Source: Aureibaculum sp. 2308TA14-22 (GTDB lineage Bacteria; Bacteroidota; Bacteroidia; Flavobacteriales; Flavobacteriaceae). Taken from it: a stretch of 64,000 nucleotides of DNA. The notes under the pieces were generated by a model. The model was not told where the DNA came from. It searched no databases and worked only from the letters and a program-made list of their open reading frames with translations. Below are positions 1-64,000 of this stretch, piece by piece. Location of the stretch: the NCBI RefSeq assembly GCF_040538665.1, contig NZ_JBEWXT010000001.1, positions 1,018,501 through 1,082,500 on the forward strand, read 5' to 3'. Position numbers and translations under genes: made by a program. The stretch's first letter is position 1, and the number at the start of each line of letters is the position of its first letter.

Positions 1-14
1 TTAAGAACTAAAAA

Positions 15-926
15 ATGAGAAAATCCTATTTATATTTAGCGTTGATATTGCTGGTATTTTTGACTGCCTGCAAATCTAAAAAGGTTGAAGCCAATACTTC
101 ACAAGTCATTGTTAAACACGTTATTCTCATTGGTTCTGATGGTTTTGGGGCTTATGCCTTTGATAAAGCGAAAGTACCTAATTTAAGGATGATGATGAAT
201 AAAGGTTCATACTCACTAAAAGCAAGGTCAGTTTTACCATCTTCCAGTGCGGTCAATTGGGCATCGATGATTATGGGCTCGGGTCCTGAGTTACACGGTT
301 ATACTGAATGGGGTAGTAAAACTCCCGAATTGCCATCGCGAATTATAGAAAAAGACAGTATGTACCCTACAATATTTAGTTTGATTGACAAGCAACTACC
401 AAATTCAAAAATGGGTGTTTCTTATACTTGGGGTGGCATTGGATATTTGTTTGAAAAAAGTATTGTTGACTTGAATTATAATGGTACTTCAGATAAAAAA
501 ACTATAGAAAAAGCCTTGGATTTCTTTTTAAAAGAAAAACCTGTCTTAACTTTTATTCACTTAACACATCCTGATAATGAAGGCCATGAAATAGGCCACG
601 ATACTCCTGAATATTATACTGCTGTGGAGAAAATTGACAGTCAGATAGGCGGTATTATCAATACCTTAAAAGATAATAATATGATGGATAATACCGTGAT
701 TATTTTTAGTTCCGACCATGGCGGAGTGGGCAAAGGACATGGTGGTAAAACCTTACTAGAAGTTGAAATACCATGGATTATATATGGTAAAAATATTTTA
801 AACAAAGGAAAATTGGAAACGAGTATTGTAACCTATGATACCGCTCCGACTATTGCCTATTTATTAGGATTAAAGGCACCAGATTTTTGGAGAGGAAAAC
901 CCGTTAAAGAAGTAGTAAAACAATGA
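15..926 (+). CDS. Alkaline-phosphatase-superfamily lipoprotein (nucleotide pyrophosphatase/phosphodiesterase-like)
   Basis: 303 residues. The N-terminus is a lipoprotein signal with lipobox LTAC, so it is probably membrane-anchored in the periplasm. The fold is that of the metal-dependent phosphatase/sulfatase superfamily: an early GSDGFG metal-binding motif, a serine-rich SSSAVNW stretch where the nucleophile is expected, and the late SSDHGG and GHGG metal ligands. It lacks the C-x-P-x-R formylglycine motif, so it should be a phosphodiesterase or phosphatase rather than a sulfatase. Its stop overlaps the start of the next sulfatase gene by 4 bases (ATGA), which suggests translational coupling and a shared role in glycan processing. 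The substrate is unknown. Confidence 0.85.
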   Translation: MRKSYLYLALILLVFLTACKSKKVEANTSQVIVKHVILIGSDGFGAYAFDKAKVPNLRMMMNKGSYSLKARSVLPSSSAVNWASMIMGSGPELHGYTEWGSKTPELPSRIIEKDSMYPTIFSLIDKQLPNSKMGVSYTWGGIGYLFEKSIVDLNYNGTSDKKTIEKALDFFLKEKPVLTFIHLTHPDNEGHEIGHDTPEYYTAVEKIDSQIGGIINTLKDNNMMDNTVIIFSSDHGGVGKGHGGKTLLEVEIPWIIYGKNILNKGKLETSIVTYDTAPTIAYLLGLKAPDFWRGKPVKEVVKQ

Positions 927-2476
927 AAAGAACGAATACAATTTGCTTGATTTTTAGTCTGTTGTTGATTGTCAATTGTAAATCAAAAGACAAGCAAGAG
1001 GAGGAAACCAATGAAACAACCCAACCCAATATTGTACTTTTTTTAGTTGATGATATGGGCTGGCAAGATACTTCTGTTCCGTTTTGGGATAAACGCACAC
1101 CCTTTAACGATCTCTATCAAACTCCAAATATGGAACGTTTGGCAAGTGAGGGTATGAAATTTACCCAAGCTTACGCTACAGCAGTCTGTTCACCAACACG
1201 TATAAGTTTAATGACAGGAATGAATGCCGCCAGACATCAAGTAACCAATTGGACATTGAGGAAAGATGCACTGCAACCTATGGAAACCAATCATAAAACG
1301 TTATCATTTCCAAAATGGAACGTTAATGGTTTGAGTCCTGTGGCAGGAGATGAAAACGCTATCCATGCAACATCTTTACCACAGCTATTAAAGGATGCAG
1401 GTTATTTTACAATTCATTCAGGGAAAGCTCATCTAGGAGCTATTGGCACTCTAGGAGAAAACCCTCTAAATTTAGGTTTTGATGTAAATATAGCAGGTCA
1501 TGCCGCTGGTGCACCTGAAAGCTATCTAGGAATGGAAAATTTTGGGAATGGCAAAAAGGGAAAAGCTGTTTGGGCAGTTCCAGGACTAGAAAAGTATCAT
1601 GGCAAAGATATATTTTTGACAGAAGCAATTACGTTAGAAGCAAAATTGGCTATTGATAAAGCTCAAGAGAAAAAGAAACCTTTCTTTTTATATATGTCAC
1701 ATTATGCTGTACATACACCACTTTATGGTGATGATAGATTTGTACAAAAATACTTGGATGTTAACCTTGACCCAAAGGAAGCCAAATATGCCTCTATGAT
1801 TGAGGGGATGGATAAAAGTCTGGGTGATATTATGGATTATTTGGAAGAAAATAAGCTAGACAAAAATACGATAATCTTATTTATGTCAGATAATGGTGGA
1901 CTTAGTGTTCACGCTAGAGGAGGGAAACCCAATACCCATAACAAACCATTAAGTAGTGGAAAAGGCTCTGCCCATGAAGGTGGTATAAGAGAGCCAATGC
2001 TAGTAAAATGGCCAGGAAAAGTAGCTCCTAATTCTGTTACAGATAAAAAAGTAATTATAGAAGATTTTTATACAACCATAATAGAAATGGCAGGTATTTC
2101 TAACCCTAAGACTATTCAAACCATTGATGGAGTTAGTTTTGTGCCGATTCTGGAGAATAAACCTCTGGAAAATGAGAACAGACCCTTATTTTGGCACTAT
2201 CCGAACGAATGGGGGCCATCTGGACCTGGAATAGGAGCAAGCAGTACGGTTCGGTTAGGCGATTGGAAATTGATTTATTTTTATAGAAATCAGAAAATTG
2301 AACTTTACAATATTACTGAAGATATAGGTGAGTTGAATAATTTGGTGGATAAAGATCCTGAAAAGACCAAAGAATTGGCTGATGTTTTGACTGATTATCT
2401 GAAAGAAGTAAATGCTCAAATTCCTACGGATAAGGAAACAGGAAAACACATTTCGTATCCAAATCAAACACTATAA
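923..2476 (+). CDS. Formylglycine-dependent sulfatase lipoprotein (S1 family)
   Basis: 517 residues with a lipoprotein signal ending in VNC. The sulfatase signature C89-S-P-T-R is present, followed by a SLMTG stretch. The cysteine is expected to be converted to formylglycine by an anaerobic or aerobic maturase encoded elsewhere. An N-terminal LVDDMGWQD metal site and a later MSDNGG metal site complete the arylsulfatase pattern. It sits between a phosphodiesterase-like protein and two glycoside hydrolases, so it most likely removes sulfate esters from a marine algal glycan. It starts inside the stop codon of the upstream gene and ends 3 bases before the next start, so the four genes form one operon. 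Exact regioselectivity cannot be read from sequence. Confidence 0.93.
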   Translation: MKRTNTICLIFSLLLIVNCKSKDKQEEETNETTQPNIVLFLVDDMGWQDTSVPFWDKRTPFNDLYQTPNMERLASEGMKFTQAYATAVCSPTRISLMTGMNAARHQVTNWTLRKDALQPMETNHKTLSFPKWNVNGLSPVAGDENAIHATSLPQLLKDAGYFTIHSGKAHLGAIGTLGENPLNLGFDVNIAGHAAGAPESYLGMENFGNGKKGKAVWAVPGLEKYHGKDIFLTEAITLEAKLAIDKAQEKKKPFFLYMSHYAVHTPLYGDDRFVQKYLDVNLDPKEAKYASMIEGMDKSLGDIMDYLEENKLDKNTIILFMSDNGGLSVHARGGKPNTHNKPLSSGKGSAHEGGIREPMLVKWPGKVAPNSVTDKKVIIEDFYTTIIEMAGISNPKTIQTIDGVSFVPILENKPLENENRPLFWHYPNEWGPSGPGIGASSTVRLGDWKLIYFYRNQKIELYNITEDIGELNNLVDKDPEKTKELADVLTDYLKEVNAQIPTDKETGKHISYPNQTL

Positions 2477-2479
2477 ATT

Positions 2480-4633
2480 ATGAAGTCTATTTTAAAATTA
2501 TCGATCTTTTTATGTACCATTTTATTACTGAGTTTTACTCTTATAACAGAAAAAGCCAATGACTGGCTAATTGACAATACCGTTTATGAGGCTCAAGTTT
2601 TTAATAAAGGAAAGGACATTGTGTTAACCAATGGTTTGGTAACTAGAAAAATAAGAATGAGCCCCAATGCTGCTACTGTTGAATTTAAAAATGAAGATAC
2701 AGGTGAAACCATGTTACGAAGTATTAAACCAGAAGCCGAAGTTACTATTGATGGACAAACGTATTCGGTGGGAGGATTAACAGGACTTAAAGAACACGGC
2801 TACTTAAAAAATGAATGGCTAGATGACTTAGAAACGGATGAAAGTGCTTTTCAATTTAAAGATTATACGGATAGTCCTATTGACAGAAAAATAAAATGGA
2901 GCAAGAACAAAGAATTTAATTTAGCAACAAAAGGCTATGCTACTGGTAGAGAAATTGTAATGGAGTTTAGGCATAAATCACCCGAACTAAAAAAAATCAA
3001 GGTTTTTGTCCATTATGAAATTTATAATGGAGTACCCTTAATTTCGAAATGGATAACTATTGAAAATAATAGTGACAAGGCTATAAAAATCGATGGATTT
3101 AAAAATGAAATTTTGGCTTTTCCTGAACCAGAGAATCCTGTAGATAAGCCTGAACAGTGGTTGCGACCCAATATGCATGTAGAAAGTGATTATGCTTTTG
3201 GTGGATTTTCAGCGGGATCGGCAAATCATACCATTTTTTATGAAAAAGATCCTGAATATACTTCACAAGTAAATTGGAAAATGGAAACGCCTTGTTTGCT
3301 GGAAAGTAAGTTGAAAGTAGGGCCAGCTCAAGTATTACAACCCAAGGAAAGTTTTGAAAGTTTTCATACCTATGAATTAATGTTAGATGGAACAGATAGG
3401 GAAAGAAACTCATTAAGCAAACGTAAAATGTATCGTTTGTTAGCTCCATGGTCAACTGAAAACCCAATTTTTATGCACTTGACTAGTACGGATTCTACAG
3501 AAGTAATTTCAGCCATAGACCAATGCAAAGAAACGGGATATGAAATGGTAATCTTAAGTTTTGGAAGTGGTTTGAATATGGAAGATACCACCGCGGTGAA
3601 CATTCAAAAATTTAAAAATTTAGCGGATTATGCACATAGTCAAGGTATTGAATTGGGAGGGTACTCGCTTTTTTCAAGTAGAAAAATTAGTGATGATGTA
3701 GATGTGATTGACAAAAATACTGGTAAACCAGGTGGGGCAAAATTTGGAAATGCACCGTGTTTGGCAAGTGAATGGGGACATAGTTATTTGGAAAAATTAA
3801 AATACTTTTTTGACAAAACAGGTTTCGACTTATTAGAGCATGATGGTCCATACCCTGGTGATTTTTGTGCATCTACAACTCATAAATACCATAAAGGTCA
3901 TGAGGATTCGCAATGGGTGCAATGGAAAATGACAACTGATTTTTATCACTGGTTAAAGGACAAAAGGATTTACTTAAATGCACCAGACTTTTATTATTTA
4001 AAGGGTTCTAACAAATGTGGTATTGGTTATAGAGAAGTGAACTGGTCTTTGCCAAGAGAACAGCAAATTATGTTAGGTCGTCAAAATATTTACGATGGTA
4101 CTTGGGAAAAGACACCATCCATGGCATGGACATTCGTGCCCTTGACGGAATATCACGGGGGAGGTGCTGAAGCTACTTTAGAACCTTTGAACAAACATTT
4201 GGATGCTTATGAAGCACATATGGCACAGAATTACGGATCGGGCGTACAAGCTTGTTATCGCGGACCACGATTGTATGATACACAAAAGACCAAAGAATTG
4301 GTAATTGAACAGATAGATCATTATAAAAAGTATAGGGAAATTCTTAATTCGGATATTATCCATATTAGAAGACCAGATGGTAGGTCTTGGGACGGGTTTT
4401 TACATGCAAATCCTGATACTAAAGAAAAAGGATTTTTGATGTTGTTCAATCCAACTAAAAATACTATTGAGGAGGAAATCAAAGTCCCATTATATTACAC
4501 AGGATTAACTGATATTGCTCTAATCTCAGATAGAGGAAAAAAAGAAAGAAAGTTTGAGTTAAACAGAAATTTTGAAGTAGAACTAAAAGTTAAGATTCCA
4601 GCAAATGGATACACTTGGTTTGTAATAAAATAG
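2480..4633 (+). CDS. Putative secreted glycoside hydrolase, alpha-galactosidase-like (clan GH-D type)
   Basis: 717 residues with an N-terminal hydrophobic signal. Residues of about 30-300 look like the beta-sandwich of GH36/GH31-type alpha-galactosidases. The middle looks like a TIM barrel with carboxylates in plausible catalytic positions, for example the FDLLEHDGPYPGD stretch. The C-terminal part, from the GFLMLFNP stretch on, looks like an all-beta domain. I do not recognise a specific CAZy family, so the galactosidase label is by resemblance. It lies in an operon with a sulfatase and a GH29 fusion, which points to cleavage of an alpha-linked sugar in a sulfated algal polysaccharide. The next gene starts 2 bases after its stop. 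Confidence 0.65.
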   Translation: MKSILKLSIFLCTILLLSFTLITEKANDWLIDNTVYEAQVFNKGKDIVLTNGLVTRKIRMSPNAATVEFKNEDTGETMLRSIKPEAEVTIDGQTYSVGGLTGLKEHGYLKNEWLDDLETDESAFQFKDYTDSPIDRKIKWSKNKEFNLATKGYATGREIVMEFRHKSPELKKIKVFVHYEIYNGVPLISKWITIENNSDKAIKIDGFKNEILAFPEPENPVDKPEQWLRPNMHVESDYAFGGFSAGSANHTIFYEKDPEYTSQVNWKMETPCLLESKLKVGPAQVLQPKESFESFHTYELMLDGTDRERNSLSKRKMYRLLAPWSTENPIFMHLTSTDSTEVISAIDQCKETGYEMVILSFGSGLNMEDTTAVNIQKFKNLADYAHSQGIELGGYSLFSSRKISDDVDVIDKNTGKPGGAKFGNAPCLASEWGHSYLEKLKYFFDKTGFDLLEHDGPYPGDFCASTTHKYHKGHEDSQWVQWKMTTDFYHWLKDKRIYLNAPDFYYLKGSNKCGIGYREVNWSLPREQQIMLGRQNIYDGTWEKTPSMAWTFVPLTEYHGGGAEATLEPLNKHLDAYEAHMAQNYGSGVQACYRGPRLYDTQKTKELVIEQIDHYKKYREILNSDIIHIRRPDGRSWDGFLHANPDTKEKGFLMLFNPTKNTIEEEIKVPLYYTGLTDIALISDRGKKERKFELNRNFEVELKVKIPANGYTWFVIK

Positions 4634-4635
4634 AA

Positions 4636-7005
4636 ATGAAAAACTACTTATTCTTTTTTTGTTGCTTTTTTCTTTTGGCTGTTGCAGCACAAAAAAGAGA
4701 TGATTTATATCTATACGATCGTTTTCAACCGGTAAAGGAAGAAAACATTTTTAATACTCCAAATTACTACAATTGGGGCGGTTCAATTATAAAAGATAAA
4801 ATAGGAAAATACCATCTTTTTTATTCACGCTGGAAAAAAGAGTATGGATTTTTGGGTTGGTTAACCCATTCAGAAATAGCTCATGCTACTGCAAAAAAAC
4901 CTACAGGACCTTGGAGATATAAAGAAACAGTTTTAAAAGGAAGAGGTGAAGAGTTTTGGGATGCCATTACGGCTCATAATCCAAAAATAAAATATTTTGA
5001 AGGGAAATATTACCTGTATTATATAAGTACACATCTTGGAGGAAAAACCTACACGGAACAAGACTTGATTGAGACTGCCAAAACAGGGTATAGTCACGCT
5101 AATTGGAAAGTTTTAAGACCCAATCAGCGTACGGGAGTTGTTGTTTCAAATTCTTTAAATGGTTCATGGACGAGACAAGATAAACCTTTAATTGAACCGA
5201 GCGGTCCAATTACAACACTTACAGTAAATCCTGCAATTGACAGAGGTAAAGATGGTAAGTATTATTTAATTGTAAAAGGGGATAAACCTAACGAAACTCG
5301 ATTTATCAGAAACCAAGCGGTGGCTATGTCTGATAACCCCGCTAGCGGTTTTATAATTCAAGACAAGCCTGTAATTGACTATTTAGATACTGAAGATATG
5401 TCTATTTGGTACGATAAAAATAGAGACCGTTTTTATGGTGTTTTTCATGCTCATAATTTTATTGGTTTAGTAACTTCCAAAAATGGATTTGATTGGGAAA
5501 AAGCCACTGAATATGTTCTTAAATTGAAAGAAATTGAAAAAAAAGATGGGTCTATAATTGAGCCTGATAGAATGGAACGTCCATTTGTTTATCATGAAAA
5601 TGGGGAACCCATTCTACTCATGGTCGCGGTAAAAAAAGGAGACGAATCGTATTCGGTTTTTATTCCAATAGAAAAAAAAGAAGATCCTAAACCTAACAAA
5701 CGGCAATTGGCGTGGCAAGAAGCTGAATTAGGCGTGGTTTTTCATTACGATTTGCATGTTTTTGATGGTAAAAAATACGGACAAGGTAATAATCGTATTG
5801 ATCCAGTTGATGATTACCAGATATTTAATCCCACAAAATTAGATACAGATCAATGGGTAAAAGCAGCTAAAGATGCGGGTGCTAATTTTGCTATCATAAC
5901 AGCAACACATGAAACAGGATTTGCATTGTTTCAATCTGATGTTAATCCGTATAGTGTTAAAGCTTTAAAATGGCGTGATGGTAAAGGTGATGTTGTTGCC
6001 GACTTTGTAGCAAGTTGCAGAAAGTACGGTATTAAACCAGGTATTTATTTGGGAATCAGATGGAATTCTTTTATGGGTGTGCATGATTTTAAAGTTAATG
6101 GAGAAGGAGAGTTTAGAGAGCAACGTCAAAAATGGTACAATAAAATGGTAGAGGGTATGGTCAAGGAAATATGTACTAATTATGGCGAGTTATTTGAGAT
6201 TTGGTTTGATGGTGGAGCTGATCATCCTAAAAATGGAGCACCAGACGTATTACCAATTGTTAGGAAGTATCAACCTAATTGCCTTTTTTATCATAATGGG
6301 CAATTAGCTGAAGCCCGTTGGGGAGGTTCGGAATCTGGTACTGTGGGTTACCCCAATTGGTCCACGTTTCCTTATCGAGCAACAGGAGCTGGTGAAAGTG
6401 CAAGAAGAAATATTGCAAAGGATAATTTTAAATTATTAAAACATGGTGATAAAAATGGTCAATATTGGGTGCCTACCATGGCCGATGCTCCGTTAAGGGG
6501 TTATAACGGACGCCACGAATGGTTTTGGGAACCTGGAGATGAGGCTCATATTTTTCCACTAGAAAACTTGATGGAAATGTACTACAAATCCGTTGGGCGA
6601 AACTCTACATTAATTATGGGACTTACGCCAAATCCTGATGGTTTATTACCTGAATCTGATGTACAACGTTTAAAAGAGTGGGGAGATGAAATTAATAGAC
6701 GTTTTTTAGAACCTATTGCAACAACTTCTGGCGAAGGCAATACCATTGAATTAAAACTTGGAGCACCTACAACGATTAATCATGTTATAATTCAAGAGGA
6801 TATTCAATTTGGTGAACGCATTAGAAAATATGAACTTGAAGTTAAAGTAAATGGTAAGTGGATTGTAATCTCTAAAGGAGAAAGTGTTGGTCATAAAAGA
6901 ATTGAAAAATTTGATAATATAAAGGTAAGTCGAATTCGGCTGAAAGTATTAGCTTCTGATAAAAAACCTAAAGTTAAAAATTTTAGCGTTTATTCGGTAG
7001 AATAA
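4636..7005 (+). CDS. Secreted fusion: GH43-like beta-propeller plus GH29 alpha-L-fucosidase plus discoidin-like domain
   Basis: 789 residues from the ATG at 4636. An in-frame ATG at 4615 would overlap the upstream gene and precede the signal peptide, so it was not used. After a signal peptide, residues of about 25-345 look like a five-bladed propeller of the GH43/GH117 kind (YYNWGGS, KYHLFYSRW, DAITAHNP). A lysine-rich linker leads to a GH29 barrel at about 365-690, with a THETGFALFQSD motif and the nucleophile aspartate in WFD525GG. The last 95 residues resemble a discoidin-like carbohydrate-binding domain. Such a protein could cut two different linkages of one side chain. It lies just upstream of lactate dehydrogenase and fucose permease genes, which supports fucose release. 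Confidence 0.85.
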   Translation: MKNYLFFFCCFFLLAVAAQKRDDLYLYDRFQPVKEENIFNTPNYYNWGGSIIKDKIGKYHLFYSRWKKEYGFLGWLTHSEIAHATAKKPTGPWRYKETVLKGRGEEFWDAITAHNPKIKYFEGKYYLYYISTHLGGKTYTEQDLIETAKTGYSHANWKVLRPNQRTGVVVSNSLNGSWTRQDKPLIEPSGPITTLTVNPAIDRGKDGKYYLIVKGDKPNETRFIRNQAVAMSDNPASGFIIQDKPVIDYLDTEDMSIWYDKNRDRFYGVFHAHNFIGLVTSKNGFDWEKATEYVLKLKEIEKKDGSIIEPDRMERPFVYHENGEPILLMVAVKKGDESYSVFIPIEKKEDPKPNKRQLAWQEAELGVVFHYDLHVFDGKKYGQGNNRIDPVDDYQIFNPTKLDTDQWVKAAKDAGANFAIITATHETGFALFQSDVNPYSVKALKWRDGKGDVVADFVASCRKYGIKPGIYLGIRWNSFMGVHDFKVNGEGEFREQRQKWYNKMVEGMVKEICTNYGELFEIWFDGGADHPKNGAPDVLPIVRKYQPNCLFYHNGQLAEARWGGSESGTVGYPNWSTFPYRATGAGESARRNIAKDNFKLLKHGDKNGQYWVPTMADAPLRGYNGRHEWFWEPGDEAHIFPLENLMEMYYKSVGRNSTLIMGLTPNPDGLLPESDVQRLKEWGDEINRRFLEPIATTSGEGNTIELKLGAPTTINHVIIQEDIQFGERIRKYELEVKVNGKWIVISKGESVGHKRIEKFDNIKVSRIRLKVLASDKKPKVKNFSVYSVE

Positions 7006-7017
7006 TTCTATTAAAAT

Positions 7018-8181
7018 ATGAGCAAGAATAAAAAAGAAATAAAATTTGATTCCAATTATCCCTCCATAGATGATTTGCGAGCAAAATCAAAAAAACGTAT
7101 TCCAAAATTTGCTTTTGAATATTTAGATGGTGGTTGCAATGAAGATGTTAATCTACATAAAAATACAGATGAAATTCGTCAAGTAGAATTGTTGCCATAT
7201 TATTTAAGCAAGCACAAAGGGTCTAGTATGCAAACCGAATTGTTTGGTCATGTTTATGATGCTCCTTTTGGCATTGCTCCTGTTGGACTGCAAGGTTTAA
7301 TGTGGCCCAATTCCCCTGAAATTTTAGCAAAAGCAGCTTTTGAACATAATATTCCTTTTGTGTTGAGTACGGTAACTACATCAAGTATAGAGCGGATTGC
7401 TGAAATTACTGAAGGCAATGCTTGGTTTCAATTGTATCATCCCACCAAAAACAGATTAAGAGATGATATTATAAAACGTGCTGAGGTAGCAGGATGTCCC
7501 GTATTGGTTATTCTGTGTGATGTGCCAACATTTGGATTTAGGCCTAGAGATATTAGAAACGGACTAGCAATGCCACCTAAAATGTCGATTAAAAATATAC
7601 TGCAAGTGTTGGGTAAGCCTAAATGGGCACTAGAAACTTTACGACATGGGCAACCAAATTTTGAAGTTTTAAAACCCTATATGCCTAAAGGTTTGGATTT
7701 GGCACAATTGGGAAAATTCATGGATGAGACTTTTTCAGGAAGATTAAACGAAGAAAAAATAAAACCCATCCGTGATATGTGGAAAGGAAAGTTGGTCTTA
7801 AAAGGTGTAGCCAATGAAGCGGATGCAGAAAAAGCAATACGATTAGGATTAGACGGAATTATAGTTTCTAACCATGGAGGAAGACAGTTAGATGCAGGAG
7901 AATCAACTATAAAACCGTTGACTAGAATTGTACAAAAATATGGAGATAAGATTACCGTAATGATGGATAGTGGTCTCCGTTCAGGGCCAGATATTGCCAG
8001 AACGATGGCGAGTGGAGCAAAGTTCACTTTTATGGGTCGTTCTTTTATGTATGGTGTTTCTGCATTGGGGAAAAACGGTGGCGACCACACAATTTCATTA
8101 TTAAAAACGGAATTGCAACAAGTTATGGAGCAGATTTGTTGTGAGCAGGTTACAGATTTTTCTAACCATTTAATCAAATAA
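7018..8181 (+). CDS. lldD: FMN-dependent L-lactate dehydrogenase (alpha-hydroxy-acid oxidase family)
   Basis: 387 residues, the usual family length. The N-terminal FEYLDGGCNEDVN stretch and the SNH286GGRQLD motif with the catalytic histidine mark the FMN alpha-hydroxy-acid dehydrogenases. The late MMDSGLRSGPDI stretch binds the FMN phosphate. The enzyme oxidises L-lactate to pyruvate and passes electrons to the quinone pool at the inner membrane. It follows the fucosidase gene by 12 bases and precedes a fucose permease. Both known routes of L-fucose breakdown can yield L-lactate, so I infer that it drains lactate made from fucose rather than acting in general lactate growth. A related hydroxy acid as substrate cannot be excluded. 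Confidence 0.88.
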   Translation: MSKNKKEIKFDSNYPSIDDLRAKSKKRIPKFAFEYLDGGCNEDVNLHKNTDEIRQVELLPYYLSKHKGSSMQTELFGHVYDAPFGIAPVGLQGLMWPNSPEILAKAAFEHNIPFVLSTVTTSSIERIAEITEGNAWFQLYHPTKNRLRDDIIKRAEVAGCPVLVILCDVPTFGFRPRDIRNGLAMPPKMSIKNILQVLGKPKWALETLRHGQPNFEVLKPYMPKGLDLAQLGKFMDETFSGRLNEEKIKPIRDMWKGKLVLKGVANEADAEKAIRLGLDGIIVSNHGGRQLDAGESTIKPLTRIVQKYGDKITVMMDSGLRSGPDIARTMASGAKFTFMGRSFMYGVSALGKNGGDHTISLLKTELQQVMEQICCEQVTDFSNHLIK

Positions 8182-8305
8182 TAATTTAATAGCTTATAAT
8201 CTTTCATTCAGCGTTATTCAATTGTTAATTGCAGAAAATTATAGAATGTAAAAAATATATTTAGTACATTACCGTCCATTTTAAAAAAAATTAAAACATT
8301 AACTT

Positions 8306-9616
8306 ATGTCAACCAAAAGCAATAATAATGTAGTAGCCATTTCAATTATAGCCGGATTATTCTTCATTTTCGGTTTTGTAACTTGGATTAACGGAGCCTT
8401 AATTCCGTTTATGAAAACCATAAATGAATTAACTGAAGCACAATCTTATTGGGTAGCATCGGCATCATATATTTCTTTTGTAGTCATGGCATTACCAGCA
8501 TCTTATGTGTTGAGAAAAGTTGGATATAGAAAAGGAATGTCCATTGGTTTAATTATCATGGCTTTAGGAGCATTGGTGTTCATCCCCGCGGCAGAGGCCA
8601 GGACATATTGGGTATTTTTAACAGGTATTTTTATTCAAGGTACAGGGATGACGTTGTTACAAACGGCAGCAAACCCTTACATTACTATTTTAGGACCTAT
8701 AGAAAGTGGAGCTAAACGAATTGCTATTATGGGTATTGCCAATAAGGTGGCAGGAGCACTTGGTTCTTTAATTTTTGGAGCATTATTATTGTCAGGTATT
8801 GACGAGGTAAAAGAAAAGGTAAAAGTGGTTTCTGATGAAGAAAAGTCACAATTATTACAAACTATGGCTGATAGTGTGGTAACGCCTTATATTGCCATGG
8901 CAGTTGTATTATTTGTTTTAGGGATTTTAATTTTAAAAGCTCCTTTACCACATGTTGAGGAGGAGGCTGAAGAAGAATTAAAAGAGGGTGAAACGGCTAA
9001 AACCAGTATTCTACAGTTTCCGCATTTATGGCTAGGCGTATTGACGTTGTTTGTTTATGTTGGAGCAGAAGTAATTGCTGGAGATACCATTATTGCCTAT
9101 GGAATATCCTTAGGTTTTCCTGGTGAAGAGGCTAAGTTTTTCACATCTTATACACTAATGGCCATGGTAGCTGCCTATGCATTAGGTGTATTTTTAATAC
9201 CAAAATACATGAGTCAAAGTTTAGCATTGCGAATTAGTGCAGTATTAGGAATTATTTTTTCCATATGTATATTATCAACTGAAGGTTTTACTTCTGTTGT
9301 TTTTATTGCTGCTCTTGGTTTTGCTAACGCTTTGGTATGGCCTGCAGTTTGGCCTTTAACGTTAAAAGGTTTGGGTAAGTTTACAAAAACAGCATCGGCT
9401 TTACTAATAATGGCTATCTCAGGAGGTGCAATTATTCCACCATTATATGGTAGAATGGTTGATACAGGTAAACACGAATTGATTGCTAATGGTGTTGCTG
9501 AAGCTGAAGCAGCCGCAACAGCTGCCAATGGTAGCTATTGGATTTTGTTACCTTGTTATGCAATTATATTGTACTATGCTATTTGGGGTCATAAGCTAGG
9601 ATTAAAGAAAAAGTAA
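8306..9616 (+). CDS. fucP: Sugar MFS transporter of the FucP (L-fucose/H+ symporter) family
   Basis: 436 residues with about twelve membrane segments. The first segment carries GFVTWINGALIPF and the fourth QTAANPYITILGP, which is diagnostic of the FucP/GluP symporter family. It should import a monosaccharide across the inner membrane with protons. Fucose is the best guess because the neighbours are a GH29 fucosidase and an L-lactate dehydrogenase. Family members also take glucose or galactose, so specificity is inferred from context. A 124-base gap separates it from lldD and holds a TACATTAC element near 8263 that resembles a degenerate -7 box, so it may have its own promoter. Confidence 0.88.
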   Translation: MSTKSNNNVVAISIIAGLFFIFGFVTWINGALIPFMKTINELTEAQSYWVASASYISFVVMALPASYVLRKVGYRKGMSIGLIIMALGALVFIPAAEARTYWVFLTGIFIQGTGMTLLQTAANPYITILGPIESGAKRIAIMGIANKVAGALGSLIFGALLLSGIDEVKEKVKVVSDEEKSQLLQTMADSVVTPYIAMAVVLFVLGILILKAPLPHVEEEAEEELKEGETAKTSILQFPHLWLGVLTLFVYVGAEVIAGDTIIAYGISLGFPGEEAKFFTSYTLMAMVAAYALGVFLIPKYMSQSLALRISAVLGIIFSICILSTEGFTSVVFIAALGFANALVWPAVWPLTLKGLGKFTKTASALLIMAISGGAIIPPLYGRMVDTGKHELIANGVAEAEAAATAANGSYWILLPCYAIILYYAIWGHKLGLKKK

Positions 9617-9635
9617 TCTTTTAAGTTTTTTGGTA

Positions 9636-10727
9636 ATGAAAAACAGGGTTGAATCTGTCGATATTCTTAGGGGTTTAACCATTGTCGCAATGATTTTGGT
9701 TAATAATCCAGGTAGTTGGGGAAGCGTTTATGCTCCATTATTGCATGCCGAATGGCACGGATTAACACCAACAGATTTAATTTTTCCTTTCTTTTTATTT
9801 ATCGTAGGCATTTCAATTTCATACGCCTATAAAAACAAAGCAAATGTAGGGTCAACCTATAAAAAGGTTACTATTCGCAGTTTAAAATTAATAGGCTTAG
9901 GACTATTTTTGGGATGGTTTTTACCGTATTGGCCTTTCTTTAAGGATTTTGAAGCCCTACGTTTCCCGGGAGTATTACAACGAATTGGAGTTGTGTTTTT
10001 TATATCGGCAGTCTTATTTCTTAATTTTAATTGGAAACAATTACTAGGTATAGGGATAACAATTTTGGTAGGCTATTGGTTGTTTTTAGGTTTTATTCCG
10101 TTACCAGATGGATCTACTCCAACTTTAGACAGAGCACCTAATAATTGGGCTAATTATATTGATTTAAATGTTTTAGGTAATCACATGTGGAAAGACGATT
10201 ATGACCCCGAAGGTTTACTGAGTACCTTGCCTGCAATTGCCACATGTATTTCTGGAATATTGATAGGTAAAGTTTTAGCATTTAAAGAACTCAGAAAAAC
10301 CAAAAGTTTATTGATTATTGGGTCAATATTATTGCTTTCAGGTTACTTTTGGAGCAGTTGGTTTCCGCTAAACAAAGCCATTTGGAGTAGTAGCTTTGTT
10401 TTAGTAACAAGTGGCTGGGCTACAATCATTTTAGCTTTAGTTTATTATGTTACCGATGTAAAAAAAATTAAGACAGGAACTATCTTCAAATATGTCGGTA
10501 TGAATGCCATTACTATATTTTTCTTGTCAGGATTTATCGCTAAAACTTTCGGACTTATAAAAGTAAATGAGAACCAAAGTGTTCATTTTTGGTTGTACCA
10601 AACATTTTATACAAGTTGGATTCCAACTGATAAATTAGCCTCCCTGTTATATGCATTAACGGTTGTAGCGTTCTTTTTAACTTTAGGCTATGTTATGTAC
10701 AAGAAAAAGATTTTTATTAAAGTTTAA
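9636..10727 (+). CDS. Membrane acyltransferase, HGSNAT/DUF5009-like
   Basis: 363 residues from the ATG at 9636; a TTG six bases upstream is a weaker start. The N-terminus RVESVDILRGLTIVAMILVN with the nearby HAEWHGLTPTDLIFPFFLFIVG stretch is typical of the family related to heparan-alpha-glucosaminide N-acetyltransferase and YeiB. About ten hydrophobic segments follow. Members transfer acetyl groups across membranes to sugars, with the conserved histidine in the first loop as the candidate acetyl carrier. These genes are common at the end of Bacteroidota glycan loci, but their substrate there is unknown. The gene follows fucP by 19 bases and is probably cotranscribed. Confidence 0.8.
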   Translation: MKNRVESVDILRGLTIVAMILVNNPGSWGSVYAPLLHAEWHGLTPTDLIFPFFLFIVGISISYAYKNKANVGSTYKKVTIRSLKLIGLGLFLGWFLPYWPFFKDFEALRFPGVLQRIGVVFFISAVLFLNFNWKQLLGIGITILVGYWLFLGFIPLPDGSTPTLDRAPNNWANYIDLNVLGNHMWKDDYDPEGLLSTLPAIATCISGILIGKVLAFKELRKTKSLLIIGSILLLSGYFWSSWFPLNKAIWSSSFVLVTSGWATIILALVYYVTDVKKIKTGTIFKYVGMNAITIFFLSGFIAKTFGLIKVNENQSVHFWLYQTFYTSWIPTDKLASLLYALTVVAFFLTLGYVMYKKKIFIKV

Positions 10728-10793
10728 TGATGTAATTAATTCTAGAGATAACGACTAAGTTAGCTCCATTCAAATAATTTAAACCTAAACCCT

Positions 10794-11222
10794 ATGAATA
10801 TTCAAAATTATAAAAATCATCCTCGTTTTGTTCCATTGTATCATTTTTTTACGCTCTTAGGCTCTGCTATATTGGTTATCGGTACCGTTGTTAATCTGGT
10901 TAAATCTTATGAGCATAATCTGTATAATGCTTCGTTACTTCTTTTTGGAGCTATTCTTTTAATGCTTACTGCATTTTATGCAAGAGTTTTTTCACTAAGG
11001 GCTCAAGATAGGGCAATTAAAGTTGAAGAGAATTTTAGACATTATGTACTTACTGGAAAGCCGTTAGACACTAATTTAACGATGCGTCAGATTATAGGTC
11101 TACGCTTTGCATCTGATGCAGAATTTCCTGAACTGGCTAAAAGAGCAGTTGATGAAAAGTTATCAGAAAAAGCAATAAAAAAGTCGGTTAAAAACTGGAA
11201 AGGCGATTATTATAGGGTGTAA
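10794..11222 (+). CDS. DUF6526 family membrane protein
   Basis: 142 residues. The start NIQNYKNHPRFVPLYHF and the later MRQIIGLRFASDAEFPEL stretch are characteristic of DUF6526, a small family common in Bacteroidota. Two hydrophobic segments at roughly 18-38 and 43-65 suggest a hairpin in the inner membrane with a cytoplasmic C-terminal domain rich in charged helices. No function is known. It is transcribed toward the DinB-like gene on the other strand, with a large perfect inverted repeat between them. Confidence 0.8.
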   Translation: MNIQNYKNHPRFVPLYHFFTLLGSAILVIGTVVNLVKSYEHNLYNASLLLFGAILLMLTAFYARVFSLRAQDRAIKVEENFRHYVLTGKPLDTNLTMRQIIGLRFASDAEFPELAKRAVDEKLSEKAIKKSVKNWKGDYYRV

Positions 11223-11253
11223 AAAATGAACTGCTAAAAACTCTATAATAGAA

Positions 11254-11333
11254 CGTCAATCTGAACTTGTTTCAGATTCTCAACTTCTTTATTGTTGAGT
11301 TTTAATGGAATCTGAAACAAGTTCAGATTGACG
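11254..11333. repeat. Perfect 26-bp inverted repeat between convergent genes
   Basis: Arms at 11254-11279 and 11308-11333 are exact reverse complements. The arm begins CGTCAATCTGAA and includes ACTTGTTTCAG. A short TCAAC/GTTGA pair lies in the loop. It sits between a plus-strand and a minus-strand gene, so it can serve as a terminator hairpin in both directions. The sequence resembles the dispersed 'GTCA..CTGAAcTTGTTTCAG' intergenic repeats of Flavobacteriia, and a diverged relative lies at 19815-19882. Confidence 0.85.
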
Positions 11334-11354
11334 AAATATTTCTTTCTAATTTTT

Positions 11355-11933
11355 TTAATACAATTTATAAGCAGGTGATTTGATACCCTGCATACGCAAT
11401 GCTACCAATGCTTGTCCGCGATGGTGTGCGTTATGCTCACTAATAAACTGGAACGCTTTTTCTCTAGGAAAGGATGGTTGTGCTGGGTCAAATGGGACAA
11501 CAAACGTTTCCGCTAACTGCTCGTCACTCATATTTTCATAAGTAGTAGCAACCATATCATAAGCTTCAGTAAGTGCTTTAATACATGCTTCTTTAGAGGC
11601 ACCCATTTCTTTTTCCATTTTTGCTGCAGCTGCAAAATCTTCTTGACTCGGCATAGGTTGCCCTTTTACGAACAAGTCCACCAAAAATTTTGTTGATGTT
11701 GATATATGTGCCATTTGCTCTCCAAAACTTCGTACGGAATCTGTAGGTCTAAAAGTGTATTTGTCTGCTGGCATAGCCTCCGCAATTTGTAAGGTATATG
11801 ATTTTGATACCAATAAAGCTTCAACATCAGGTTTCATGTTGATTGTTTTCGTTTTTTTGCTTTCAGTTTTCACAAAAGCAAGGGTACTAAGAACTAGAAT
11901 TCCTAGGATAAAATAAATGCTAATTTTCTTCAT
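11355..11933 (-). CDS. Exported DinB-superfamily protein
   Basis: 192 residues with an N-terminal signal segment. The remainder fits the DinB/YfiT four-helix bundle: an AEAMPADKYTFRP start, then a conserved GEQMAHI histidine and a C-terminal HNAHHRGQ motif that together would form the metal site. Family members include thiol-dependent transferases and many proteins of unknown role. Export to the periplasm is common for the Bacteroidota versions. It is convergent with the DUF6526 gene and divergent from the NhaC gene. Confidence 0.8.
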   Translation of the reverse strand: MKKISIYFILGILVLSTLAFVKTESKKTKTINMKPDVEALLVSKSYTLQIAEAMPADKYTFRPTDSVRSFGEQMAHISTSTKFLVDLFVKGQPMPSQEDFAAAAKMEKEMGASKEACIKALTEAYDMVATTYENMSDEQLAETFVVPFDPAQPSFPREKAFQFISEHNAHHRGQALVALRMQGIKSPAYKLY

Positions 11934-12078
11934 AATAGTATAGTTTAGTTTGCACTAAAGGTAATGATAAAATTTAACTTACTGATATTGAGCATCTTTA
12001 ATTTAAATAGTTGCGAGCTTTGGTGCATTTTTATAGTCTTTAAGATTTTTCGTATCATTACAGTATAAAACCAACCCA

Positions 12079-13587
12079 ATGGAAGACAAAAAAAATATTT
12101 CTAAAATTGATATTACTTCTAAAGAATCGCATCAACAGATTATAGATAATAAAGAACTAAATATCTGGGAAGCTTTAATTCCAGTATTAGCTTTAGTAAT
12201 AATGCTGGCTTTTAATGTTTATGTTTATGGAGACGATGCTTTGAGCGGTAGTAATCAATTTGTTTTATTATTAGGAGCATCGGTTGCTGTGATAGTTGGC
12301 TTTTTTAATAAAGTGTCATTTAAATTAATGGTTGAGGAAGTTGCTGAAAATATTAAATCTACGGCTAGTGCTTTGCTAATTTTACTTATGGTGGGAGCTT
12401 TGGCTGGTACATGGTTGATTAGTGGTATTATTCCTTCAATGATTTATTATGGATTACAAATTTTAAATCCTACTATATTTTTAGCTGCCTGTGTGATTAT
12501 ATGTGCAATAATTTCGATTGCTACAGGTAGTAGTTGGACTACATCCGCTACCGTAGGTATTGCATTAATTGGTATTGGTGAAGCTTTAGGAATTTCCTTG
12601 GGAATGTCGGCAGGAGCAGTCTTATCTGGAGCTTATTTTGGAGATAAAATGTCACCACTAAGTGATACCACAAATCTTGCACCTGCAATGGCAGGAGGAG
12701 AATTGTTTGATCATATTAAATATATGGCATTAACAACGGTACCAACTATAGTTATCACTTTTATTATATTCATTATAATAGGTTTGACTCAGGATGTTAC
12801 AGGAGCGACAGACACTTCAGAACTATTAACAGATATTGATAGTACATTTACAATTAATGGATGGTTGTTTATAGTGCCTTTGGTAGTTATTTTTCTAATT
12901 ATAAAAAGAACACCTCCATTAATAGCCCTTTTAATAGGAACTCTTTTAGGTGCTATTTTTGCTTTGATTTTTCAACCTCACATAGTTGCCCAGATTGCAG
13001 GAGTTGAAAAGCTAACATTTACTTCAGCATATAGAGGAGTTATGGATGCAATTACAGTGAAAACTACCATTGCAACTGAAAATGAAACTTTAAAAGAGCT
13101 TTTTTCTGCCTCGGGTAAAGGTATGAGCGGTATGCTAGGAACCATTTGGTTAATTATTTGTGCCATGGTTTTTGGAGGTATTATGGACGCTATTGGTGCC
13201 TTAGCTAGAATTAGTCAGGCATTATTAAGTTTGGCAACAACTACATTTGGATTATTTGCAAGTACTGTAGCAAGTTGTTTGGCACTGAATGTAACAGCTT
13301 CTGATCAATACTTAGCCTTAGTAGTGCCAGGTAAGATGTTTAAAAAAGCCTATGAAGACAGGGGATTAGCTCCTGAAAATTTAAGTAGAACTTTAGAGGA
13401 TTCAGGTACCGTTACTTCGGTATTGGTACCCTGGAATACCTGCGGAGCTTATCAATCTGGTGTGTTAGGAGTAAGTGTTGCAGATTATTTTATCTACGCG
13501 ATTTTTAATTGGTTAAGCCCTTTTACAACGTTGCTTTATGCTGCTTTAAACATAAAAATCAGAATGTTGGCTGGTAAGAAAATTTAA
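12079..13587 (+). CDS. nhaC: NhaC-type Na+/H+ antiporter
   Basis: 502 residues, mostly membrane helices. The stretch SGAYFGDKMSPLSDTTNLAPA is the hallmark of the NhaC family, and the second half repeats similar features (NVTASDQYLALVVPGKMF, VPWNTCGAYQ). The N-terminus is a 30-residue charged cytoplasmic lead. It should expel sodium for protons at the inner membrane, consistent with a marine host. It is a single gene convergent with the VCBS-repeat gene. Confidence 0.9.
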   Translation: MEDKKNISKIDITSKESHQQIIDNKELNIWEALIPVLALVIMLAFNVYVYGDDALSGSNQFVLLLGASVAVIVGFFNKVSFKLMVEEVAENIKSTASALLILLMVGALAGTWLISGIIPSMIYYGLQILNPTIFLAACVIICAIISIATGSSWTTSATVGIALIGIGEALGISLGMSAGAVLSGAYFGDKMSPLSDTTNLAPAMAGGELFDHIKYMALTTVPTIVITFIIFIIIGLTQDVTGATDTSELLTDIDSTFTINGWLFIVPLVVIFLIIKRTPPLIALLIGTLLGAIFALIFQPHIVAQIAGVEKLTFTSAYRGVMDAITVKTTIATENETLKELFSASGKGMSGMLGTIWLIICAMVFGGIMDAIGALARISQALLSLATTTFGLFASTVASCLALNVTASDQYLALVVPGKMFKKAYEDRGLAPENLSRTLEDSGTVTSVLVPWNTCGAYQSGVLGVSVADYFIYAIFNWLSPFTTLLYAALNIKIRMLAGKKI

Positions 13588-13617
13588 AAACCGAAGTCAA
13601 ATTAAATATTCAACAAT

Positions 13618-15186
13618 CTATTTTGTTTGGGTTAAAATTAGTACTTGTGGAAAATCACTTATCCCAGTGGCGGTTAATACTTGAATCGTCTCATTAGTTG
13701 TGAAAATTGCGGCACCAAGCATTACATCCAATAAATTATCATTATTAAAATCGCCAACATCCATAGTTAGCCATTTGCCGTGGGCAACACCAGGCAGGTA
13801 CGAAGGGATAAAATTTAAGTTACCAGTATTGTTGAGATAGACAAAACTCTCTTTTAAGTTTCTATTTTCGGTATATTGGCTCCAAAACGCAGAGGCTACT
13901 ATATCTAAATCGCCATCGTTATCAAAATCTCTGGCCATGACTTTGTTGCAATCATACATCGGATAAAAATAAGCTTCTTCAAAATTATTTAAACCATCAT
14001 TTAAATAAATTCGAACGCCATGATAAGGTTTATCAATAACAGATAGATCTCTATTATCACCATTAGAGACTAAAAGATCAAGATGGCCATCATTGTTAAA
14101 ATCGACAGTTTCAAAGTAACTTAACCCGTGAGCTGGATTAAACGATAAAACGGGTTTTTCTTCAAATTTTCCGTCTCCCAAATTGTAAAAAATAATGATT
14201 TGCTCATAAGCTTGGGTCATCATTGCAATAACGTCAGGTTTATTATCACCGTTCATATCTTTTATTTCAGCTTTTCGCGTACCCGGCAAGTTTTTTAACA
14301 CATGTTCTTTAGAATTATCAAATCCATCATACCAAGACAAGCTACCGTCACGATGACCAAAATTGGAGATTACAGCATCTTTTTTTCCGTCCTTATTCAA
14401 ATCGGAAACGGCAACATGCACAGGTCTTTTTAACTTTTCAAGATTAATTACATGGTCTTTTTTTACTGGATCAAGAACATTCAATTTGCCTAAAAACCTA
14501 TCGTTAGGCATCACTAAACCTATGGTTAAAAGTAATGTGGAAAGTTCATCGTCAAATTCAATATGAGAAGCAGGACTGTTTAATTTGTATCTGGCAGTTA
14601 GCGTTTTGTTATTTTTTAAAACGTACAAATCAGTGGCATCGCCTATGTATAGCTCAGATGTATTTTCATTCCATTTTAGTAAGGTTACTAAAGGTAATTT
14701 TTTATCACCAATAGTAATGTAGCTTGGTGTAAATTTAGAATCTACCGATTCTACTGTTTTTTTTATAGGAGGTAACTCTTTAGGTGCATTTTCAATATAA
14801 AAGTTAACAATTTTGTTCCAATCAGTTTCGGTTATTAATGGCGTCTCGGGATAAATATTAAATTCTTTGGCCTCTTTTGCTATCATTGAATCTAAACCCT
14901 TGTAGGGGTCAATACCATTGGGTCTAATTCCTAATCGCTTGCCCATATCGGGTAAAACTTTATCATTCCAGGTTTTTTTATCCAACAAACTGGGTTCCGG
15001 ATATAAATGACACATTTGACAATATGCCTTGGCTAATTCTTCACCAGTTGCTTGAGAGTTATTAAAATAAATAAAACTTTCACCTTTAAGTGGAGCATAG
15101 GGTGATTTCCATCTAACAAAAAATAAAATAGCTATTACCGCCAAAAAAAGAGTAGAAAAAAATAGAAATAGACGATACTTTTTCAT
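13618..15186 (-). CDS. VCBS/FG-GAP-repeat protein with N-terminal cytochrome-like CxxCH motif
   Basis: 522 residues. An N-terminal membrane or signal segment is followed by a small domain containing YCQMCH, a heme c attachment motif, with the LYPEPSLLDKKTW context seen in Bacteroidota cytochrome-like modules. Residues from about 200 onward form repeated calcium-type loops (DLNKDGKKDAV, DMNGDNKPDVI, DFNNDGHLDLL, DFDNDGDLDIV, DFNNDNLLDVM), indicating a seven-bladed FG-GAP propeller. It is probably anchored at the outer side of the inner membrane or exported. The partner and electron role are unknown. Confidence 0.82.
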   Translation of the reverse strand: MKKYRLFLFFSTLFLAVIAILFFVRWKSPYAPLKGESFIYFNNSQATGEELAKAYCQMCHLYPEPSLLDKKTWNDKVLPDMGKRLGIRPNGIDPYKGLDSMIAKEAKEFNIYPETPLITETDWNKIVNFYIENAPKELPPIKKTVESVDSKFTPSYITIGDKKLPLVTLLKWNENTSELYIGDATDLYVLKNNKTLTARYKLNSPASHIEFDDELSTLLLTIGLVMPNDRFLGKLNVLDPVKKDHVINLEKLKRPVHVAVSDLNKDGKKDAVISNFGHRDGSLSWYDGFDNSKEHVLKNLPGTRKAEIKDMNGDNKPDVIAMMTQAYEQIIIFYNLGDGKFEEKPVLSFNPAHGLSYFETVDFNNDGHLDLLVSNGDNRDLSVIDKPYHGVRIYLNDGLNNFEEAYFYPMYDCNKVMARDFDNDGDLDIVASAFWSQYTENRNLKESFVYLNNTGNLNFIPSYLPGVAHGKWLTMDVGDFNNDNLLDVMLGAAIFTTNETIQVLTATGISDFPQVLILTQTK

Positions 15187-15226
15187 GCTATAAAATTACA
15201 AAAACACTATTAATAGACTGTTGCAT

Positions 15227-17200
15227 TTAAATAAAGAAATTCCAAACCAAACCAAATCGTATTACAAAATCTCTATAAGGATAATTTGGTGCCGAATAAT
15301 AATTTGCAGTTTTAACAAAACCAGAATTAAAATGTTCAAATTTTAAATATAAACGGGTACGTTGTACTTGAGCATTTATAAAAAAGTCCAACACAGGATA
15401 ACCACCGATTTCTTGTTCGTTTTGTAAATAGAATTCTGATAGTACGGGGTTATAACTATTTACATAATATTTTGTAAAATACTTTAACGTTACACCAGTT
15501 TGAAGATATAACGGGTCTCCTTTAAATAAATGATCGGCAAAATAAAGCGTATTTCTAGTAACCAACTCGGGGACTCTAAATACAGAACTGCCTTGTGCTA
15601 CTTTTTGATACATAATGGTATTGTCCAAGGCAAATTTTCCTAATCTCAATTCTCTAGAAACTTTTAATTTTAGATAGTTTATGGTTTTATCTGCTTGAAA
15701 GGGTTTTATGTTTGTTGACTCAATCGGTGTAATATCATTAAAATAAGTATAATTGTCTATTTGTGTAATTTGTGCCGAAGCATTTAAAATTCTATCCGAT
15801 TTTAAATCGAATAACAAAGTTCTGGTACGTTCGTTTTTTAAACTATTTGACCAATTGTAATTGATATAATTGCTCTGATTTAGAGTGAAATTTAAATTTG
15901 GAGATTTACTATTTATTAAAATAGCACCTTTAAAAGTAAATAGGCTATCTTGCTTAAAACTGGCTGATCCTTTAAAATAGTTACCAACAAGTTTTCCTGC
16001 CACTGTAGTAGCTGTTTCTACATTAATATTGAATTTTTTAAAATTAGTATGCCACGAACCACCTACTGAAACCGAATTGTCTTTGATTGAGGGAGGAATA
16101 AGAACACCGCCCAATTCAGCAGCACTGTTATAATTGTAATTATAATTAAAGTGTGTAGCTTTAAACTGTACCTCACCCAATACCAATGGAGACTTTAATG
16201 CTAAAAAGGCATCGTTTTGTAATGTTATATAATTTAGTTTGTCTTTTGTTTTTGTGTCAAATGCATCACCAAAGAGATCATTAGCAGATTCCTGTGTATA
16301 GTAATAATGTTTGCGTTCATAATTAAAAATATGCCCCACTTTTAAGTAGCTTTTTTTATTCCGAACAGTATCGTTACGTTGCCATATTTTATAATCATGT
16401 TCTAAGTAATATCTATTTCCTCTTAAAGCACTTGATGCATCTGAAAAATTTGTTTCTATTCTGCCTCTGTCTCTAAAGTTAGGATTTTTAGTTTCAAAAT
16501 ACTCCAAAGATAATTCTGGCAAGCCGCCATTTTGGTCGTTGGTCAAGTCTTGAGCAGCAATATGAGCTTTTACGCCGTAGGCATCATTTTTGGTTTGATA
16601 GCTATAGGTAAAACGCATATTGCCATGACTGCTCAACGAACTTCTATATTTGCCCAAAGAGCGTAACCCTTTATAGGCAATGGAAACGTTCTGACGTTCA
16701 GAGGTGTTAAAAGTTAAAAAAGCATCCAAAAACTGACCTTGTTGCAATCCGGTACGGTAAGCTAATTCAGAAGTAGGAGTGGCTACCTTATAATAATCTA
16801 TATCTGCTATTTCGTAATAATTAAAGTGCATTGCCCTGTTACCCATGTTAGGAAATAAAGAAACTTCCGAGAAATTATATCCTAAACTATTAAAGGTTTG
16901 CCCTTGATTATGAAAGGGTAATAATTCAAAATTATCTTTTCTTAAATAATTAAATTTATAATCCTTATTTATAACTAAGGTAGTATCGATATAAGTAGTA
17001 TCACCTTTATAAGAAATTACTTTATAGTCTGTATAATGTGTTTTTCCACTTAATTGAACATCAATCATTCTATCGTCAATAGTATCTCTTTGTGAAAATT
17101 CTGACCCAAGTTCAACACTTGCAGGTCTAGTAGGTACATTTTGAGAATGTATGCCAATGCTAAAGAAAAGAATTAAAAGTGAAAAAAGGTATTTTTGCAT
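15227..17200 (-). CDS. Putative outer-membrane porin (Porin_10-like beta barrel)
   Basis: 657 residues from the ATG at 17198-17200. The reading frame stays open far upstream, but that part overlaps the divergent rnhB gene and lacks protein-like character. The chosen start gives a clean signal peptide MQKYLFSLLILFFSIGIHSQ. The rest is rich in alternating aromatic/polar strands and ends in an aromatic-rich strand (FGLVWNFFI), as outer-membrane barrels do. It resembles the Bacteroidota putative porin family Porin_10. It is divergent from rnhB with a 94-base spacer. Confidence 0.8.
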   Translation of the reverse strand: MQKYLFSLLILFFSIGIHSQNVPTRPASVELGSEFSQRDTIDDRMIDVQLSGKTHYTDYKVISYKGDTTYIDTTLVINKDYKFNYLRKDNFELLPFHNQGQTFNSLGYNFSEVSLFPNMGNRAMHFNYYEIADIDYYKVATPTSELAYRTGLQQGQFLDAFLTFNTSERQNVSIAYKGLRSLGKYRSSLSSHGNMRFTYSYQTKNDAYGVKAHIAAQDLTNDQNGGLPELSLEYFETKNPNFRDRGRIETNFSDASSALRGNRYYLEHDYKIWQRNDTVRNKKSYLKVGHIFNYERKHYYYTQESANDLFGDAFDTKTKDKLNYITLQNDAFLALKSPLVLGEVQFKATHFNYNYNYNSAAELGGVLIPPSIKDNSVSVGGSWHTNFKKFNINVETATTVAGKLVGNYFKGSASFKQDSLFTFKGAILINSKSPNLNFTLNQSNYINYNWSNSLKNERTRTLLFDLKSDRILNASAQITQIDNYTYFNDITPIESTNIKPFQADKTINYLKLKVSRELRLGKFALDNTIMYQKVAQGSSVFRVPELVTRNTLYFADHLFKGDPLYLQTGVTLKYFTKYYVNSYNPVLSEFYLQNEQEIGGYPVLDFFINAQVQRTRLYLKFEHFNSGFVKTANYYSAPNYPYRDFVIRFGLVWNFFI

Positions 17201-17294
17201 AAACCAGTAATTGCGACAAAGGTAAAATATTTGTTTGATAAAATTTTGCCAAAATTTCATGTTGATTTTAACATTTAAACTATTTTTGAGGAAC

Positions 17295-17900
17295 ATGTTA
17301 CAACTCAACTTTTCAGGATTAAAATTAGAGGCAGGCACAGACGAAGCGGGTAGAGGCTGCTTGTCCGGGCCAGTGGTTGCTGCTGCCGTAATATTACCTG
17401 ATAAATTTGAGCATCCGTTGTTAAACGATTCAAAACAGCTCTCAGAAAAACAACGAGCCGAGCTAAAACCTTTTATTGAAAAAAACGCGTTGACCTTCGC
17501 TATTGGTTTTGTTTGGCAAGATAAAATTGATGAAATCAATATTTTGCAAAGTTCTATTTTAGCAATGCACCAAGCTATTGGAAAGCTTAAAATTGAGCCT
17601 GAATTTATAATTGTAGATGGTAATAGGTTCAAAAACTATAAAGAAATTCCATATGAAACCATTGTAAAAGGTGATGGCAAGTATCTAAGCATTGCTGCCG
17701 CTTCAGTTTTGGCTAAAACCTACCGTGATGAGTATATGGAAAAAATCCACAACGATTTTCCTCAATACAATTGGAAACAGAATAAAGGATATCCTACAAA
17801 GCAACACAGATTAGCAATTGAAGAATTTGGTGTAACGGAACATCACAGAAAGTCGTTTCGGTTGTTGGCAAAGCAATTACAGTTGAATTTGAAAAATTGA
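17295..17900 (+). CDS. rnhB: Ribonuclease HII
   Basis: 201 residues from the ATG at 17295. The in-frame ATG at 17235 would add a hydrophobic lead unlike the family. The [19 protein letters not shown] motif supplies the first catalytic acids, and VDGNRF and SVLAKTYRD hold the others. It removes RNA from RNA:DNA hybrids and misincorporated ribonucleotides. It is monocistronic, and a promoter for the next gene lies at its 3' end. Confidence 0.95.
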
Positions 17901-17927
17901 TTACATAAAATTCTTTTGCTAAATTTG
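17897..17927 (+). promoter_or_regulatory. Flavobacterial promoter, TTG-N20-TAAATTTG
   Basis: The TTG at 17897-17899 and TAAATTTG at 17920-17927 match the -33/-7 elements used by the primary sigma factor of Bacteroidota. It lies 58 bases upstream of the start at 17986. Confidence 0.6.
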
Positions 17928-17985
17928 ACAAAATCGATTCCACAATAAAATATTAACACTACAATTAAATTAAAAATAGTTAATT

Positions 17986-18672
17986 ATGAAAAATATAATA
18001 TTAGGTTTATGCTTGCTCTTTACGTTTCAAATTACAGCTCAAGATTGTGATTTTTTAATTTTGAATGAAGGAGTAACATTAGAATACACTCAATTTGATA
18101 AAAAAGGCAAGCAAGCTTCAAAAAGTACTCATAAAACGGAGAATACAAATAACCAGGATGGAAAAGTCACCGCACAGATTAAAATGACGACTACCGGGAA
18201 AAAAGATGAAACATTTAGTTCAGAATATAAAGTTTCATGTACAAGTGGTATAATTGCCATTGACATGGTTCGGTTTTTTGACAATAATCAAATCTCTAGT
18301 TATAACGGAGATGGTTTTACCGTTGAAATGCAAGGGGACATACTAGAGTTTCCTAATGATATGAAAACAGGAACCAATTTGAACGATGGGTCGATTACTG
18401 TTAAAGTATTCAACAATGACCTGAAAGTGGTAACGGTTACTATGGATATTACCAATCGAAAAATTTTAGAAAATGAAACTATTACAACATCAGCGGGAAC
18501 ATTTGAATGTGCTAAAGTATCTTATGATTTTGAAAGTAAAATAGGTTTCATTAAAGTAAAGGGTAGCGGTGTCGAATGGCATAGTAAAGATAAGGCCATG
18601 GTTAAATCTGAATCGTATAATAAAAAAGGAAAATTAACGGGCTCTCAGGAACTGACTAAAATTATTAAATAG
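17986..18672 (+). CDS. Secreted protein of TapB/DUF3108-like type
   Basis: 228 residues with signal peptide MKNIILGLCLLFTFQITAQ. The mature part starts with two cysteines and is nearly all beta-strand. It has the 'G..LEYTQFDKKGK' opening and 'TSAGTFECAKVSYDFESK' middle that I associate with DUF3108/TapB-like periplasmic proteins of Bacteroidota. The function is unknown. It has its own promoter and no obvious operon partner. The family assignment is by resemblance only. Confidence 0.65.
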   Translation: MKNIILGLCLLFTFQITAQDCDFLILNEGVTLEYTQFDKKGKQASKSTHKTENTNNQDGKVTAQIKMTTTGKKDETFSSEYKVSCTSGIIAIDMVRFFDNNQISSYNGDGFTVEMQGDILEFPNDMKTGTNLNDGSITVKVFNNDLKVVTVTMDITNRKILENETITTSAGTFECAKVSYDFESKIGFIKVKGSGVEWHSKDKAMVKSESYNKKGKLTGSQELTKIIK

Positions 18673-18706
18673 TTATTATTACTTAGAAATAAAAACCTTC
18701 TTCAAA

Positions 18707-18736
18707 TTGAAAATTAAAAAGGGAACACTACTTTTG
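18707..18736 (+). promoter_or_regulatory. Flavobacterial promoter, TTG-N19-TACTTTTG
   Basis: TTG at 18707-18709 and TACTTTTG at 18729-18736 fit the -33/-7 consensus with ideal spacing, 21 bases before the start of the nucleoid-associated protein gene. Confidence 0.65.
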
Positions 18737-18757
18737 CGTATCTAAATTTTCAATTCA

Positions 18758-19807
18758 ATGATTAAAAGAAACAAGGCGTTTATTTCCAAATTCATCATTC
18801 ATAAAGTAGGTAATAAATTCAATGAGGCTAATAATGTATTTTCAGAAGATGTCGTCACTTTCGATGAAGATAGCTATAAATTGATGCAACCTTTTTTGTT
18901 GAGACCTTTTGGAAACGTTACGGAAAGTTATCGTTTTAACCACCACGCAGACATTAATTTAAATGAGATCAATAGTTATGCTCAACAAGTTTTTAGCGAT
19001 GATAATACTTTTATTGAGATTTCTAAAAACATTGTTAAACACTTGTTTGAGCAATCCAATTCCGCTCAAATCAAAACAGGAGATGTAATGATTGCTCTTT
19101 TCGAGGATATTGAATATAGGGAGGTCAACACTCAAGCTTTGGGGATTTTTAAAATTGAAAACAAAGCCGATTTTTTTCAGACCTACAAAGAAGGTAGTAG
19201 TTTTGACGTGTTTGTACAGCAGGGAATCAGCACCAAGAAATTAGATAAAGGCTGCTTGGTCATCAATTCGCAAGACGATGCTGGTTATACCATTCTGTCG
19301 GTTGATAACAATAATTACGACGCACAATATTGGATTAAAAATTTTCTGAATATCAAGTATGCCGATGATAGTAATAGACATACACAAGTCTACATAGATT
19401 TGTGTAAGGATTTTTCTGAAGAAGTTATCAAGCAAGAGTTTGGCAACCAACAACAAAATCAATTTCTAGCACAAACAATGGATTTTTTTAAAGAAAATGA
19501 AAGCGTAAACGTCAATGATTTTAAAGAAACCGTTTTTGAAGAAGATAACAGAAAGGATTTGTTTGACGGTTACAAAAAACAATTTGAGGATATAAATGGA
19601 GTACTTGTTCGTAATCAATTTTCAATATCTGAAGCAGTTGTAAAAAAACAAAAAAAGAAGATTAAAACGGACATTAAGCTTGATACAAATATTCAGATTA
19701 AACTGGATATTGATGCTCCTGATGCCGCGGAAGAATATTTAGAAAAAGGCTATGATGAAGAGCGAAAAATGATGTATTACAAAGTATATTTTAACGAAGA
19801 AGATTGA
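18758..19807 (+). CDS. 37-kDa nucleoid-associated protein (NdpA/YejK-like)
   Basis: 349 residues, the family size. The N-terminal IHKVGNKFNEANNVFSED opening and the KTGDVMIALFEDIEYREVNTQALGIFK stretch match the NdpA/YejK family of nucleoid-associated proteins. It is cytoplasmic and acidic apart from a lysine-rich patch near residue 310 (VVKKQKKKIKTD). The precise role is unclear even in characterised members. It is convergent with lipB, with an inverted-repeat element between them. Confidence 0.82.
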   Translation: MIKRNKAFISKFIIHKVGNKFNEANNVFSEDVVTFDEDSYKLMQPFLLRPFGNVTESYRFNHHADINLNEINSYAQQVFSDDNTFIEISKNIVKHLFEQSNSAQIKTGDVMIALFEDIEYREVNTQALGIFKIENKADFFQTYKEGSSFDVFVQQGISTKKLDKGCLVINSQDDAGYTILSVDNNNYDAQYWIKNFLNIKYADDSNRHTQVYIDLCKDFSEEVIKQEFGNQQQNQFLAQTMDFFKENESVNVNDFKETVFEEDNRKDLFDGYKKQFEDINGVLVRNQFSISEAVVKKQKKKIKTDIKLDTNIQIKLDIDAPDAAEEYLEKGYDEERKMMYYKVYFNEED

Positions 19808-19814
19808 CGCGAAT

Positions 19815-19882
19815 CGTCATGCTGAAGTTGTTTCGGCAACTGATTCTAATGTACTAGACCCTGAAAAAAGTTCAGGGTGACG
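19815..19882. repeat. Imperfect inverted repeat related to the 11254-11333 element
   Basis: The left arm begins CGTCATGCTGAAGTTGTTTC and the right arm ends TTCAGGGTGACG. The arms pair imperfectly, and both share the CGTCA..CTGAA core with the perfect repeat at 11254. It again lies between a convergent gene pair, where it can act as a two-way terminator. Confidence 0.7.
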
Positions 19883-19887
19883 TGTAA

Positions 19888-20601
19888 TTAAATTCTCAGT
19901 TGGGTGGTTACAAAATTTACTTCAAAAACATCTCCAAAATGCTTTAATATTTTAGTTTTCACTTCTTCGATATCTAGTGTTTTACCCAATTCAACTTCCA
20001 AAGAAGTAACTGCCTTACCACGAATACCACACGGAATAATGTGGTCAAAATAACCTAAGTTGGTATTTACGTTTAAAGCAAATCCGTGCATGGTTACCCA
20101 ACGGCTACTTCTTACGCCTAAAGCACAAATTTTTCTTGCAAAAGGAGTACCAACATCTAACCAAACACCGGTTTCTCCTGTGCTGCGTTCACCTTTTAAA
20201 CCATAATCAGCTAAAACCCGAATAATGGTTTCTTCTAAAGAACGCATGTATTTACCAATGTCGTTAAAGAAATTATCCAAATCTAAAATTGGATAGCCTA
20301 CTATTTGTCCAAAGCCGTGGTACGTGATGTCGCCACCACGATTAATTTTATGAAAGGATATGCCTTTTTCTTTGAGCTGCTTTTCACCCAATAATAAATT
20401 GTTCAAATCACCACTTTTGCCCAAGGTATACACATGAGGATGTTCTACAAACAAAAAATGATTCGGCGTTTCAAGATTCAGATTTTCATTTCTGTTTTTA
20501 CGTTTTATTTGCAAAATAGCATCAAACAGTTCTTCTTGATAATCCCAAGTTTCTTTGTAGTCTTTTGTTCCTAAATCTTGTAGTTGTATATTTTTATTCA
20601 A
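19888..20601 (-). CDS. lipB: Lipoyl(octanoyl) transferase
   Basis: 237 residues. RGGDITYHGFGQIVGYPILDL, the ARKICALGVR lysine region and the IIPCGI catalytic cysteine are the conserved features of LipB. It moves octanoyl from acyl carrier protein to the lipoyl domains of 2-oxoacid dehydrogenases and GcvH in the cytoplasm. It is slightly longer than many homologues because of an N-terminal extension before the EELFDAILQIK helix. LipA is not nearby. The YqaE-like gene lies 11 bases upstream on the same strand. Confidence 0.95.
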   Translation of the reverse strand: MNKNIQLQDLGTKDYKETWDYQEELFDAILQIKRKNRNENLNLETPNHFLFVEHPHVYTLGKSGDLNNLLLGEKQLKEKGISFHKINRGGDITYHGFGQIVGYPILDLDNFFNDIGKYMRSLEETIIRVLADYGLKGERSTGETGVWLDVGTPFARKICALGVRSSRWVTMHGFALNVNTNLGYFDHIIPCGIRGKAVTSLEVELGKTLDIEEVKTKILKHFGDVFEVNFVTTQLRI

Positions 20602-20612
20602 TGACTTTACAA

Positions 20613-20771
20613 TTATCTATTTGGATTATTCAAAATAATTAGAGCCGCTATTACGCCAGGTACCCAACCTAATACAGTTAGAATTAAAACAATTACTATT
20701 GACCCACATCCTTTATCAATAACTGCCAATGGTGGACAGATAACGGACAGCAATACTCTAAAACAACCCAT
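20613..20771 (-). CDS. YqaE/Pmp3 family small membrane protein
   Basis: A 52-residue ORF with ATG at 20769-20771 and TAA at 20613-20615. The product begins MGCFRVLLSVICPPLAVIDK and has GWVPGVIAALIIL near the end: two membrane segments joined by a short loop, exactly the Pmp3/YqaE pattern (CPPLAV, then LGWVPG, then A). Family members are stress-induced membrane-potential-linked proteolipids. It is just upstream of lipB on the same strand and could be cotranscribed with it. Confidence 0.9.
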   Translation of the reverse strand: MGCFRVLLSVICPPLAVIDKGCGSIVIVLILTVLGWVPGVIAALIILNNPNR

Positions 20772-20863
20772 ACTATTTTCGTTTACAAAGATATAAGAAT
20801 TTTATCTTATAATAGGACGTGGTTTGGGGCACTTTGTTACACTAATTTGTATAGAAAATATAC

Positions 20864-20871
20864 TATCTTTG
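20864..20871 (+). promoter_or_regulatory. -7 element TATCTTTG upstream of lysS
   Basis: A perfect TAnnTTTG match 22 bases before the lysS start. No TTG is found at ideal distance; the nearest, at 20847-20849, is only 14 bases away. Only the -7 element is supported. Confidence 0.5.
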
Positions 20872-20893
20872 CCGCCAAATCAAAAGGAATAAC

Positions 20894-22585
20894 ATGGCAT
20901 TGTCAGAGCAAGAAGTCGTAAGACGCGAAAAACTACAGAAACTACGTCAATTGGGCATCAATCCGTATCCTGCGGATTTATTTGCATTAGATCATACTTC
21001 TAAACAGATAAAATCTAATTTTGAAGAGGGTAAGAAAGTTGTGGTTGCAGGTCGATTAATGTCACGTCGTATTCAAGGGAGTGCTAGTTTTGCTGAGTTG
21101 CAAGATAGTGATGGTAGAATACAAGTGTATTTTAATCGTGATGAAATCTGTACAGGCGACGATAAAAGCAAATACAATGATGTTTATAAAAAACTATTAG
21201 ATATTGGTGATTTTATAGGTGTTGAAGGCGAGTTATTTTTAACCAAGGTTGGTGAAAAAACCATAAAAGTTAAAGATTTTACGCTATTGAGTAAAACCCT
21301 AAAACCATTACCGTTACCAAAAGTAGATGCCGAAGGAAATATCCATGACGAATTTAACGACCCTGAATTGCGTTACCGTCAACGTTATGCCGATTTGGTG
21401 GTAAATCCGCACGTAAAAGAAGTTTTTGTAAAACGTACAAAACTCTTTAATGCCATGCGTACCTATTTTAATGATGCAGGTTATTTCGAAGTTGAAACGC
21501 CAATTTTACAACCCATACCAGGAGGAGCAGCCGCTCGTCCGTTTGTAACGCATCATAACAGTCTAGATATTCCGTTGTATTTACGTATTGCGAATGAACT
21601 GTACCTAAAACGATTGATTGTTGGCGGTTTTGACGGTGTGTATGAGTTCTCTAAAAACTTCCGTAACGAGGGTATGGACAGAACCCATAATCCCGAATTT
21701 ACGGCTATGGAAATATACGTAGCGTATAAGGATTACAATTGGATGATGGAGTTTGTAGAAAACCTATTGGAGTATTGTGCCATTGCGGTAAACGGAACTA
21801 CAAAAGCAACTTTCGGCGAGCATGAAATCGATTTTAAAGCTCCGTACAAAAGAGTGACGATGACCGATGCCATTATTGAATTTACGGGTTTTGATATTAC
21901 GGGTAAAACTGAAGATGAAATCCGAAAAGCGGCTAAAGAAATGGGAGTTGAAGTGGATGAGACTATGGGTAAAGGCAAGTTGATTGATGAAATATTTGGA
22001 GAAAAATGTGAAGAAAATTACATCCAACCCACCTATATAACAGACTATCCAAAGGAGATGAGTCCACTATGTAAAGAACACCGTACAAATCCGGAATTAA
22101 CGGAACGTTTTGAGTTGATGGTTTGTGGTAAAGAAATCGCAAATGCTTATTCTGAGCTTAATGACCCGATTGACCAAAGAGAACGTTTTGAACATCAATT
22201 AAAATTGGCTCAAAAAGGCGACGATGAAGCCACGGAATTTATAGATTATGATTTTTTACGTTCGTTGGAATACGGTATGCCACCAGCTTCAGGGTTGGGT
22301 ATTGGTATGGACAGGTTAGTTATGTTTTTAACCAATCAGCAATCTATTCAAGAGGTATTGTTTTTTCCTCAAATGCGACCTGAAAAGAAAGCCCTAGACT
22401 TAACCGATGAGGAAAAAGAGGTTTTGAAATTGCTAAAAGCGAATTCACCAATAGATTTAACAGAACTCAAATCACAATCAGGCCTAAGCAATAAAAAATG
22501 GGATAAAACCATTAAAGGGTTGACTAAGCATAAACTGGCAGTTGTTACAAAAAATGAGGAAGGGTTGTTTGTTGAGTCTGTTTAA
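20894..22585 (+). CDS. lysS: Lysyl-tRNA synthetase, class II
   Basis: 563 residues. An OB-fold anticodon-binding domain (GRLMSRRIQGSASFAELQD) leads to the class II catalytic core with motif 2 FRNEGMDRTHNPEFT and motif 3 GLGIGMDRLVMFLT. The core ends at about residue 495. The last 60 residues (DLTDEEKEVLKLLK onward) form an extra winged-helix-like module that E. coli LysS lacks. It charges tRNA-Lys. It is monogenic, with a good -7 element upstream. Confidence 0.97.
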   Translation: MALSEQEVVRREKLQKLRQLGINPYPADLFALDHTSKQIKSNFEEGKKVVVAGRLMSRRIQGSASFAELQDSDGRIQVYFNRDEICTGDDKSKYNDVYKKLLDIGDFIGVEGELFLTKVGEKTIKVKDFTLLSKTLKPLPLPKVDAEGNIHDEFNDPELRYRQRYADLVVNPHVKEVFVKRTKLFNAMRTYFNDAGYFEVETPILQPIPGGAAARPFVTHHNSLDIPLYLRIANELYLKRLIVGGFDGVYEFSKNFRNEGMDRTHNPEFTAMEIYVAYKDYNWMMEFVENLLEYCAIAVNGTTKATFGEHEIDFKAPYKRVTMTDAIIEFTGFDITGKTEDEIRKAAKEMGVEVDETMGKGKLIDEIFGEKCEENYIQPTYITDYPKEMSPLCKEHRTNPELTERFELMVCGKEIANAYSELNDPIDQRERFEHQLKLAQKGDDEATEFIDYDFLRSLEYGMPPASGLGIGMDRLVMFLTNQQSIQEVLFFPQMRPEKKALDLTDEEKEVLKLLKANSPIDLTELKSQSGLSNKKWDKTIKGLTKHKLAVVTKNEEGLFVESV

Positions 22586-22692
22586 TTTTACTTGATAGTA
22601 GTTGTTAGTTTTTTCCTTTAAGGACAATTGTTTTGATTCTTATTTTGACTCAAAAAAATTCCTTAGCTTTACCAAATAACAGCCAATAACGA

Positions 22693-24171
22693 ATGAACCA
22701 AACCACTATAACTCAAAAAACAGGCCTCATTCTAGGTCCAATAGTTTTTGCACTTACCTTAATCTTTTTCCATCCAGAAGGCTTGTCTAAAGAAGCCAAT
22801 GCAGTATTGGCAGCAACCTTGTGGATTGCTATTTGGTGGATAACGGAAGCTATTCCAATAGCTGTTACAGCCTTGTTACCAATTGTATTATTTCCACTTT
22901 CGGGCGGATTAGATATTGCATCGACAAGTGGTTCTTACGGGCATAAATATGTGTTCTTGTATTTGGGCGGTTTTATCATTGCTATTGCCATTGAAAAATG
23001 GAATTTACACAAACGGATAGCTTTAAATATCATCAATCTTATTGGTTCAGATGTTCGGAAGATCATTTTAGGTTTTATGTTGGCTACCGCATTTTTATCT
23101 ATGTGGATTTCCAATACTGCCACATCCGTCATGATGCTGCCAATTGGTATTGCCATCATAAAACAGTTAAAGGATAACCCTGATACCGTTGAAGATGAAA
23201 ACAGAATTTTTGGTAAAGCCTTGATGTTAGCTATTGCTTACAGTGCCTCTATTGGTGGAGTGGCTACCTTAATTGGAACGCCACCAAATTTAGTGTTGGC
23301 TGGCGTTGTGGAAGAAACCTATGGTTACGAAATTACCTTTTCGCAATGGTTTCTATTTGGTTTTCCAATTTCAGTGGTTTTATTAATTATTTGCTGGAAC
23401 TATCTGACCAAATTTGCCTTTACGTTTAAACAAAAGGAGTTCCCAGGAGGTAGGGCAGAAATTAAAAGACTTTTACAGCAATTAGGCAAAATAAGTTATG
23501 AGGAAAAAGTGGTCGCTTTTGTCTTTGCCTTAACTGCTTTTTGTTGGATTACGCGTTCCTTTTTATTACAAAAAATATTACCACAATTGGATGATACCAT
23601 TATTGCCATTGCCTTTGCGATAGTGTTATTTTTAATCCCATCAAAGGATAAAAAAGATAAATTGGTCAAATGGAACGAAGCAGTAAAACTACCTTGGGGA
23701 ATTATTGTTCTATTCGGAGGTGGCATGGCGTTGGCCAAAGGGTTTGAAGTTAGCGGATTAGCATTTTGGTTAGGAAGCCAAATGACCGCTTTTGGAGGAT
23801 TGACTTTGATTTTATTGATATTGGTATTGATTGCCGCAGTTAACTTTTTAACAGAAATCACGTCTAACTTGGCAACAACAGCTATGTTACTACCTGTACT
23901 GGCACCAATGGCTTTAACGGTAGATGTGCACCCGTTTGTATTAATGACAGCTGCTGCCGTGGCAGCATCCTGTGCATTTATGCTACCTGTTGCAACACCA
24001 CCAAACGCCGTGGTTTTTGGTTCAGGTTATTTACGAATTCCAGATATGGTGTCAAAAGGTATAGTTATGAATATTATTTCTATAATTATCCTCACCCTTT
24101 TTGTATATTTTGTTTTACCAGAATTATGGGACTTGACGGTTCAAGGTTTTCCTGAGACTTTGAAAAAATAA
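22693..24171 (+). CDS. SLC13/DASS family anion symporter
   Basis: 492 residues with about eleven to twelve membrane helices. The two hairpin motifs WISNTATSVMMLPIGIAII and LTEITSNLATTAMLLPVLAPMA are the duplicated SNT/TNT substrate and sodium sites of the divalent-anion/sodium symporters. Substrates in the family are C4-dicarboxylates, citrate, phosphate or sulfate. Sulfate would suit a sulfatase-bearing organism, but nothing here decides it. It stands alone between lysS and the metalloprotease gene. Confidence 0.9.
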   Translation: MNQTTITQKTGLILGPIVFALTLIFFHPEGLSKEANAVLAATLWIAIWWITEAIPIAVTALLPIVLFPLSGGLDIASTSGSYGHKYVFLYLGGFIIAIAIEKWNLHKRIALNIINLIGSDVRKIILGFMLATAFLSMWISNTATSVMMLPIGIAIIKQLKDNPDTVEDENRIFGKALMLAIAYSASIGGVATLIGTPPNLVLAGVVEETYGYEITFSQWFLFGFPISVVLLIICWNYLTKFAFTFKQKEFPGGRAEIKRLLQQLGKISYEEKVVAFVFALTAFCWITRSFLLQKILPQLDDTIIAIAFAIVLFLIPSKDKKDKLVKWNEAVKLPWGIIVLFGGGMALAKGFEVSGLAFWLGSQMTAFGGLTLILLILVLIAAVNFLTEITSNLATTAMLLPVLAPMALTVDVHPFVLMTAAAVAASCAFMLPVATPPNAVVFGSGYLRIPDMVSKGIVMNIISIIILTLFVYFVLPELWDLTVQGFPETLKK

Positions 24172-24286
24172 GATGTAATATTTTGATAGTTACCGATTTC
24201 TTTAACATTTTGTTAAGAAATAATTAGTCATTATTCAATACTTTCGTTTTTTTAAAATTAAATTAACCCTTTACTCAACTAAATCT

Positions 24287-26779
24287 ATGTTCAAAAAACT
24301 ACCTATTGCAATTGCTATTGTTGTTATGGCATTGCTAACAGCTTCTTGTTCAAGTACAAAAGAAGCAAGTAAATCAAAAGCTAAAGCAGCTGCTACAGCT
24401 AAAAAACCACCAGCTAAAAAAGGAGCTATAAAACCTTATAATAAAGTGATTACCAAAGAGGCCAAAACTGACGAAGGTCTTTTTAAAGTACATAAACTTG
24501 ACGAAAAATACTTCTACGAAATCCCTGATTCTTTATTGGAGCGTGAAATGTTAATGGTAACTCGTATTGCTAAAACAGCTTCAGGTATTGGTTTTGGAGG
24601 CGGTAAACAAAATACTAAAGTTGTTCGTTGGCAGAAAAAAGGCAAAAAAATTGTTGCTAGAGTAGTATCACATAATGTAGTGGCAGCAGATTCATTGCCA
24701 GTGCACGAAGCCGTTGTAAATTCAAATTTTGAGCCTATATTATATACTTTTCCAATTAAGGCGTTTAGTAAAGATTCTACTGCAACGGTTATAGATGTAA
24801 CTGATTTTTTCAATAAGGATGTAAAAGCATTAGGTTTACCTGACTTCAGAAGAAAACAATACAAAGTATCTCGTTTAGACGCTGACAAATCGTTTATAGA
24901 AAGTGTTAAAAGTTATCCTGAAAATATAGAAGCAAGACATGTAAAAACATATATGGCAGGTTCACCACCTTCAAACTCAAGTACAGGTACTATATCCATT
25001 GAAATTAATAATTCAATGGTGCTATTACCAAAAGTTCCTATGAAACGTAGAATGTTTGATAAAAGAGTGGGTTGGTTTACTTCAAGTCAAATTGATTACG
25101 GTTTAGAAGCTCAAAAAAGTAAAACACTTACGTATTTAGATAGATGGCGTTTAGAAGTTAGAGATGAAGATATTGAGAAGTTCAAAAGAGGTGAATTGGT
25201 AGTGCCAAAAAAACAAATTGTTTATTATATAGATAGAGCAACACCAAAAAAATGGAGAAAATATATTAAAGACGGTATAGAAGATTGGCAAGTAGCTTTT
25301 GAAGCAGCTGGATTTAAAGATGCCATTATAGCAAAAGATCCTCCAACAGTTGAGGAGGATCCAGAGTGGTCTCCTGAAGATGTACGCTATTCGGTTGTAC
25401 GATACTTAGCTTCTCCTATTCCCAATGCAAATGGGCCACATGTAAGTGATCCCCGTTCTGGAGAAATTTTAGAATCTGATATTAACTGGTATCACAATGT
25501 AATGAGTTTATTAAACGGTTGGTTTTTTGTGCAAACTGCGGCTATAAATCCTGATGCTCAAACAACTGAATTTAAAGATGAAGTTATGGGTGAACTAATT
25601 AAATTTGTTTCCTCTCACGAAGTAGGACACACTTTAGGATTACCTCACAATATGGGTAGTAGTACTGCTTACCCAGTTGATTCTTTAAGGTCAAAATCGT
25701 TTACTCAAAAGTATGGTACGGCACCTTCAATTATGGACTACGCTCGTTTTAACTATGTGGCTCAACCAGAAGATAAAGGTGTAGCTTTAATGCCTAATAT
25801 AGGCGTTTATGATAAATATTCTATTGCTTGGGGCTATAGACCAATTTTAGATGCAAAAACTCCTGAAGATGAAAAGAAAACGTTAGATTCTTGGATTTTG
25901 AAACATGCAGGAGACCCAATGTATAGATTTGGTCGTCAGCAAGGAGGAGGAGTTATTGATCCCAGCTCGCAAACAGAAGACTTAGGTGATGATGCTGTAA
26001 AAGCTAGTGATTATGGAATTGCAAACCTTAAGCGTATTGTTCCTAACTTGATAGAATGGACATCTGAAGAAGGTAAGAATTATGATGATTTACAAACTAT
26101 GTACGGTCATGTAGTTTCTCAATTTAATAGATATATGGGGCATGTTACCTCTAATATTGGTGGAGTTTACGAATATTATAAAACATCTGATCAAGAAGGA
26201 GCTGTATATACACATGTTTCGAAAGCTAAGCAGAAAGAATCATTACAATTTTTACATAAAAATTTATTTCAAACTCCAAAATGGATGATTGACGATAATA
26301 TCTTCAACAAATTCCAAAGTGCTGGTGCAGTTGAAAGAATTAGAGGAATTCAAGCGAGAACTTTAGATAATATTCTTGATTTTGGTAGAATGGCTAGAAT
26401 GATTGAAAACGAAACATTGAACGGAAACAAAGCGTATAAATTAGTTGATATGATGCGAGATTTAAGAAGAGGTGTTTGGAGCGAAGTATATAACGGACGC
26501 TCAATAGATACCTATAGAAGAAATTTACAACGTGCTTATATTGACAGGATGGAATATTTAATGACTAAAGAGCAAACGCCTATTCCACCACAATTTAGAA
26601 GATGGATAACCAGAACAAATGTTAATGTAAAAGAATCTGATATTAGACCAGTTGTTAGAGCGGAGTTAAAAACGTTACAACGTTCTGCCAGGTCGTCTGC
26701 TGCAAATTCATCAGGCATGAAAAGAATTCATTTACAAGATATTGTTGAAAGGATAGAAAATATCTTAAACCCTAAATAG
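24287..26779 (+). CDS. Large zinc-dependent metalloprotease lipoprotein (DUF5117/DUF4953-like)
   Basis: 830 residues. The signal peptide ends in lipobox TASC, followed by a lysine/alanine-rich tether. The middle holds the DUF5117-like beta domain (LLEREMLMVTRIAKTASG). The catalytic motif is H444-E-V-G-H448-TLGLPH454N, the metzincin-like zinc site, and a downstream SIMDYARFNYVAQPED supplies the Met-turn. The C-terminal helical region is typical of these Bacteroidota proteins. It is probably exposed on the outer or periplasmic membrane face. The substrate is unknown. An intrinsic terminator follows. Confidence 0.9.
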   Translation: MFKKLPIAIAIVVMALLTASCSSTKEASKSKAKAAATAKKPPAKKGAIKPYNKVITKEAKTDEGLFKVHKLDEKYFYEIPDSLLEREMLMVTRIAKTASGIGFGGGKQNTKVVRWQKKGKKIVARVVSHNVVAADSLPVHEAVVNSNFEPILYTFPIKAFSKDSTATVIDVTDFFNKDVKALGLPDFRRKQYKVSRLDADKSFIESVKSYPENIEARHVKTYMAGSPPSNSSTGTISIEINNSMVLLPKVPMKRRMFDKRVGWFTSSQIDYGLEAQKSKTLTYLDRWRLEVRDEDIEKFKRGELVVPKKQIVYYIDRATPKKWRKYIKDGIEDWQVAFEAAGFKDAIIAKDPPTVEEDPEWSPEDVRYSVVRYLASPIPNANGPHVSDPRSGEILESDINWYHNVMSLLNGWFFVQTAAINPDAQTTEFKDEVMGELIKFVSSHEVGHTLGLPHNMGSSTAYPVDSLRSKSFTQKYGTAPSIMDYARFNYVAQPEDKGVALMPNIGVYDKYSIAWGYRPILDAKTPEDEKKTLDSWILKHAGDPMYRFGRQQGGGVIDPSSQTEDLGDDAVKASDYGIANLKRIVPNLIEWTSEEGKNYDDLQTMYGHVVSQFNRYMGHVTSNIGGVYEYYKTSDQEGAVYTHVSKAKQKESLQFLHKNLFQTPKWMIDDNIFNKFQSAGAVERIRGIQARTLDNILDFGRMARMIENETLNGNKAYKLVDMMRDLRRGVWSEVYNGRSIDTYRRNLQRAYIDRMEYLMTKEQTPIPPQFRRWITRTNVNVKESDIRPVVRAELKTLQRSARSSAANSSGMKRIHLQDIVERIENILNPK

Positions 26780-26795
26780 TATAAAATACCGAGTT

Positions 26796-26826
26796 AAAAA
26801 ATCCGACGTAAGTCGGATTTTTTTTG
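26796..26826 (+). terminator. Intrinsic terminator after the metalloprotease gene
   Basis: Stem ATCCGAC/GTCGGAT with loop GTAA, flanked by A5 on the left and a run of eight T on the right. Confidence 0.9.
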
Positions 26827-26861
26827 TTCTAATATTAATGTAGAAGTCTTAAATAGTTTTG

Positions 26862-26869
26862 TATATTTG
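26862..26869 (+). promoter_or_regulatory. -7 element TATATTTG upstream of rpsU
   Basis: A perfect TAnnTTTG match 53 bases before the rpsU start and 36 bases after the preceding terminator's T tract, giving a leader of roughly 45 bases. No clear -33 TTG at standard spacing. Confidence 0.55.
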
Positions 26870-26907
26870 CACCCCAATTAAAAATAACTAAAAAGAATAC
26901 GTATGAA

Positions 26908-26915
26908 GGGAGGTG
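26908..26915 (+). promoter_or_regulatory. Strong Shine-Dalgarno sequence of rpsU
   Basis: GGGAGGTG lies 7 bases before the rpsU ATG. GGAGGTG is a seven-base match to the complement of the 16S rRNA 3' end. Hardly any other gene in this window has such a site. In Flavobacteria bS21 is known to help hide the anti-SD, and rpsU is known to keep a strong SD, so this is probably an autoregulatory element. Confidence 0.85.
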
Positions 26916-26922
26916 CAACACT

Positions 26923-27120
26923 ATGTTAATAATTCCAGTAAAAGATGGTGAGAATATAGATAGAGCGTTAAAACGTTTTAAGAGAAAATTTGACAGGACT
27001 AAAACTATGAAGCAGTTGCGTGAGCGTAAACACTTTACAAAACCTTCAGTTGAAAGAAGAGCTCAAATTCAAAAAGCTCAATATATTCAGAACATTAGAA
27101 CAGAAGAAGAGCAAGGTTAA
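26923..27120 (+). CDS. rpsU: 30S ribosomal protein bS21
   Basis: 65 residues: MLIIPVKDGENIDRALKRFKRK, then a basic helix (RERKHFTKPSVERRAQ), the Bacteroidota form of bS21. It binds the small subunit near the 3' end of 16S rRNA. It has its own -7 element and an exceptional Shine-Dalgarno site, and it is closed by a bipartite hairpin terminator. The chosen ATG is fixed by the SD spacing and by the conserved IPVKDGE start. Confidence 0.97.
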   Translation: MLIIPVKDGENIDRALKRFKRKFDRTKTMKQLRERKHFTKPSVERRAQIQKAQYIQNIRTEEEQG

Positions 27121-27167
27121 TATTTGCGTCCTATTATATAGGTATATACTTCTACTAAAAATAAGTT

Positions 27168-27223
27168 AAACCGTTAGTAAAGCCACTACATATTTTGTAG
27201 CTTTGTTTTCTAACGGTTTTTTT
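27168..27223 (+). terminator. Bipartite terminator of rpsU abutting the recombinase start
   Basis: Outer stem AAACCGTTAG (27168-27177) pairs with CTAACGGTTT (27210-27219). An inner stem CTACA/TGTAG lies between, and the T tract runs to base 27223, directly before the ATG of the recombinase. Transcription reading into the recombinase would have to pass this structure. Confidence 0.8.
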
Positions 27224-28114
27224 ATGTCAATAATTCATTTTATCGATTATCTCACTTCTGAGAAAAAATACTCACCTCATACCGTTAGAGCCTATCAAGA
27301 CGATTTAACATCTTTTAAACTATTTTGTCAAAAGACCTATAATACCGAAAAGTTGATTGATGTAAATTACAGTCAAATCAGATTATGGATAGTAGAGATG
27401 GTCAATGAAAAGAAATCTAATAGAACCATTAATAGAAAAATAACAAGCCTAAAAACCTATTATAAGTTTTTAGTTAAAACTAAACAATTAAAAGAGACAC
27501 CGCTACTCAATCATCAAGCGTTAAAGATTTCGAAGAAAATGCAAGTTCCATTTTCTCAAGCAGAAATTGAAGAAGTGTTAAATAATTTGAATTCTGATGA
27601 TCTTGATTTTGAATCAACTCGAAATAAATTAATTGTTGAGTTGTTGTATTCTACAGGGATGCGTCGAGCAGAACTCATAGAGTTAAAGTTAAATGCTGTT
27701 AACTTGCATAATACTACATTAAAAGTAATAGGTAAAAGAAACAAAGAAAGATACATTCCATTATTAAACTCTGTCCAAAAAACATTAACTGTTTATCTTT
27801 CTGAAAGAAAAGAATTGAACAGTGGTAGTGATTATCTTTTTGTAACGAGTAAAGGCAATAAAATATATCCAAATCTAGTTTATAGAATAGTAAATGAATA
27901 CTTTGGCAAAGTATCTTCAAAAGTTAAAAAAAGCCCTCATGTTATTAGACATTCGTTTGCTACACATTTGTTAAACGAAGGGGCAGATTTAAATTCAGTT
28001 AAAGAGTTATTAGGTCATTCAAGCCTAGCTTCAACCCAGATTTATACGCATAGCAGTTTGAATGAATTAAAAAAAGTTTATAACCAGGCTCATCCAAGGA
28101 GCTCTAAAACCTAA
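27224..28114 (+). CDS. xerC: Site-specific tyrosine recombinase XerC/XerD-like
   Basis: 296 residues from the ATG at 27224. An in-frame start at 27203 lies inside the terminator stem. The N-terminal SAM-like core-binding domain (FIDYLTSEKKYSPHTVRAYQDDL) precedes the catalytic domain with GMRRAEL, HVIRHSFATHLL, LGHSSLASTQIYTH and the nucleophile Y274. It should resolve chromosome dimers at dif, though whether it is the XerC or the XerD equivalent is uncertain. hpf follows after 5 bases, so the two form an operon. Confidence 0.9.
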   Translation: MSIIHFIDYLTSEKKYSPHTVRAYQDDLTSFKLFCQKTYNTEKLIDVNYSQIRLWIVEMVNEKKSNRTINRKITSLKTYYKFLVKTKQLKETPLLNHQALKISKKMQVPFSQAEIEEVLNNLNSDDLDFESTRNKLIVELLYSTGMRRAELIELKLNAVNLHNTTLKVIGKRNKERYIPLLNSVQKTLTVYLSERKELNSGSDYLFVTSKGNKIYPNLVYRIVNEYFGKVSSKVKKSPHVIRHSFATHLLNEGADLNSVKELLGHSSLASTQIYTHSSLNELKKVYNQAHPRSSKT

Positions 28115-28119
28115 ATTGT

Positions 28120-28425
28120 ATGAAAGTAAATATTCAATCAGTAAATTTTAACATTGACAAAAGCTTAGTTGATTTTATTCAAGTGAAAATAGATAACCTT
28201 GAAAAATATTACGATAAAATAATTGGTTCTGAAGTCTATTTGAAAGTTCAGAATACAAGCGAAAAAGAAAATAAAATTGCAGAAATAAAAATGCTTATTC
28301 CAGGTGATGAATTAATTGTAAAAAAACAATGTAAAACATTTGAAGAAGCTGTTGATTTGATAGCGGAATCTTTAAGAAGGCTACTATGTAAAAAGAAAGA
28401 AAAACAGCGATCATATCATGTATGA
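28120..28425 (+). CDS. hpf: Short ribosome hibernation-promoting factor (HPF/RaiA family)
   Basis: 101 residues, matching short HPF without the dimerisation tail. MKVNIQSVNFNIDKSLVDFIQVKIDNLEKYYDKI and the late KTFEEAVDLIAESLRRLL follow the beta-alpha-beta3-alpha layout of the family. It binds the 30S decoding region in stationary phase. It is coupled to the Xer gene and followed by a tRNA cluster with its own promoter. Confidence 0.92.
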   Translation: MKVNIQSVNFNIDKSLVDFIQVKIDNLEKYYDKIIGSEVYLKVQNTSEKENKIAEIKMLIPGDELIVKKQCKTFEEAVDLIAESLRRLLCKKKEKQRSYHV

Positions 28426-28453
28426 TTTTTAATAAAAAAAATAGACATAAAAG

Positions 28454-28485
28454 TTTTGTAAAAAAAATAAAACTTTATACATTTG
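28454..28485 (+). promoter_or_regulatory. Strong promoter of the tRNA-tuf cluster, TTTTG-N19-TACATTTG
   Basis: TTTTG at 28454-28458 and TACATTTG at 28478-28485 match both consensus elements with 19-base spacing, 41 bases before the first tRNA. It is the best promoter match in the window. Confidence 0.75.
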
Positions 28486-28517
28486 CAAACCGTTAGAAAA
28501 AGCGGTTTGTTTTTTTA
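28486..28517 (+). terminator. Hairpin with T tract just after hpf and overlapping the tRNA start region
   Basis: CAAACCG (28486-28492) pairs with CGGTTTG (28503-28509), followed by eight T. It directly follows the -7 box, so the transcription start of the tRNA operon falls in its left arm. It can terminate hpf transcripts without forming fully in tRNA transcripts. Confidence 0.65.
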
Positions 28518-28525
28518 TATAATAA

Positions 28526-28599
28526 GCCGATATAGCTCAGCTGGCTAGAGCAGCTGATTTGTAATCAGCAGGTCGTGGGTTCGAGTCCCTCTATCGGCT
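28526..28599 (+). tRNA. tRNA-Thr (TGT)
   Basis: 74 bases. Acceptor GCCGATA/TATCGGC, anticodon stem GCTGA/TCAGC with loop TTTGTAA, and T loop GTTCGAGTC. No encoded CCA. Confidence 0.95.
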
Positions 28600-28639
28600 C
28601 AATAATATTAAAATTAGTTCTTTGAATTAAATTTTTTTT

Positions 28640-28721
28640 GGGGAGATACCAAAGTGGCCAACTGGGGCGGACTGTAACTCCGCTGACTTCGTCTTCGTAG
28701 GTTCGAATCCTGCTCTCCCCA
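28640..28721 (+). tRNA. tRNA-Tyr (GTA)
   Basis: 82 bases with a long variable arm. Acceptor GGGGAGA/TCTCCCC, anticodon stem GCGGA/TCCGC with loop CTGTAAC. Confidence 0.95.
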
Positions 28722-28772
28722 CAAAAATTGTATTAAAGTACCATCTCTATACTTATTTATTGTATAGAAAAT

Positions 28773-28845
28773 GCGAGAGTAGCTCAGTTGGTAGAGCGTC
28801 AGCCTTCCAAGCTGAATGTCGCCGGTTCGAACCCGGTCTCTCGCT
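28773..28845 (+). tRNA. tRNA-Gly (TCC), copy 1
   Basis: 73 bases. Acceptor GCGAGAG/CTCTCGC, anticodon stem TCAGC/GCTGA with loop CTTCCAA. Confidence 0.95.
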
Positions 28846-28891
28846 CAAAATATCACATAACCAATAATTTACTTTGGAAATTGTGCAATAT

Positions 28892-28965
28892 GCGGGAGTA
28901 GCTCAGTTGTTTAGAGCGTCAGCCTTCCAGGCTGGAGGTCATTGGTTCAATTCCAGTCTCCCGCT
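28892..28965 (+). tRNA. tRNA-Gly (TCC), divergent copy 2
   Basis: 74 bases. Acceptor GCGGGAG/CTCCCGC, anticodon stem TCAGC/GCTGG (one T-G pair) with loop CTTCCAG. Same anticodon as the preceding tRNA, but acceptor, T arm and D loop length differ. Confidence 0.9.
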
Positions 28966-29021
28966 CTAAGTTCAAGAGTTTAGATAGGCGGTTGTCGTTA
29001 ATCTGAAGTCGGTAATTGTAA

Positions 29022-29093
29022 GCCGGTGTAGCTCAGGGGTAGAGCGTTTCCTTGGTAAGGAAGAGGTCACGGGTTCAATTCCCGTCATTGGCT
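29022..29093 (+). tRNA. tRNA-Thr (GGT)
   Basis: 72 bases. Acceptor GCCGGTG/CATTGGC (two G-T pairs), anticodon stem TTTCC/GGAAG with loop TTGGTAA. Confidence 0.93.
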
Positions 29094-29153
29094 CGAAATT
29101 AAATACAAGAATAACTAAATATATATAATAACTAAGATTTAAAATTAATAATC

Positions 29154-30338
29154 ATGGCAAAAGAAACTTTTGATCGTTCCAAACCGCACTTAAACATAGG
29201 TACAATTGGACACGTAGATCACGGTAAAACAACTTTAACAGCTGCAATTACTAAAGTATTAGCAGACAAAGGTCTTTCTGAAGTAAAAAATTTCGACCAA
29301 ATCGATAACGCTCCAGAAGAAAAAGAGAGAGGTATTACTATTAACACATCTCACGTAGAATATGCAACTGCTAATCGTCATTATGCACACGTTGACTGTC
29401 CTGGTCACGCGGATTATGTAAAAAACATGGTTACTGGTGCTGCTCAAATGGATGGTGCTATTTTAGTAGTAGCTGCAACTGATGGGCCTATGCCTCAAAC
29501 TAGAGAGCATATCTTATTAGGGCGTCAAGTTGGTATTCCAAGAATTGTAGTTTTCTTGAATAAAGTTGATATGGTTGATGACGAAGAGTTATTAGAGCTA
29601 GTTGATATGGAAGTTAGAGATTTATTAAACTTCTATGAATATGATGGTGATAATGGACCTGTAATTTCTGGTTCTGCTTTAGGAGCTTTAAATGGTGAAG
29701 AGAAATGGGTAAATACCGTTATGGAATTAATGGATGCTGTTGATAACTGGATTGAGTTGCCTAAGCGTGATGTTGATAAAGATTTCTTAATGCCAGTTGA
29801 AGATGTATTCTCTATTACTGGTCGTGGTACTGTTGCTACTGGTCGTATTGAAACTGGTGTTGCTAATACTGGTGATGCAGTTGATATTATTGGTATGGGT
29901 GCTGAAAAGTTAGCTTCTACAGTAACTGGAGTTGAAATGTTCCGTAAAATATTGGATAGAGGTGAAGCTGGTGATAACGTAGGTATCTTATTAAGAGGTA
30001 TTGAAAAAACTGATATTAAAAGAGGTATGGTAATCTGTAAGCCAGGTTCTGTAACTCCGCACGATAAGTTCAAAGCTGAGGTTTATATCCTTAAAAAAGA
30101 AGAAGGTGGTCGTCACACTCCTTTCCATAACAATTATCGTCCTCAGTTTTATGTAAGAACAACTGATGTTACAGGTACTATTAATCTGCCTTCTGGTGTA
30201 GAAATGGTTATGCCTGGTGATAACTTAACTATTACTGTTGATTTACATCAACCAATTGCAATGAACGTAGGTTTACGTTTTGCAATCCGTGAAGGAGGTA
30301 GAACAGTAGGTGCAGGTCAGGTAACTGAAATTTTATAA
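29154..30338 (+). CDS. tuf: Elongation factor Tu
   Basis: 394 residues. [13 protein letters not shown] (P loop), [27 protein letters not shown] and the C-terminal [14 protein letters not shown] identify EF-Tu. It delivers aminoacyl-tRNA to the ribosome. It lies 60 bases after tRNA-Thr, in the common bacterial tRNA-tuf-tRNA-Trp-secE-nusG order, and is likely cotranscribed from the promoter at 28454. A hairpin without a T tract separates it from tRNA-Trp. Confidence 0.99.
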
Positions 30339-30381
30339 GACACCTAATAAATAGTTTTAGTTAAATATATATTATAGGTAT

Positions 30382-30407
30382 AGGTGCTCCTTTAATTAGG
30401 AGCACCT
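30382..30407 (+). promoter_or_regulatory. Perfect 9-bp hairpin between tuf and tRNA-Trp
   Basis: AGGTGCTCC pairs with GGAGCACCT around an 8-base loop. No T run follows, so it is more likely an mRNA-stability or processing element than a terminator; tRNA-Trp begins 11 bases later. Confidence 0.6.
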
Positions 30408-30417
30408 GATATTCTAT

Positions 30418-30490
30418 ACGGGTGTAGCTCAGTTGGTAGAGCACCGGTCTCCAAAACCGGGTGTCGGGAGTTCGAGCCTCTCCACCCGTG
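30418..30490 (+). tRNA. tRNA-Trp (CCA)
   Basis: 73 bases. Acceptor ACGGGTG/CACCCGT, anticodon stem CCGGT/ACCGG with loop CTCCAAA, T loop GTTCGAGCC. It sits in its conserved place between tuf and secE. Confidence 0.96.
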
Positions 30491-30570
30491 CAAATAGTAA
30501 AAAATAGAGTGATTCAAAATTTAAATTTACTCAAAGTGAATTTAATAAAGTATCATAAAAAATAAATACA

Positions 30571-30765
30571 ATGGGTGTAGTTACATATATTAAAGAATCT
30601 TTTGAAGAACTGAATAAGAAAGTTACTTGGATATCTTTTTCAGAAGCTCAAAAGTCTACTGTCGTGGTAGCTATTTTTACTGTGTTGTTTGCTTTAGCGG
30701 TGTTTGCCGTTGACAAATTTTTTCAATTAGGTTTAGAACAATATTTTAATCTGTTTAATAATTAA
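30571..30765 (+). CDS. secE: Preprotein translocase subunit SecE
   Basis: 64 residues: the amphipathic YIKESFEELNKKVTWISFSEAQKSTVVV helix followed by one membrane segment (IFTVLFALAVFAVDKFF). This is the minimal single-span SecE found in most bacteria. It clamps SecY in the inner membrane. nusG begins one base after its stop, as is usual. Confidence 0.95.
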   Translation: MGVVTYIKESFEELNKKVTWISFSEAQKSTVVVAIFTVLFALAVFAVDKFFQLGLEQYFNLFNN

Positions 30766-30766
30766 T

Positions 30767-31318
30767 ATGGCTGATTCTGTAAAGAAATGGTATGTAGTTA
30801 GAGCTATAGGTGGTCAAGAAAATAAAGTGAAGACTTACATTGAGAATGAAATTGCTCGATTAGGACTTTCTGATTATGTTGATCAGGTTTTGGTACCTAC
30901 AGAAAAAGTTATACAAATACGTCAAGGGAAAAAAGTTAATAAAGAAAAAGTTTATTTTCCAGGATATATAATGATTCAAGCAAATTTAACTGGAGAACTT
31001 CCGCATGTTATAAAATCGGTTACTGGTGTAATAGGTTTTTTAGGTGAGGTTAAAGGTGGTGACCCAGTACCTTTGAGAAAATCAGAAGTGAACAGAATGC
31101 TAGGTAAGGTTGATGAATTGGCTGTTCAGAATGAAAATGTTGCAATTCCTTATGTAAAAGGAGAAACAGTTAAAGTGATTGATGGGCCATTTAACGGATT
31201 TGATGGTACTATTGAAAATATAAATGAAGAAAAACGTAAACTTGAAGTTATGGTTAAAATCTTTGGAAGAAAAACTCCATTGGAATTAAGCTATATGCAA
31301 GTTGAGAAAATATCATAA
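30767..31318 (+). CDS. nusG: Transcription termination/antitermination factor NusG
   Basis: 183 residues. The NGN domain opens KKWYVVRAIGGQENKVKTYIE and includes VYFPGYIMIQANL. The C-terminal KOW domain holds VKVIDGPFNGFDGTIENIN. It links RNA polymerase to Rho or to ribosomal protein S10. It lies between secE and the L11 operon, with a leader hairpin after it. Confidence 0.97.
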   Translation: MADSVKKWYVVRAIGGQENKVKTYIENEIARLGLSDYVDQVLVPTEKVIQIRQGKKVNKEKVYFPGYIMIQANLTGELPHVIKSVTGVIGFLGEVKGGDPVPLRKSEVNRMLGKVDELAVQNENVAIPYVKGETVKVIDGPFNGFDGTIENINEEKRKLEVMVKIFGRKTPLELSYMQVEKIS

Positions 31319-31328
31319 ATGTTACATA

Positions 31329-31370
31329 TTTAGGACTACTATTTAAGCTTTCCATTAAATAGAGTCTAAA
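31329..31370 (+). promoter_or_regulatory. Leader hairpin upstream of rplK
   Basis: CTATTTAA (31339-31346) pairs with TTAAATAG (31355-31362), extended by ACT/AGT and TTTAG/CTAAA segments with two single-base bulges. It occupies the 66-base nusG-rplK gap, where L1 autoregulation acts in many bacteria. Whether it is an L1 site is inference. Confidence 0.55.
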
Positions 31371-31384
31371 CTAAAGTTTAAAAA

Positions 31385-31822
31385 ATGGCAAAAGAAGTTA
31401 GTAAGGTTGTAAAATTACAAGTTCGTGGAGGGGCAGCAAATCCTTCGCCGCCTGTTGGACCTGCTTTAGGTGCTGCTGGGGTAAATATCATGGAGTTCTG
31501 TAAGCAATTTAATGCTAGAACTCAAGATAGACATGGTAAAGTGTTACCAGTGGTAATTACTGTTTTTAAAGATAAGTCTTTTGACTTTGTTGTAAAAACA
31601 CCACCTGCTGCAGTACAATTATTAGAAGCTGCTAAAACTAAAAAAGGTTCTGGTGAGCCTAATCGAAAAAAAGTAGCTACGGTAACTTGGGATCAAGTAA
31701 AAACCATTGCCGAAGACAAAATGCAAGATTTGAATGCATTTAAAGTTGAATCGGCAATGAAAATGGTTGCAGGTACAGCAAGATCAATGGGAATAAGAGT
31801 TAAAGGAAAGTTTCCTGCTTAA
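31385..31822 (+). CDS. rplK: 50S ribosomal protein uL11
   Basis: 145 residues. The [34 protein letters not shown] stretch is the conserved N-terminal domain, and [10 protein letters not shown] is the C-terminal RNA-binding part. uL11 forms the base of the factor-binding stalk. It starts the L11-L1-L10-L7/L12 block, 20 bases before rplA. Confidence 0.99.
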
Positions 31823-31842
31823 ACTTTATAATTTTATAAAAA

Positions 31843-32541
31843 ATGTCGAAATTAACTAAAAATAGAAAAGAAGCTAAAGCAAAAGTAGATGCTACTAAAG
31901 CATATCCTTTAGACGAAGCGGCTGTTTTGGTAAAAGAAATATCCAATGTAAAGTTTGATCCATCTATTGATGTTGCAGTTCGTTTAGGAGTTGATCCTAG
32001 AAAAGCAAATCAAATGGTTCGTGGTGTTGTAACATTACCACACGGAACAGGTAAAGATGTAAAAGTACTTGCATTAGTAACACCAGATAAAGAAGCAGAA
32101 GCTAAAGAGGCAGGTGCTGATTATGTTGGTTTAGATGAATACCTTCAAAAAATTAAAGGAGGATGGACAGATGTTGACGTAATTGTAACTATGCCAAGTG
32201 TTATGGGTAAATTAGGTCCTTTAGGTAGAGTGTTAGGCCCACGTGGTTTAATGCCAAATCCTAAGACTGGTACCGTAACTATGGATGTTGCAAAAGCTGT
32301 TGCAGACGTTAAAGGTGGTAAGATTGATTTTAAAGTTGATAAAACAGGAATCATTCATGCTGCTATAGGTAAAGCGTCTTTTGACGCCGATAAAATTGCT
32401 GGTAACGCTAAAGAATTGTTCTCAACAATTATGAAGTTAAAACCAACAACCTCTAAAGGAGTATATGTAAAAAGTGTCTTTATGTCTAGTACCATGAGTC
32501 CTAGTATAGAAATAGATACTAAATCAGTTGTAGCAAGTTAA
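31843..32541 (+). CDS. rplA: 50S ribosomal protein uL1
   Basis: 232 residues. [30 protein letters not shown] is the family signature. The protein forms the movable L1 stalk at the E site and is the usual autorepressor of its operon. The C-terminus [14 protein letters not shown] is typical. It is 12 bases from rplJ. Confidence 0.99.
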
Positions 32542-32553
32542 AAGTTTAGAAAA

Positions 32554-33069
32554 ATGACTAGAGAACAAAAATCACAAGTAATAGACGACTTAACAGGCCA
32601 ATTAGCTGATAATAGCACAATATACCTTGCAGATATATCGGGCTTAGATGCATCAAACACTACAAAATTACGTAGAGCTTGTTTCAAAGCGAATGTAAGA
32701 TTGGCAGTTGTTAAAAACACGTTGCTTACCAAAGCAATGGAAAAATCTGATAAAGATTTTGGAGAGTTACCTGAAGTTTTAAAGGGAAATACCTCTTTGA
32801 TGATTTCTGAAATAGGTAATGCTCCCGCAAAAGTAATTAAAGAATTTCGTAAAAAATCTGACAAACCAGTTCTTAAAGGAGCTTATATTGAAGAGTCTAT
32901 TTATGTTGGCGATAACCAATTAGATACACTTGTAAGTATTAAATCTAAAGAAGAACTTATTGGTGAAGTTATCACATTGTTACAGTCTCCAGCTAAAAAT
33001 GTTATTGGAGCTTTACAATCTGGCGGTCAGAAAATATCTGGAATTATTAAGACTTTATCAGTAAAATAA
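32554..33069 (+). CDS. rplJ: 50S ribosomal protein uL10
   Basis: 171 residues. The NSTIYLADISGLDASNTTKLRRACF N-terminal domain and the C-terminal SPAKNVIGALQSGGQKISGIIKTL helix, which binds L7/L12 dimers, are present. It lies only 12 bases after rplA, so there is no room for the long L10 leader that many other bacteria have. Confidence 0.98.
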   Translation: MTREQKSQVIDDLTGQLADNSTIYLADISGLDASNTTKLRRACFKANVRLAVVKNTLLTKAMEKSDKDFGELPEVLKGNTSLMISEIGNAPAKVIKEFRKKSDKPVLKGAYIEESIYVGDNQLDTLVSIKSKEELIGEVITLLQSPAKNVIGALQSGGQKISGIIKTLSVK

Positions 33070-33117
33070 ACAGTACGCACTTATAAACTAAATAATAAAA
33101 AATTAAAACAAACAAAA

Positions 33118-33495
33118 ATGGCAGAATTAAAAGATTTCGCAGAACAATTAGTTAACTTAACGGTAAAAGAAGTTAACGAATTAGCTGATATTTTAAAAGA
33201 AGAATACGGTATAGAACCTGCAGCAGCAGCTGTAGCAGTAGCAGGTCCTGGTGCTGGTGGCGGTGAAGACGCAGCAGAAGAAAAATCAGAATTTGATGTA
33301 ATTTTAAAAGCAGCTGGTGGTTCAAAATTAGCTGTAGTAAAGTTAGTTAAAGAATTAACAGGTTTAGGTCTTAAAGACGCTAAAGAATTAGTTGATGGTG
33401 CTCCTAAAGCAATTAAAGAAGGAGTATCTAAAGAAGAAGCTGAAGGGCTTAAAACATCTTTAGAAGAAGCTGGAGCTGAGGTTGAGCTTAAATAA
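33118..33495 (+). CDS. rplL: 50S ribosomal protein bL12 (L7/L12)
   Basis: 125 residues. The N-terminal dimerisation helix ([23 protein letters not shown]) and an alanine/glycine hinge ([15 protein letters not shown]) precede the KTEFDVIL-type C-terminal domain, which includes [28 protein letters not shown]. It recruits translation factors. A hairpin in the 135-base gap precedes rpoB. Confidence 0.99.
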
Positions 33496-33531
33496 GCTCA
33501 CAACCCTGAGTATTCGGGGCTAAACAATTAA

Positions 33532-33570
33532 GGTTTAGGTCTTCCGTCATTGGGCGGAATGGCCTAGACC
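33532..33570 (+). promoter_or_regulatory. Two-part hairpin between rplL and rpoB
   Basis: GGTTTAGG (33532-33539) pairs with CCTAGACC (33563-33570), and TTCCG (33542-33546) with CGGAA (33555-33559) inside it. The following bases ATTTTGCG are a poor T tract. The position matches the rplL-rpoB attenuator or RNase III site known in enterobacteria, so it probably sets the ratio of ribosomal protein to polymerase expression. Confidence 0.65.
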
Positions 33571-33630
33571 ATTTTGCGTATATATTCGTTCTTTTAAGTT
33601 CATCATTTTTTTAATTAAAAAATTTCTCCA

Positions 33631-36600
33631 TTGGCAACAAATACAAGTACCGAAAGAGTAAACTTCTCATCTGCAAAACTAATTACTGATTATCCAGACT
33701 TTTTGGATATTCAAGTAAAATCTTTTCAAGATTTCTTTCAATTAGAAACTAAAGCAGACGAAAGAAGTGACGAAGGTTTATTTAAAACGTTCTCAGACAA
33801 TTTTCCTATTACCGATACTAGAAATCAATTTGTATTAGAATTTATAGATTATTTTGTTGACCCACCTAGATATTCTATTCAAGAATGTATTGAAAGGGGT
33901 TTAACATATAGCGTTCCGTTAAAAGCAAGGCTAAAATTATATTGTACTGATCCTGAGCATGAAGATTTTGAAACTATTGTTCAAGATGTTTATTTAGGTA
34001 CAATTCCCTACATGACACATAGTGGTACATTTGTTATCAATGGTGCAGAGAGAGTAGTAGTATCGCAATTACACCGTTCGCCGGGAGTTTTCTTTGGTCA
34101 ATCTTTCCACGCAAATGGTACTAAATTATATTCTGCTAGGGTAATTCCTTTTAAGGGTTCTTGGATAGAATTTGCTACAGATATCAATAGCGTAATGTAT
34201 GCTTATATTGATAGAAAGAAAAAATTACCAGTTACCACATTATTCCGTGCTATCGGATTTGAACGTGATAAAGATATATTAGAAATTTTTGATCTTGCCG
34301 ATGAAATTAAAGTTTCTAAAAGCGGATTAAAGAAAGTCTTAGATCGTAAGTTAGCGGCTAGAGTTTTAAAAACTTGGCACGAAGATTTTGTAGATGAGGA
34401 TACTGGTGAAGTTGTATCCATTGAACGTAATGAGATTATTTTAGATAGAGATACAGTACTTGAAAAAGAGCATATAGAAGAGATTTTAGATGCTGGTACC
34501 AAAACAATTCTTCTACATAAAGAAGACAATCAAATGGGTGATTATGCAATTATCCATAATACTTTACAAAAAGATCCTACAAATTCAGAAAAAGAAGCTG
34601 TAGAACATATTTACCGTCAGTTACGTAATGCTGAACCGCCAGATTATGAAACTGCCAAGGGTATCATTAATAAATTATTCTTCTCTGAACAACGTTACAA
34701 TTTAGGTGAGGTTGGTCGTTATAGAATGAATAAAAAATTAGGCTTAGACATTGATATTGAAGAACGTGTCTTAACCAAGATGGATATCATTACAATCATC
34801 AAGAATTTAATCAAATTAGTTAATTCTAAAGCTGAAGTTGATGATATTGATCACTTATCTAACCGTCGAGTAAGAACAGTAGGAGAGCAGTTGGCAAGCC
34901 AGTTTGGCGTTGGTCTTTCTCGTATGGCTCGTACCATTAGAGAACGTATGAATGTGCGTGATAATGAGGTGTTTACACCTATTGATTTGATTAATGCGAA
35001 AACATTATCATCGGTTATCAACTCGTTTTTTGGTACCAACCAGTTATCTCAATTTATGGATCAAACGAATCCATTAGCAGAGATTACACACAAAAGAAGG
35101 CTATCTGCATTAGGCCCTGGTGGTTTATCAAGAGAAAGGGCTGGGTTTGAGGTACGTGATGTTCACTATACACATTACGGTCGTCTTTGTCCTATTGAAA
35201 CGCCTGAAGGACCGAATATTGGATTGATTTCTTCATTAGCAGTTTATGCTAAAGTGAATAATTTAGGATTTATTGAAACACCTTACCGTGAAGTTGTAGA
35301 GGGTAATATTGATACTAAAAAGACACCAATTTATTTAAGTGCCGAAGAAGAAGAAGGTAAGAAAATTGCTCAATCTAACTTAGATTTAGATAAGGATGGT
35401 AAAATAGAATTAGACAAAGTAGTAGCCAGAGAAGAAGGTGATTTCCCATTAGTAACTCCAGGAGAAGTGAACTATATGGATGTATCACCAAATCAAATTG
35501 CTTCTATTTCTGCATCTTTAATTCCATTTTTAGAACATGATGATGCTAACCGTGCATTAATGGGATCTAACATGATGCGTCAAGCAGTACCGTTAATGAG
35601 ACCTGAGTCTCCAATTGTAGGTACAGGTTTAGAGCGTAGAGTAGCAACAGATTCTAGAATTTTGATAAATGCTGAAGGTAATGGTGTTGTAGAATATGTA
35701 GATTCTGATAAGATTACTATTAAATATGATAGAACTGATGAAGAAAGATTGGTAAGTTTTACTGAAGATAGTAAAACATACAATCTTATTAAATTTAGAA
35801 AAACGAATCAAGGTACTTCAATAAACTTACACCCTATTGTTACCAAAGGAGACAAAGTTACTAAAGGTCAAGTATTGTGTGAAGGTTATGCTACTGAGAA
35901 GGGTGAATTAGCTTTAGGTAGAAATATGAAAGTAGCCTTTATGCCTTGGAAAGGGTATAACTTTGAGGATGCTATTGTAATTTCCGAAAAAGTAGTTCGT
36001 GAAGATATTTTTACTTCAATTCATATTGATGAGTATTCATTAGATGTAAGGGATACTAAATTAGGTGCCGAAGAGCTAACAAATGATATACCAAATGTTA
36101 GTGAAGAGGCCACTAAAGATTTAGATGAAAATGGTATGATAAGAATTGGTGCTGAGATAAAACCAGGCGATATTCTTATCGGTAAGATCACTCCTAAAGG
36201 AGAATCTGATCCAACACCCGAAGAAAAATTATTACGTGCTATTTTTGGTGATAACGCTGGTGATGTAAAAGATGCTTCTTTAAAAGCTTCACCTTCACTA
36301 AATGGTGTTGTTATCGATAAAAAATTGTTCCAAAGAACAATTAAAGATAAAGCAAAAAGAAGTCAAGACAAAGAAGATATTGCAAAGCTTGAGGCTGAAT
36401 TCACGCTTAAATTTGATGATATTAGAGAGCGTTTGGTTGAAAAACTATTCAGTTTAGTAAATGGTAAGACCGCACAAGGTGTATTGAACGATTTAGGTGA
36501 AGAAGTTTTCCCTAAAGGAAAAAAATATACCTTAAAAATGTTAAATACCGTAACTGATTTTGAGTATTTAACTAAAGGAACATGGACTACCGATGATCAT

Positions 36601-37446
36601 CTTAATAAATTAATTACAGAATTAATTCACAATTATAAAATTAAAGTGAATGATATTCAAGGTGCTTTGCGTAGAGAAAAATTTACTATTACCGTAGGTG
36701 ATGAATTACCAGCAGGTATTGTAAAATTAGCGAAAGTTTATATTGCTAAAAAGCGTAAGCTTAAAGTGGGCGATAAAATGGCAGGTCGCCACGGTAACAA
36801 AGGTATTGTAGCTCGTATCGTACGTGCTGAAGATATGCCTTTCTTAGAAGACGGAACTCCTGTTGATATTGTATTAAACCCATTAGGTGTACCATCTCGT
36901 ATGAATATTGGTCAAATTTATGAAACCGTATTAGGTTGGGCTGGACAAAAATTAGATCAAAAATATGCGACACCAATTTTTGATGGTGCTAGCATAGATC
37001 AAATTACTAATCTAACTAATGAAGCAGGTGTACCTGAATTTGGGCATACCTACTTATATGATGGTGGAACAGGTGAGCGTTTTGATCAACCAGCAACAGT
37101 TGGAGTAATTTATATGATTAAGTTAGGGCATATGATTGAAGATAAAATGCATGCACGTTCTATAGGACCTTACTCCTTAATTACTCAACAACCATTAGGT
37201 GGTAAAGCACAATTTGGTGGTCAACGTTTTGGTGAAATGGAAGTTTGGGCATTAGAAGCTTATGGAGCATCTGCTACACTTAGAGAAATCTTAACTGTAA
37301 AATCGGATGACGTATTAGGTAGAGCTAAAACTTACGAATCTATCGTAAAAGGAGAGCCTATGCCAGAACCTGGTTTACCAGAATCATTTAACGTATTAAT
37401 GCACGAGTTAAAAGGACTTGGCTTAGACGTTAGATTAGAGGAATAA
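33631..37446 (+). CDS. rpoB: RNA polymerase beta subunit
   Basis: 1271 residues, the Bacteroidota length. The start is TTG at 33631. The conserved N-terminal sequence [15 protein letters not shown] begins right after it, and no ATG or GTG is in frame nearby. [33 protein letters not shown] is the rifampicin region, and [13 protein letters not shown] and the [25 protein letters not shown]-terminus are catalytic-core landmarks. It is followed by two hairpins and rpoC. Confidence 0.98.
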
Positions 37447-37451
37447 TTTTA

Positions 37452-37494
37452 TCCCCACGAAAGTGGGGAACTGTTCTATTTTAGTTGGACAGTT
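37452..37494 (+). promoter_or_regulatory. Two adjacent hairpins between rpoB and rpoC, one with a GAAA tetraloop
   Basis: TCCCCAC-GAAA-GTGGGGA (37452-37469) is a 7-bp GNRA-capped stem. ACTGTTC (37470-37476) pairs with GGACAGT (37487-37493) right after it. No T tract follows, so this is more likely an mRNA-stability or processing element in the 91-base gap. Confidence 0.7.
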
Positions 37495-37537
37495 AAAACA
37501 ATATATTTTTACATTTTAATTGATTGCATAACATATC

Positions 37538-40500
37538 ATGGCAAAACAAAAAGAAAAATACACTGTAAAAAAATTCAATAAAATTTCTATTGGTTTGGCT
37601 TCGCCAGAATCAATTCTAGAAAAATCTAGAGGAGAAGTTTTAAAACCCGAAACCATTAATTATCGTACACATAAGCCTGAAAGAGACGGTTTATTTTGTG
37701 AGCGTATTTTTGGCCCTATAAAAGATTATGAGTGTGCTTGTGGTAAGTACAAAAGAATTAGATATAAAGGAATTATTTGTGACCGTTGTGGCGTTGAAGT
37801 TACCGAAAAGAAAGTACGTAGAGATAGAGTAGGTCATATTAATTTAGTAGTGCCTATTGCACATATTTGGTATTTCAGATCATTACCAAATAAGATGGGT
37901 TATTTGTTAGGATTACCATCTAAGAAATTAGATATGATTATTTACTACGAGCGTTACGTAGTAATACAGCCAGGTAATGCTAAAAATGCCGAAGGTGAGT
38001 CTTTAGAAAAAATGGACTTCTTAACAGAAGAAGAATATTTAGATGTTTTAGAATCTTTACCTCAAGAAAATCAATATTTAGAAGATTCCGATCCAGAAAA
38101 GTTTATTGCTAAAATGGGTGCTGAATGTCTAATTGAGCTATTGGCAAGAATCGATTTGGATGCGTTGTCTTACGAATTAAGACACAAAGCAAATACTGAA
38201 ACTTCTAAGCAACGTAAAACAGAGGCTTTAAAAAGATTAAATGTTGTTGAAGCTTTTAGAGATGCTAATTTAAATAGAGAGAACAAACCAGAATGGATGA
38301 TTATGAAGGTGGTACCAGTTATTCCACCAGAATTACGTCCATTGGTGCCATTAGACGGTGGCCGTTTTGCCACTTCTGATTTGAACGATTTGTACCGTCG
38401 TGTAATCATCAGAAATAATCGTTTAAAAAGATTAATGGAGATTAAAGCTCCTGAAGTTATTTTACGTAATGAGAAACGTATGTTGCAAGAATCTGTAGAT
38501 TCATTGTTTGATAACACGCGTAAATCATCAGCGGTAAAAACAGAATCTAACAGACCATTAAAATCATTATCTGATTCGTTAAAAGGTAAACAAGGACGTT
38601 TCCGTCAAAACTTATTAGGTAAGCGTGTTGATTACTCTGCACGTTCGGTAATTGTTGTTGGACCTGAATTGAAATTATACGAATGCGGATTGCCTAAAGA
38701 TATGGCAGCTGAATTGTACAAGCCATTTGTAATCAGAAAATTGATTGAAAGAGGTATTGTAAAAACAGTAAAATCCGCTAAAAAAATTATAGATAAAAGA
38801 GAGCCAGTAGTTTGGGATATTTTAGAAAATGTATTGAAAGGACATCCAGTACTATTGAACCGTGCTCCTACGCTTCACCGTTTAGGGATACAAGCATTTC
38901 AACCTAAATTAATTGAGGGTAAAGCTATCCAATTGCATCCATTGGTATGTACTGCATTTAATGCGGATTTTGATGGTGACCAGATGGCGGTTCATTTACC
39001 GTTAGGACCTGAAGCTATTTTAGAGGCACAATTATTAATGTTAGCTTCTCATAGTATTTTAAATCCTGCAAATGGATCTCCTATTACTGTACCTTCTCAA
39101 GATATGGTTCTTGGATTGTATTATATGACCAAAGAACGTAAATCTGATAAGGATTATACAGTAAAAGGTGAAGGAAGTACTTTTTATTCTCCAGATGAAG
39201 TAAATATTGCTTTTAACGAGAACAAAGTTGATTTGAATGCAGGAATAAAAGTTAGAACTAAAGACTTTGATGAAAATGGCGAATTAACAACACAAATTGT
39301 TGAGACAACAGTAGGTAGAGTTTTATTCAACGAAGTTGTACCTGAAAAGGCGGGTTATGTTAATGAGGTATTGACTAAAAAATCGTTGCGAGATATTATC
39401 GGTCGTATTTTAAAAGTGACTGATGTACCAACTACCGGCGAGTTTTTAGATGCTATTAAAGGCATGGGGTATAAGTTTGCATTTAAAGGTGGATTATCGT
39501 TTAGTTTAGGAGATATTATTATCCCAAAAGAAAAAACTGGAATGATTGATTCTGCCAATGAGCAAGTTGATACCATTACGTCTAGTTATAATATGGGTAT
39601 GTTAACTAATAAAGAACGTTATAATCAAGTAATTGATATTTGGAGTTCTACAAACAATAAGCTAACAGAACTTTCAATGAAACGCTTAAGAGAAGACCAA
39701 CAAGGGTTTAATTCGGTATATATGATGCTAGATTCTGGTGCAAGGGGTTCTAAAGAGCAAATCCGTCAGTTAACAGGTATGCGTGGATTAATGGCGAAAC
39801 CTAAAAAATCTACCGCAGGAGGTGGAGAAATTATTGAAAACCCAATTCTTTCTAACTTTAAAGAAGGATTATCGATTTTAGAATACTTTATATCTACTCA
39901 CGGTGCTCGTAAAGGTCTTGCAGATACTGCTTTAAAAACAGCCGATGCAGGTTATTTAACACGTCGTTTGGTAGATGTATCTCAAGATGTAATTATTAAC
40001 GAACATGATTGTGGAACGTTAAGAGGTCTTGAAGTATTCCCATTAAAGAAAAATGAAGAAATTGTTGAATCTTTGGGTGAGCGTATTTTTGGTAGAACTT
40101 CTTTAAACAATGTAAGAAATCCATTAACAGATGAAATTATTGTTGGTGAAGGGGAACAAATTGATGAAGATGTTGTAGCTCTTATAGAATCTTTACCTAT
40201 TGAGAGTGTTGAAGTACGATCAGCATTAACTTGTGAATCTGCTAGAGGTATTTGTGCAAAATGTTACGGTAACAGTTTGTCAACCCGTAAAATGGTTCAA
40301 ATTGGTGAAGCTGTTGGTGTAATTGCTGCCCAATCAATTGGAGAACCTGGTACACAGTTAACCCTACGTACATTCCACGTTGGTGGTATTGCAGGTAACA
40401 TCTCTGAAGATAATAAGTTAACAGCTAAGTTTGACGGTAAGATTGAAATAGACGATTTACGTACTGTTGAGGGAGTAGATAGTGACGGTAATAAAGTTGA

Positions 40501-41809
40501 TATTGTAATTTCTAGAACTTCTGAAATTAAAATTATAGACAAGAAAACGGGCATCACTTTAAGTACAAATAACATTCCTTATGGTTCTTATTTGTCGGTC
40601 AAAGATGCTAAAACCATCAAAAAAGGCGATGTTATCTGTCAATGGGATCCTTATAATGGTGTAATTGTATCTGAATTTAAAGGTAAAATCGGATTTGAAA
40701 ATATAGATCAAGGGGTTACTTATCAAGTGGAAATTGATGAGCAAACTGGTTTCCAAGAAAAAGTAATTTCTGAATCTAAAAACAAAAAAGTAGTTCCTAC
40801 TTTATTAATATTAGATACTAAAGGTGAAGAAATTAGATCTTACAGTTTACCTGTTGGAGCTCACTTAATGGTTGAAGAGGGAGAAAAAATTGATGCAGGC
40901 AAGGTATTGGTTAAAATACCGAGAAAATCTGGTAAGGCTGGTGATATTACGGGTGGTTTACCGAGAGTAACGGAATTGTTTGAAGCTCGTAACCCATCTA
41001 ACCCATCAGTGGTTTCAGAAATTGATGGTGTGGTTTCCTTTGGAAAAATTAAGCGGGGTAACCGTGAAATTATTGTTGAGTCTAAATTAGGTGATATTAG
41101 AAAGTATTTAGTAAAACTTTCTAATCAAATCTTAGTTCAGGAAAATGACTTTATTAAAGCAGGTATGCCATTGTCTGATGGAGCTGTAACACCAACTGAT
41201 ATTTTAAATATTAAAGGCCCAGGTGCTGTTCAAGAATATTTGGTAAATGAAATTCAAGAAGTATATAGACTGCAAGGTGTGAAGATTAATGATAAACACT
41301 TTGAAGTTGTTGTACGTCAAATGATGCGTAAAGTTAGAATCATCGATTCAGGAGATACTATTTTCTTAGAAAATCAATTGATTCATAAAAATGACTTTAT
41401 CCATGAGAATGATGAAATTTACGGAATGAAAGTTGTTGAAGACGCTGGAGACTCTGAAAGCTTAAAACCAGGTATGATTGTTTCTGCACGTAAATTAAGA
41501 GACGAAAATTCAATTTTACGTAGAGCGGATAAGAACTTAGTAGTAGCTAGAGAAGCGGTTCCTGCAACAGCAGAACCTATTTTACAAGGTATTACAAGAG
41601 CGTCGTTACAGACCAAGTCATTTATTTCAGCTGCGTCTTTCCAAGAAACGACTAAAGTGTTAAATGAAGCTGCGGTAAGTGGTAAAGTTGATACGTTAGA
41701 AGGATTGAAAGAAAATGTAATTGTTGGTAAGAAAATACCAGCAGGTACAGGTATGCGTTTCTACGATAACATGATTGTAGGATCTAAAGCAGAAATGGAA
41801 GAAAGTTAA
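37538..41809 (+). CDS. rpoC: RNA polymerase beta-prime subunit
   Basis: 1423 residues. The zinc-ribbon cysteines [21 protein letters not shown], the [15 protein letters not shown] catalytic triad of aspartates, the second zinc site [13 protein letters not shown] and the [25 protein letters not shown] bridge/trigger region are all present. It assembles with RpoB. A DUF3467 gene begins 2 bases after its stop and is therefore cotranscribed. Confidence 0.99.
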
Positions 41810-41811
41810 TT

Positions 41812-42123
41812 ATGGCAGAAGATAAAAATAAAGACAATCAATTAAATATTGAATTGGATGAGAGTATAGCAGACGGCACTTACGCCAATTTAGCAATTAT
41901 TAATCATTCTGTGTCTGAGTTTGTTGTTGACTTTGTTAACGTTATGCCTGGAACACCAAAAGCTAAAGTTAAATCTAGAATTATATTAACACCACAACAT
42001 GCTAAACGTTTAACTAAAGCATTGGCAGAGAATGTTAGTAGATTTGAAAAAGCTCATGGTGAAATTAAAGATTATGAACAACCTCCAATTCCAATGAATT
42101 TTGGACCGACAGGCCAAGCATAA
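41812..42123 (+). CDS. DUF3467 family protein
   Basis: 103 residues. LNIELDESIADGTYANLAIINHSVSEFVVDFVNVMPG and ILTPQHAKRLTKALAENVSRFE are the conserved parts of DUF3467, a family found directly after rpoC in Bacteroidota. It is small, acidic and cytoplasmic. Its function is unknown, but strict linkage to rpoC suggests a role with RNA polymerase or its expression. A strong terminator follows. Confidence 0.92.
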   Translation: MAEDKNKDNQLNIELDESIADGTYANLAIINHSVSEFVVDFVNVMPGTPKAKVKSRIILTPQHAKRLTKALAENVSRFEKAHGEIKDYEQPPIPMNFGPTGQA

Positions 42124-42127
42124 ATAA

Positions 42128-42167
42128 ACAAAATGCCTTCACTATTTAGTGGAGGCATTTTGTTTTA
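42128..42167 (+). terminator. Terminator of the rpoBC operon
   Basis: A 16-bp stem (42128-42143 with 42148-42163, one T-G pair) around loop ATTT. The core ACAAAATGCCT/AGGCATTTTGT is perfect. The TTTTGTTTT tail follows. The A-rich left flank lets it also work for the opposite strand. Confidence 0.9.
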
Positions 42168-42213
42168 CAATTATTCAATCCTTTAGTAATAAGCATACTG
42201 CTTCAATAACAAA

Positions 42214-42672
42214 TTAAAGTTCTAACACCATTTTAATATCACTTCTCTGATATGGACTATCCTTTTCTAGTTCAACTTCTTTAAACCCATATTTTCTGTA
42301 GATATAAATTGCATTTTCTAAAATAGTACTTGAATAGATAACTAGTTTATCCCAGCTCTTTTGTTTCGCAAAAGTGATGCAATGCTGTAAGAGTTGTTGC
42401 CCAATTTTTTGCCCTTGAAAGTTGGGATCAACGGCCATTTTGCTTAATTCAAAACCTTCTTTTTCATTTATTAATGCTACCGTACCTGCAACTTTATTAT
42501 TTACTAGAGCAAAGAAGATAAATCCACCATTACCAACAATATACTCTTTGGCATTCTCTAAAACTTCTTTATCATGGTCTTCAACATAAAAATATTTTTC
42601 AAGCCAAGCTAAATTCAAATCTCTAAAGATTGAGGCATATTTATCTGTATATGGAATAATTTTAACTTCCAT
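42214..42672 (-). CDS. GNAT-family N-acetyltransferase
   Basis: 152 residues. The EGFELSKMAVDPNFQGQKIGQQLLQHCITFAKQ stretch holds the acetyl-CoA pyrophosphate loop (Q/R-x-x-G-x-G/A), and YRKYGFKEVE is the usual C-terminal strand. The acceptor is unknown. Its start is one base after the ftcD stop, so it is translated from the same message. Confidence 0.88.
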   Translation of the reverse strand: MEVKIIPYTDKYASIFRDLNLAWLEKYFYVEDHDKEVLENAKEYIVGNGGFIFFALVNNKVAGTVALINEKEGFELSKMAVDPNFQGQKIGQQLLQHCITFAKQKSWDKLVIYSSTILENAIYIYRKYGFKEVELEKDSPYQRSDIKMVLEL

Positions 42673-42673
42673 T

Positions 42674-44368
42674 TTACATTTTACTATTCACAGATTCTAT
42701 CACTTCCTTTTCTGCTTTTAATGCTTTTTGATAAATATTTTCTGCTTTGGCAATAATATCTTCAGCAAATTTTCTATCCTTCAAATCTTTGGCATTTATC
42801 TTTACATTAAAATAGGCTCCAATTACTGCGGTTCTTGCACATAAAGCCCCAACTGCAGCATCAGATAGCGAACTTTGTAATCCTTCTTTTACCATTGCTT
42901 GCATTACTTTCATAGAATTATAAGCGGTTTCCATAACCTGAAGCGGAATTTCAGTTGCATATTTGGTAGCATCTTCAATAGCTTGTTTTCTTAATTCTTT
43001 TTCTTGGTTGGTTCCTTTGGGCATCCTAAAACCGTCAATGATTTTACCGAAAGCATTGGTATCTTCATCAACTAAAAAGAGTAATTTTTCTTTATAGTCT
43101 TGTCCTTTTTCTGCCCAATCGGAATAATAGTTCCATTTATCGTCCCAACCCGCTTTATGCGAAGACAAATTGGCCACCATAGTGCCCAGTGCGACACCCA
43201 AGGCACCAACGTAAGCGGCAATTGATCCTCCGCCCGGAGCAACGGATTCACTGGCCGTGATTTCAGAAAATTTGGTTAATGATAAGTCGATTAATTTTTT
43301 ATCTGCATCCTTATTCAGTACATATTCAATAATTTTTTCGTTAGGATTAAAAGGTTTTAAATCATCTAAACCCAAAGATTTTATGGCAATTTTAATTTTT
43401 TCGCTTTCGGCAATTCCCAATGAACGTTGTTGTTTTTCTAAAAAATAATCCGCTGCATCTAACATCGCTTTAAGCGGAATAAGCCCCACTAGTTCAGATC
43501 CCGTAACTCGTAACCCACGTTTTTCAGCAGCTTTAGCTGTTTCATCAAAAGCAATATGCATTGGTGTAATGGAAATGTTGGTCAAGTTATATGATATTTG
43601 TGCAATACCGTACTCCTCAATATACCATCCAATACCTTTTACTGCTTTTAGTTTGCCAGGAATTCGAACAGGTTCTCCATTGCTATCCAACACCTTTTTT
43701 CCGGTAATGGGATTGCCTTCTCTTTTAATTCTGCCAGCTTCACGCATGTCAAAAGCAATGGCATTGGCCCTTCGGGTTGAAGTGGTGTTTAAATTGACAT
43801 TGTATGCAATTAGAAAATCGCGTGCTGAAATGGCTATTGCCCCGGTTTTGGCAACATTATCATTAAATTCCGCTGGACCAAAATCAGGTTTCCATTCGGG
43901 ATCAATCAACTTTTTTGGTAAACCCTCATATTCTCCCGCTCGGCAATTTGCCAAATTTTTTCGTTTGGGTTCTTTGGCTGCTGTTTCATAAAAATACCCA
44001 GGAATTCCGAGTTCTTTTCCAACGCGTTCGCCTAATTTGTGGGAATATTTTGCAGTATCTTCCAATGTTATACCAGAGATTGGGACTAATGGACACACAT
44101 CTGTGGCACCAAAACGAGGATGCTCTCCTTTTTGATTACGCATATCAATGAGTTCTGCAGCTTTTTGTATCAATTTAAATGCAGCTTCTATAACAGGTTC
44201 TGGTTCGCCTACAAAAGTGATTACGGTACGGTTAGTTGCCTTACCAGGGTCAATGTCTAGTAACTTAACACCTTCAACTGTTTCAACAATATTAGCTATA
44301 ATTTGTATTTTTTCACTATTACGACCTTCACTAATATTAGGTACACATTCTATCAATTGTTTTTGCAT
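42674..44368 (-). CDS. ftcD: Bifunctional glutamate formimidoyltransferase/formimidotetrahydrofolate cyclodeaminase
   Basis: 564 residues. The N-terminal formiminotransferase domain opens IECVPNISEGRN and carries the active-site H83 in GEHPRFGATDVCPLVP. The cyclodeaminase domain starts at about 365 (FSEITASESVAPGGGSIAAYVGALGVALGTMVA). The two-domain fusion resembles the animal enzyme and is common in Bacteroidota. It handles formiminoglutamate from histidine breakdown in the cytoplasm; other hut genes are not in the window. Confidence 0.95.
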   Translation of the reverse strand: MQKQLIECVPNISEGRNSEKIQIIANIVETVEGVKLLDIDPGKATNRTVITFVGEPEPVIEAAFKLIQKAAELIDMRNQKGEHPRFGATDVCPLVPISGITLEDTAKYSHKLGERVGKELGIPGYFYETAAKEPKRKNLANCRAGEYEGLPKKLIDPEWKPDFGPAEFNDNVAKTGAIAISARDFLIAYNVNLNTTSTRRANAIAFDMREAGRIKREGNPITGKKVLDSNGEPVRIPGKLKAVKGIGWYIEEYGIAQISYNLTNISITPMHIAFDETAKAAEKRGLRVTGSELVGLIPLKAMLDAADYFLEKQQRSLGIAESEKIKIAIKSLGLDDLKPFNPNEKIIEYVLNKDADKKLIDLSLTKFSEITASESVAPGGGSIAAYVGALGVALGTMVANLSSHKAGWDDKWNYYSDWAEKGQDYKEKLLFLVDEDTNAFGKIIDGFRMPKGTNQEKELRKQAIEDATKYATEIPLQVMETAYNSMKVMQAMVKEGLQSSLSDAAVGALCARTAVIGAYFNVKINAKDLKDRKFAEDIIAKAENIYQKALKAEKEVIESVNSKM

Positions 44369-44469
44369 TTTGATACTCTTTTCAGGTTTAAAAAGTCAAA
44401 GTTAAATTTTGTTTTTTGGAATTAGATATTTTTTGTTAAAAAATTAAAACATAACTAATTAAAATTCCT

Positions 44470-44477
44470 TAGTTTTG
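44470..44477 (+). promoter_or_regulatory. -7 element TAGTTTTG upstream of the FKBP gene
   Basis: A perfect TAnnTTTG match 25 bases before the ATG at 44502. No TTG at ideal distance. Confidence 0.5.
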
Positions 44478-44501
44478 CCGCAAATTAAAAAAATAATAAA
44501 A

Positions 44502-45233
44502 ATGAAAACGGTTAAATTTTTTACAGTTATATTAATGTCGGCTGTACTTTTTTCTTGTAACAGTCAAGGAGTTACAAAAAAGTCATTAAATAATGAAATT
44601 GATTCTGTAAGCTATGCTATTGGTTTAAATATGGCTAATAATTTAAAAACGAATTTTGACGAAATAGAACAAGATTTGTTTGTGCAAGGTTTTAGAAACG
44701 GAATGGATTCTATAAATATGTTAATGCCAGTTAGTAAAACGGATAGTATTTTAAGAGTATTTTTTCAGAAAAAGCAAATAGCAGACAGAGAGAAGCAACA
44801 AGCAGAGGCAGAAGCTAAAGCTGAAAAAGAGTTTGCTGAAAATAAAGCTGCTGGAGAGAAATTTTTGGAAGAAAATAAATCTAAAGAAGGAGTGGTAACT
44901 ACAGACAGTGGGTTGCAATATATTGTTTTAAAAGAAGGTAGCGGAGAAAAGCCTTTAGCGACTTCTAGAGTTAAAGTACATTATCATGGTACACTTTTAG
45001 ACGGTACTGTTTTTGATAGCTCTGTTGACAAAGGGCAACCATATTCTCCTGTAATTAATCAAATGATTAAAGGGTGGATAGAAGGTATTCCATTGATGAG
45101 TGTAGGCTCTAAGTATAAATTCTTTGTACCTCAAGATTTAGCGTATGGTGCTTTTCCAAGACCAAATGGTCCAATAAAACCATTTTCAGCTTTAATTTTT
45201 GAAGTTGAATTGTTAGAAATAATTCAGAAGTAG
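44502..45233 (+). CDS. FKBP-type peptidyl-prolyl isomerase lipoprotein
   Basis: 243 residues from the ATG at 44502; the upstream in-frame ATG at 44475 lies next to the -7 box, before the expected transcription start. Signal peptide with lipobox LFSC. The N-terminal helical dimerisation domain (NNEIDSVSYAIGLNMANNLK) is of the FkpA/Mip type. An E/K/A-rich helix links it to the C-terminal FKBP domain (VKVHYHGTLLDGTVFDSSVDKGQP, MIKGWIEGIPLMSVGSKYKFFVP, IFEVELLEI). It assists folding of exported proteins in the periplasm. An intrinsic terminator follows. Confidence 0.94.
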   Translation: MKTVKFFTVILMSAVLFSCNSQGVTKKSLNNEIDSVSYAIGLNMANNLKTNFDEIEQDLFVQGFRNGMDSINMLMPVSKTDSILRVFFQKKQIADREKQQAEAEAKAEKEFAENKAAGEKFLEENKSKEGVVTTDSGLQYIVLKEGSGEKPLATSRVKVHYHGTLLDGTVFDSSVDKGQPYSPVINQMIKGWIEGIPLMSVGSKYKFFVPQDLAYGAFPRPNGPIKPFSALIFEVELLEIIQK

Positions 45234-45279
45234 GCTACTATTTTTCACTTTCAAGTCCTGAATAACCGATATAAATTAT

Positions 45280-45312
45280 AAAAGGAGCGATATAATATCG
45301 TTCCTTTTTTTA
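45280..45312 (+). terminator. Terminator after the FKBP gene
   Basis: AAAAGGAGCGATA pairs with TATCGTTCCTTTT (one G-T pair) around a 3-base loop, and the T tract continues to 45311. Confidence 0.88.
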
Positions 45313-45435
45313 TTTTGTGGTAATGTGGTCAAAAATAGTTGTTCTTGTTTAAATCCGAAAGATATTTATTTTTTACGCTCATCAAAATCAACCAATAGCC
45401 CATTATGAATCCATTCCGCTAGTGCCTCTCTATTT

Positions 45436-46491
45436 TTATATTTGTCTCAGCACCATTTTTGCAGCTTCAAATGGTGACAATTTTTTATTTTCAACTTTGT
45501 TAAGTACATTTTCAAGCAATTTTCTAATTTTAGGATTACTGTAAAATTGTTGTTTTAATTCCTCATTAATGGTTTCTAACACCCATTTTTTATTTTGTAA
45601 ACTACGTAATTGCTCAAAATGAGTATTTGACTTAGTGAGTTGAAGATAGTTGTTGATAATTTCCCAAATTTCTTTTATACCTTCATTTTCTAATGAACTG
45701 CATGTACTGACTTTAGGCTGCCAACCATTTTTTTTTGGCGGATACAAATGTAATGCTCTAGAAAATTCAGCTTTAGCCAGTTTAGCATGTTGCATGTTAT
45801 CACCATCTGCTTTATTAATGACAATGGCATCGGCCATTTCAATAATACCGCGTTTGACACCTTGTAGTTCATCACCAGCACCTGCTAATTTTAACAGTAG
45901 AAAGAAATCGACCATAGAATGCACTACGGTTTCCGATTGACCTACACCTACAGTTTCAACAATTATAGTATCAAAACCAGCTGCTTCGCACAATAGAATA
46001 GTTTCACGCGTTTTTCTGGCTACACCACCTAGGGATTCTCCAGCTGGTGAAGGACGAATAAAAACGCTAGGATTGTTTGCCAATTTTTCCATACGGGTTT
46101 TATCTCCTAAAATACTTCCTTTACTGATTGTACTACTAGGATCTATAGCCAAAATGGCAATTTTTTTTCCTTGCTTTACGGTATAAGATCCAAAAGATTC
46201 AATAAAAGTACTTTTGCCAACACCAGGTACACCTGTTATACCAATTCTAACAGAATTAGTTGCATAAGGAAGACAACCTTTTAAAATTTCAGTTGCTTTT
46301 TTTTGGTGTTCTTCTTTTGTACTTTCTACTAAAGTAATCGCTCGGCTCAAATAGCTAATATTTCCTTTTCTAATGCTATAAACAAAAACTTCAGTAGATG
46401 GTAATTTACTCCTAACTATTTTAATTTTTTTGACTGCAGCTTCATCTGTCAAGTTTGTATTTTTATTATTTTCTATTTTTTGTTTACTCAT
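45436..46491 (-). CDS. meaB: MeaB/ArgK-type GTPase, chaperone of methylmalonyl-CoA mutase
   Basis: 351 residues from the ATG at 46489-46491; the TTG at 46503 is a poorer start. GITGVPGVGKSTFIE is the P loop, and AILAIDPSSTISKGSILGDKTRM and the GVGQSE stretch complete the G3E-family GTPase. It loads and protects the adenosylcobalamin of methylmalonyl-CoA mutase. The mutase genes are elsewhere. The N-terminal 30 residues are charged and variable. It is divergent from the ECF sigma gene. Confidence 0.93.
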   Translation of the reverse strand: MSKQKIENNKNTNLTDEAAVKKIKIVRSKLPSTEVFVYSIRKGNISYLSRAITLVESTKEEHQKKATEILKGCLPYATNSVRIGITGVPGVGKSTFIESFGSYTVKQGKKIAILAIDPSSTISKGSILGDKTRMEKLANNPSVFIRPSPAGESLGGVARKTRETILLCEAAGFDTIIVETVGVGQSETVVHSMVDFFLLLKLAGAGDELQGVKRGIIEMADAIVINKADGDNMQHAKLAKAEFSRALHLYPPKKNGWQPKVSTCSSLENEGIKEIWEIINNYLQLTKSNTHFEQLRSLQNKKWVLETINEELKQQFYSNPKIRKLLENVLNKVENKKLSPFEAAKMVLRQI

Positions 46492-46596
46492 CTTTTGAAG
46501 CAATAAAAACTTATTGTCGTAAATTTAGAATAATATTTTTACAAAAGTGCAACACTACATTTTTTTAGTCGTATTTAATACAGAAGAATAGCTAGA

Positions 46597-47145
46597 ATGA
46601 ATCAAACCAAGTACTTGCATGCTGATTTAATCAAGAAATGCAAAAACAATAATTCAAAAGCTCAGATGCAAGTTTATGATTTGTATTGTGATGCAATGTT
46701 TAAAACGGCATTTAACTTTACAAAAGATAAAGCAGTGGCTGAAGATATGATGCAGGAGTCTTTTATCAAGGCATTTCAGAAGTTAAATCAATTTAATGAA
46801 AGTGTGTCGTTTGGAGCTTGGTTAAAAAAAATAGTGGTAAATCAATGTTTAGATTATTTAAAAAGGAGAAAACTAAAAATTGTAGAAATAAATGAAAATC
46901 ATTTACAATTAACGGATGAGGATAATTGGAAAGTACATCCTTCTATTTCAATAGATCAAATACTTTATGCCATTGAACAATTGGCAGAAAATTATAAAAT
47001 TACGTTGAAGTTATTTTTATTGGAAGGTTACGACCATCAAGAAATTGCCCAAATACTAAACATAAGCGAAGTAACTTCTAGATCACAATTATTTAGAGCA
47101 AAAAATAAATTGAAACAATTGCTAAAACAAAAAGATTATGCTTAA
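46597..47145 (+). CDS. ECF-type RNA polymerase sigma factor
   Basis: 182 residues. Region 2 (DLYCDAMFKTAFNFTKDKAVAEDMMQESFIKAFQKLNQF) and region 4 (LFLLEGYDHQEIAQILNISEVTSRSQLFRAKNKLKQLL) are both clear. There is no anti-sigma FecR gene; instead the next gene overlaps by 8 bases and encodes a single-span membrane protein. It probably reports on envelope state. The regulon cannot be read from this window. Confidence 0.93.
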   Translation: MNQTKYLHADLIKKCKNNNSKAQMQVYDLYCDAMFKTAFNFTKDKAVAEDMMQESFIKAFQKLNQFNESVSFGAWLKKIVVNQCLDYLKRRKLKIVEINENHLQLTDEDNWKVHPSISIDQILYAIEQLAENYKITLKLFLLEGYDHQEIAQILNISEVTSRSQLFRAKNKLKQLLKQKDYA

Positions 47146-47683
47146 AGATATAAAAGACATATTAAAAGAGAATTCAACTGAAAAGTTAGAATTACCATTA
47201 AACCATAGACAGCGATTTGAAAATAGATTGCAAAAGCTAGAGCCGAAAAAAAAGAAAAATTATGGGTTTTTAAAAATAGCAGCTTCTATTTTGGTTTTAA
47301 TAAGTGTTGGATATTTTTTAATACAAAATAATAAGATTCAACCAGATAGTATTAACGAAAGAATTGACTTAGCTGAAATTTCACCAGAATTAAAGCAAAT
47401 AGAGAATAGCTATGTTACAGCAATAAATTATGAACTCTTAGGTATTGAAGCAAATGAAGATAATAAAGAACTACTAGATGCCTATCTCGAAAAAGTAGCA
47501 CTATTAACAGAAGAGTATAAAGTGTTAAGTGAAAAATTAATTACTGATGACATTAACGAAAAAATAGTCAATGGCTTAATCAATAATTTGCAATTACGCT
47601 TACAGTTATTACTAGAATTAAAAGATAAACTTTCAGAAATTAAAACAAATAAAACATTACAAAATGAAACGAATACAATATAA
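47138..47683 (+). CDS. Single-span membrane protein, probable anti-sigma partner
   Basis: 181 residues. The first 45 residues are a charged cytoplasmic tail (ENSTEKLELPLNHRQRFENRLQKLEPKKKK), then one membrane span (FLKIAASILVLISVGYFLI), then a periplasmic helical domain rich in leucine and glutamate. I do not recognise a Pfam family. Its 8-base overlap with the ECF sigma gene and its topology fit an anti-sigma factor. It overlaps the next gene by 20 bases, so all three are one transcript. Confidence 0.7.
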   Translation: MLKDIKDILKENSTEKLELPLNHRQRFENRLQKLEPKKKKNYGFLKIAASILVLISVGYFLIQNNKIQPDSINERIDLAEISPELKQIENSYVTAINYELLGIEANEDNKELLDAYLEKVALLTEEYKVLSEKLITDDINEKIVNGLINNLQLRLQLLLELKDKLSEIKTNKTLQNETNTI

Positions 47684-48617
47684 AATAGCAGTATTAATCT
47701 TATTTATTAGTACAAGTCTAATTGCTCAAAAGGAAAACCATCGTAGAACTTATAATGAAGAATTCAATACAAACAAAGGTGTGGTGATAGACGTTAATAC
47801 TAGAAATGCGGATGTGAAAATTGAAACATGGAACAAGAATAAAGTAAGTATTGAAGCCATTATAGAAATAGAAGGGGTAGAGAAAGAAAAGGCTGAAAAA
47901 ATCTTGGACAACTGGAAGTTTAAAGCAGTTGGCAATAAAAGCGAAGTGGAAATTTCATCAAGATCTACAGGTGTGTCTAACTACTTATTTTCCTCAAATG
48001 GTAAAAACGTTATTATTAATGGACAGCAACATCATGACTTTGACTTTGACTTCGACTTTCCCGAAGTTGAATTACACCACCTAAATGATCGGTTACACTC
48101 TTTAAATGATATTTTGGTGCTACCAGAAGTTGCCGAGGCACCCGTAATGTTAGATTTCGATTTTCATTTTGACCATAAGCTACCTAAATTTGATTATGAA
48201 AAATATAAAAAAGACAAAGGCTATTTAAAAAAATGGCAAAAAGAAATGGAGGAAAATTTAGAAAAGAATAAAATTAAATGGGAAAAAGATGCTAAAAAAG
48301 CAAAAGAACATAAGGCTGTTTTAAAAACTGAATTAAAAAAAATGGCTGAAGAACGTAAAAAGCATGCAGAAGAGCGTAAAAAATTGATGGAGAAACAATT
48401 GGCACAACATAAGGAGCGTGCAAATGAAAGAAGAATTATTATAAACGGAAAAGTTGGAAACCGTAAAGCAGAAGTTGACAAAAAACGAAATATAATAATG
48501 GGCGTATTGGCAGACAGAGAAAAAATAAAAGTAAAAAGGACAATAACTATTAGAGCTCCAAAAGATGCTAAATTTAAAATGGATGTTAAATATGGTACAT
48601 TAAGTTTCCCTAATTAA
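47664..48617 (+). CDS. Exported charged protein, DUF4097-like N-terminus with long basic/acidic helix
   Basis: 317 residues with signal peptide ending in LIAQ. The early KGVVIDVNTRNADVKIETWNKNKVSIEA resembles the first strands of DUF4097-type beta-repeat proteins. Then come a low-complexity HHDFDFDFDFPE segment and a 100-residue lysine/glutamate coiled-coil-like helix (KKWQKEMEENLEKN and following). It ends abruptly after KFKMDVKYGTLSFPN, where relatives usually continue with repeated beta strands. It is the last gene of the sigma-factor operon and is probably the periplasmic or surface output. Confidence 0.7.
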   Translation: MKRIQYKIAVLILFISTSLIAQKENHRRTYNEEFNTNKGVVIDVNTRNADVKIETWNKNKVSIEAIIEIEGVEKEKAEKILDNWKFKAVGNKSEVEISSRSTGVSNYLFSSNGKNVIINGQQHHDFDFDFDFPEVELHHLNDRLHSLNDILVLPEVAEAPVMLDFDFHFDHKLPKFDYEKYKKDKGYLKKWQKEMEENLEKNKIKWEKDAKKAKEHKAVLKTELKKMAEERKKHAEERKKLMEKQLAQHKERANERRIIINGKVGNRKAEVDKKRNIIMGVLADREKIKVKRTITIRAPKDAKFKMDVKYGTLSFPN

Positions 48618-48640
48618 ATTTTAAGTAAACTAACTCAATT

Positions 48641-48674
48641 AAACCTCTAAGTTTTTAAAATTTAGAGGTTTTTT
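48641..48674 (+). terminator. Terminator of the sigma-factor operon
   Basis: AAACCTCTAA (48641-48650) pairs with TTAGAGGTTT (48662-48671), followed by TTT. Confidence 0.85.
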
Positions 48675-48722
48675 AGTACATAAAATGTTGTTACCTTTAT
48701 GGTTTCAAAAAAGAACGTTTTT

Positions 48723-50198
48723 ATGGAGTTGTATAAACAACAAAAAATAAAAGTTTACAATTCACTTTCTAATCAGAAAGAAGATTTTATTCCTTTAATA
48801 GAAGGTTATATTGGTATGTATGTTTGTGGACCAACTGTATATAGCAATGTCCATTTGGGTAATGTGCGTACTTTTATGTCTTTTGATTTGGTATATCGTT
48901 ATTTTAAACATTTAGACTATAAGGTTCGTTATGTACGTAATATTACGGATGCTGGGCATTTAGAGAATGACGCTGACGTTGGAGAGGATAGAATTGCTAA
49001 AAAAGCTCGGCTTGAGGAAATTGAGCCGATGGAAGTTGTCCAGCAATATACTGTTGATTTTCATAATGTATTAAATCAATTTAATTTTTTACCACCTAGT
49101 ATAGAACCAACTGCAACTGGACATATAATTGAACAGATTGAAATTATTAAAACAATTATTGATAAAGGATTGGCTTATGAAGTTAATGGTTCCGTATATT
49201 TTGATGTGTTAAAATACAATGAAAAAGAGCATTATGGTATTTTAAGTGGAAGGAATATAGAAGATGCTATTCATAATACAAGAGTTCTTGATGGGCAATC
49301 AGAAAAAAGAAATCCACAAGATTTTGCGTTGTGGAAGAAAGCCCAACCTGAACATATCATGCGTTGGCCTTCACCTTGGAGCGATGGCTTTCCAGGTTGG
49401 CACTTAGAATGTACTGCTATGAGTACCAAATATTTAGGGGAGCAGTTTGATATTCATGGTGGTGGAATGGATTTAAAGTTCCCACATCACGAGTGTGAAA
49501 TAGCACAAGCACAAGCCAGTAAAGGTAAATCTCCAGTTCGTTATTGGATGCATGGAAATATGTTGACTTTAAATGGAAAGAAAATGGCAAAATCAACTGG
49601 AAATAATATTTTGCCTGACGAAATAATAACAGGTAACAATACTATTTTAAATAAACCATTTCCAGCAACTGTAGCCCGTTTTTTTATGTTGCAAGCACAT
49701 TACAGGAGTGTGTTAGACTTTTCTAGTGACGCATTAGAAGCATCAGAAAAAGGGTATTATAAATTAATGAATGCTGTTAATCAGTTAGAAGATATTCACG
49801 AAGGCAAAACATCTACGGTGGATATTGAAGTTTGGAAACAAAGTTGTTATAATGCTATGAATGATGATTTTAACAGCCCCATACTCATTGCCCAACTTTT
49901 TGAAGGCGTAAAAATAATAAACACTTTAATAGAGAAAAAAGAGACGCTAGCATCTGATGATTTGGAAACTTTTAAATCTATTTTTAATACATTTATTTTT
50001 GATGTACTAGGACTAGAAAACGTAACAGTAATAGATAATTCAGAAAAATTAAATAATGTTGTAGAACTATTAATTAATATGCGTAACGATGCTAGAATAA
50101 ATAAAAACTGGGAGCTATCAGATCAAATTAGAGATCAATTGGCGGAAGCTGGTGTGCAATTGAAAGATGGCAAAGACGGCACTACTTTTTCGTTATAA
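48723..50198 (+). CDS. cysS: Cysteinyl-tRNA synthetase
   Basis: 491 residues from ATG 48723, matching the family start [15 protein letters not shown]; the in-frame ATG at 48699 falls next to a TACCTTTA promoter-like box. The [24 protein letters not shown]-type region and the [13 protein letters not shown]-type loop are present, and zinc ligands are provided by C-G-P-T, the [10 protein letters not shown] cysteine and HHECE. It charges tRNA-Cys. yidD is directly downstream. Confidence 0.97.
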
Positions 50199-50240
50199 AT
50201 TATATTACAAATAAAAAAAATACTTTCATATCCGTTTATT

Positions 50241-50447
50241 TTGCTGGTTAGGTTTTACCAAACAGCTATTTCACCTTATACGCCTGCAAGTTGTAGGTTT
50301 ACACCAACCTGTTCTCACTATACGGTTGAAGCTTTACAAAAGCATGGACTCTTTAAAGGTGGATGGTTATCAATAAAACGAATTTTTAGTTGTCATCCAT
50401 GGGGTAGAAGTGGTTATGATCCTGTTCCAGACTCTAAAGACAAATGA
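50241..50447 (+). CDS. yidD: YidD membrane-protein insertion efficiency factor
   Basis: 68 residues from a TTG at 50241. [53 protein letters not shown] contains all conserved cysteines of the family. The usual family N-terminus (KKIL..PF) is also encoded, in frame upstream of the TTG at 50214-50240, but no ATG, GTG or TTG precedes it back to the cysS stop. The true start may therefore be ATA at 50211 or ATT at 50199. YidD helps YidC insert membrane proteins. Confidence 0.9.
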
Positions 50448-50470
50448 TTTATTGATTTTAAAATTGATAC

Positions 50471-50503
50471 AAAAAAAAGATAAGTCGATTAAGGCTTATC
50501 TTT
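50471..50503 (-). terminator. Intrinsic terminator for the minus-strand mini-ORF cluster
   Basis: On the minus strand AAAGATAAG pairs with CTTATCTTT and a run of T continues (A tract at 50471-50478 on the plus strand). The plus-strand side has only a poor T tract, so the structure favours stopping leftward transcripts from the mini-ORFs, though it could also end yidD. Confidence 0.75.
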
Positions 50504-50534
50504 ATTCGTTTGTTAGAAGACTTTTCATATTTAA

Positions 50535-50645
50535 TTAATAACTATATTGTCTATAATTGGTCCACAATAATCTTTTACTAATTTTTGTTGGTGAAAAGAG
50601 TGTATTTCTACACGATTCTGTCGTTGTTTTTAGTAATGTGTTCAT
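50535..50645 (-). CDS. Mini-ORF C: 36-residue cationic peptide, third of cluster
   Basis: ATG at 50643-50645, TAA at 50535-50537. The product starts MNTLLKTTTESC and ends LLWTNYRQYSY, with no acidic residue except one glutamate. Its C-terminus shares the W-x3-R-x-Y pattern with mini-ORFs A and B, and its N-terminus the M-x-T-L start. It lies 32 bases downstream of mini-ORF B and 32 bases before the terminator hairpin. No known family is recognised. A real gene is supported by the shared pattern but not proven. Confidence 0.45.
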   Translation of the reverse strand: MNTLLKTTTESCRNTLFSPTKISKRLLWTNYRQYSY

Positions 50646-50677
50646 AATTTAAAGTTTTTAAGGTTAGTTGTTTTAAT

Positions 50678-50761
50678 CTATTTGTAGCGTCTGTTTTTAT
50701 TCCAAATACTACTAGATGCATTTCCTAAAGTTAATTTTACTTGATTTTTTAAAGTTCTCAT
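50678..50761 (-). CDS. Mini-ORF B: 27-residue cationic peptide
   Basis: ATG at 50759-50761, TAG at 50678-50680. It starts MRTLKNQVKLTL and ends IWNKNRRYK, has seven basic and no acidic residues, and has no signal peptide. It is a direct duplicate of mini-ORF A: 77 of 84 bases agree, no indel, and the first 13 codons are identical. Differences include two silent codon changes and TAG for TAA. An A-rich leader precedes it, as is usual for genes of this group. Confidence 0.5.
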   Translation of the reverse strand: MRTLKNQVKLTLGNASSSIWNKNRRYK

Positions 50762-50799
50762 AATTTTGTTTTTTAGATTTATTGTTAATTTTCTTTTGT

Positions 50800-50883
50800 T
50801 TAGTTGTAACGTCTTTTTGTATTCCAAATACAACTAGATGCGTTTCCTAAAGTTAATTTTACTTGATTTTTTAAAGTTCTCAT
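50800..50883 (-). CDS. Mini-ORF A: 27-residue cationic peptide, first of cluster
   Basis: ATG at 50881-50883, TAA at 50800-50802. It starts MRTLKNQVKLTL and ends IWNTKRRYN, with a single cysteine at residue 18 where mini-ORF B has serine. It is the promoter-proximal member of three tandem mini-ORFs. A near-consensus -7 box (AAGATTTG on the minus strand, 50926-50933) lies 42 bases upstream, and a palindrome lies just beyond it. No known family is recognised. Confidence 0.5.
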   Translation of the reverse strand: MRTLKNQVKLTLGNASSCIWNTKRRYN

Positions 50884-50941
50884 TTCTGTTTGTTTTTAAT
50901 TGATTTACACTTAATAGACGAGCATCAAATCTTTTTGTTAC

Positions 50942-50964
50942 AGTACTATGTTATAAATAGTACT
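50942..50964. promoter_or_regulatory. Palindromic candidate operator upstream of the mini-ORFs
   Basis: AGTACTAT (50942-50949), a 7-base spacer, then ATAGTACT (50957-50964): a perfect 8-bp dyad. It is centred where the -33 region of the putative minus-strand promoter would be, so it may bind a dimeric regulator. It also could form an RNA hairpin. Confidence 0.5.
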
Positions 50965-51175
50965 ATTTTAAGGAATATTTAACACATTTTTTAAGGATTT
51001 GGAACATAAAATACAATTTAAACTCCTGAAATTTAAGTTTTTAACTTAAAAATAGTAAAATAAATGAAAAGTAAAAAAAGTTCTAGATAAAGTTTAAAAA
51101 AGGGTGTTTTTAAACTTTTAAGAAATAGAAGAGGGGTGTTATTTTATTAATTACGTTATACTTTAGCGTAATTTT
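50965..51175. other. Intergenic spacer without a supported gene
   Basis: AT-rich. It holds only a 7-bp AATTACG/CGTAATT hairpin at the end of the GlmU-like gene and two chance ORFs under 15 codons. No homology-like coding signal was seen. Confidence 0.6.
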
Positions 51176-52351
51176 TTAGTAGTGTCTATACTTTTTGGTA
51201 AGGTCAAAAACACGTTCTAAAATACGCTGGTCTTGTTTACTGTACACCATATTTTTTCTATGCATTACCATTTTGGCAACTTCATGAGCTCTGTCTACTC
51301 TATAACTTACAAAACCAGACGCTCCTCCCCAAGAAAACGATGGGATAAAATTTCTAGGAAAATTACTACCATAGACATTTGCACTAACACCTACAACGGT
51401 TCCTGTATTGAACATGGTATTAATACCGCATTTAGAATGGTCGCCCATCATTAAGCCACAAAATTGTAGGCCTGTGCTCTCAAAACGATCAGTTTCATAA
51501 TCCCACAACTTAACATGGGCATAATTATTCTTTAAGTTAGAATTATTAGTGTCCGCACCTAAATTACACCATTCACCAATTACAGAATTCCCTAAGTACC
51601 CATCGTGTCCTTTACTAGAGTATCCAAATATTACAACATTACTCAATTCACCCCCAACCTTAGTAAAAGGGCCTAATGTAGTTGCACCATAAACTTTTGT
51701 ACCCATTTTAATAACTGCATTATCACAGAGAGCCAATGGTCCTCTTACAGCTGAGCCTTCCCAAATGCTTGCATTTTTACCAATATATATCGGACCTTCT
51801 GAAGCATTTAGAGTAACAAAGTCCATTTTAGCACCTTCTTCAATAAAGATATTTCCCTTATTAATACAATTTACGGTATTAGGTATAGGTTCAGATTTTC
51901 TATCTTTAGTAAGTAAATTAAAATCGTATTGAATAGCTTTAGCATTTAACGAAAAAATATCGCTAACACGTTTTAATTGTAATAGTTCCTCATCATAAAT
52001 AATAGGAGTGTATGATTGAAAATCGACTTCTTCTTGTGTTTCTATTGTAAAAAAAGCTACAATTTCATCTTTATAATAGATTGCTTCGTTTTCTTGCAAA
52101 TCCTGCACCATAACTGCCAATTTTTCCGTAGGTAAAAAAGAAGCGTTTATCATTACGTTGGTTTCCATTTCAACCATTGGATATTTTTCTTCTAAATAAT
52201 CTTCGGTCAAGGTAGTGGTAGTAAGCCCTAAATATTTCTCCCATTTTTCTCTTATGGTTAAAATACCTACTCTTATATCTGCAACTGGTCTTGTATACGT
52301 AAAGGGCAATAAGTTGTTGCGGACAACTCCATCATACAGGATATAGTTCAT
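51176..52351 (-). CDS. GlmU-like putative sugar nucleotidyltransferase
   Basis: 391 residues. MNYILYDGVVRNNLLPFTYTRPVADIRVGILTIREKW is the hallmark start of the Bacteroidota GlmU-like family. The N-terminal half resembles a degenerate nucleotidyltransferase, and from about residue 170 a left-handed beta-helix with hexad repeats (VTLNASEGPIYIGKNASIWEGSAVRG) follows. It probably makes or modifies an activated sugar in the cytoplasm, but the substrate is unknown. It is divergent from the GMC oxidoreductase gene. Confidence 0.85.
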   Translation of the reverse strand: MNYILYDGVVRNNLLPFTYTRPVADIRVGILTIREKWEKYLGLTTTTLTEDYLEEKYPMVEMETNVMINASFLPTEKLAVMVQDLQENEAIYYKDEIVAFFTIETQEEVDFQSYTPIIYDEELLQLKRVSDIFSLNAKAIQYDFNLLTKDRKSEPIPNTVNCINKGNIFIEEGAKMDFVTLNASEGPIYIGKNASIWEGSAVRGPLALCDNAVIKMGTKVYGATTLGPFTKVGGELSNVVIFGYSSKGHDGYLGNSVIGEWCNLGADTNNSNLKNNYAHVKLWDYETDRFESTGLQFCGLMMGDHSKCGINTMFNTGTVVGVSANVYGSNFPRNFIPSFSWGGASGFVSYRVDRAHEVAKMVMHRKNMVYSKQDQRILERVFDLTKKYRHY

Positions 52352-52433
52352 CTAATTCTATTATTTTGCAATATTAAAACTATTTAACAACTATTTTATT
52401 GTTATTGTAAAATAAAATATCGTTTAGTTTTTC

Positions 52434-52441
52434 TATATTTG
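52434..52441 (+). promoter_or_regulatory. -7 element TATATTTG upstream of the GMC oxidoreductase
   Basis: A perfect TAnnTTTG match 20 bases before the ATG at 52462. A GAGGAG that follows would sit around the transcription start and is too far from the ATG to be a good SD. Confidence 0.5.
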
Positions 52442-52461
52442 AGGAGAAACATTTATCGCAT

Positions 52462-54183
52462 ATGCAAATAAAGAAATCACCCGAAGTTTTTGACGTAATT
52501 ATAGTAGGATCTGGTGCTGGTGGAGGTATGGCTACTAAAATACTTTCAGAAGCTGGGCTTAACATTGCCGTTGTTGAGGCAGGACCACATTTTGATCCCG
52601 CAGACCTAGAACAAAAAAATCAATTAAAGTGGCCTTATGAGTCTCCGAGAAGGGGAGCTGGGACAACTAGAGCCTTTGGTGAATTTGATGCTGCTTATGG
52701 AGGGTGGGAAATAGATGGAGAGCCATACACCAGAAAAAAAGGAACTGAATTTGAATGGTTTCGTTCTAGGATGTTAGGCGGTAGAACCAATCATTGGGGG
52801 CGAATTTCGCTACGTTTTGGTCCTTTGGATTTTAAACGAAGAAGTCACGATGGGTTGGGAGATGACTGGCCAATTTCTTACGACGATGTAAAACCCTATT
52901 ATGATAAAGTTGATAAACTAATTGGTGTTTTTGGAAGTAAAGAAGGCATTCCCAATGAGCCTGATGGATTCTTTTTACCTGCTCCAAAACCCAGATTGCA
53001 CGAAATGTATTATAAAAAAGGTGCAGAAAAATTGGGTATTCCGGTAATTCCTTCAAGATTATCTATTTTGACCAAGAAAATTAATGAGGATAGGGGCGTT
53101 TGTTTTTATTGCAACCAATGTAGTAGATCTTGTAGCGTGTATGCAGATTTTTCTTCTGGTTCTTGTCTTATTTTTCCTGCTCAAAAATCTGGCGGACAAA
53201 TAAAATTATTTACTGATGCTATGGTTCGCGAAGTAGTTACGGATGATGACGGCAAAGCTACTGGAGTAATCTATATCAATAAAAATGACAGAAAAGAATA
53301 TCAGCTCAATGCTAAAGTTGTCGTTTTAGCAGCTTCAGCTTGTAGTACTGCCAGAATATTGTTGAACTCTAAAAGTAAGAATCACAAAAATGGGTTAGGC
53401 AACAGTAGTGGAATGGTGGGTAAATATTTGCATGATTCTACAGGAGCAGATCGAGTTGGGTTTATACCCGATTTAATGAACCGGAAAATCTATAACGAAG
53501 ATGGTGTAGGTAATATGCATTTGTATTCTCCTTGGTGGGGGAATGATAAAAAACTGGATTTCCCAAGAGGTTACCATATTGAGGTTTGGGGTGGATTAGG
53601 AATGCCATCTTATGGATTTGGCTTTAATGCTAATGGTCTAAATAAATATATTAATGAAGAAGTTGGTGGTTACGGTAATGCACTTAGGGATGATGTTAAA
53701 AGATTTTATGGCTCTATTGTAGGCATGGCAGGTAGAGGAGAGTGTATAGCCAGAGAAGATAATTATTGCGAAATAGACCCAGATATGGTTGATGAATGGG
53801 GTATACCCGTTTTACGTTTTAATTATACTTGGTCCCAAAACGAAAAATTGCAGGCCAAGCACATGGTTAAAACTTTTGATGAAATTATTGATGCCATGGG
53901 CGGAAAAGTGATTAGTGGAGAAAGACCTGGTGAAGACAAAGATTATGGTTTGCTTAAACCCGGACAGATTATTCATGAAGTAGGTACTACACGTATGGGC
54001 AACGACCCAAAAAAGTCAGTGACTAATAAATACATGCAATTACACGATATTGATAATGTTTTTATAGTAGATGGTGGTCCTTTTGTTTCGCAAGCGGATA
54101 AAAATCCTACTTGGACTATTTTAGCGTTATCTTGGCGGACTTGCGATTATATTATAGACGAACTAAAAAAACAAAATATATAG
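52462..54183 (+). CDS. GMC-family FAD oxidoreductase with a cysteine cluster
   Basis: 573 residues. VIIVGSGAGGGMATKILSEAG is the FAD dinucleotide fold, MLGGRTNHWGRISLRF the GMC signature, and IHEVGTTRMGNDPKKS with FVDGGPF-type ending the substrate-domain histidine region. A C214-x2-C217-x2-C220-x3-C224 cluster (GVCFYCNQCSRSC) resembles an iron-sulfur site such as the one in bacterial FAD-glucose dehydrogenases. It is probably the catalytic subunit of a sugar or alcohol dehydrogenase complex with the Tat-exported partner encoded next, exported by hitchhiking. The substrate is unknown. Confidence 0.9.
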   Translation: MQIKKSPEVFDVIIVGSGAGGGMATKILSEAGLNIAVVEAGPHFDPADLEQKNQLKWPYESPRRGAGTTRAFGEFDAAYGGWEIDGEPYTRKKGTEFEWFRSRMLGGRTNHWGRISLRFGPLDFKRRSHDGLGDDWPISYDDVKPYYDKVDKLIGVFGSKEGIPNEPDGFFLPAPKPRLHEMYYKKGAEKLGIPVIPSRLSILTKKINEDRGVCFYCNQCSRSCSVYADFSSGSCLIFPAQKSGGQIKLFTDAMVREVVTDDDGKATGVIYINKNDRKEYQLNAKVVVLAASACSTARILLNSKSKNHKNGLGNSSGMVGKYLHDSTGADRVGFIPDLMNRKIYNEDGVGNMHLYSPWWGNDKKLDFPRGYHIEVWGGLGMPSYGFGFNANGLNKYINEEVGGYGNALRDDVKRFYGSIVGMAGRGECIAREDNYCEIDPDMVDEWGIPVLRFNYTWSQNEKLQAKHMVKTFDEIIDAMGGKVISGERPGEDKDYGLLKPGQIIHEVGTTRMGNDPKKSVTNKYMQLHDIDNVFIVDGGPFVSQADKNPTWTILALSWRTCDYIIDELKKQNI

Positions 54184-54184
54184 T

Positions 54185-54898
54185 ATGATGAATAGAAGAG
54201 ATACTATTAAGTCATTATTGTTAGGTTCTGTTGCCGTAGGGTTAACAGTACAAGGCTGTGCTCCTAAAGAAGATAGTTCTAAAATTGCATTACCCAAAAC
54301 AAAAGACACTCCATTTTACGGACGTACACCTGAAGAAGCAGCTAGAGATAAAAGATTACATGAAGAAACATTTTTTAATGAACATGAGTTAGAAACCATT
54401 GCTGTTTTATGTGATATTATTTTGCCAAAAAACGACAGTTTTGGTTCTGCTACCGATGCTAAAGTACCTGAATTTATAGAATTTATAGCAAAGGATTTAC
54501 CTTTCCATCAAATGCCAATAAGAGGTGGTATAATGTGGTTAGATAGTTTTTGTAACAGAAATTATGGTAAAGAATTTAAAAAATGTACAACTGAGGAACA
54601 ATTGGTAGTTTGCGACTTAATTGCCTACCCTAAAAAAGCATTACCTGAGCATAAACAAGGCGAAAAATTCTTTTCTAAAATGAGAGACTTAACGTTAACA
54701 GGTTACTATACTTCAAAAATGGGTATTAAAGATTTAGGATACAAAGGCAACACTCCCAATGTATGGGATGGAGTACCTGATGATGTATTAAAGGCCCACG
54801 GTTTTGAATATGATGAGGTTTGGTTATCAAAATGCGTTGACCAATCTAAACGTGGTGACATTGCCAAATGGGATAATGACGGAAATTTGATTTCTTAA
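54185..54898 (+). CDS. Gluconate 2-dehydrogenase subunit 3-like, Tat-exported lipoprotein
   Basis: 237 residues. The N-terminus MNRRDTIKSLLLGSVAVGLTVQGC is a twin-arginine signal with a lipobox cysteine. The body (FFNEHELETIAVLCDIILPKNDSFGSATDAKVPEFIEFIAKD) matches the small-subunit family of GMC dehydrogenases. It should carry the folded FAD subunit out through the Tat system and anchor it to the membrane. It starts 1 base after the GMC stop, so they are coupled. The ATG at 54188 is an equally likely start. Confidence 0.9.
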   Translation: MMNRRDTIKSLLLGSVAVGLTVQGCAPKEDSSKIALPKTKDTPFYGRTPEEAARDKRLHEETFFNEHELETIAVLCDIILPKNDSFGSATDAKVPEFIEFIAKDLPFHQMPIRGGIMWLDSFCNRNYGKEFKKCTTEEQLVVCDLIAYPKKALPEHKQGEKFFSKMRDLTLTGYYTSKMGIKDLGYKGNTPNVWDGVPDDVLKAHGFEYDEVWLSKCVDQSKRGDIAKWDNDGNLIS

Positions 54899-54933
54899 AT
54901 GCTTTGCATCAGTTTGTTTGTAAACTTGTCATT

Positions 54934-54960
54934 TCGGTCTCGATAACTATCGGGAGAGGA
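54934..54960. repeat. Dispersed intergenic repeat fragment
   Basis: TCGGTCTCGATA-AC-TATCGGGAGAGGA forms a short dyad. With the flanking GTCATTTCGG and AATCTCAT it matches the 'GTCATTTCG...GAGAAATCTCAT' intergenic repeat type common in Flavobacteriaceae. It sits between two same-direction genes. Confidence 0.5.
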
Positions 54961-55032
54961 ATCTCATAAATTTTAAGTTTCACTTTTTAATCAAATTTCA
55001 GACCTTAAAAAATCATAATTAACAGAACTACA

Positions 55033-56829
55033 ATGAAAAATACATTTCTTACTATACTTCTAACTGCATTTTTATCAATCAGCGGTTTTAGCCAAACTAC
55101 AAACAATTACGCCATATCTTTTGAAAATGCTGTGCATCACGAAGCAGAAATTACAGCCGAATTTACCAATTTAGAAAACAAGGTATTACAATTACGTATG
55201 AGCAGAACCTCTCCCGGCAGGTATGCCGTTCACGAATTTGCTAAAAACGTGTACAATTTTAAAGCTATGGATAGTAAAGGAAATGAACTATCGGTTACCC
55301 GTTCTGATCCACATCAATGGAATATAGGTAGTCATGATGGTACGGTAAAAGTCACTTATACCTTATTTGGAAATAGGGGAGATGGTACCTATAGTCAAAT
55401 TGATGAAACACACGCCCATTTAAACATTCCTGCAACTTTTATGTATGCTATTGATTATGAAGACAGACCTATTAACGTAACTTTTAATGTACGTAAAGAT
55501 TTGGATTGGAAAGTAGCCACACAACTCAAAAACTTGGGCAATAACACTTTTTACGCACCTGATTTGGATTATTTTATGGATAGCCCTACAGAGGTCAGCA
55601 ATCATTCTGTGAGAAGTTTTATGGTAAATAATGGAAAAAAAGAGCAAAAAGTAAATTTTGCATTACACCACAACGGAACAGAAGCAAAACTTGACGAATA
55701 TTTTGAAAAAGTAAAAAAAGTGGTTTTGGCTCAAAAAGCTGTTTTTGGAGAATTACCAGATTTTGATTTTGGAGAATATACTTTTTTGGCTTGCTATATT
55801 CCCAATGCCTCTGGTGATGGTATGGAGCATAGAAATTCTACCATTTTAACCAGTACCAGAAGCCTGGTCAATGGTGGTATGGAAAGAAATATTGGAACGG
55901 TTTCGCATGAGTTTTTTCATGCTTGGAATGTTGAACGTATTAGACCCCAATCTTTAGAACCTTTTGACTATACAGAAGCTAATATGTCTGGAGAATTATG
56001 GTTTGCCGAAGGCTTTACTAGTTATTATACAAATTTAATTTTATGTAGAGCGGGATTGATAACTCCAAAACAGTATGTTGAAGGATTGGATGGAGGACTT
56101 AATTATGTATGGAATTCACCAGCACGCAAGTATTTTAATCCTATTGAAATGAGTTATCAAGCACCTTTTGTAGACGCCGCCAGATCGGTTGATCCTGTAA
56201 ACAGGGAAAATACATTTATCTCATATTATACCTATGGAAGTGTTTTAGGCTTGGCTTTAGATTTATCATTACGAAATATGGAGGGTGACAAAAATCTCGA
56301 CGATTTTTTAAAACTACTTTGGCAAACACATGGAAAAGCAGAAATACCATACACCGTTAGAGATTTACAAAATGTTTTGAGTAATTATGCAGGGGAAGAA
56401 TTTGCAACAAATTTCTTCTCCAACTATATTTTTGATAGTAAAATGCCAGATTATAAAACACTATTAGCTTCTTTTGGTGTTAATTTTGAACAACCCAAAC
56501 AAAATGAATTGAGTTTAGGAGCTAGATTCCGTAATTTTAAAGTGGTTTCCAATCCCAATGTTGGCAGTGCGGCATATAAAGCTGGGTTGGCTTATGGTGA
56601 TGAAATCATTTCCATGGATGGCAAACCCATAACTTCAGAAACAAAACAGGCAGAATATTTTGCCCAATTTAAACCCAACCAAACCGTAAAGCTAATTTTT
56701 AAACGTTTTGGTCAGCAAAAAGAAACACAATTTATTTTTGATACAAACAAAGCATATAGCACCAATTTACAGGAAAAAACTGGTAAAAAAGTAGAGAAAA
56801 GAAGAAATAGTTGGTTGAAGGTTAGGTAA
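55033..56829 (+). CDS. Secreted M61-family (glycyl-aminopeptidase-like) metalloprotease with PDZ domain
   Basis: 598 residues with signal peptide ending SGFSQ. An N-terminal beta domain (MSRTSPGRYAVHEFAKNVYNF) is typical of M61 peptidases. The zinc site is H292-E293-x2-H296 in SHEFFHAWNVERIRP with a downstream ELWFAEGFTSYY glutamate. A PDZ-like domain at about 485-580 (GLAYGDEIISMDGKPI) follows. It should act in the periplasm or outside on peptides. The C-terminal tail is basic. A cysteine-desulfurase remnant follows. Confidence 0.92.
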   Translation: MKNTFLTILLTAFLSISGFSQTTNNYAISFENAVHHEAEITAEFTNLENKVLQLRMSRTSPGRYAVHEFAKNVYNFKAMDSKGNELSVTRSDPHQWNIGSHDGTVKVTYTLFGNRGDGTYSQIDETHAHLNIPATFMYAIDYEDRPINVTFNVRKDLDWKVATQLKNLGNNTFYAPDLDYFMDSPTEVSNHSVRSFMVNNGKKEQKVNFALHHNGTEAKLDEYFEKVKKVVLAQKAVFGELPDFDFGEYTFLACYIPNASGDGMEHRNSTILTSTRSLVNGGMERNIGTVSHEFFHAWNVERIRPQSLEPFDYTEANMSGELWFAEGFTSYYTNLILCRAGLITPKQYVEGLDGGLNYVWNSPARKYFNPIEMSYQAPFVDAARSVDPVNRENTFISYYTYGSVLGLALDLSLRNMEGDKNLDDFLKLLWQTHGKAEIPYTVRDLQNVLSNYAGEEFATNFFSNYIFDSKMPDYKTLLASFGVNFEQPKQNELSLGARFRNFKVVSNPNVGSAAYKAGLAYGDEIISMDGKPITSETKQAEYFAQFKPNQTVKLIFKRFGQQKETQFIFDTNKAYSTNLQEKTGKKVEKRRNSWLKVR

Positions 56830-56847
56830 TTATCTATATCTGTCTAA

Positions 56848-57018
56848 GAATTATTTTTACATTTTAGCAAAATCGGAAGTGCAAAAGGCTCACATGTACT
56901 GAACGCTATTTTGACCAGAGAGGAAGCAGAACATACTTCCGTACGTTTTTCTTTTAGTAAGTATAATACTAAGGATGAGATTGATAAAGGGATTCAGGTT
57001 TTGAAGGAGTTGGTATAA
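56848..57018 (+). pseudogene. C-terminal remnant of a cysteine desulfurase (NifS/CsdA-like)
   Basis: A 56-codon open stretch with no start codon, ending at TAA 57016-57018. It reads like the last part of a PLP-dependent cysteine desulfurase: GSHVLNAI, then HTSVRFSFSKYNTKDEIDKGIQVLKELV, which in full-length enzymes follows the active-site cysteine loop. The loop cysteines and the PLP lysine domain are absent; the residual loop reads GSAKGSHV. It sits alone between the M61 gene and yidC, so it is a decayed or truncated gene copy. Confidence 0.75.
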
Positions 57019-57082
57019 TCTACCACAAAAAAACCGTAACGAATTGTCTCGGTTTTAGATTTTAATAAATAGTTAATTGAAA

Positions 57083-58993
57083 TTATTTTTTCTTTTTCTG
57101 CTGTGCCTGTTGCTCTTGTGCTTGTTTCATGGCGTCATCTAAACGTTGTCTAAACTTACTTTTTTTCTTTTCAGGCTTGGCTTTGTTTTCTTGTATTTGA
57201 GCGTGAATCTTATCTTCGTCAATGATAAATCTCTTAATTACCAACATAATTACAATGGTTAATAAGTTAGATACAAAATAGTATAAACTTAAACTACTGG
57301 CGTAATTGTTAAAGAAGAAAAGCATCATAATAGGAGAGAAGTACATCATGTATTTCATCATCTTACCCATGTCTGGCATACCTTCTTGTGTAGGTTGTTG
57401 CATATTCATTTGTTGACTTTGTGTCATACGCATATAAAAGAAGATGGCAACAGATGCTAAAATGGGGAACAAACTTATGTGGTCTCCATAAAAAGGTATT
57501 TTAAATGGTAACTTGGCGATCATATCATAAGAAGACAAATCATCTGCCCATAAAAAGCTTTTTTGACGTAAACCTATTTCCGATGGAAAAAACCGAAACA
57601 AAGCAAAGAATATTGGCATTTGTATCAACGCGGGGATACAACCTGCAAGTGGACTAACACCCGCTTTTCGTTGCAATGCCATGGTTTCTTGCTGACGCTT
57701 CATGGCGTTTTCTTTACCTTTTAACCTTTCGTTTATCGCTTGCATTTCAGGGCGTAACACCTTCATTTTAGCACTAGACAGATAAGATTTATATACTACT
57801 GGAGACATAATTATTCTGACTAAAATGGTCATTAAAATAATTATCAATCCATAATTAGTCATATGTGCACTCAAAAAAGTAAACATAGGAATAAAGATGA
57901 TTCGGTTAATCCATCCAAAGATTCCCCAACCTAAATCGGCAACCTCTTTTAAACCTGTTCCTTCATATTTTTTGAATTCATTATATTTTGTTGGACCATA
58001 ATACCAATTCATTGCATAATTCAATTCACCATTTTTCATGTCTAATGGTGCTATTATGCTGTATTGTTTGGTGAAAATGGTATCCTTTTCTTCATCTTCA
58101 ACCAAATCTTTTGAAACAACATTGGCAGAACTAAAAGAAGTACCTGTTTTTAAAATTGAAGTAAAAAAATGTTGTTTAAAAGCAACCCAGTTTACATCTT
58201 TTAATTCGTCATCATCATTACCACTTAAATAGCTCACATCATCATCAGCTTTGTAGTAAAAATAGTTATACATATTTTCAGTGTATAAACTTTTTTCTTG
58301 ACGGTACGCTTTTAAATCCCAATCTAGTTGCAACGTTTGCGACGTGTTTATGGCTCTGTCCATACCCTGCGATTTTATAGCAAAATCGAGCATATAATCT
58401 CCAGGTTTAATCTCGTAGCGGTATTCCAGATACTGATTGTTTGAAACTTTCAACTTCATAGAAAGCACCTGATTTTCGCCATTACTCGTCAGTGAAGGTT
58501 CAAAAAAGAGGTCTTTGGTATTTAGGGTTCTATTATCTGTTGTAGCAAAATTGATATTAAAATTGGCATTATTATCTTTAATCAGATATAATGGTTCTTG
58601 GTTGTATGTTTTATAGTCTTTAAGCTCAACTTCAGTAATTTGGCCACCTTTGTTAGAGACTTTTATTTTTAATAAGTCATTTTCAATGGTAGTCTCATTA
58701 TCCTTGGCAGAAGGCAATGTAGCACTATAAGCAAAAGCACCTAACTGACTTTGAGCATTGGCTAATGCTACTGAATCTGTAGGATTTATTGTTGTTATTG
58801 TGGAATCAACAACCTTAGTATTGGGTTGGACAATTTGCTCTTGAGCTTTTTGAATTGAATCTTGTACTTGCTCGGTTCTTTGCTTTTCAAGCTCTTCTGG
58901 TGTAGGCTGGTTGGTGTACATATACCAAACCATAATAGCACCCAATAATAAAAAACCTATAAGTGAATTAACGTCAAATTTCTTTTCTTCCAT
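57083..58993 (-). CDS. yidC: Membrane protein insertase YidC
   Basis: 636 residues. An N-terminal anchor and a large periplasmic beta-sandwich (roughly residues 80-350) precede the conserved core: WGIFGWINRIIFIPMFTFL, YKSYLSSAKMKVLRPEMQAI, GVSPLAGCIPALIQMPIFFALFRFF and the NNYASSLSLYYFVSN segment. The C-terminus is a lysine/glutamine-rich ribosome-binding tail. It inserts proteins into the inner membrane alone or with SecYEG. Its helper yidD is 7 kb away on the other strand. Confidence 0.97.
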   Translation of the reverse strand: MEEKKFDVNSLIGFLLLGAIMVWYMYTNQPTPEELEKQRTEQVQDSIQKAQEQIVQPNTKVVDSTITTINPTDSVALANAQSQLGAFAYSATLPSAKDNETTIENDLLKIKVSNKGGQITEVELKDYKTYNQEPLYLIKDNNANFNINFATTDNRTLNTKDLFFEPSLTSNGENQVLSMKLKVSNNQYLEYRYEIKPGDYMLDFAIKSQGMDRAINTSQTLQLDWDLKAYRQEKSLYTENMYNYFYYKADDDVSYLSGNDDDELKDVNWVAFKQHFFTSILKTGTSFSSANVVSKDLVEDEEKDTIFTKQYSIIAPLDMKNGELNYAMNWYYGPTKYNEFKKYEGTGLKEVADLGWGIFGWINRIIFIPMFTFLSAHMTNYGLIIILMTILVRIIMSPVVYKSYLSSAKMKVLRPEMQAINERLKGKENAMKRQQETMALQRKAGVSPLAGCIPALIQMPIFFALFRFFPSEIGLRQKSFLWADDLSSYDMIAKLPFKIPFYGDHISLFPILASVAIFFYMRMTQSQQMNMQQPTQEGMPDMGKMMKYMMYFSPIMMLFFFNNYASSLSLYYFVSNLLTIVIMLVIKRFIIDEDKIHAQIQENKAKPEKKKSKFRQRLDDAMKQAQEQQAQQKKKK

Positions 58994-59190
58994 AATCTAG
59001 ATAATCAACCCAACTATTATTTGAATTTTTATAGTAAAAATAGATGGGTTTTTGAGACTGCGAAAATAGGAAAAATGGTTGAGAAATATCTACATTCAAG
59101 GACCAATTATTAGATATTGGAATTCGTTTTCTGTAATTTTAATGCAATACAAGTTAAAGCACAGTTAAAAGTTGCAGCAGTTTGTTATTG

Positions 59191-59781
59191 TTAATTGTGT
59201 AAAAGATTTAATTGCTCTTGGCAAAAAATTCGTAAATCTTCAAAAAAATCGGTAAAATCATTTTCTAACTCAGAATAGTACAAATTCAAATCCTCTATTG
59301 CTAAATTCATTTGAGATTTGTTTTTAGTACGTTTATTCATACCTATCAATACACTTTCTATTCCTTCAAGAGTGCTGTAATTGTATAACCAATTGCCTTT
59401 TATCAAATAAGGTAGCAACTGCTTTATTTTTTCGGGCAACATGTCGTAATTAGATTCTAATAAAACATAAAACTGCTGAGCGTAATCATCCAAATCTGTT
59501 TTACAGTAAATAGACCAATTTTTAGCTAAAAAATGGTCGTACAAAATATCTACAATTACACCATCATAATGTCTATATCTGGGATGTAATCTTTTTTTAC
59601 TTTTTCGAACTATGGAATGTACATCAGTAAAGGAATCTATTTTCCGATGTAACAATATGCCTTTTTGAACTTCCTGAGGGTAATTTTTATATTTATTTCC
59701 AGCAATTCCATCCGCAATAAAATTACCGATTTTGAGCTCGTCATTATCACCTGAAAGATAAATATGTGCTAAGAAATTCAT
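59191..59781 (-). CDS. acpH: Acyl carrier protein phosphodiesterase-like protein (AcpH/DUF479)
   Basis: 196 residues. MNFLAHIYLSGDNDELKIGNFIADGIAG, GILLHRKIDSFTDVH and GVIVDILYDHFLAKNW hold the histidine/aspartate residues of the AcpH family, which is related to HD-type phosphohydrolases. Characterised members remove phosphopantetheine from acyl carrier protein. The start codon lies very close to the T tract of the upstream gene's terminator, so the message may have a very short leader. Confidence 0.88.
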   Translation of the reverse strand: MNFLAHIYLSGDNDELKIGNFIADGIAGNKYKNYPQEVQKGILLHRKIDSFTDVHSIVRKSKKRLHPRYRHYDGVIVDILYDHFLAKNWSIYCKTDLDDYAQQFYVLLESNYDMLPEKIKQLLPYLIKGNWLYNYSTLEGIESVLIGMNKRTKNKSQMNLAIEDLNLYYSELENDFTDFFEDLRIFCQEQLNLLHN

Positions 59782-59793
59782 TGGGGGAAGATA

Positions 59794-59824
59794 CTAAAAA
59801 AACTCCCTCAAAATGAAGGAGTTT
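59794..59824 (-). terminator. Terminator after the distal tandem paralogue
   Basis: On the minus strand AAACTCC pairs with GGAGTTT around an 11-base loop and is followed by a T run (A tract at 59796-59802 on the plus strand). Confidence 0.85.
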
Positions 59825-59849
59825 CAGTATTAATCAAATTGGGTTATTT

Positions 59850-60545
59850 TTATTTTTGAGGAATATCAAAAGACCAATCTAGTTTTTGAAAAAGAGCAAC
59901 TAATTCTTCTTTTTTATCGGTTTTACAAACAAAAAAGTCATAGTTGGATAACATAGCCGTTAAGCCTTTAGAATTTATTGCGGCATTAGAAGAACTTAAA
60001 TAAAAGCTTGGCCAATCGTCACGATATATTGATCTGAATCTATATTTTTCTGTATGGAGCATATTAGATAATGCCTTTTTTACGCCTTTAGCATCTTCGC
60101 TATACCCCATTAATTTATAAAACGTTAATAATTGACCCAAAGCTTCTTTAAAATACAATACATCATTCTGAGCTTTGGTCCATTTTGCTAAAAACGGATT
60201 AGGTTCTATAACAATTTCTCCTCTGAAATTCTTTTTATTCCAATTGGGAATGGATTGTACAGCAATATCTTTAAAAACGTAATCAAATTTTTTAGGGTCT
60301 ATTAAAGCCAACCATACTTTTTCGGTTATATCGGTAATTTCTTCTTCGTTATAGAAAGAACTGCCCAATAATGTAATAATATCTTCTACATCTCTTTTTT
60401 TAAACTCAAGACCTTCCATACTTGGCTTTGCCTTTTTATATTCTTTAATGGTACTGTGAAAACGTATTTCAGAATAATCAGGTTGTGACCAAAGCTCAAC
60501 ATTAACTGTAATAACCGCTAAACATAGTAATATGATGTTCTTCAT
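59850..60545 (-). CDS. Secreted protein of unknown function, paralogue of the next gene
   Basis: 231 residues with a signal peptide ending in LWSQ. It shares its layout with the gene at 60654: a DYS-x-x-x-F-x-S-x-I-x-EYK opening, FKDIAVQSIPNWNKKNFRGEIVIEPNPFL in the middle and CKTDKKEELVALFQKLDWSF at the end. I recognise no domain. It is mostly helical with a W-rich C-terminal strand. It has its own terminator on each side, so it may be transcribed separately from its paralogue. Confidence 0.75.
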   Translation of the reverse strand: MKNIILLCLAVITVNVELWSQPDYSEIRFHSTIKEYKKAKPSMEGLEFKKRDVEDIITLLGSSFYNEEEITDITEKVWLALIDPKKFDYVFKDIAVQSIPNWNKKNFRGEIVIEPNPFLAKWTKAQNDVLYFKEALGQLLTFYKLMGYSEDAKGVKKALSNMLHTEKYRFRSIYRDDWPSFYLSSSNAAINSKGLTAMLSNYDFFVCKTDKKEELVALFQKLDWSFDIPQK

Positions 60546-60590
60546 ACTGTCATGAATTTTTTATTATTAATAGCTGGTTTGGTTTTGTGT

Positions 60591-60622
60591 GGAAAAAACC
60601 GCTCCCTAAAGAACGGTTTTTT
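60591..60622 (-). terminator. Terminator between the tandem paralogues
   Basis: AAAAAACCG (60593-60601) and CGGTTTTTT (60614-60622) form a symmetrical stem. The A tract gives T6 on the minus strand after the 60654 gene; it works in both directions. Confidence 0.85.
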
Positions 60623-60653
60623 AATTATTTGAGTATAATTTTTTTATTAAAAT

Positions 60654-61352
60654 TTAAGGTTGAATAAAATCCCATTCAATTTTTTTGAAAAGTTTGGTAA
60701 CTTCTTCTTTCTTTTCTAATTTACAAACAATTATATTGTAATAACCTTTGGTTACTAAGGCTACTAATCCTTTAGGGGCTAGTTCTTTATTAACTGTTTC
60801 TAAATAAGAATACGCCCAATCATCTTCTTTAGGGTCTTGAAAGTTAATATTTTTCGTAATTAACAGTTCGTTAAAAGAAGATTGTACACTTTCGGCATCA
60901 TCACCATAAGTGATAAGATTGTAGTGGTTTAATATTTTGCTTAAAGCCAATTGAAAATAGGGAAATTCATCACTGTTGATAGTCCATTCGGTAAGATATG
61001 GATTGGGTTCCAAGACTAATTCACCTTTTGCATTTACTTGCCCCCAATTATTAATGGTTTTTACGGCAAAATCTTTAAATACAAAATCAAATAATTTAGG
61101 GTTGGAAAATGCCAACCATGCTTTATCAACTATGTCTTTTCTTTGCTTTTCAGTATATAGGGAATCGCCAAGATTATCGACAATACTAGACAATAAATCC
61201 CTATCGATACCTAGTTCTTGAGTTCTTGGTTCGTCATTTTTGTATTCATATATTTTACTGCTAAAAACAACCTTTGAGTAGTCAGTAGTTTGTGCTACTG
61301 CTACAAAGGAGAATACCGAGAATGTTAAAATGGAGAGTAGTGTTCTTTTCAT
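60654..61352 (-). CDS. Secreted protein of unknown function, tandem paralogue
   Basis: 232 residues with signal peptide ending in VAVAQ. Clearly homologous along its whole length to the gene at 59850 (DYSKVVFSSKIYEYKNDEPR, FVFKDFAVKTINNWGQVNAKGELVLEPNPYL, CKLEKKEEVTKLFKKIEWDF). The function is unknown. It has a 299-base upstream region with a TACATTAG -7-like box about 110 bases before the start. Confidence 0.75.
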   Translation of the reverse strand: MKRTLLSILTFSVFSFVAVAQTTDYSKVVFSSKIYEYKNDEPRTQELGIDRDLLSSIVDNLGDSLYTEKQRKDIVDKAWLAFSNPKLFDFVFKDFAVKTINNWGQVNAKGELVLEPNPYLTEWTINSDEFPYFQLALSKILNHYNLITYGDDAESVQSSFNELLITKNINFQDPKEDDWAYSYLETVNKELAPKGLVALVTKGYYNIIVCKLEKKEEVTKLFKKIEWDFIQP

Positions 61353-61651
61353 AGAGTTACTTTAGTTACACTTCGCTTTTACACACGAAAAATTAATAAT
61401 ATTCTAAAAAATAATATTAATCTTAAAAACACAAAAAATGATAAAAAATAGAATTTAGGGGATTCTATTAAGACTGCTAATGTACTAAAAATTTCTTTGC
61501 ATTACAACAAAATAAACAAAAAGTGGGTTTTTCTAAGCAAATGGTAAGGTATTGATAGTAAACCGTTTTTTTAACAAAAAACATACCGATTAGTCTTAAA
61601 ATCAGTCAAATATGTCCAATAATCTACTACAAGGGTTATGCTGAACAACTA
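61353..61651. other. Intergenic region without a supported gene
   Basis: AT-rich. It contains a TACATTAG box preceded by TTG on the minus strand, a likely promoter of the 61352 gene. No ORF, repeat or RNA structure stood out. Confidence 0.5.
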
Positions 61652-62770
61652 TTAACCGTTTAACATAACAGGCATAACCAACATGGTAATATGCTCACCA
61701 TCTTCTAATCCATCAATTGGTGTTAAAATACCCGCTCTATTTGGCAAGGACATTTCTAACATTATTTCATTAGATTCTAAATTGCTAAGCATTTCCGATA
61801 AGAACTTAGAATTAAAACCAATTTGCATATCATCACCTTCATAGTTACACTTTAGACGTTCATCAGCTTTGTTTGAGAAATCAATATCTTCAGCAGAGAT
61901 ATTTAATTCTGTACCTGCCATTTTTAAACGTATTTGATGTGTGGTCTTGCTTGAAAATATAGAAACACGTCTAACGGAATTTAAAAAAGAGCCTCTTTCT
62001 AATGTCAATTTATTAGGGTTCTCTTTAGGTATAACAGCCTCGTAATTAGGGTATTTACCGTCAATTAAACGACAAACCAAAACTGTTTTATCTAAAGTGA
62101 ATTTTGCATTTGCATCGTTGTATTCTACACTAACATCATCTTGAGATCCTGATAATATATTTTTTAATAGGTTCAACGGTTTTTTAGGCATTATAAACTC
62201 CGCAACTTCACTTGCACTAACATCATTTCTGGTATATTTTACCAGTTTATGGGCATCAGTTGCTACAAAAGTTAAATTTTCTTTTGAAAATTGAAAGAAA
62301 ACACCACTCATAACAGGACGCAAATCATCATTACCGGAAGCAAAAATAGTTTTAGAGATAGCTGTTGCTAAAATATCTCTAGTAATAACTGTTTTGCTTG
62401 GATCTTCCAATTCAACCGCTTTTGGGAACTCCTCACCATCAGCATAGGCTAAAGCATATTTACCGCTTTCAGAACTAATTTCAAGCGTGTTGTTTTCTTC
62501 AACAGTAAAGGTTAAGGGTTGTTCAGGAAAAGTTTTTAAGGTGTCCAGCAACAATCTCGCATTGATGGCAACCGTGCCATCTTCGTCTGCTTCGGCGTCT
62601 ATAACCGTAGTCATAGTCGTCTCTAAATCAGATGCGGAAACTTTCAACTGATTGCTAGACAATTCGAACAAAAAATTATCTAAAATGGGTAATGTGTTAT
62701 TGTTATTGATTACACCTCCTAAAACTTGGAGTTGTTTTAATAGTTGTGTGCTTGAAACTATAAATTTCAT
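61652..62770 (-). CDS. dnaN: DNA polymerase III beta subunit (sliding clamp)
   Basis: 372 residues, the normal length. MKFIVSSTQLLKQLQVLGGVI, NTLPILDNFLFEL and the FVATDAHKLVKY stretch identify the three-domain clamp; the C-terminal MLVMPVMLNG matches the usual ending. It tethers polymerase to DNA. In this group dnaN is often away from dnaA, as here. A -7 box lies 27 bases upstream of the start. Confidence 0.98.
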   Translation of the reverse strand: MKFIVSSTQLLKQLQVLGGVINNNNTLPILDNFLFELSSNQLKVSASDLETTMTTVIDAEADEDGTVAINARLLLDTLKTFPEQPLTFTVEENNTLEISSESGKYALAYADGEEFPKAVELEDPSKTVITRDILATAISKTIFASGNDDLRPVMSGVFFQFSKENLTFVATDAHKLVKYTRNDVSASEVAEFIMPKKPLNLLKNILSGSQDDVSVEYNDANAKFTLDKTVLVCRLIDGKYPNYEAVIPKENPNKLTLERGSFLNSVRRVSIFSSKTTHQIRLKMAGTELNISAEDIDFSNKADERLKCNYEGDDMQIGFNSKFLSEMLSNLESNEIMLEMSLPNRAGILTPIDGLEDGEHITMLVMPVMLNG

Positions 62771-62796
62771 CTAAATCTTGGTTTTGATTGTGCATA

Positions 62797-62804
62797 CAAA
62801 TATA
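62797..62804 (-). promoter_or_regulatory. -7 element TATATTTG upstream of dnaN
   Basis: Plus-strand CAAATATA, a perfect minus-strand TAnnTTTG match. No clear -33 element. Confidence 0.5.
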
Positions 62805-62867
62805 GACGAATATATAGGAGCGAAAAAAATAAATTTTACCGTTTTATTCACAATCGTAAATTTTAAG

Positions 62868-62875
62868 TAGATTTG
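62868..62875 (+). promoter_or_regulatory. -7 element TAGATTTG upstream of the PIG-L gene
   Basis: A perfect TAnnTTTG match 35 bases before the ATG at 62910. No TTG at standard spacing. Confidence 0.5.
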
Positions 62876-62909
62876 TGAACCTAAGATTTAATTAGACTCC
62901 ATAAAATCC

Positions 62910-64000
62910 ATGAAAAAAATAGTAATTTTACTAGTATTTCTTCTTTTTGTTTTTCCTATAAATGCTCAAAAACCTAATAAACCCAATAGTGCAGAGATAT
63001 ATGAATCTATAAAAAAGCTAAACTTTTTAGGTACGGTTTTATATGTAGCTGCACATCCTGATGATGAAAACACACGATTAATCTCTTATTTTTCTAATCA
63101 TGTAAAAGCCAGAACTGGTTATTTGTCTATAACTAGAGGTGATGGAGGGCAAAATTTAATAGGCCCGGAATTACAGGAGCTTTTGGGCGTAATTAGAACG
63201 CAAGAGTTATTAGCAGCACGCAGAACAGACGGAGGCGAACAATTTTTTACCAGAGCCAAAGATTTTGGCTATTCTAAACACCCTGATGAAACATTAAACA
63301 TTTGGAATAAGGATGAGGTGCTGAAAGATGTAGTTTCTATCATCAGAAAATTTAGGCCAGATATAATCATCAATCGTTTTAATCATAGAACGCCTGGTAC
63401 TACGCACGGACATCACACTTCATCGGCTATGCTAAGTTTTGAAGCTTTTGGTTTGGTGGGAGATAGTAATTTTAAAAGCCATGACCTGTACGAGCCTTGG
63501 CAGCCCAAAAATTTATTCTTTAATACCTCTTGGTGGTTTTACGGTAGTCGAGAGAAATTTGAGAAGGCAGATAAATCCAATTTGTTAAGTTTCGATATGG
63601 GGGTATATTATCCGTCAAGCGGATTGTCCAACAGTGAAATAGCTTCGTTAAGTAGAAGTCAGCACCAATCGCAAGGTTTTGGTAGTACAGGCTCAAGGGG
63701 TTCTGAAATAGAATATATAGAGTTTTTAAAGGGAAAGATGCCAAAAAATGGAAACATTTTTGATGGTATTGACACTTCTTGGAACAGAGTAAAAGGCGGT
63801 AAAATTATTGCTGATATTTTAAATCAAGTGGAATTGAATTATGATTTTAAGAATCCAGCGAAAAGTATCCCAGAGTTGTTAAAGGCTTATAAATTGATTG
63901 ATGGTTTAGCCGATGGACATTGGAAATCTTTAAAGCTTCCTGAAATTAAAAATATTATTGCCGCTTGTGCGGGATTGTACTTAGAAGCCGTTGCAGAAAC
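62910..64000 (+). CDS. PIG-L family deacetylase, cut by the window edge
   Basis: The first 363 codons of a larger gene that runs past the end of the window. Signal peptide ending NAQ. VAAHPDDENTRLISYFSNH holds the H-P-D-D zinc motif and THGHHTSS the third ligand region. The Bacteroidota long form (about 800 residues) usually has extra C-terminal domains, which are not visible here. It should remove acetyl groups from an N-acetylated sugar or related amine in the periplasm. The substrate is unknown. Confidence 0.9.
   Translation, partial: MKKIVILLVFLLFVFPINAQKPNKPNSAEIYESIKKLNFLGTVLYVAAHPDDENTRLISYFSNHVKARTGYLSITRGDGGQNLIGPELQELLGVIRTQELLAARRTDGGEQFFTRAKDFGYSKHPDETLNIWNKDEVLKDVVSIIRKFRPDIIINRFNHRTPGTTHGHHTSSAMLSFEAFGLVGDSNFKSHDLYEPWQPKNLFFNTSWWFYGSREKFEKADKSNLLSFDMGVYYPSSGLSNSEIASLSRSQHQSQGFGSTGSRGSEIEYIEFLKGKMPKNGNIFDGIDTSWNRVKGGKIIADILNQVELNYDFKNPAKSIPELLKAYKLIDGLADGHWKSLKLPEIKNIIAACAGLYLEAVAE

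What the first reader, a model, noticed from the sequence alone, without database searches (positions are those of the whole stretch)
50535..50883. Three tandem mini-ORFs for cationic peptides sharing W-x3-R-x-Y
In a stretch that looks empty, the minus strand carries three closely spaced ORFs of 27, 27 and 36 codons (gaps of 38 and 32 bases). A and B differ at 7 of 84 bases with no indel, and two codon changes are silent. C is diverged in DNA but keeps M-x-T-L at the start and W-x3-R-x-Y near the end. All are strongly basic and lack a signal peptide. A terminator with a minus-strand T tract follows. I recognise no family. This could be an undescribed microprotein family, for example a nucleic-acid-binding or secreted peptide.
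Basis: partly seen in the sequence, partly recalled or inferred. Interest (0 to 1): 0.8.

Follow-up and report, generated by a model that had tools for sequence, protein, structure and literature searches.

The report
Tandem stress-controlled microproteins in Flavobacteriaceae
Three tiny genes in a seemingly empty stretch belong to an apparently undescribed family of very small, positively charged proteins found in many Flavobacteriaceae, and conserved DNA in front of them suggests that a stress sigma factor switches them on together with membrane and stress genes.

Summary
The mini-ORFs are real and belong to a family. Profile A1 matches 122 of 249 genomes of the window's family (E<=0.1) and 2 of 296 in a class-wide draw, both in that family. 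Cassettes hold 1-5 tandem 'A' ORFs (MRTLNNNQ...WNxKRRYR); a longer 'C' ORF (...WKGTKRYAH) follows in 49 of 100 clusters. Both evolve as proteins: dN/dS 0.175 for A (0.249 outside codons that my selection constrained), 0.182 for C, above 1 in the other frames. Their starts have the adenine context of efficient flavobacterial translation. The decisive new fact lies upstream: TGTAAC-N16-CGTC, an ECF-sigma-type promoter, precedes 75 of 77 cassettes (0.005 expected), inside ~95 bp of conserved DNA. The same promoter precedes 27 of 29 orthologues of one ECF sigma gene and DUF456, DUF4870, Pmp3, rhodanese and ankyrin genes. Best reading: stress-induced, cytoplasmic, cationic microproteins; their target is inferred, not shown. 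No family or PDB match was significant, and ten literature searches found nothing. 'Undescribed microprotein family' is supported; 'secreted' is not; 'nucleic-acid-binding' was not testable.

The parts
50800..50883 (-). ORF A, 27 aa (MRTLKNQVKLTLGNASSCIWNTKRRYN)
50678..50761 (-). ORF B, 27 aa, tandem copy of A
50535..50645 (-). ORF C, 36 aa, longer partner peptide; matched by the C profile at E 3.6e-8
50916..50942 (-). ECF-type promoter: TGTAAC (-35, 50937-50942), 16 nt, CGTCT (-10, 50916-50920)
   Evidence: the start of transcription itself is not shown
50940..50966 (.). Inverted repeat overlapping the -35 (arms of 10 nt, 9 of 10 complementary, 7-nt spacer); possible operator of a second regulator
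   Evidence: sequence; perfect in genus-mates L080 and L082; function inferred
50967..50985 (.). Diverged version of the upstream GTTAA-repeat part of the conserved control region
   Evidence: less like the consensus in this genus than elsewhere
50473..50506 (.). Terminator-like stem, T tract on the minus strand, probably shared with the convergent gene

Best explanation
A stand-alone operon for a family of small cationic proteins, transcribed by RNA polymerase with an ECF (stress) sigma factor and translated strongly under stress. SHOWN by comparison: the ORFs are under protein-level purifying selection, have flavobacterial start contexts, occur in 1-5 tandem A copies often followed by C, and lie behind an ECF-type promoter that also precedes one conserved sigma / short ORF / DUF4252 operon and a set of membrane-related and stress-type genes. 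INFERRED: that this sigma factor (G000:C1:1477933-1478439) transcribes the cassette; that a second regulator binds the conserved inverted repeat; that tandem copies raise dosage; and that the peptides stay in the cytoplasm and bind an anionic partner through the shared C-terminal W-x3-[KR]-x-[YF] module. For the partner I rank the inner face of the stressed membrane or a protein in it first (about 40%), RNA or the ribosome second (about 30%), a specific protein such as a protease or the sigma/anti-sigma pair third (about 20%).
For: Distribution; dN/dS and codon positions for A and C, also outside regex-constrained codons; start context A-3 93%, A-6 78%, A-12 98%, A-13 89% of 123 A starts, SD-like in 2 of 123, matching determinants reported for F. 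johnsoniae (PMC6847099, passages); promoter in 75 of 77 with 0.005 expected and spacing always 16; ~95 bp of conserved control DNA; same promoter at 27 of 29 sigma orthologues and at DUF456, DUF4870, Pmp3, rhodanese and ankyrin genes; C found in 43 of 248 genomes, each time beside A or, once, the promoter element (by eye).
Against: No transcript, peptide or phenotype data. 6 of 30 fetched sites in other genomes and 1 of 5 own-genome sites lie inside genes on the other strand, 3 of 30 have no ORF nearby. The sigma occurs in five genomes without an A-profile match (G017, G023, G024, G034, G052). Other ECF factors with similar boxes exist (TGCAAC), so the cognate factor is not certain. AlphaFold models are low-confidence (pLDDT 64 and 63.7). 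Membrane binding rests on charge, Trp and regulon company only.
Confidence: 0.7

Rival explanations
1. The transcript acts mainly as RNA (regulatory sRNA or structured element) and the ORFs are incidental.
For: Short intergenic transcription unit with its own promoter and terminator; an ECF-promoted RNA of this size (Rfp11) was listed as a putative sRNA in F. psychrophilum (PMC9723704), relation to this family not tested.
Against: dN/dS 0.175-0.249 (A) and 0.182 (C), third-position excess, translation-start context, variable spacers; folding of the window transcript is like shuffled sequence (z -0.07); no Rfam match here.
Confidence: 0.05
2. The peptides are feedback regulators of the stress pathway itself: they bind the sigma factor, the anti-sigma factor or a regulator of the cassette.
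For: Co-regulation with the sigma operon; many small proteins act on larger partners (general knowledge).
Against: The sigma exists in five genomes without an A-profile match; tandem multiplication fits a bulk effector better than a regulator.
Confidence: 0.12
3. The peptides bind RNA or the ribosome during stress.
For: Mean net charge about +6 with an invariant-looking KRRY cluster (W and RR are partly forced by my selection); weak homeodomain-helix resemblance (E 0.7).
Against: No significant match to any ribosomal or nucleic-acid-binding family.
Confidence: 0.25
4. Leader peptides or attenuators of a downstream gene.
For: Very short ORFs near a promoter; in L070 and L073 a 113-aa ORF follows closely on the same strand.
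Against: Neighbouring genes differ between genera in the 20 regions, and in the window a terminator and a convergent gene follow.
Confidence: 0.03
5. Chance ORFs in AT-rich intergenic DNA.
For: 88 ORFs of 20 aa or more in the surrounding 7.5 kb.
Against: Homologues, selection, promoter and start context.
Confidence: 0.01

Closest known systems
Sigma / hypothetical / DUF4252 operons of Porphyromonas gingivalis, PG_0214-0216 and PG_0985-0987 (table rows seen in passages of PMC10101095)
   Same: Same gene order as the sigma operon L165 that shares the cassette's promoter; changed together in an oxidative-stress-related transcriptome there
   Different: This is kin of the proposed regulator, not of the peptides; orthology not tested; no microproteins mentioned in the passages seen
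SM6 ECF-type promoters of Flavobacterium psychrophilum (PMC9723704: abstract, passages, section on small RNAs)
   Same: [quoted passage not shown] targets include an ECF sigma/anti-sigma pair, a rhodanese-related protein and a small intergenic RNA (Rfp11)
   Different: Targets also include T9SS genes not seen here; full SM6 matrix not seen, identity of the sigma factor and of Rfp11 not tested
Pos19, a small coding RNA of the RpoE stress regulon of Rhodobacter sphaeroides (PMC5036791, search listing only)
   Same: Short transcript under an ECF stress sigma factor, described as coding
   Different: Another phylum, no sequence comparison made, no tandem A plus C build mentioned in the listing
EcfO-Reo envelope-stress regulon of Bacteroides/Phocaeicola (PMC13114119, passages)
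   Same: Bacteroidota ECF/anti-sigma pair answering envelope stress
   Different: Known targets in the passages are NigD lipoproteins, not microproteins; DUF4252 not mentioned in that paper (0 occurrences)

Membership tests
Functional microprotein family (protein-coding small ORFs) | Purifying selection on the reading frame | tested here: met
   A: 74 pairs, dN/dS 0.175, 0.249 on codons 4-20; C: 14 pairs, 0.182; other frames above 1
Functional microprotein family (protein-coding small ORFs) | Translation signals of the organism | tested here: met
   Adenines at -3, -6, -12, -13 in 123 A and 34 C starts as in PMC6847099
Functional microprotein family (protein-coding small ORFs) | Peptide detected in cells | not testable with these tools
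   No proteome or ribosome-profiling data at hand
ECF sigma regulon member | ECF-type -35/-10 at fixed spacing upstream | tested here: met
   75 of 77 upstream regions, spacing 16 in all 75; six apparent spacing-13 hits are CGTCGTC within the same sites
ECF sigma regulon member | Cognate sigma gene with the same promoter | tested here: met
   27 of 29 orthologues of L165; exceptions L205 and L228
ECF sigma regulon member | Transcription depends on that sigma factor | not testable with these tools
   Needs a mutant or in vitro transcription
Any family in Pfam, NCBIfam, PHROGs or any PDB sequence | Significant profile match | tested here: not met
   Best chance-level values: Pfam 0.042 (1 of 24 C), NCBIfam 0.091 (1 of 26 A), PHROGs 0.24, PDB 0.7 (A) and 1.7 (C); 4 peptides also scanned. 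C not scanned in PHROGs; PADLOC not scanned
Secreted peptide | N-terminal hydrophobic signal segment | tested here: not met
   Highest 11-residue mean hydropathy 1.07 of 165 A, 0.92 of 46 C; a proxy, not a predictor
Type I toxin (small hydrophobic, tandem loci) | Hydrophobic membrane-spanning peptide | tested here: not met
   Same hydropathy result
Nucleic-acid-binding peptide | Binding to DNA or RNA | not testable with these tools
   Charge and a weak helix resemblance only

The most novel reading that the evidence does not exclude
A promoter-defined microprotein system: a ~95-bp composite control region (GTTAA repeats, TACTTTG box, inverted repeat, ECF -35/-10) is kept more strictly than the peptides it drives. 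Behind it lie A, two C types and a tryptophan-less tandem type, which diversify around a common basic/aromatic C-terminal module that docks to one conserved stress-time receptor: a modular class of cytoplasmic stress effectors of Flavobacteriaceae.
Probability: 0.35. Interest if true: 0.85.

Novelty: new variant of a known kind. Interest (0 to 1): 0.72.

Why it matters
It adds a gene family that the curated libraries lack, present in about half of the sampled genomes of a large bacterial family, together with its promoter, a likely sigma factor and a candidate regulon. That makes direct tests cheap: one sigma deletion, one cassette deletion, one small-proteome run. It also shows that conserved promoter DNA can lead to microproteins that peptide search misses or barely sees (L254, L256, L260, L264).

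Tried and rejected
Likeness to SSB N-termini (MxTLKNxVxL) and of C to ribosomal protein Thx (both from memory): no such match in library or PDB searches. Homeodomain helix KIWFQNRRYK (E 0.7): insignificant. RNA element: no unusual fold, no Rfam match there. Attenuator: no recurring downstream gene in 20 regions. Phage or plasmid origin: one A peptide had no match in either collection at E<=1. The window's own sigma gene (46597-47145) as cognate factor: its upstream box is TGCAAC-N16-CGTA, shared by L080 and L082, so it fits less well than L165, but it is not excluded. Structure models: too weak to use; no fold search was run. Literature: ten searches found nothing on this family; three had no paper holding the terms, and the library lacks most subscription papers.

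Selection and dropped rows. My A regex demands M, T3 and a W..R-R/K-Y/F/W end, so the invariance of those residues is partly built in; L260 shows that W is not universal. Two of 79 named loci (L110, L118) did not fit the regex and are not among the 77; L119 and L152 are the two of 77 without the promoter. One search lists 100 clusters, some loci twice (L063-L082 against L083-L161); its C count (49) is a lower bound (a 60-aa cap and a 200-nt limit), and L087's C is lengthened by an upstream Met. In one search, 29 of 30 loci gave a row (not L259): 23 flagged cassettes, L247 (A peptide hidden by an in-frame upstream Met, seen in L078), L260 (no W), and 4 chance hits without a CGTC box (L245, L249, L255, L258). 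In one search, 30 of the 37 sites were fetched: 6 inside genes on the other strand, 3 without a nearby ORF, 2 cassettes, 1 sigma, 4 DUF456, 3 rhodanese, 2 ankyrin, 1 DUF4870, 1 Pmp3, 2 of an 84-86-aa unknown, 5 single others; Pfam was run on ten of these only, the rest are assigned by likeness. Control columns were not summed. The five genomes with the 23-aa paralogue were chosen because or the own genome had a hit there.

Full report
OBSERVATION. The minus strand at 50535-50883 carries ORFs A, B and C as described, a 122-nt direct repeat (80%) and a terminator after C. A and B differ at 7 bases: two silent codons, four amino-acid changes, one stop-codon change. The flanks are a convergent short ORF that I recognise from memory as yidD, cysS before it (also recalled), and a sugar nucleotidyltransferase gene (PF13562) upstream of the cassette on the same strand.

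A REAL FAMILY. One A peptide found matches in 33 of 100 genomes, the own one included (E<=1). A 26-row profile (A1) matched 122 of 249 genomes of the window's family (E<=0.1, some of them weak single hits), many at 1e-12 to 1e-15, but 2 of 296 in a class-wide draw, both in that family (E<=0.001; at least 10 of the 296 belong to it). I take the family to be Flavobacteriaceae because named loci coincide with its contigs (for example L063 and L111, Mesoflavibacter, equal contig length and place). A scan of named genomes gave 79 loci, capped, in Algibacter, Lacinutrix, Winogradskyella, Hyunsoonleella, Flavivirga, Aquimarina and others. The usual A is 28 aa, MRTLNNNQLTGTLxxTKSNxWNxKRRYR; the usual C is 44 aa, MKxxxKISRxLNxITQENL...WKGTKRYAH. 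The own genus has 27-aa A and 36-37-aa C forms, plus a 23-aa paralogue (MKTLKLTLENTNGTIWNRKRRYR and kin) at the same place in five genomes examined.

CODING. In 74 disjoint pairs of A sequences dN/dS is 0.175 (other frames 2.24 and 1.29), with 434 of 763 differences at third positions. Because ORFs had been picked by a motif, I repeated it on codons 4-20 alone: 0.249. In 14 C pairs it is 0.182 (other frames 1.39 and 1.17), with 189 of 340 differences at third positions. Starts carry A at -3 in 93%, -6 in 78%, -12 in 98% and -13 in 89% of 123 distinct A contexts, and in 85, 68, 82 and 71% of 34 C contexts; SD-like sites occur in 2 of 123 and 0 of 34. Adenines at those positions are reported as positive determinants of translation in F. 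johnsoniae (PMC6847099, passages). The window transcript folds like shuffled sequence (z -0.07). Peptides are basic (mean net charge +5.85 for 165 A, +5.65 for 46 C) and without a hydrophobic segment.

CASSETTE. Of 100 clusters, 46 have one A copy, 43 two, 7 three, 3 four and 1 five; a C follows in 49, a lower bound (some loci counted twice). A C profile matched 43 of 248 genomes; compared by eye with the coordinates, each lies within a few hundred bases of an A copy or, in G290, of the promoter element. Neighbouring genes differ between genera in 20 regions, so the cassette is a unit of its own. By a simple criterion a terminator lies within 300 nt in 33 of 76.

PROMOTER. TGTAAC-N16-CGTC lies within 200 nt upstream of 75 of 77 named cassettes; first-order Markov sequences give 0.005 per set. 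Six apparent spacing-13 hits are CGTCGTC inside the same sites. Distances to the first ATG are mostly 57-88 nt, with 109 and 162 as extremes. In 75 aligned loci conservation spans about 95 bp and stops abruptly upstream: GTTAAAatnTGTTAAnttanTAcTtTGttaTnCATAGTACTGTAACAaa...gTCGTCTatntagTATAA. In the own genus the part over the -35 is an inverted repeat, ACAGTACTAT-N7-ATAGTACTGT, perfect in L080 and L082 and 9 of 10 in the window. TACTTTGT also fits the TAnnTTGY box called SM5 in F. psychrophilum (PMC9723704), so a second promoter is possible. ATAGTACTGTAAC alone hits 114 of 248 genomes; of 29 readable loci 25 lead to cassettes and 4 are chance hits. It led to diverged types: MKASITKTATESKTGQYFSSFRNSKRAQWAQYRNYNR, kin of the window's C, and the W-less triple MRTSSETKNRKQFMNSEATSLGYFKRRIA.

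SIGMA AND REGULON. In the own genome TGTAAC-N16-CGTCT occurs 5 times (reversed control 2): before the cassette, a DUF4870 gene, an unknown 169-aa gene, and, 44 nt away, an ECF sigma gene followed by a 145-aa ORF in the anti-sigma position (no Pfam match) and DUF4252; the fifth lies inside a gene. Orthologues of that sigma exist in 29 of 30 genomes tested, and 27 of 29 carry the motif with CGTC upstream (not L205 and L228, the latter with GGTAAC; a tenth-strength paralogue, L229, lacks it). Six other genomes have 37 sites against 0 in the reversed control. Of 30 fetched, 2 are cassettes, 1 the sigma, 4 DUF456, 3 rhodanese, 2 ankyrin, 1 DUF4870, 1 Pmp3 and 2 an 84-86-aa unknown; 6 lie inside genes and 3 have no ORF nearby. 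232 of 248 family genomes hold at least one site. The sigma also occurs in five genomes without an A-profile match (G017, G023, G024, G034, G052), so the cassette looks like an addition to an older regulon. P. gingivalis PG_0214-0216 and PG_0985-0987 share the sigma/ORF/DUF4252 order (PMC10101095, passages).

MECHANISM. Inferred: stress frees the sigma factor, the cassette is transcribed from TGTAAC/CGTC, several near-identical cationic peptides are made in bulk, and they bind an anionic partner by the C-terminal W-x3-[KR]-x-[YF] module. Membrane-domain company in the regulon (DUF456, DUF4870, Pmp3) makes the membrane my first guess; RNA stays open. AlphaFold puts a helix over the module in A and C, at low confidence (pLDDT 64 and 63.7), which decides nothing.

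KNOWN OR NEW. No significant match in Pfam, NCBIfam, PHROGs (A only) or PDB sequences; nothing in ten literature searches of an open-access library. Small stress proteins under ECF control are a known kind; this family, its tandem A plus C build and its composite promoter appear undescribed. Whether Rfp11 of F. psychrophilum, an ECF-promoted putative sRNA (PMC9723704), is a relative could not be tested.

Noticed in passing
window 46548-46573 and 46597-48617, + strand: ECF sigma gene with a following 181-aa ORF and a DUF4097-like (from memory) secreted ORF, close to the cassette; its upstream region has TGCAAC-N16-CGTATT, conserved in genus-mates L080 and L082.
   Followed up: partly
L269:3777-3848 (G000:C1:1796776-1796847) and L265-L268: A 23-aa paralogue of A, beside another ECF sigma operon; upstream box TGCAAC-N16-CGTC in four of five genomes, CGCAAC in L268, again behind GTTAA repeats. 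Suggests a second, parallel sigma-microprotein pair.
   Followed up: partly
L070:8132-8473, L073:8381-8722, L183:1562-1897: A 112-113-aa ORF with a signal-like N-terminus follows the A copies in L070 and L073, and a similar-looking ORF has its own TGTAAC/CGTCT site in L183; no Pfam match.
   Followed up: partly
L177:1558-1815 and L186:1218-1469: Similar 84-86-aa ORFs with a hydrophobic C-terminus behind the ECF promoter in two genomes; L186 has no Pfam match.
   Followed up: no
L260: Three identical 29-aa ORFs without Trp (ending YFKRRIA) in tandem behind the full conserved promoter.
   Followed up: partly
window 20816-20841, - strand: A second exact TGTAAC-N16-CGTC in the window, without the following T; not examined.
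   Followed up: no
window 28526-30491: Cluster of six tRNA genes (Thr, Tyr, Gly, Gly, Thr, Trp), two of them Gly-TCC.
   Followed up: no
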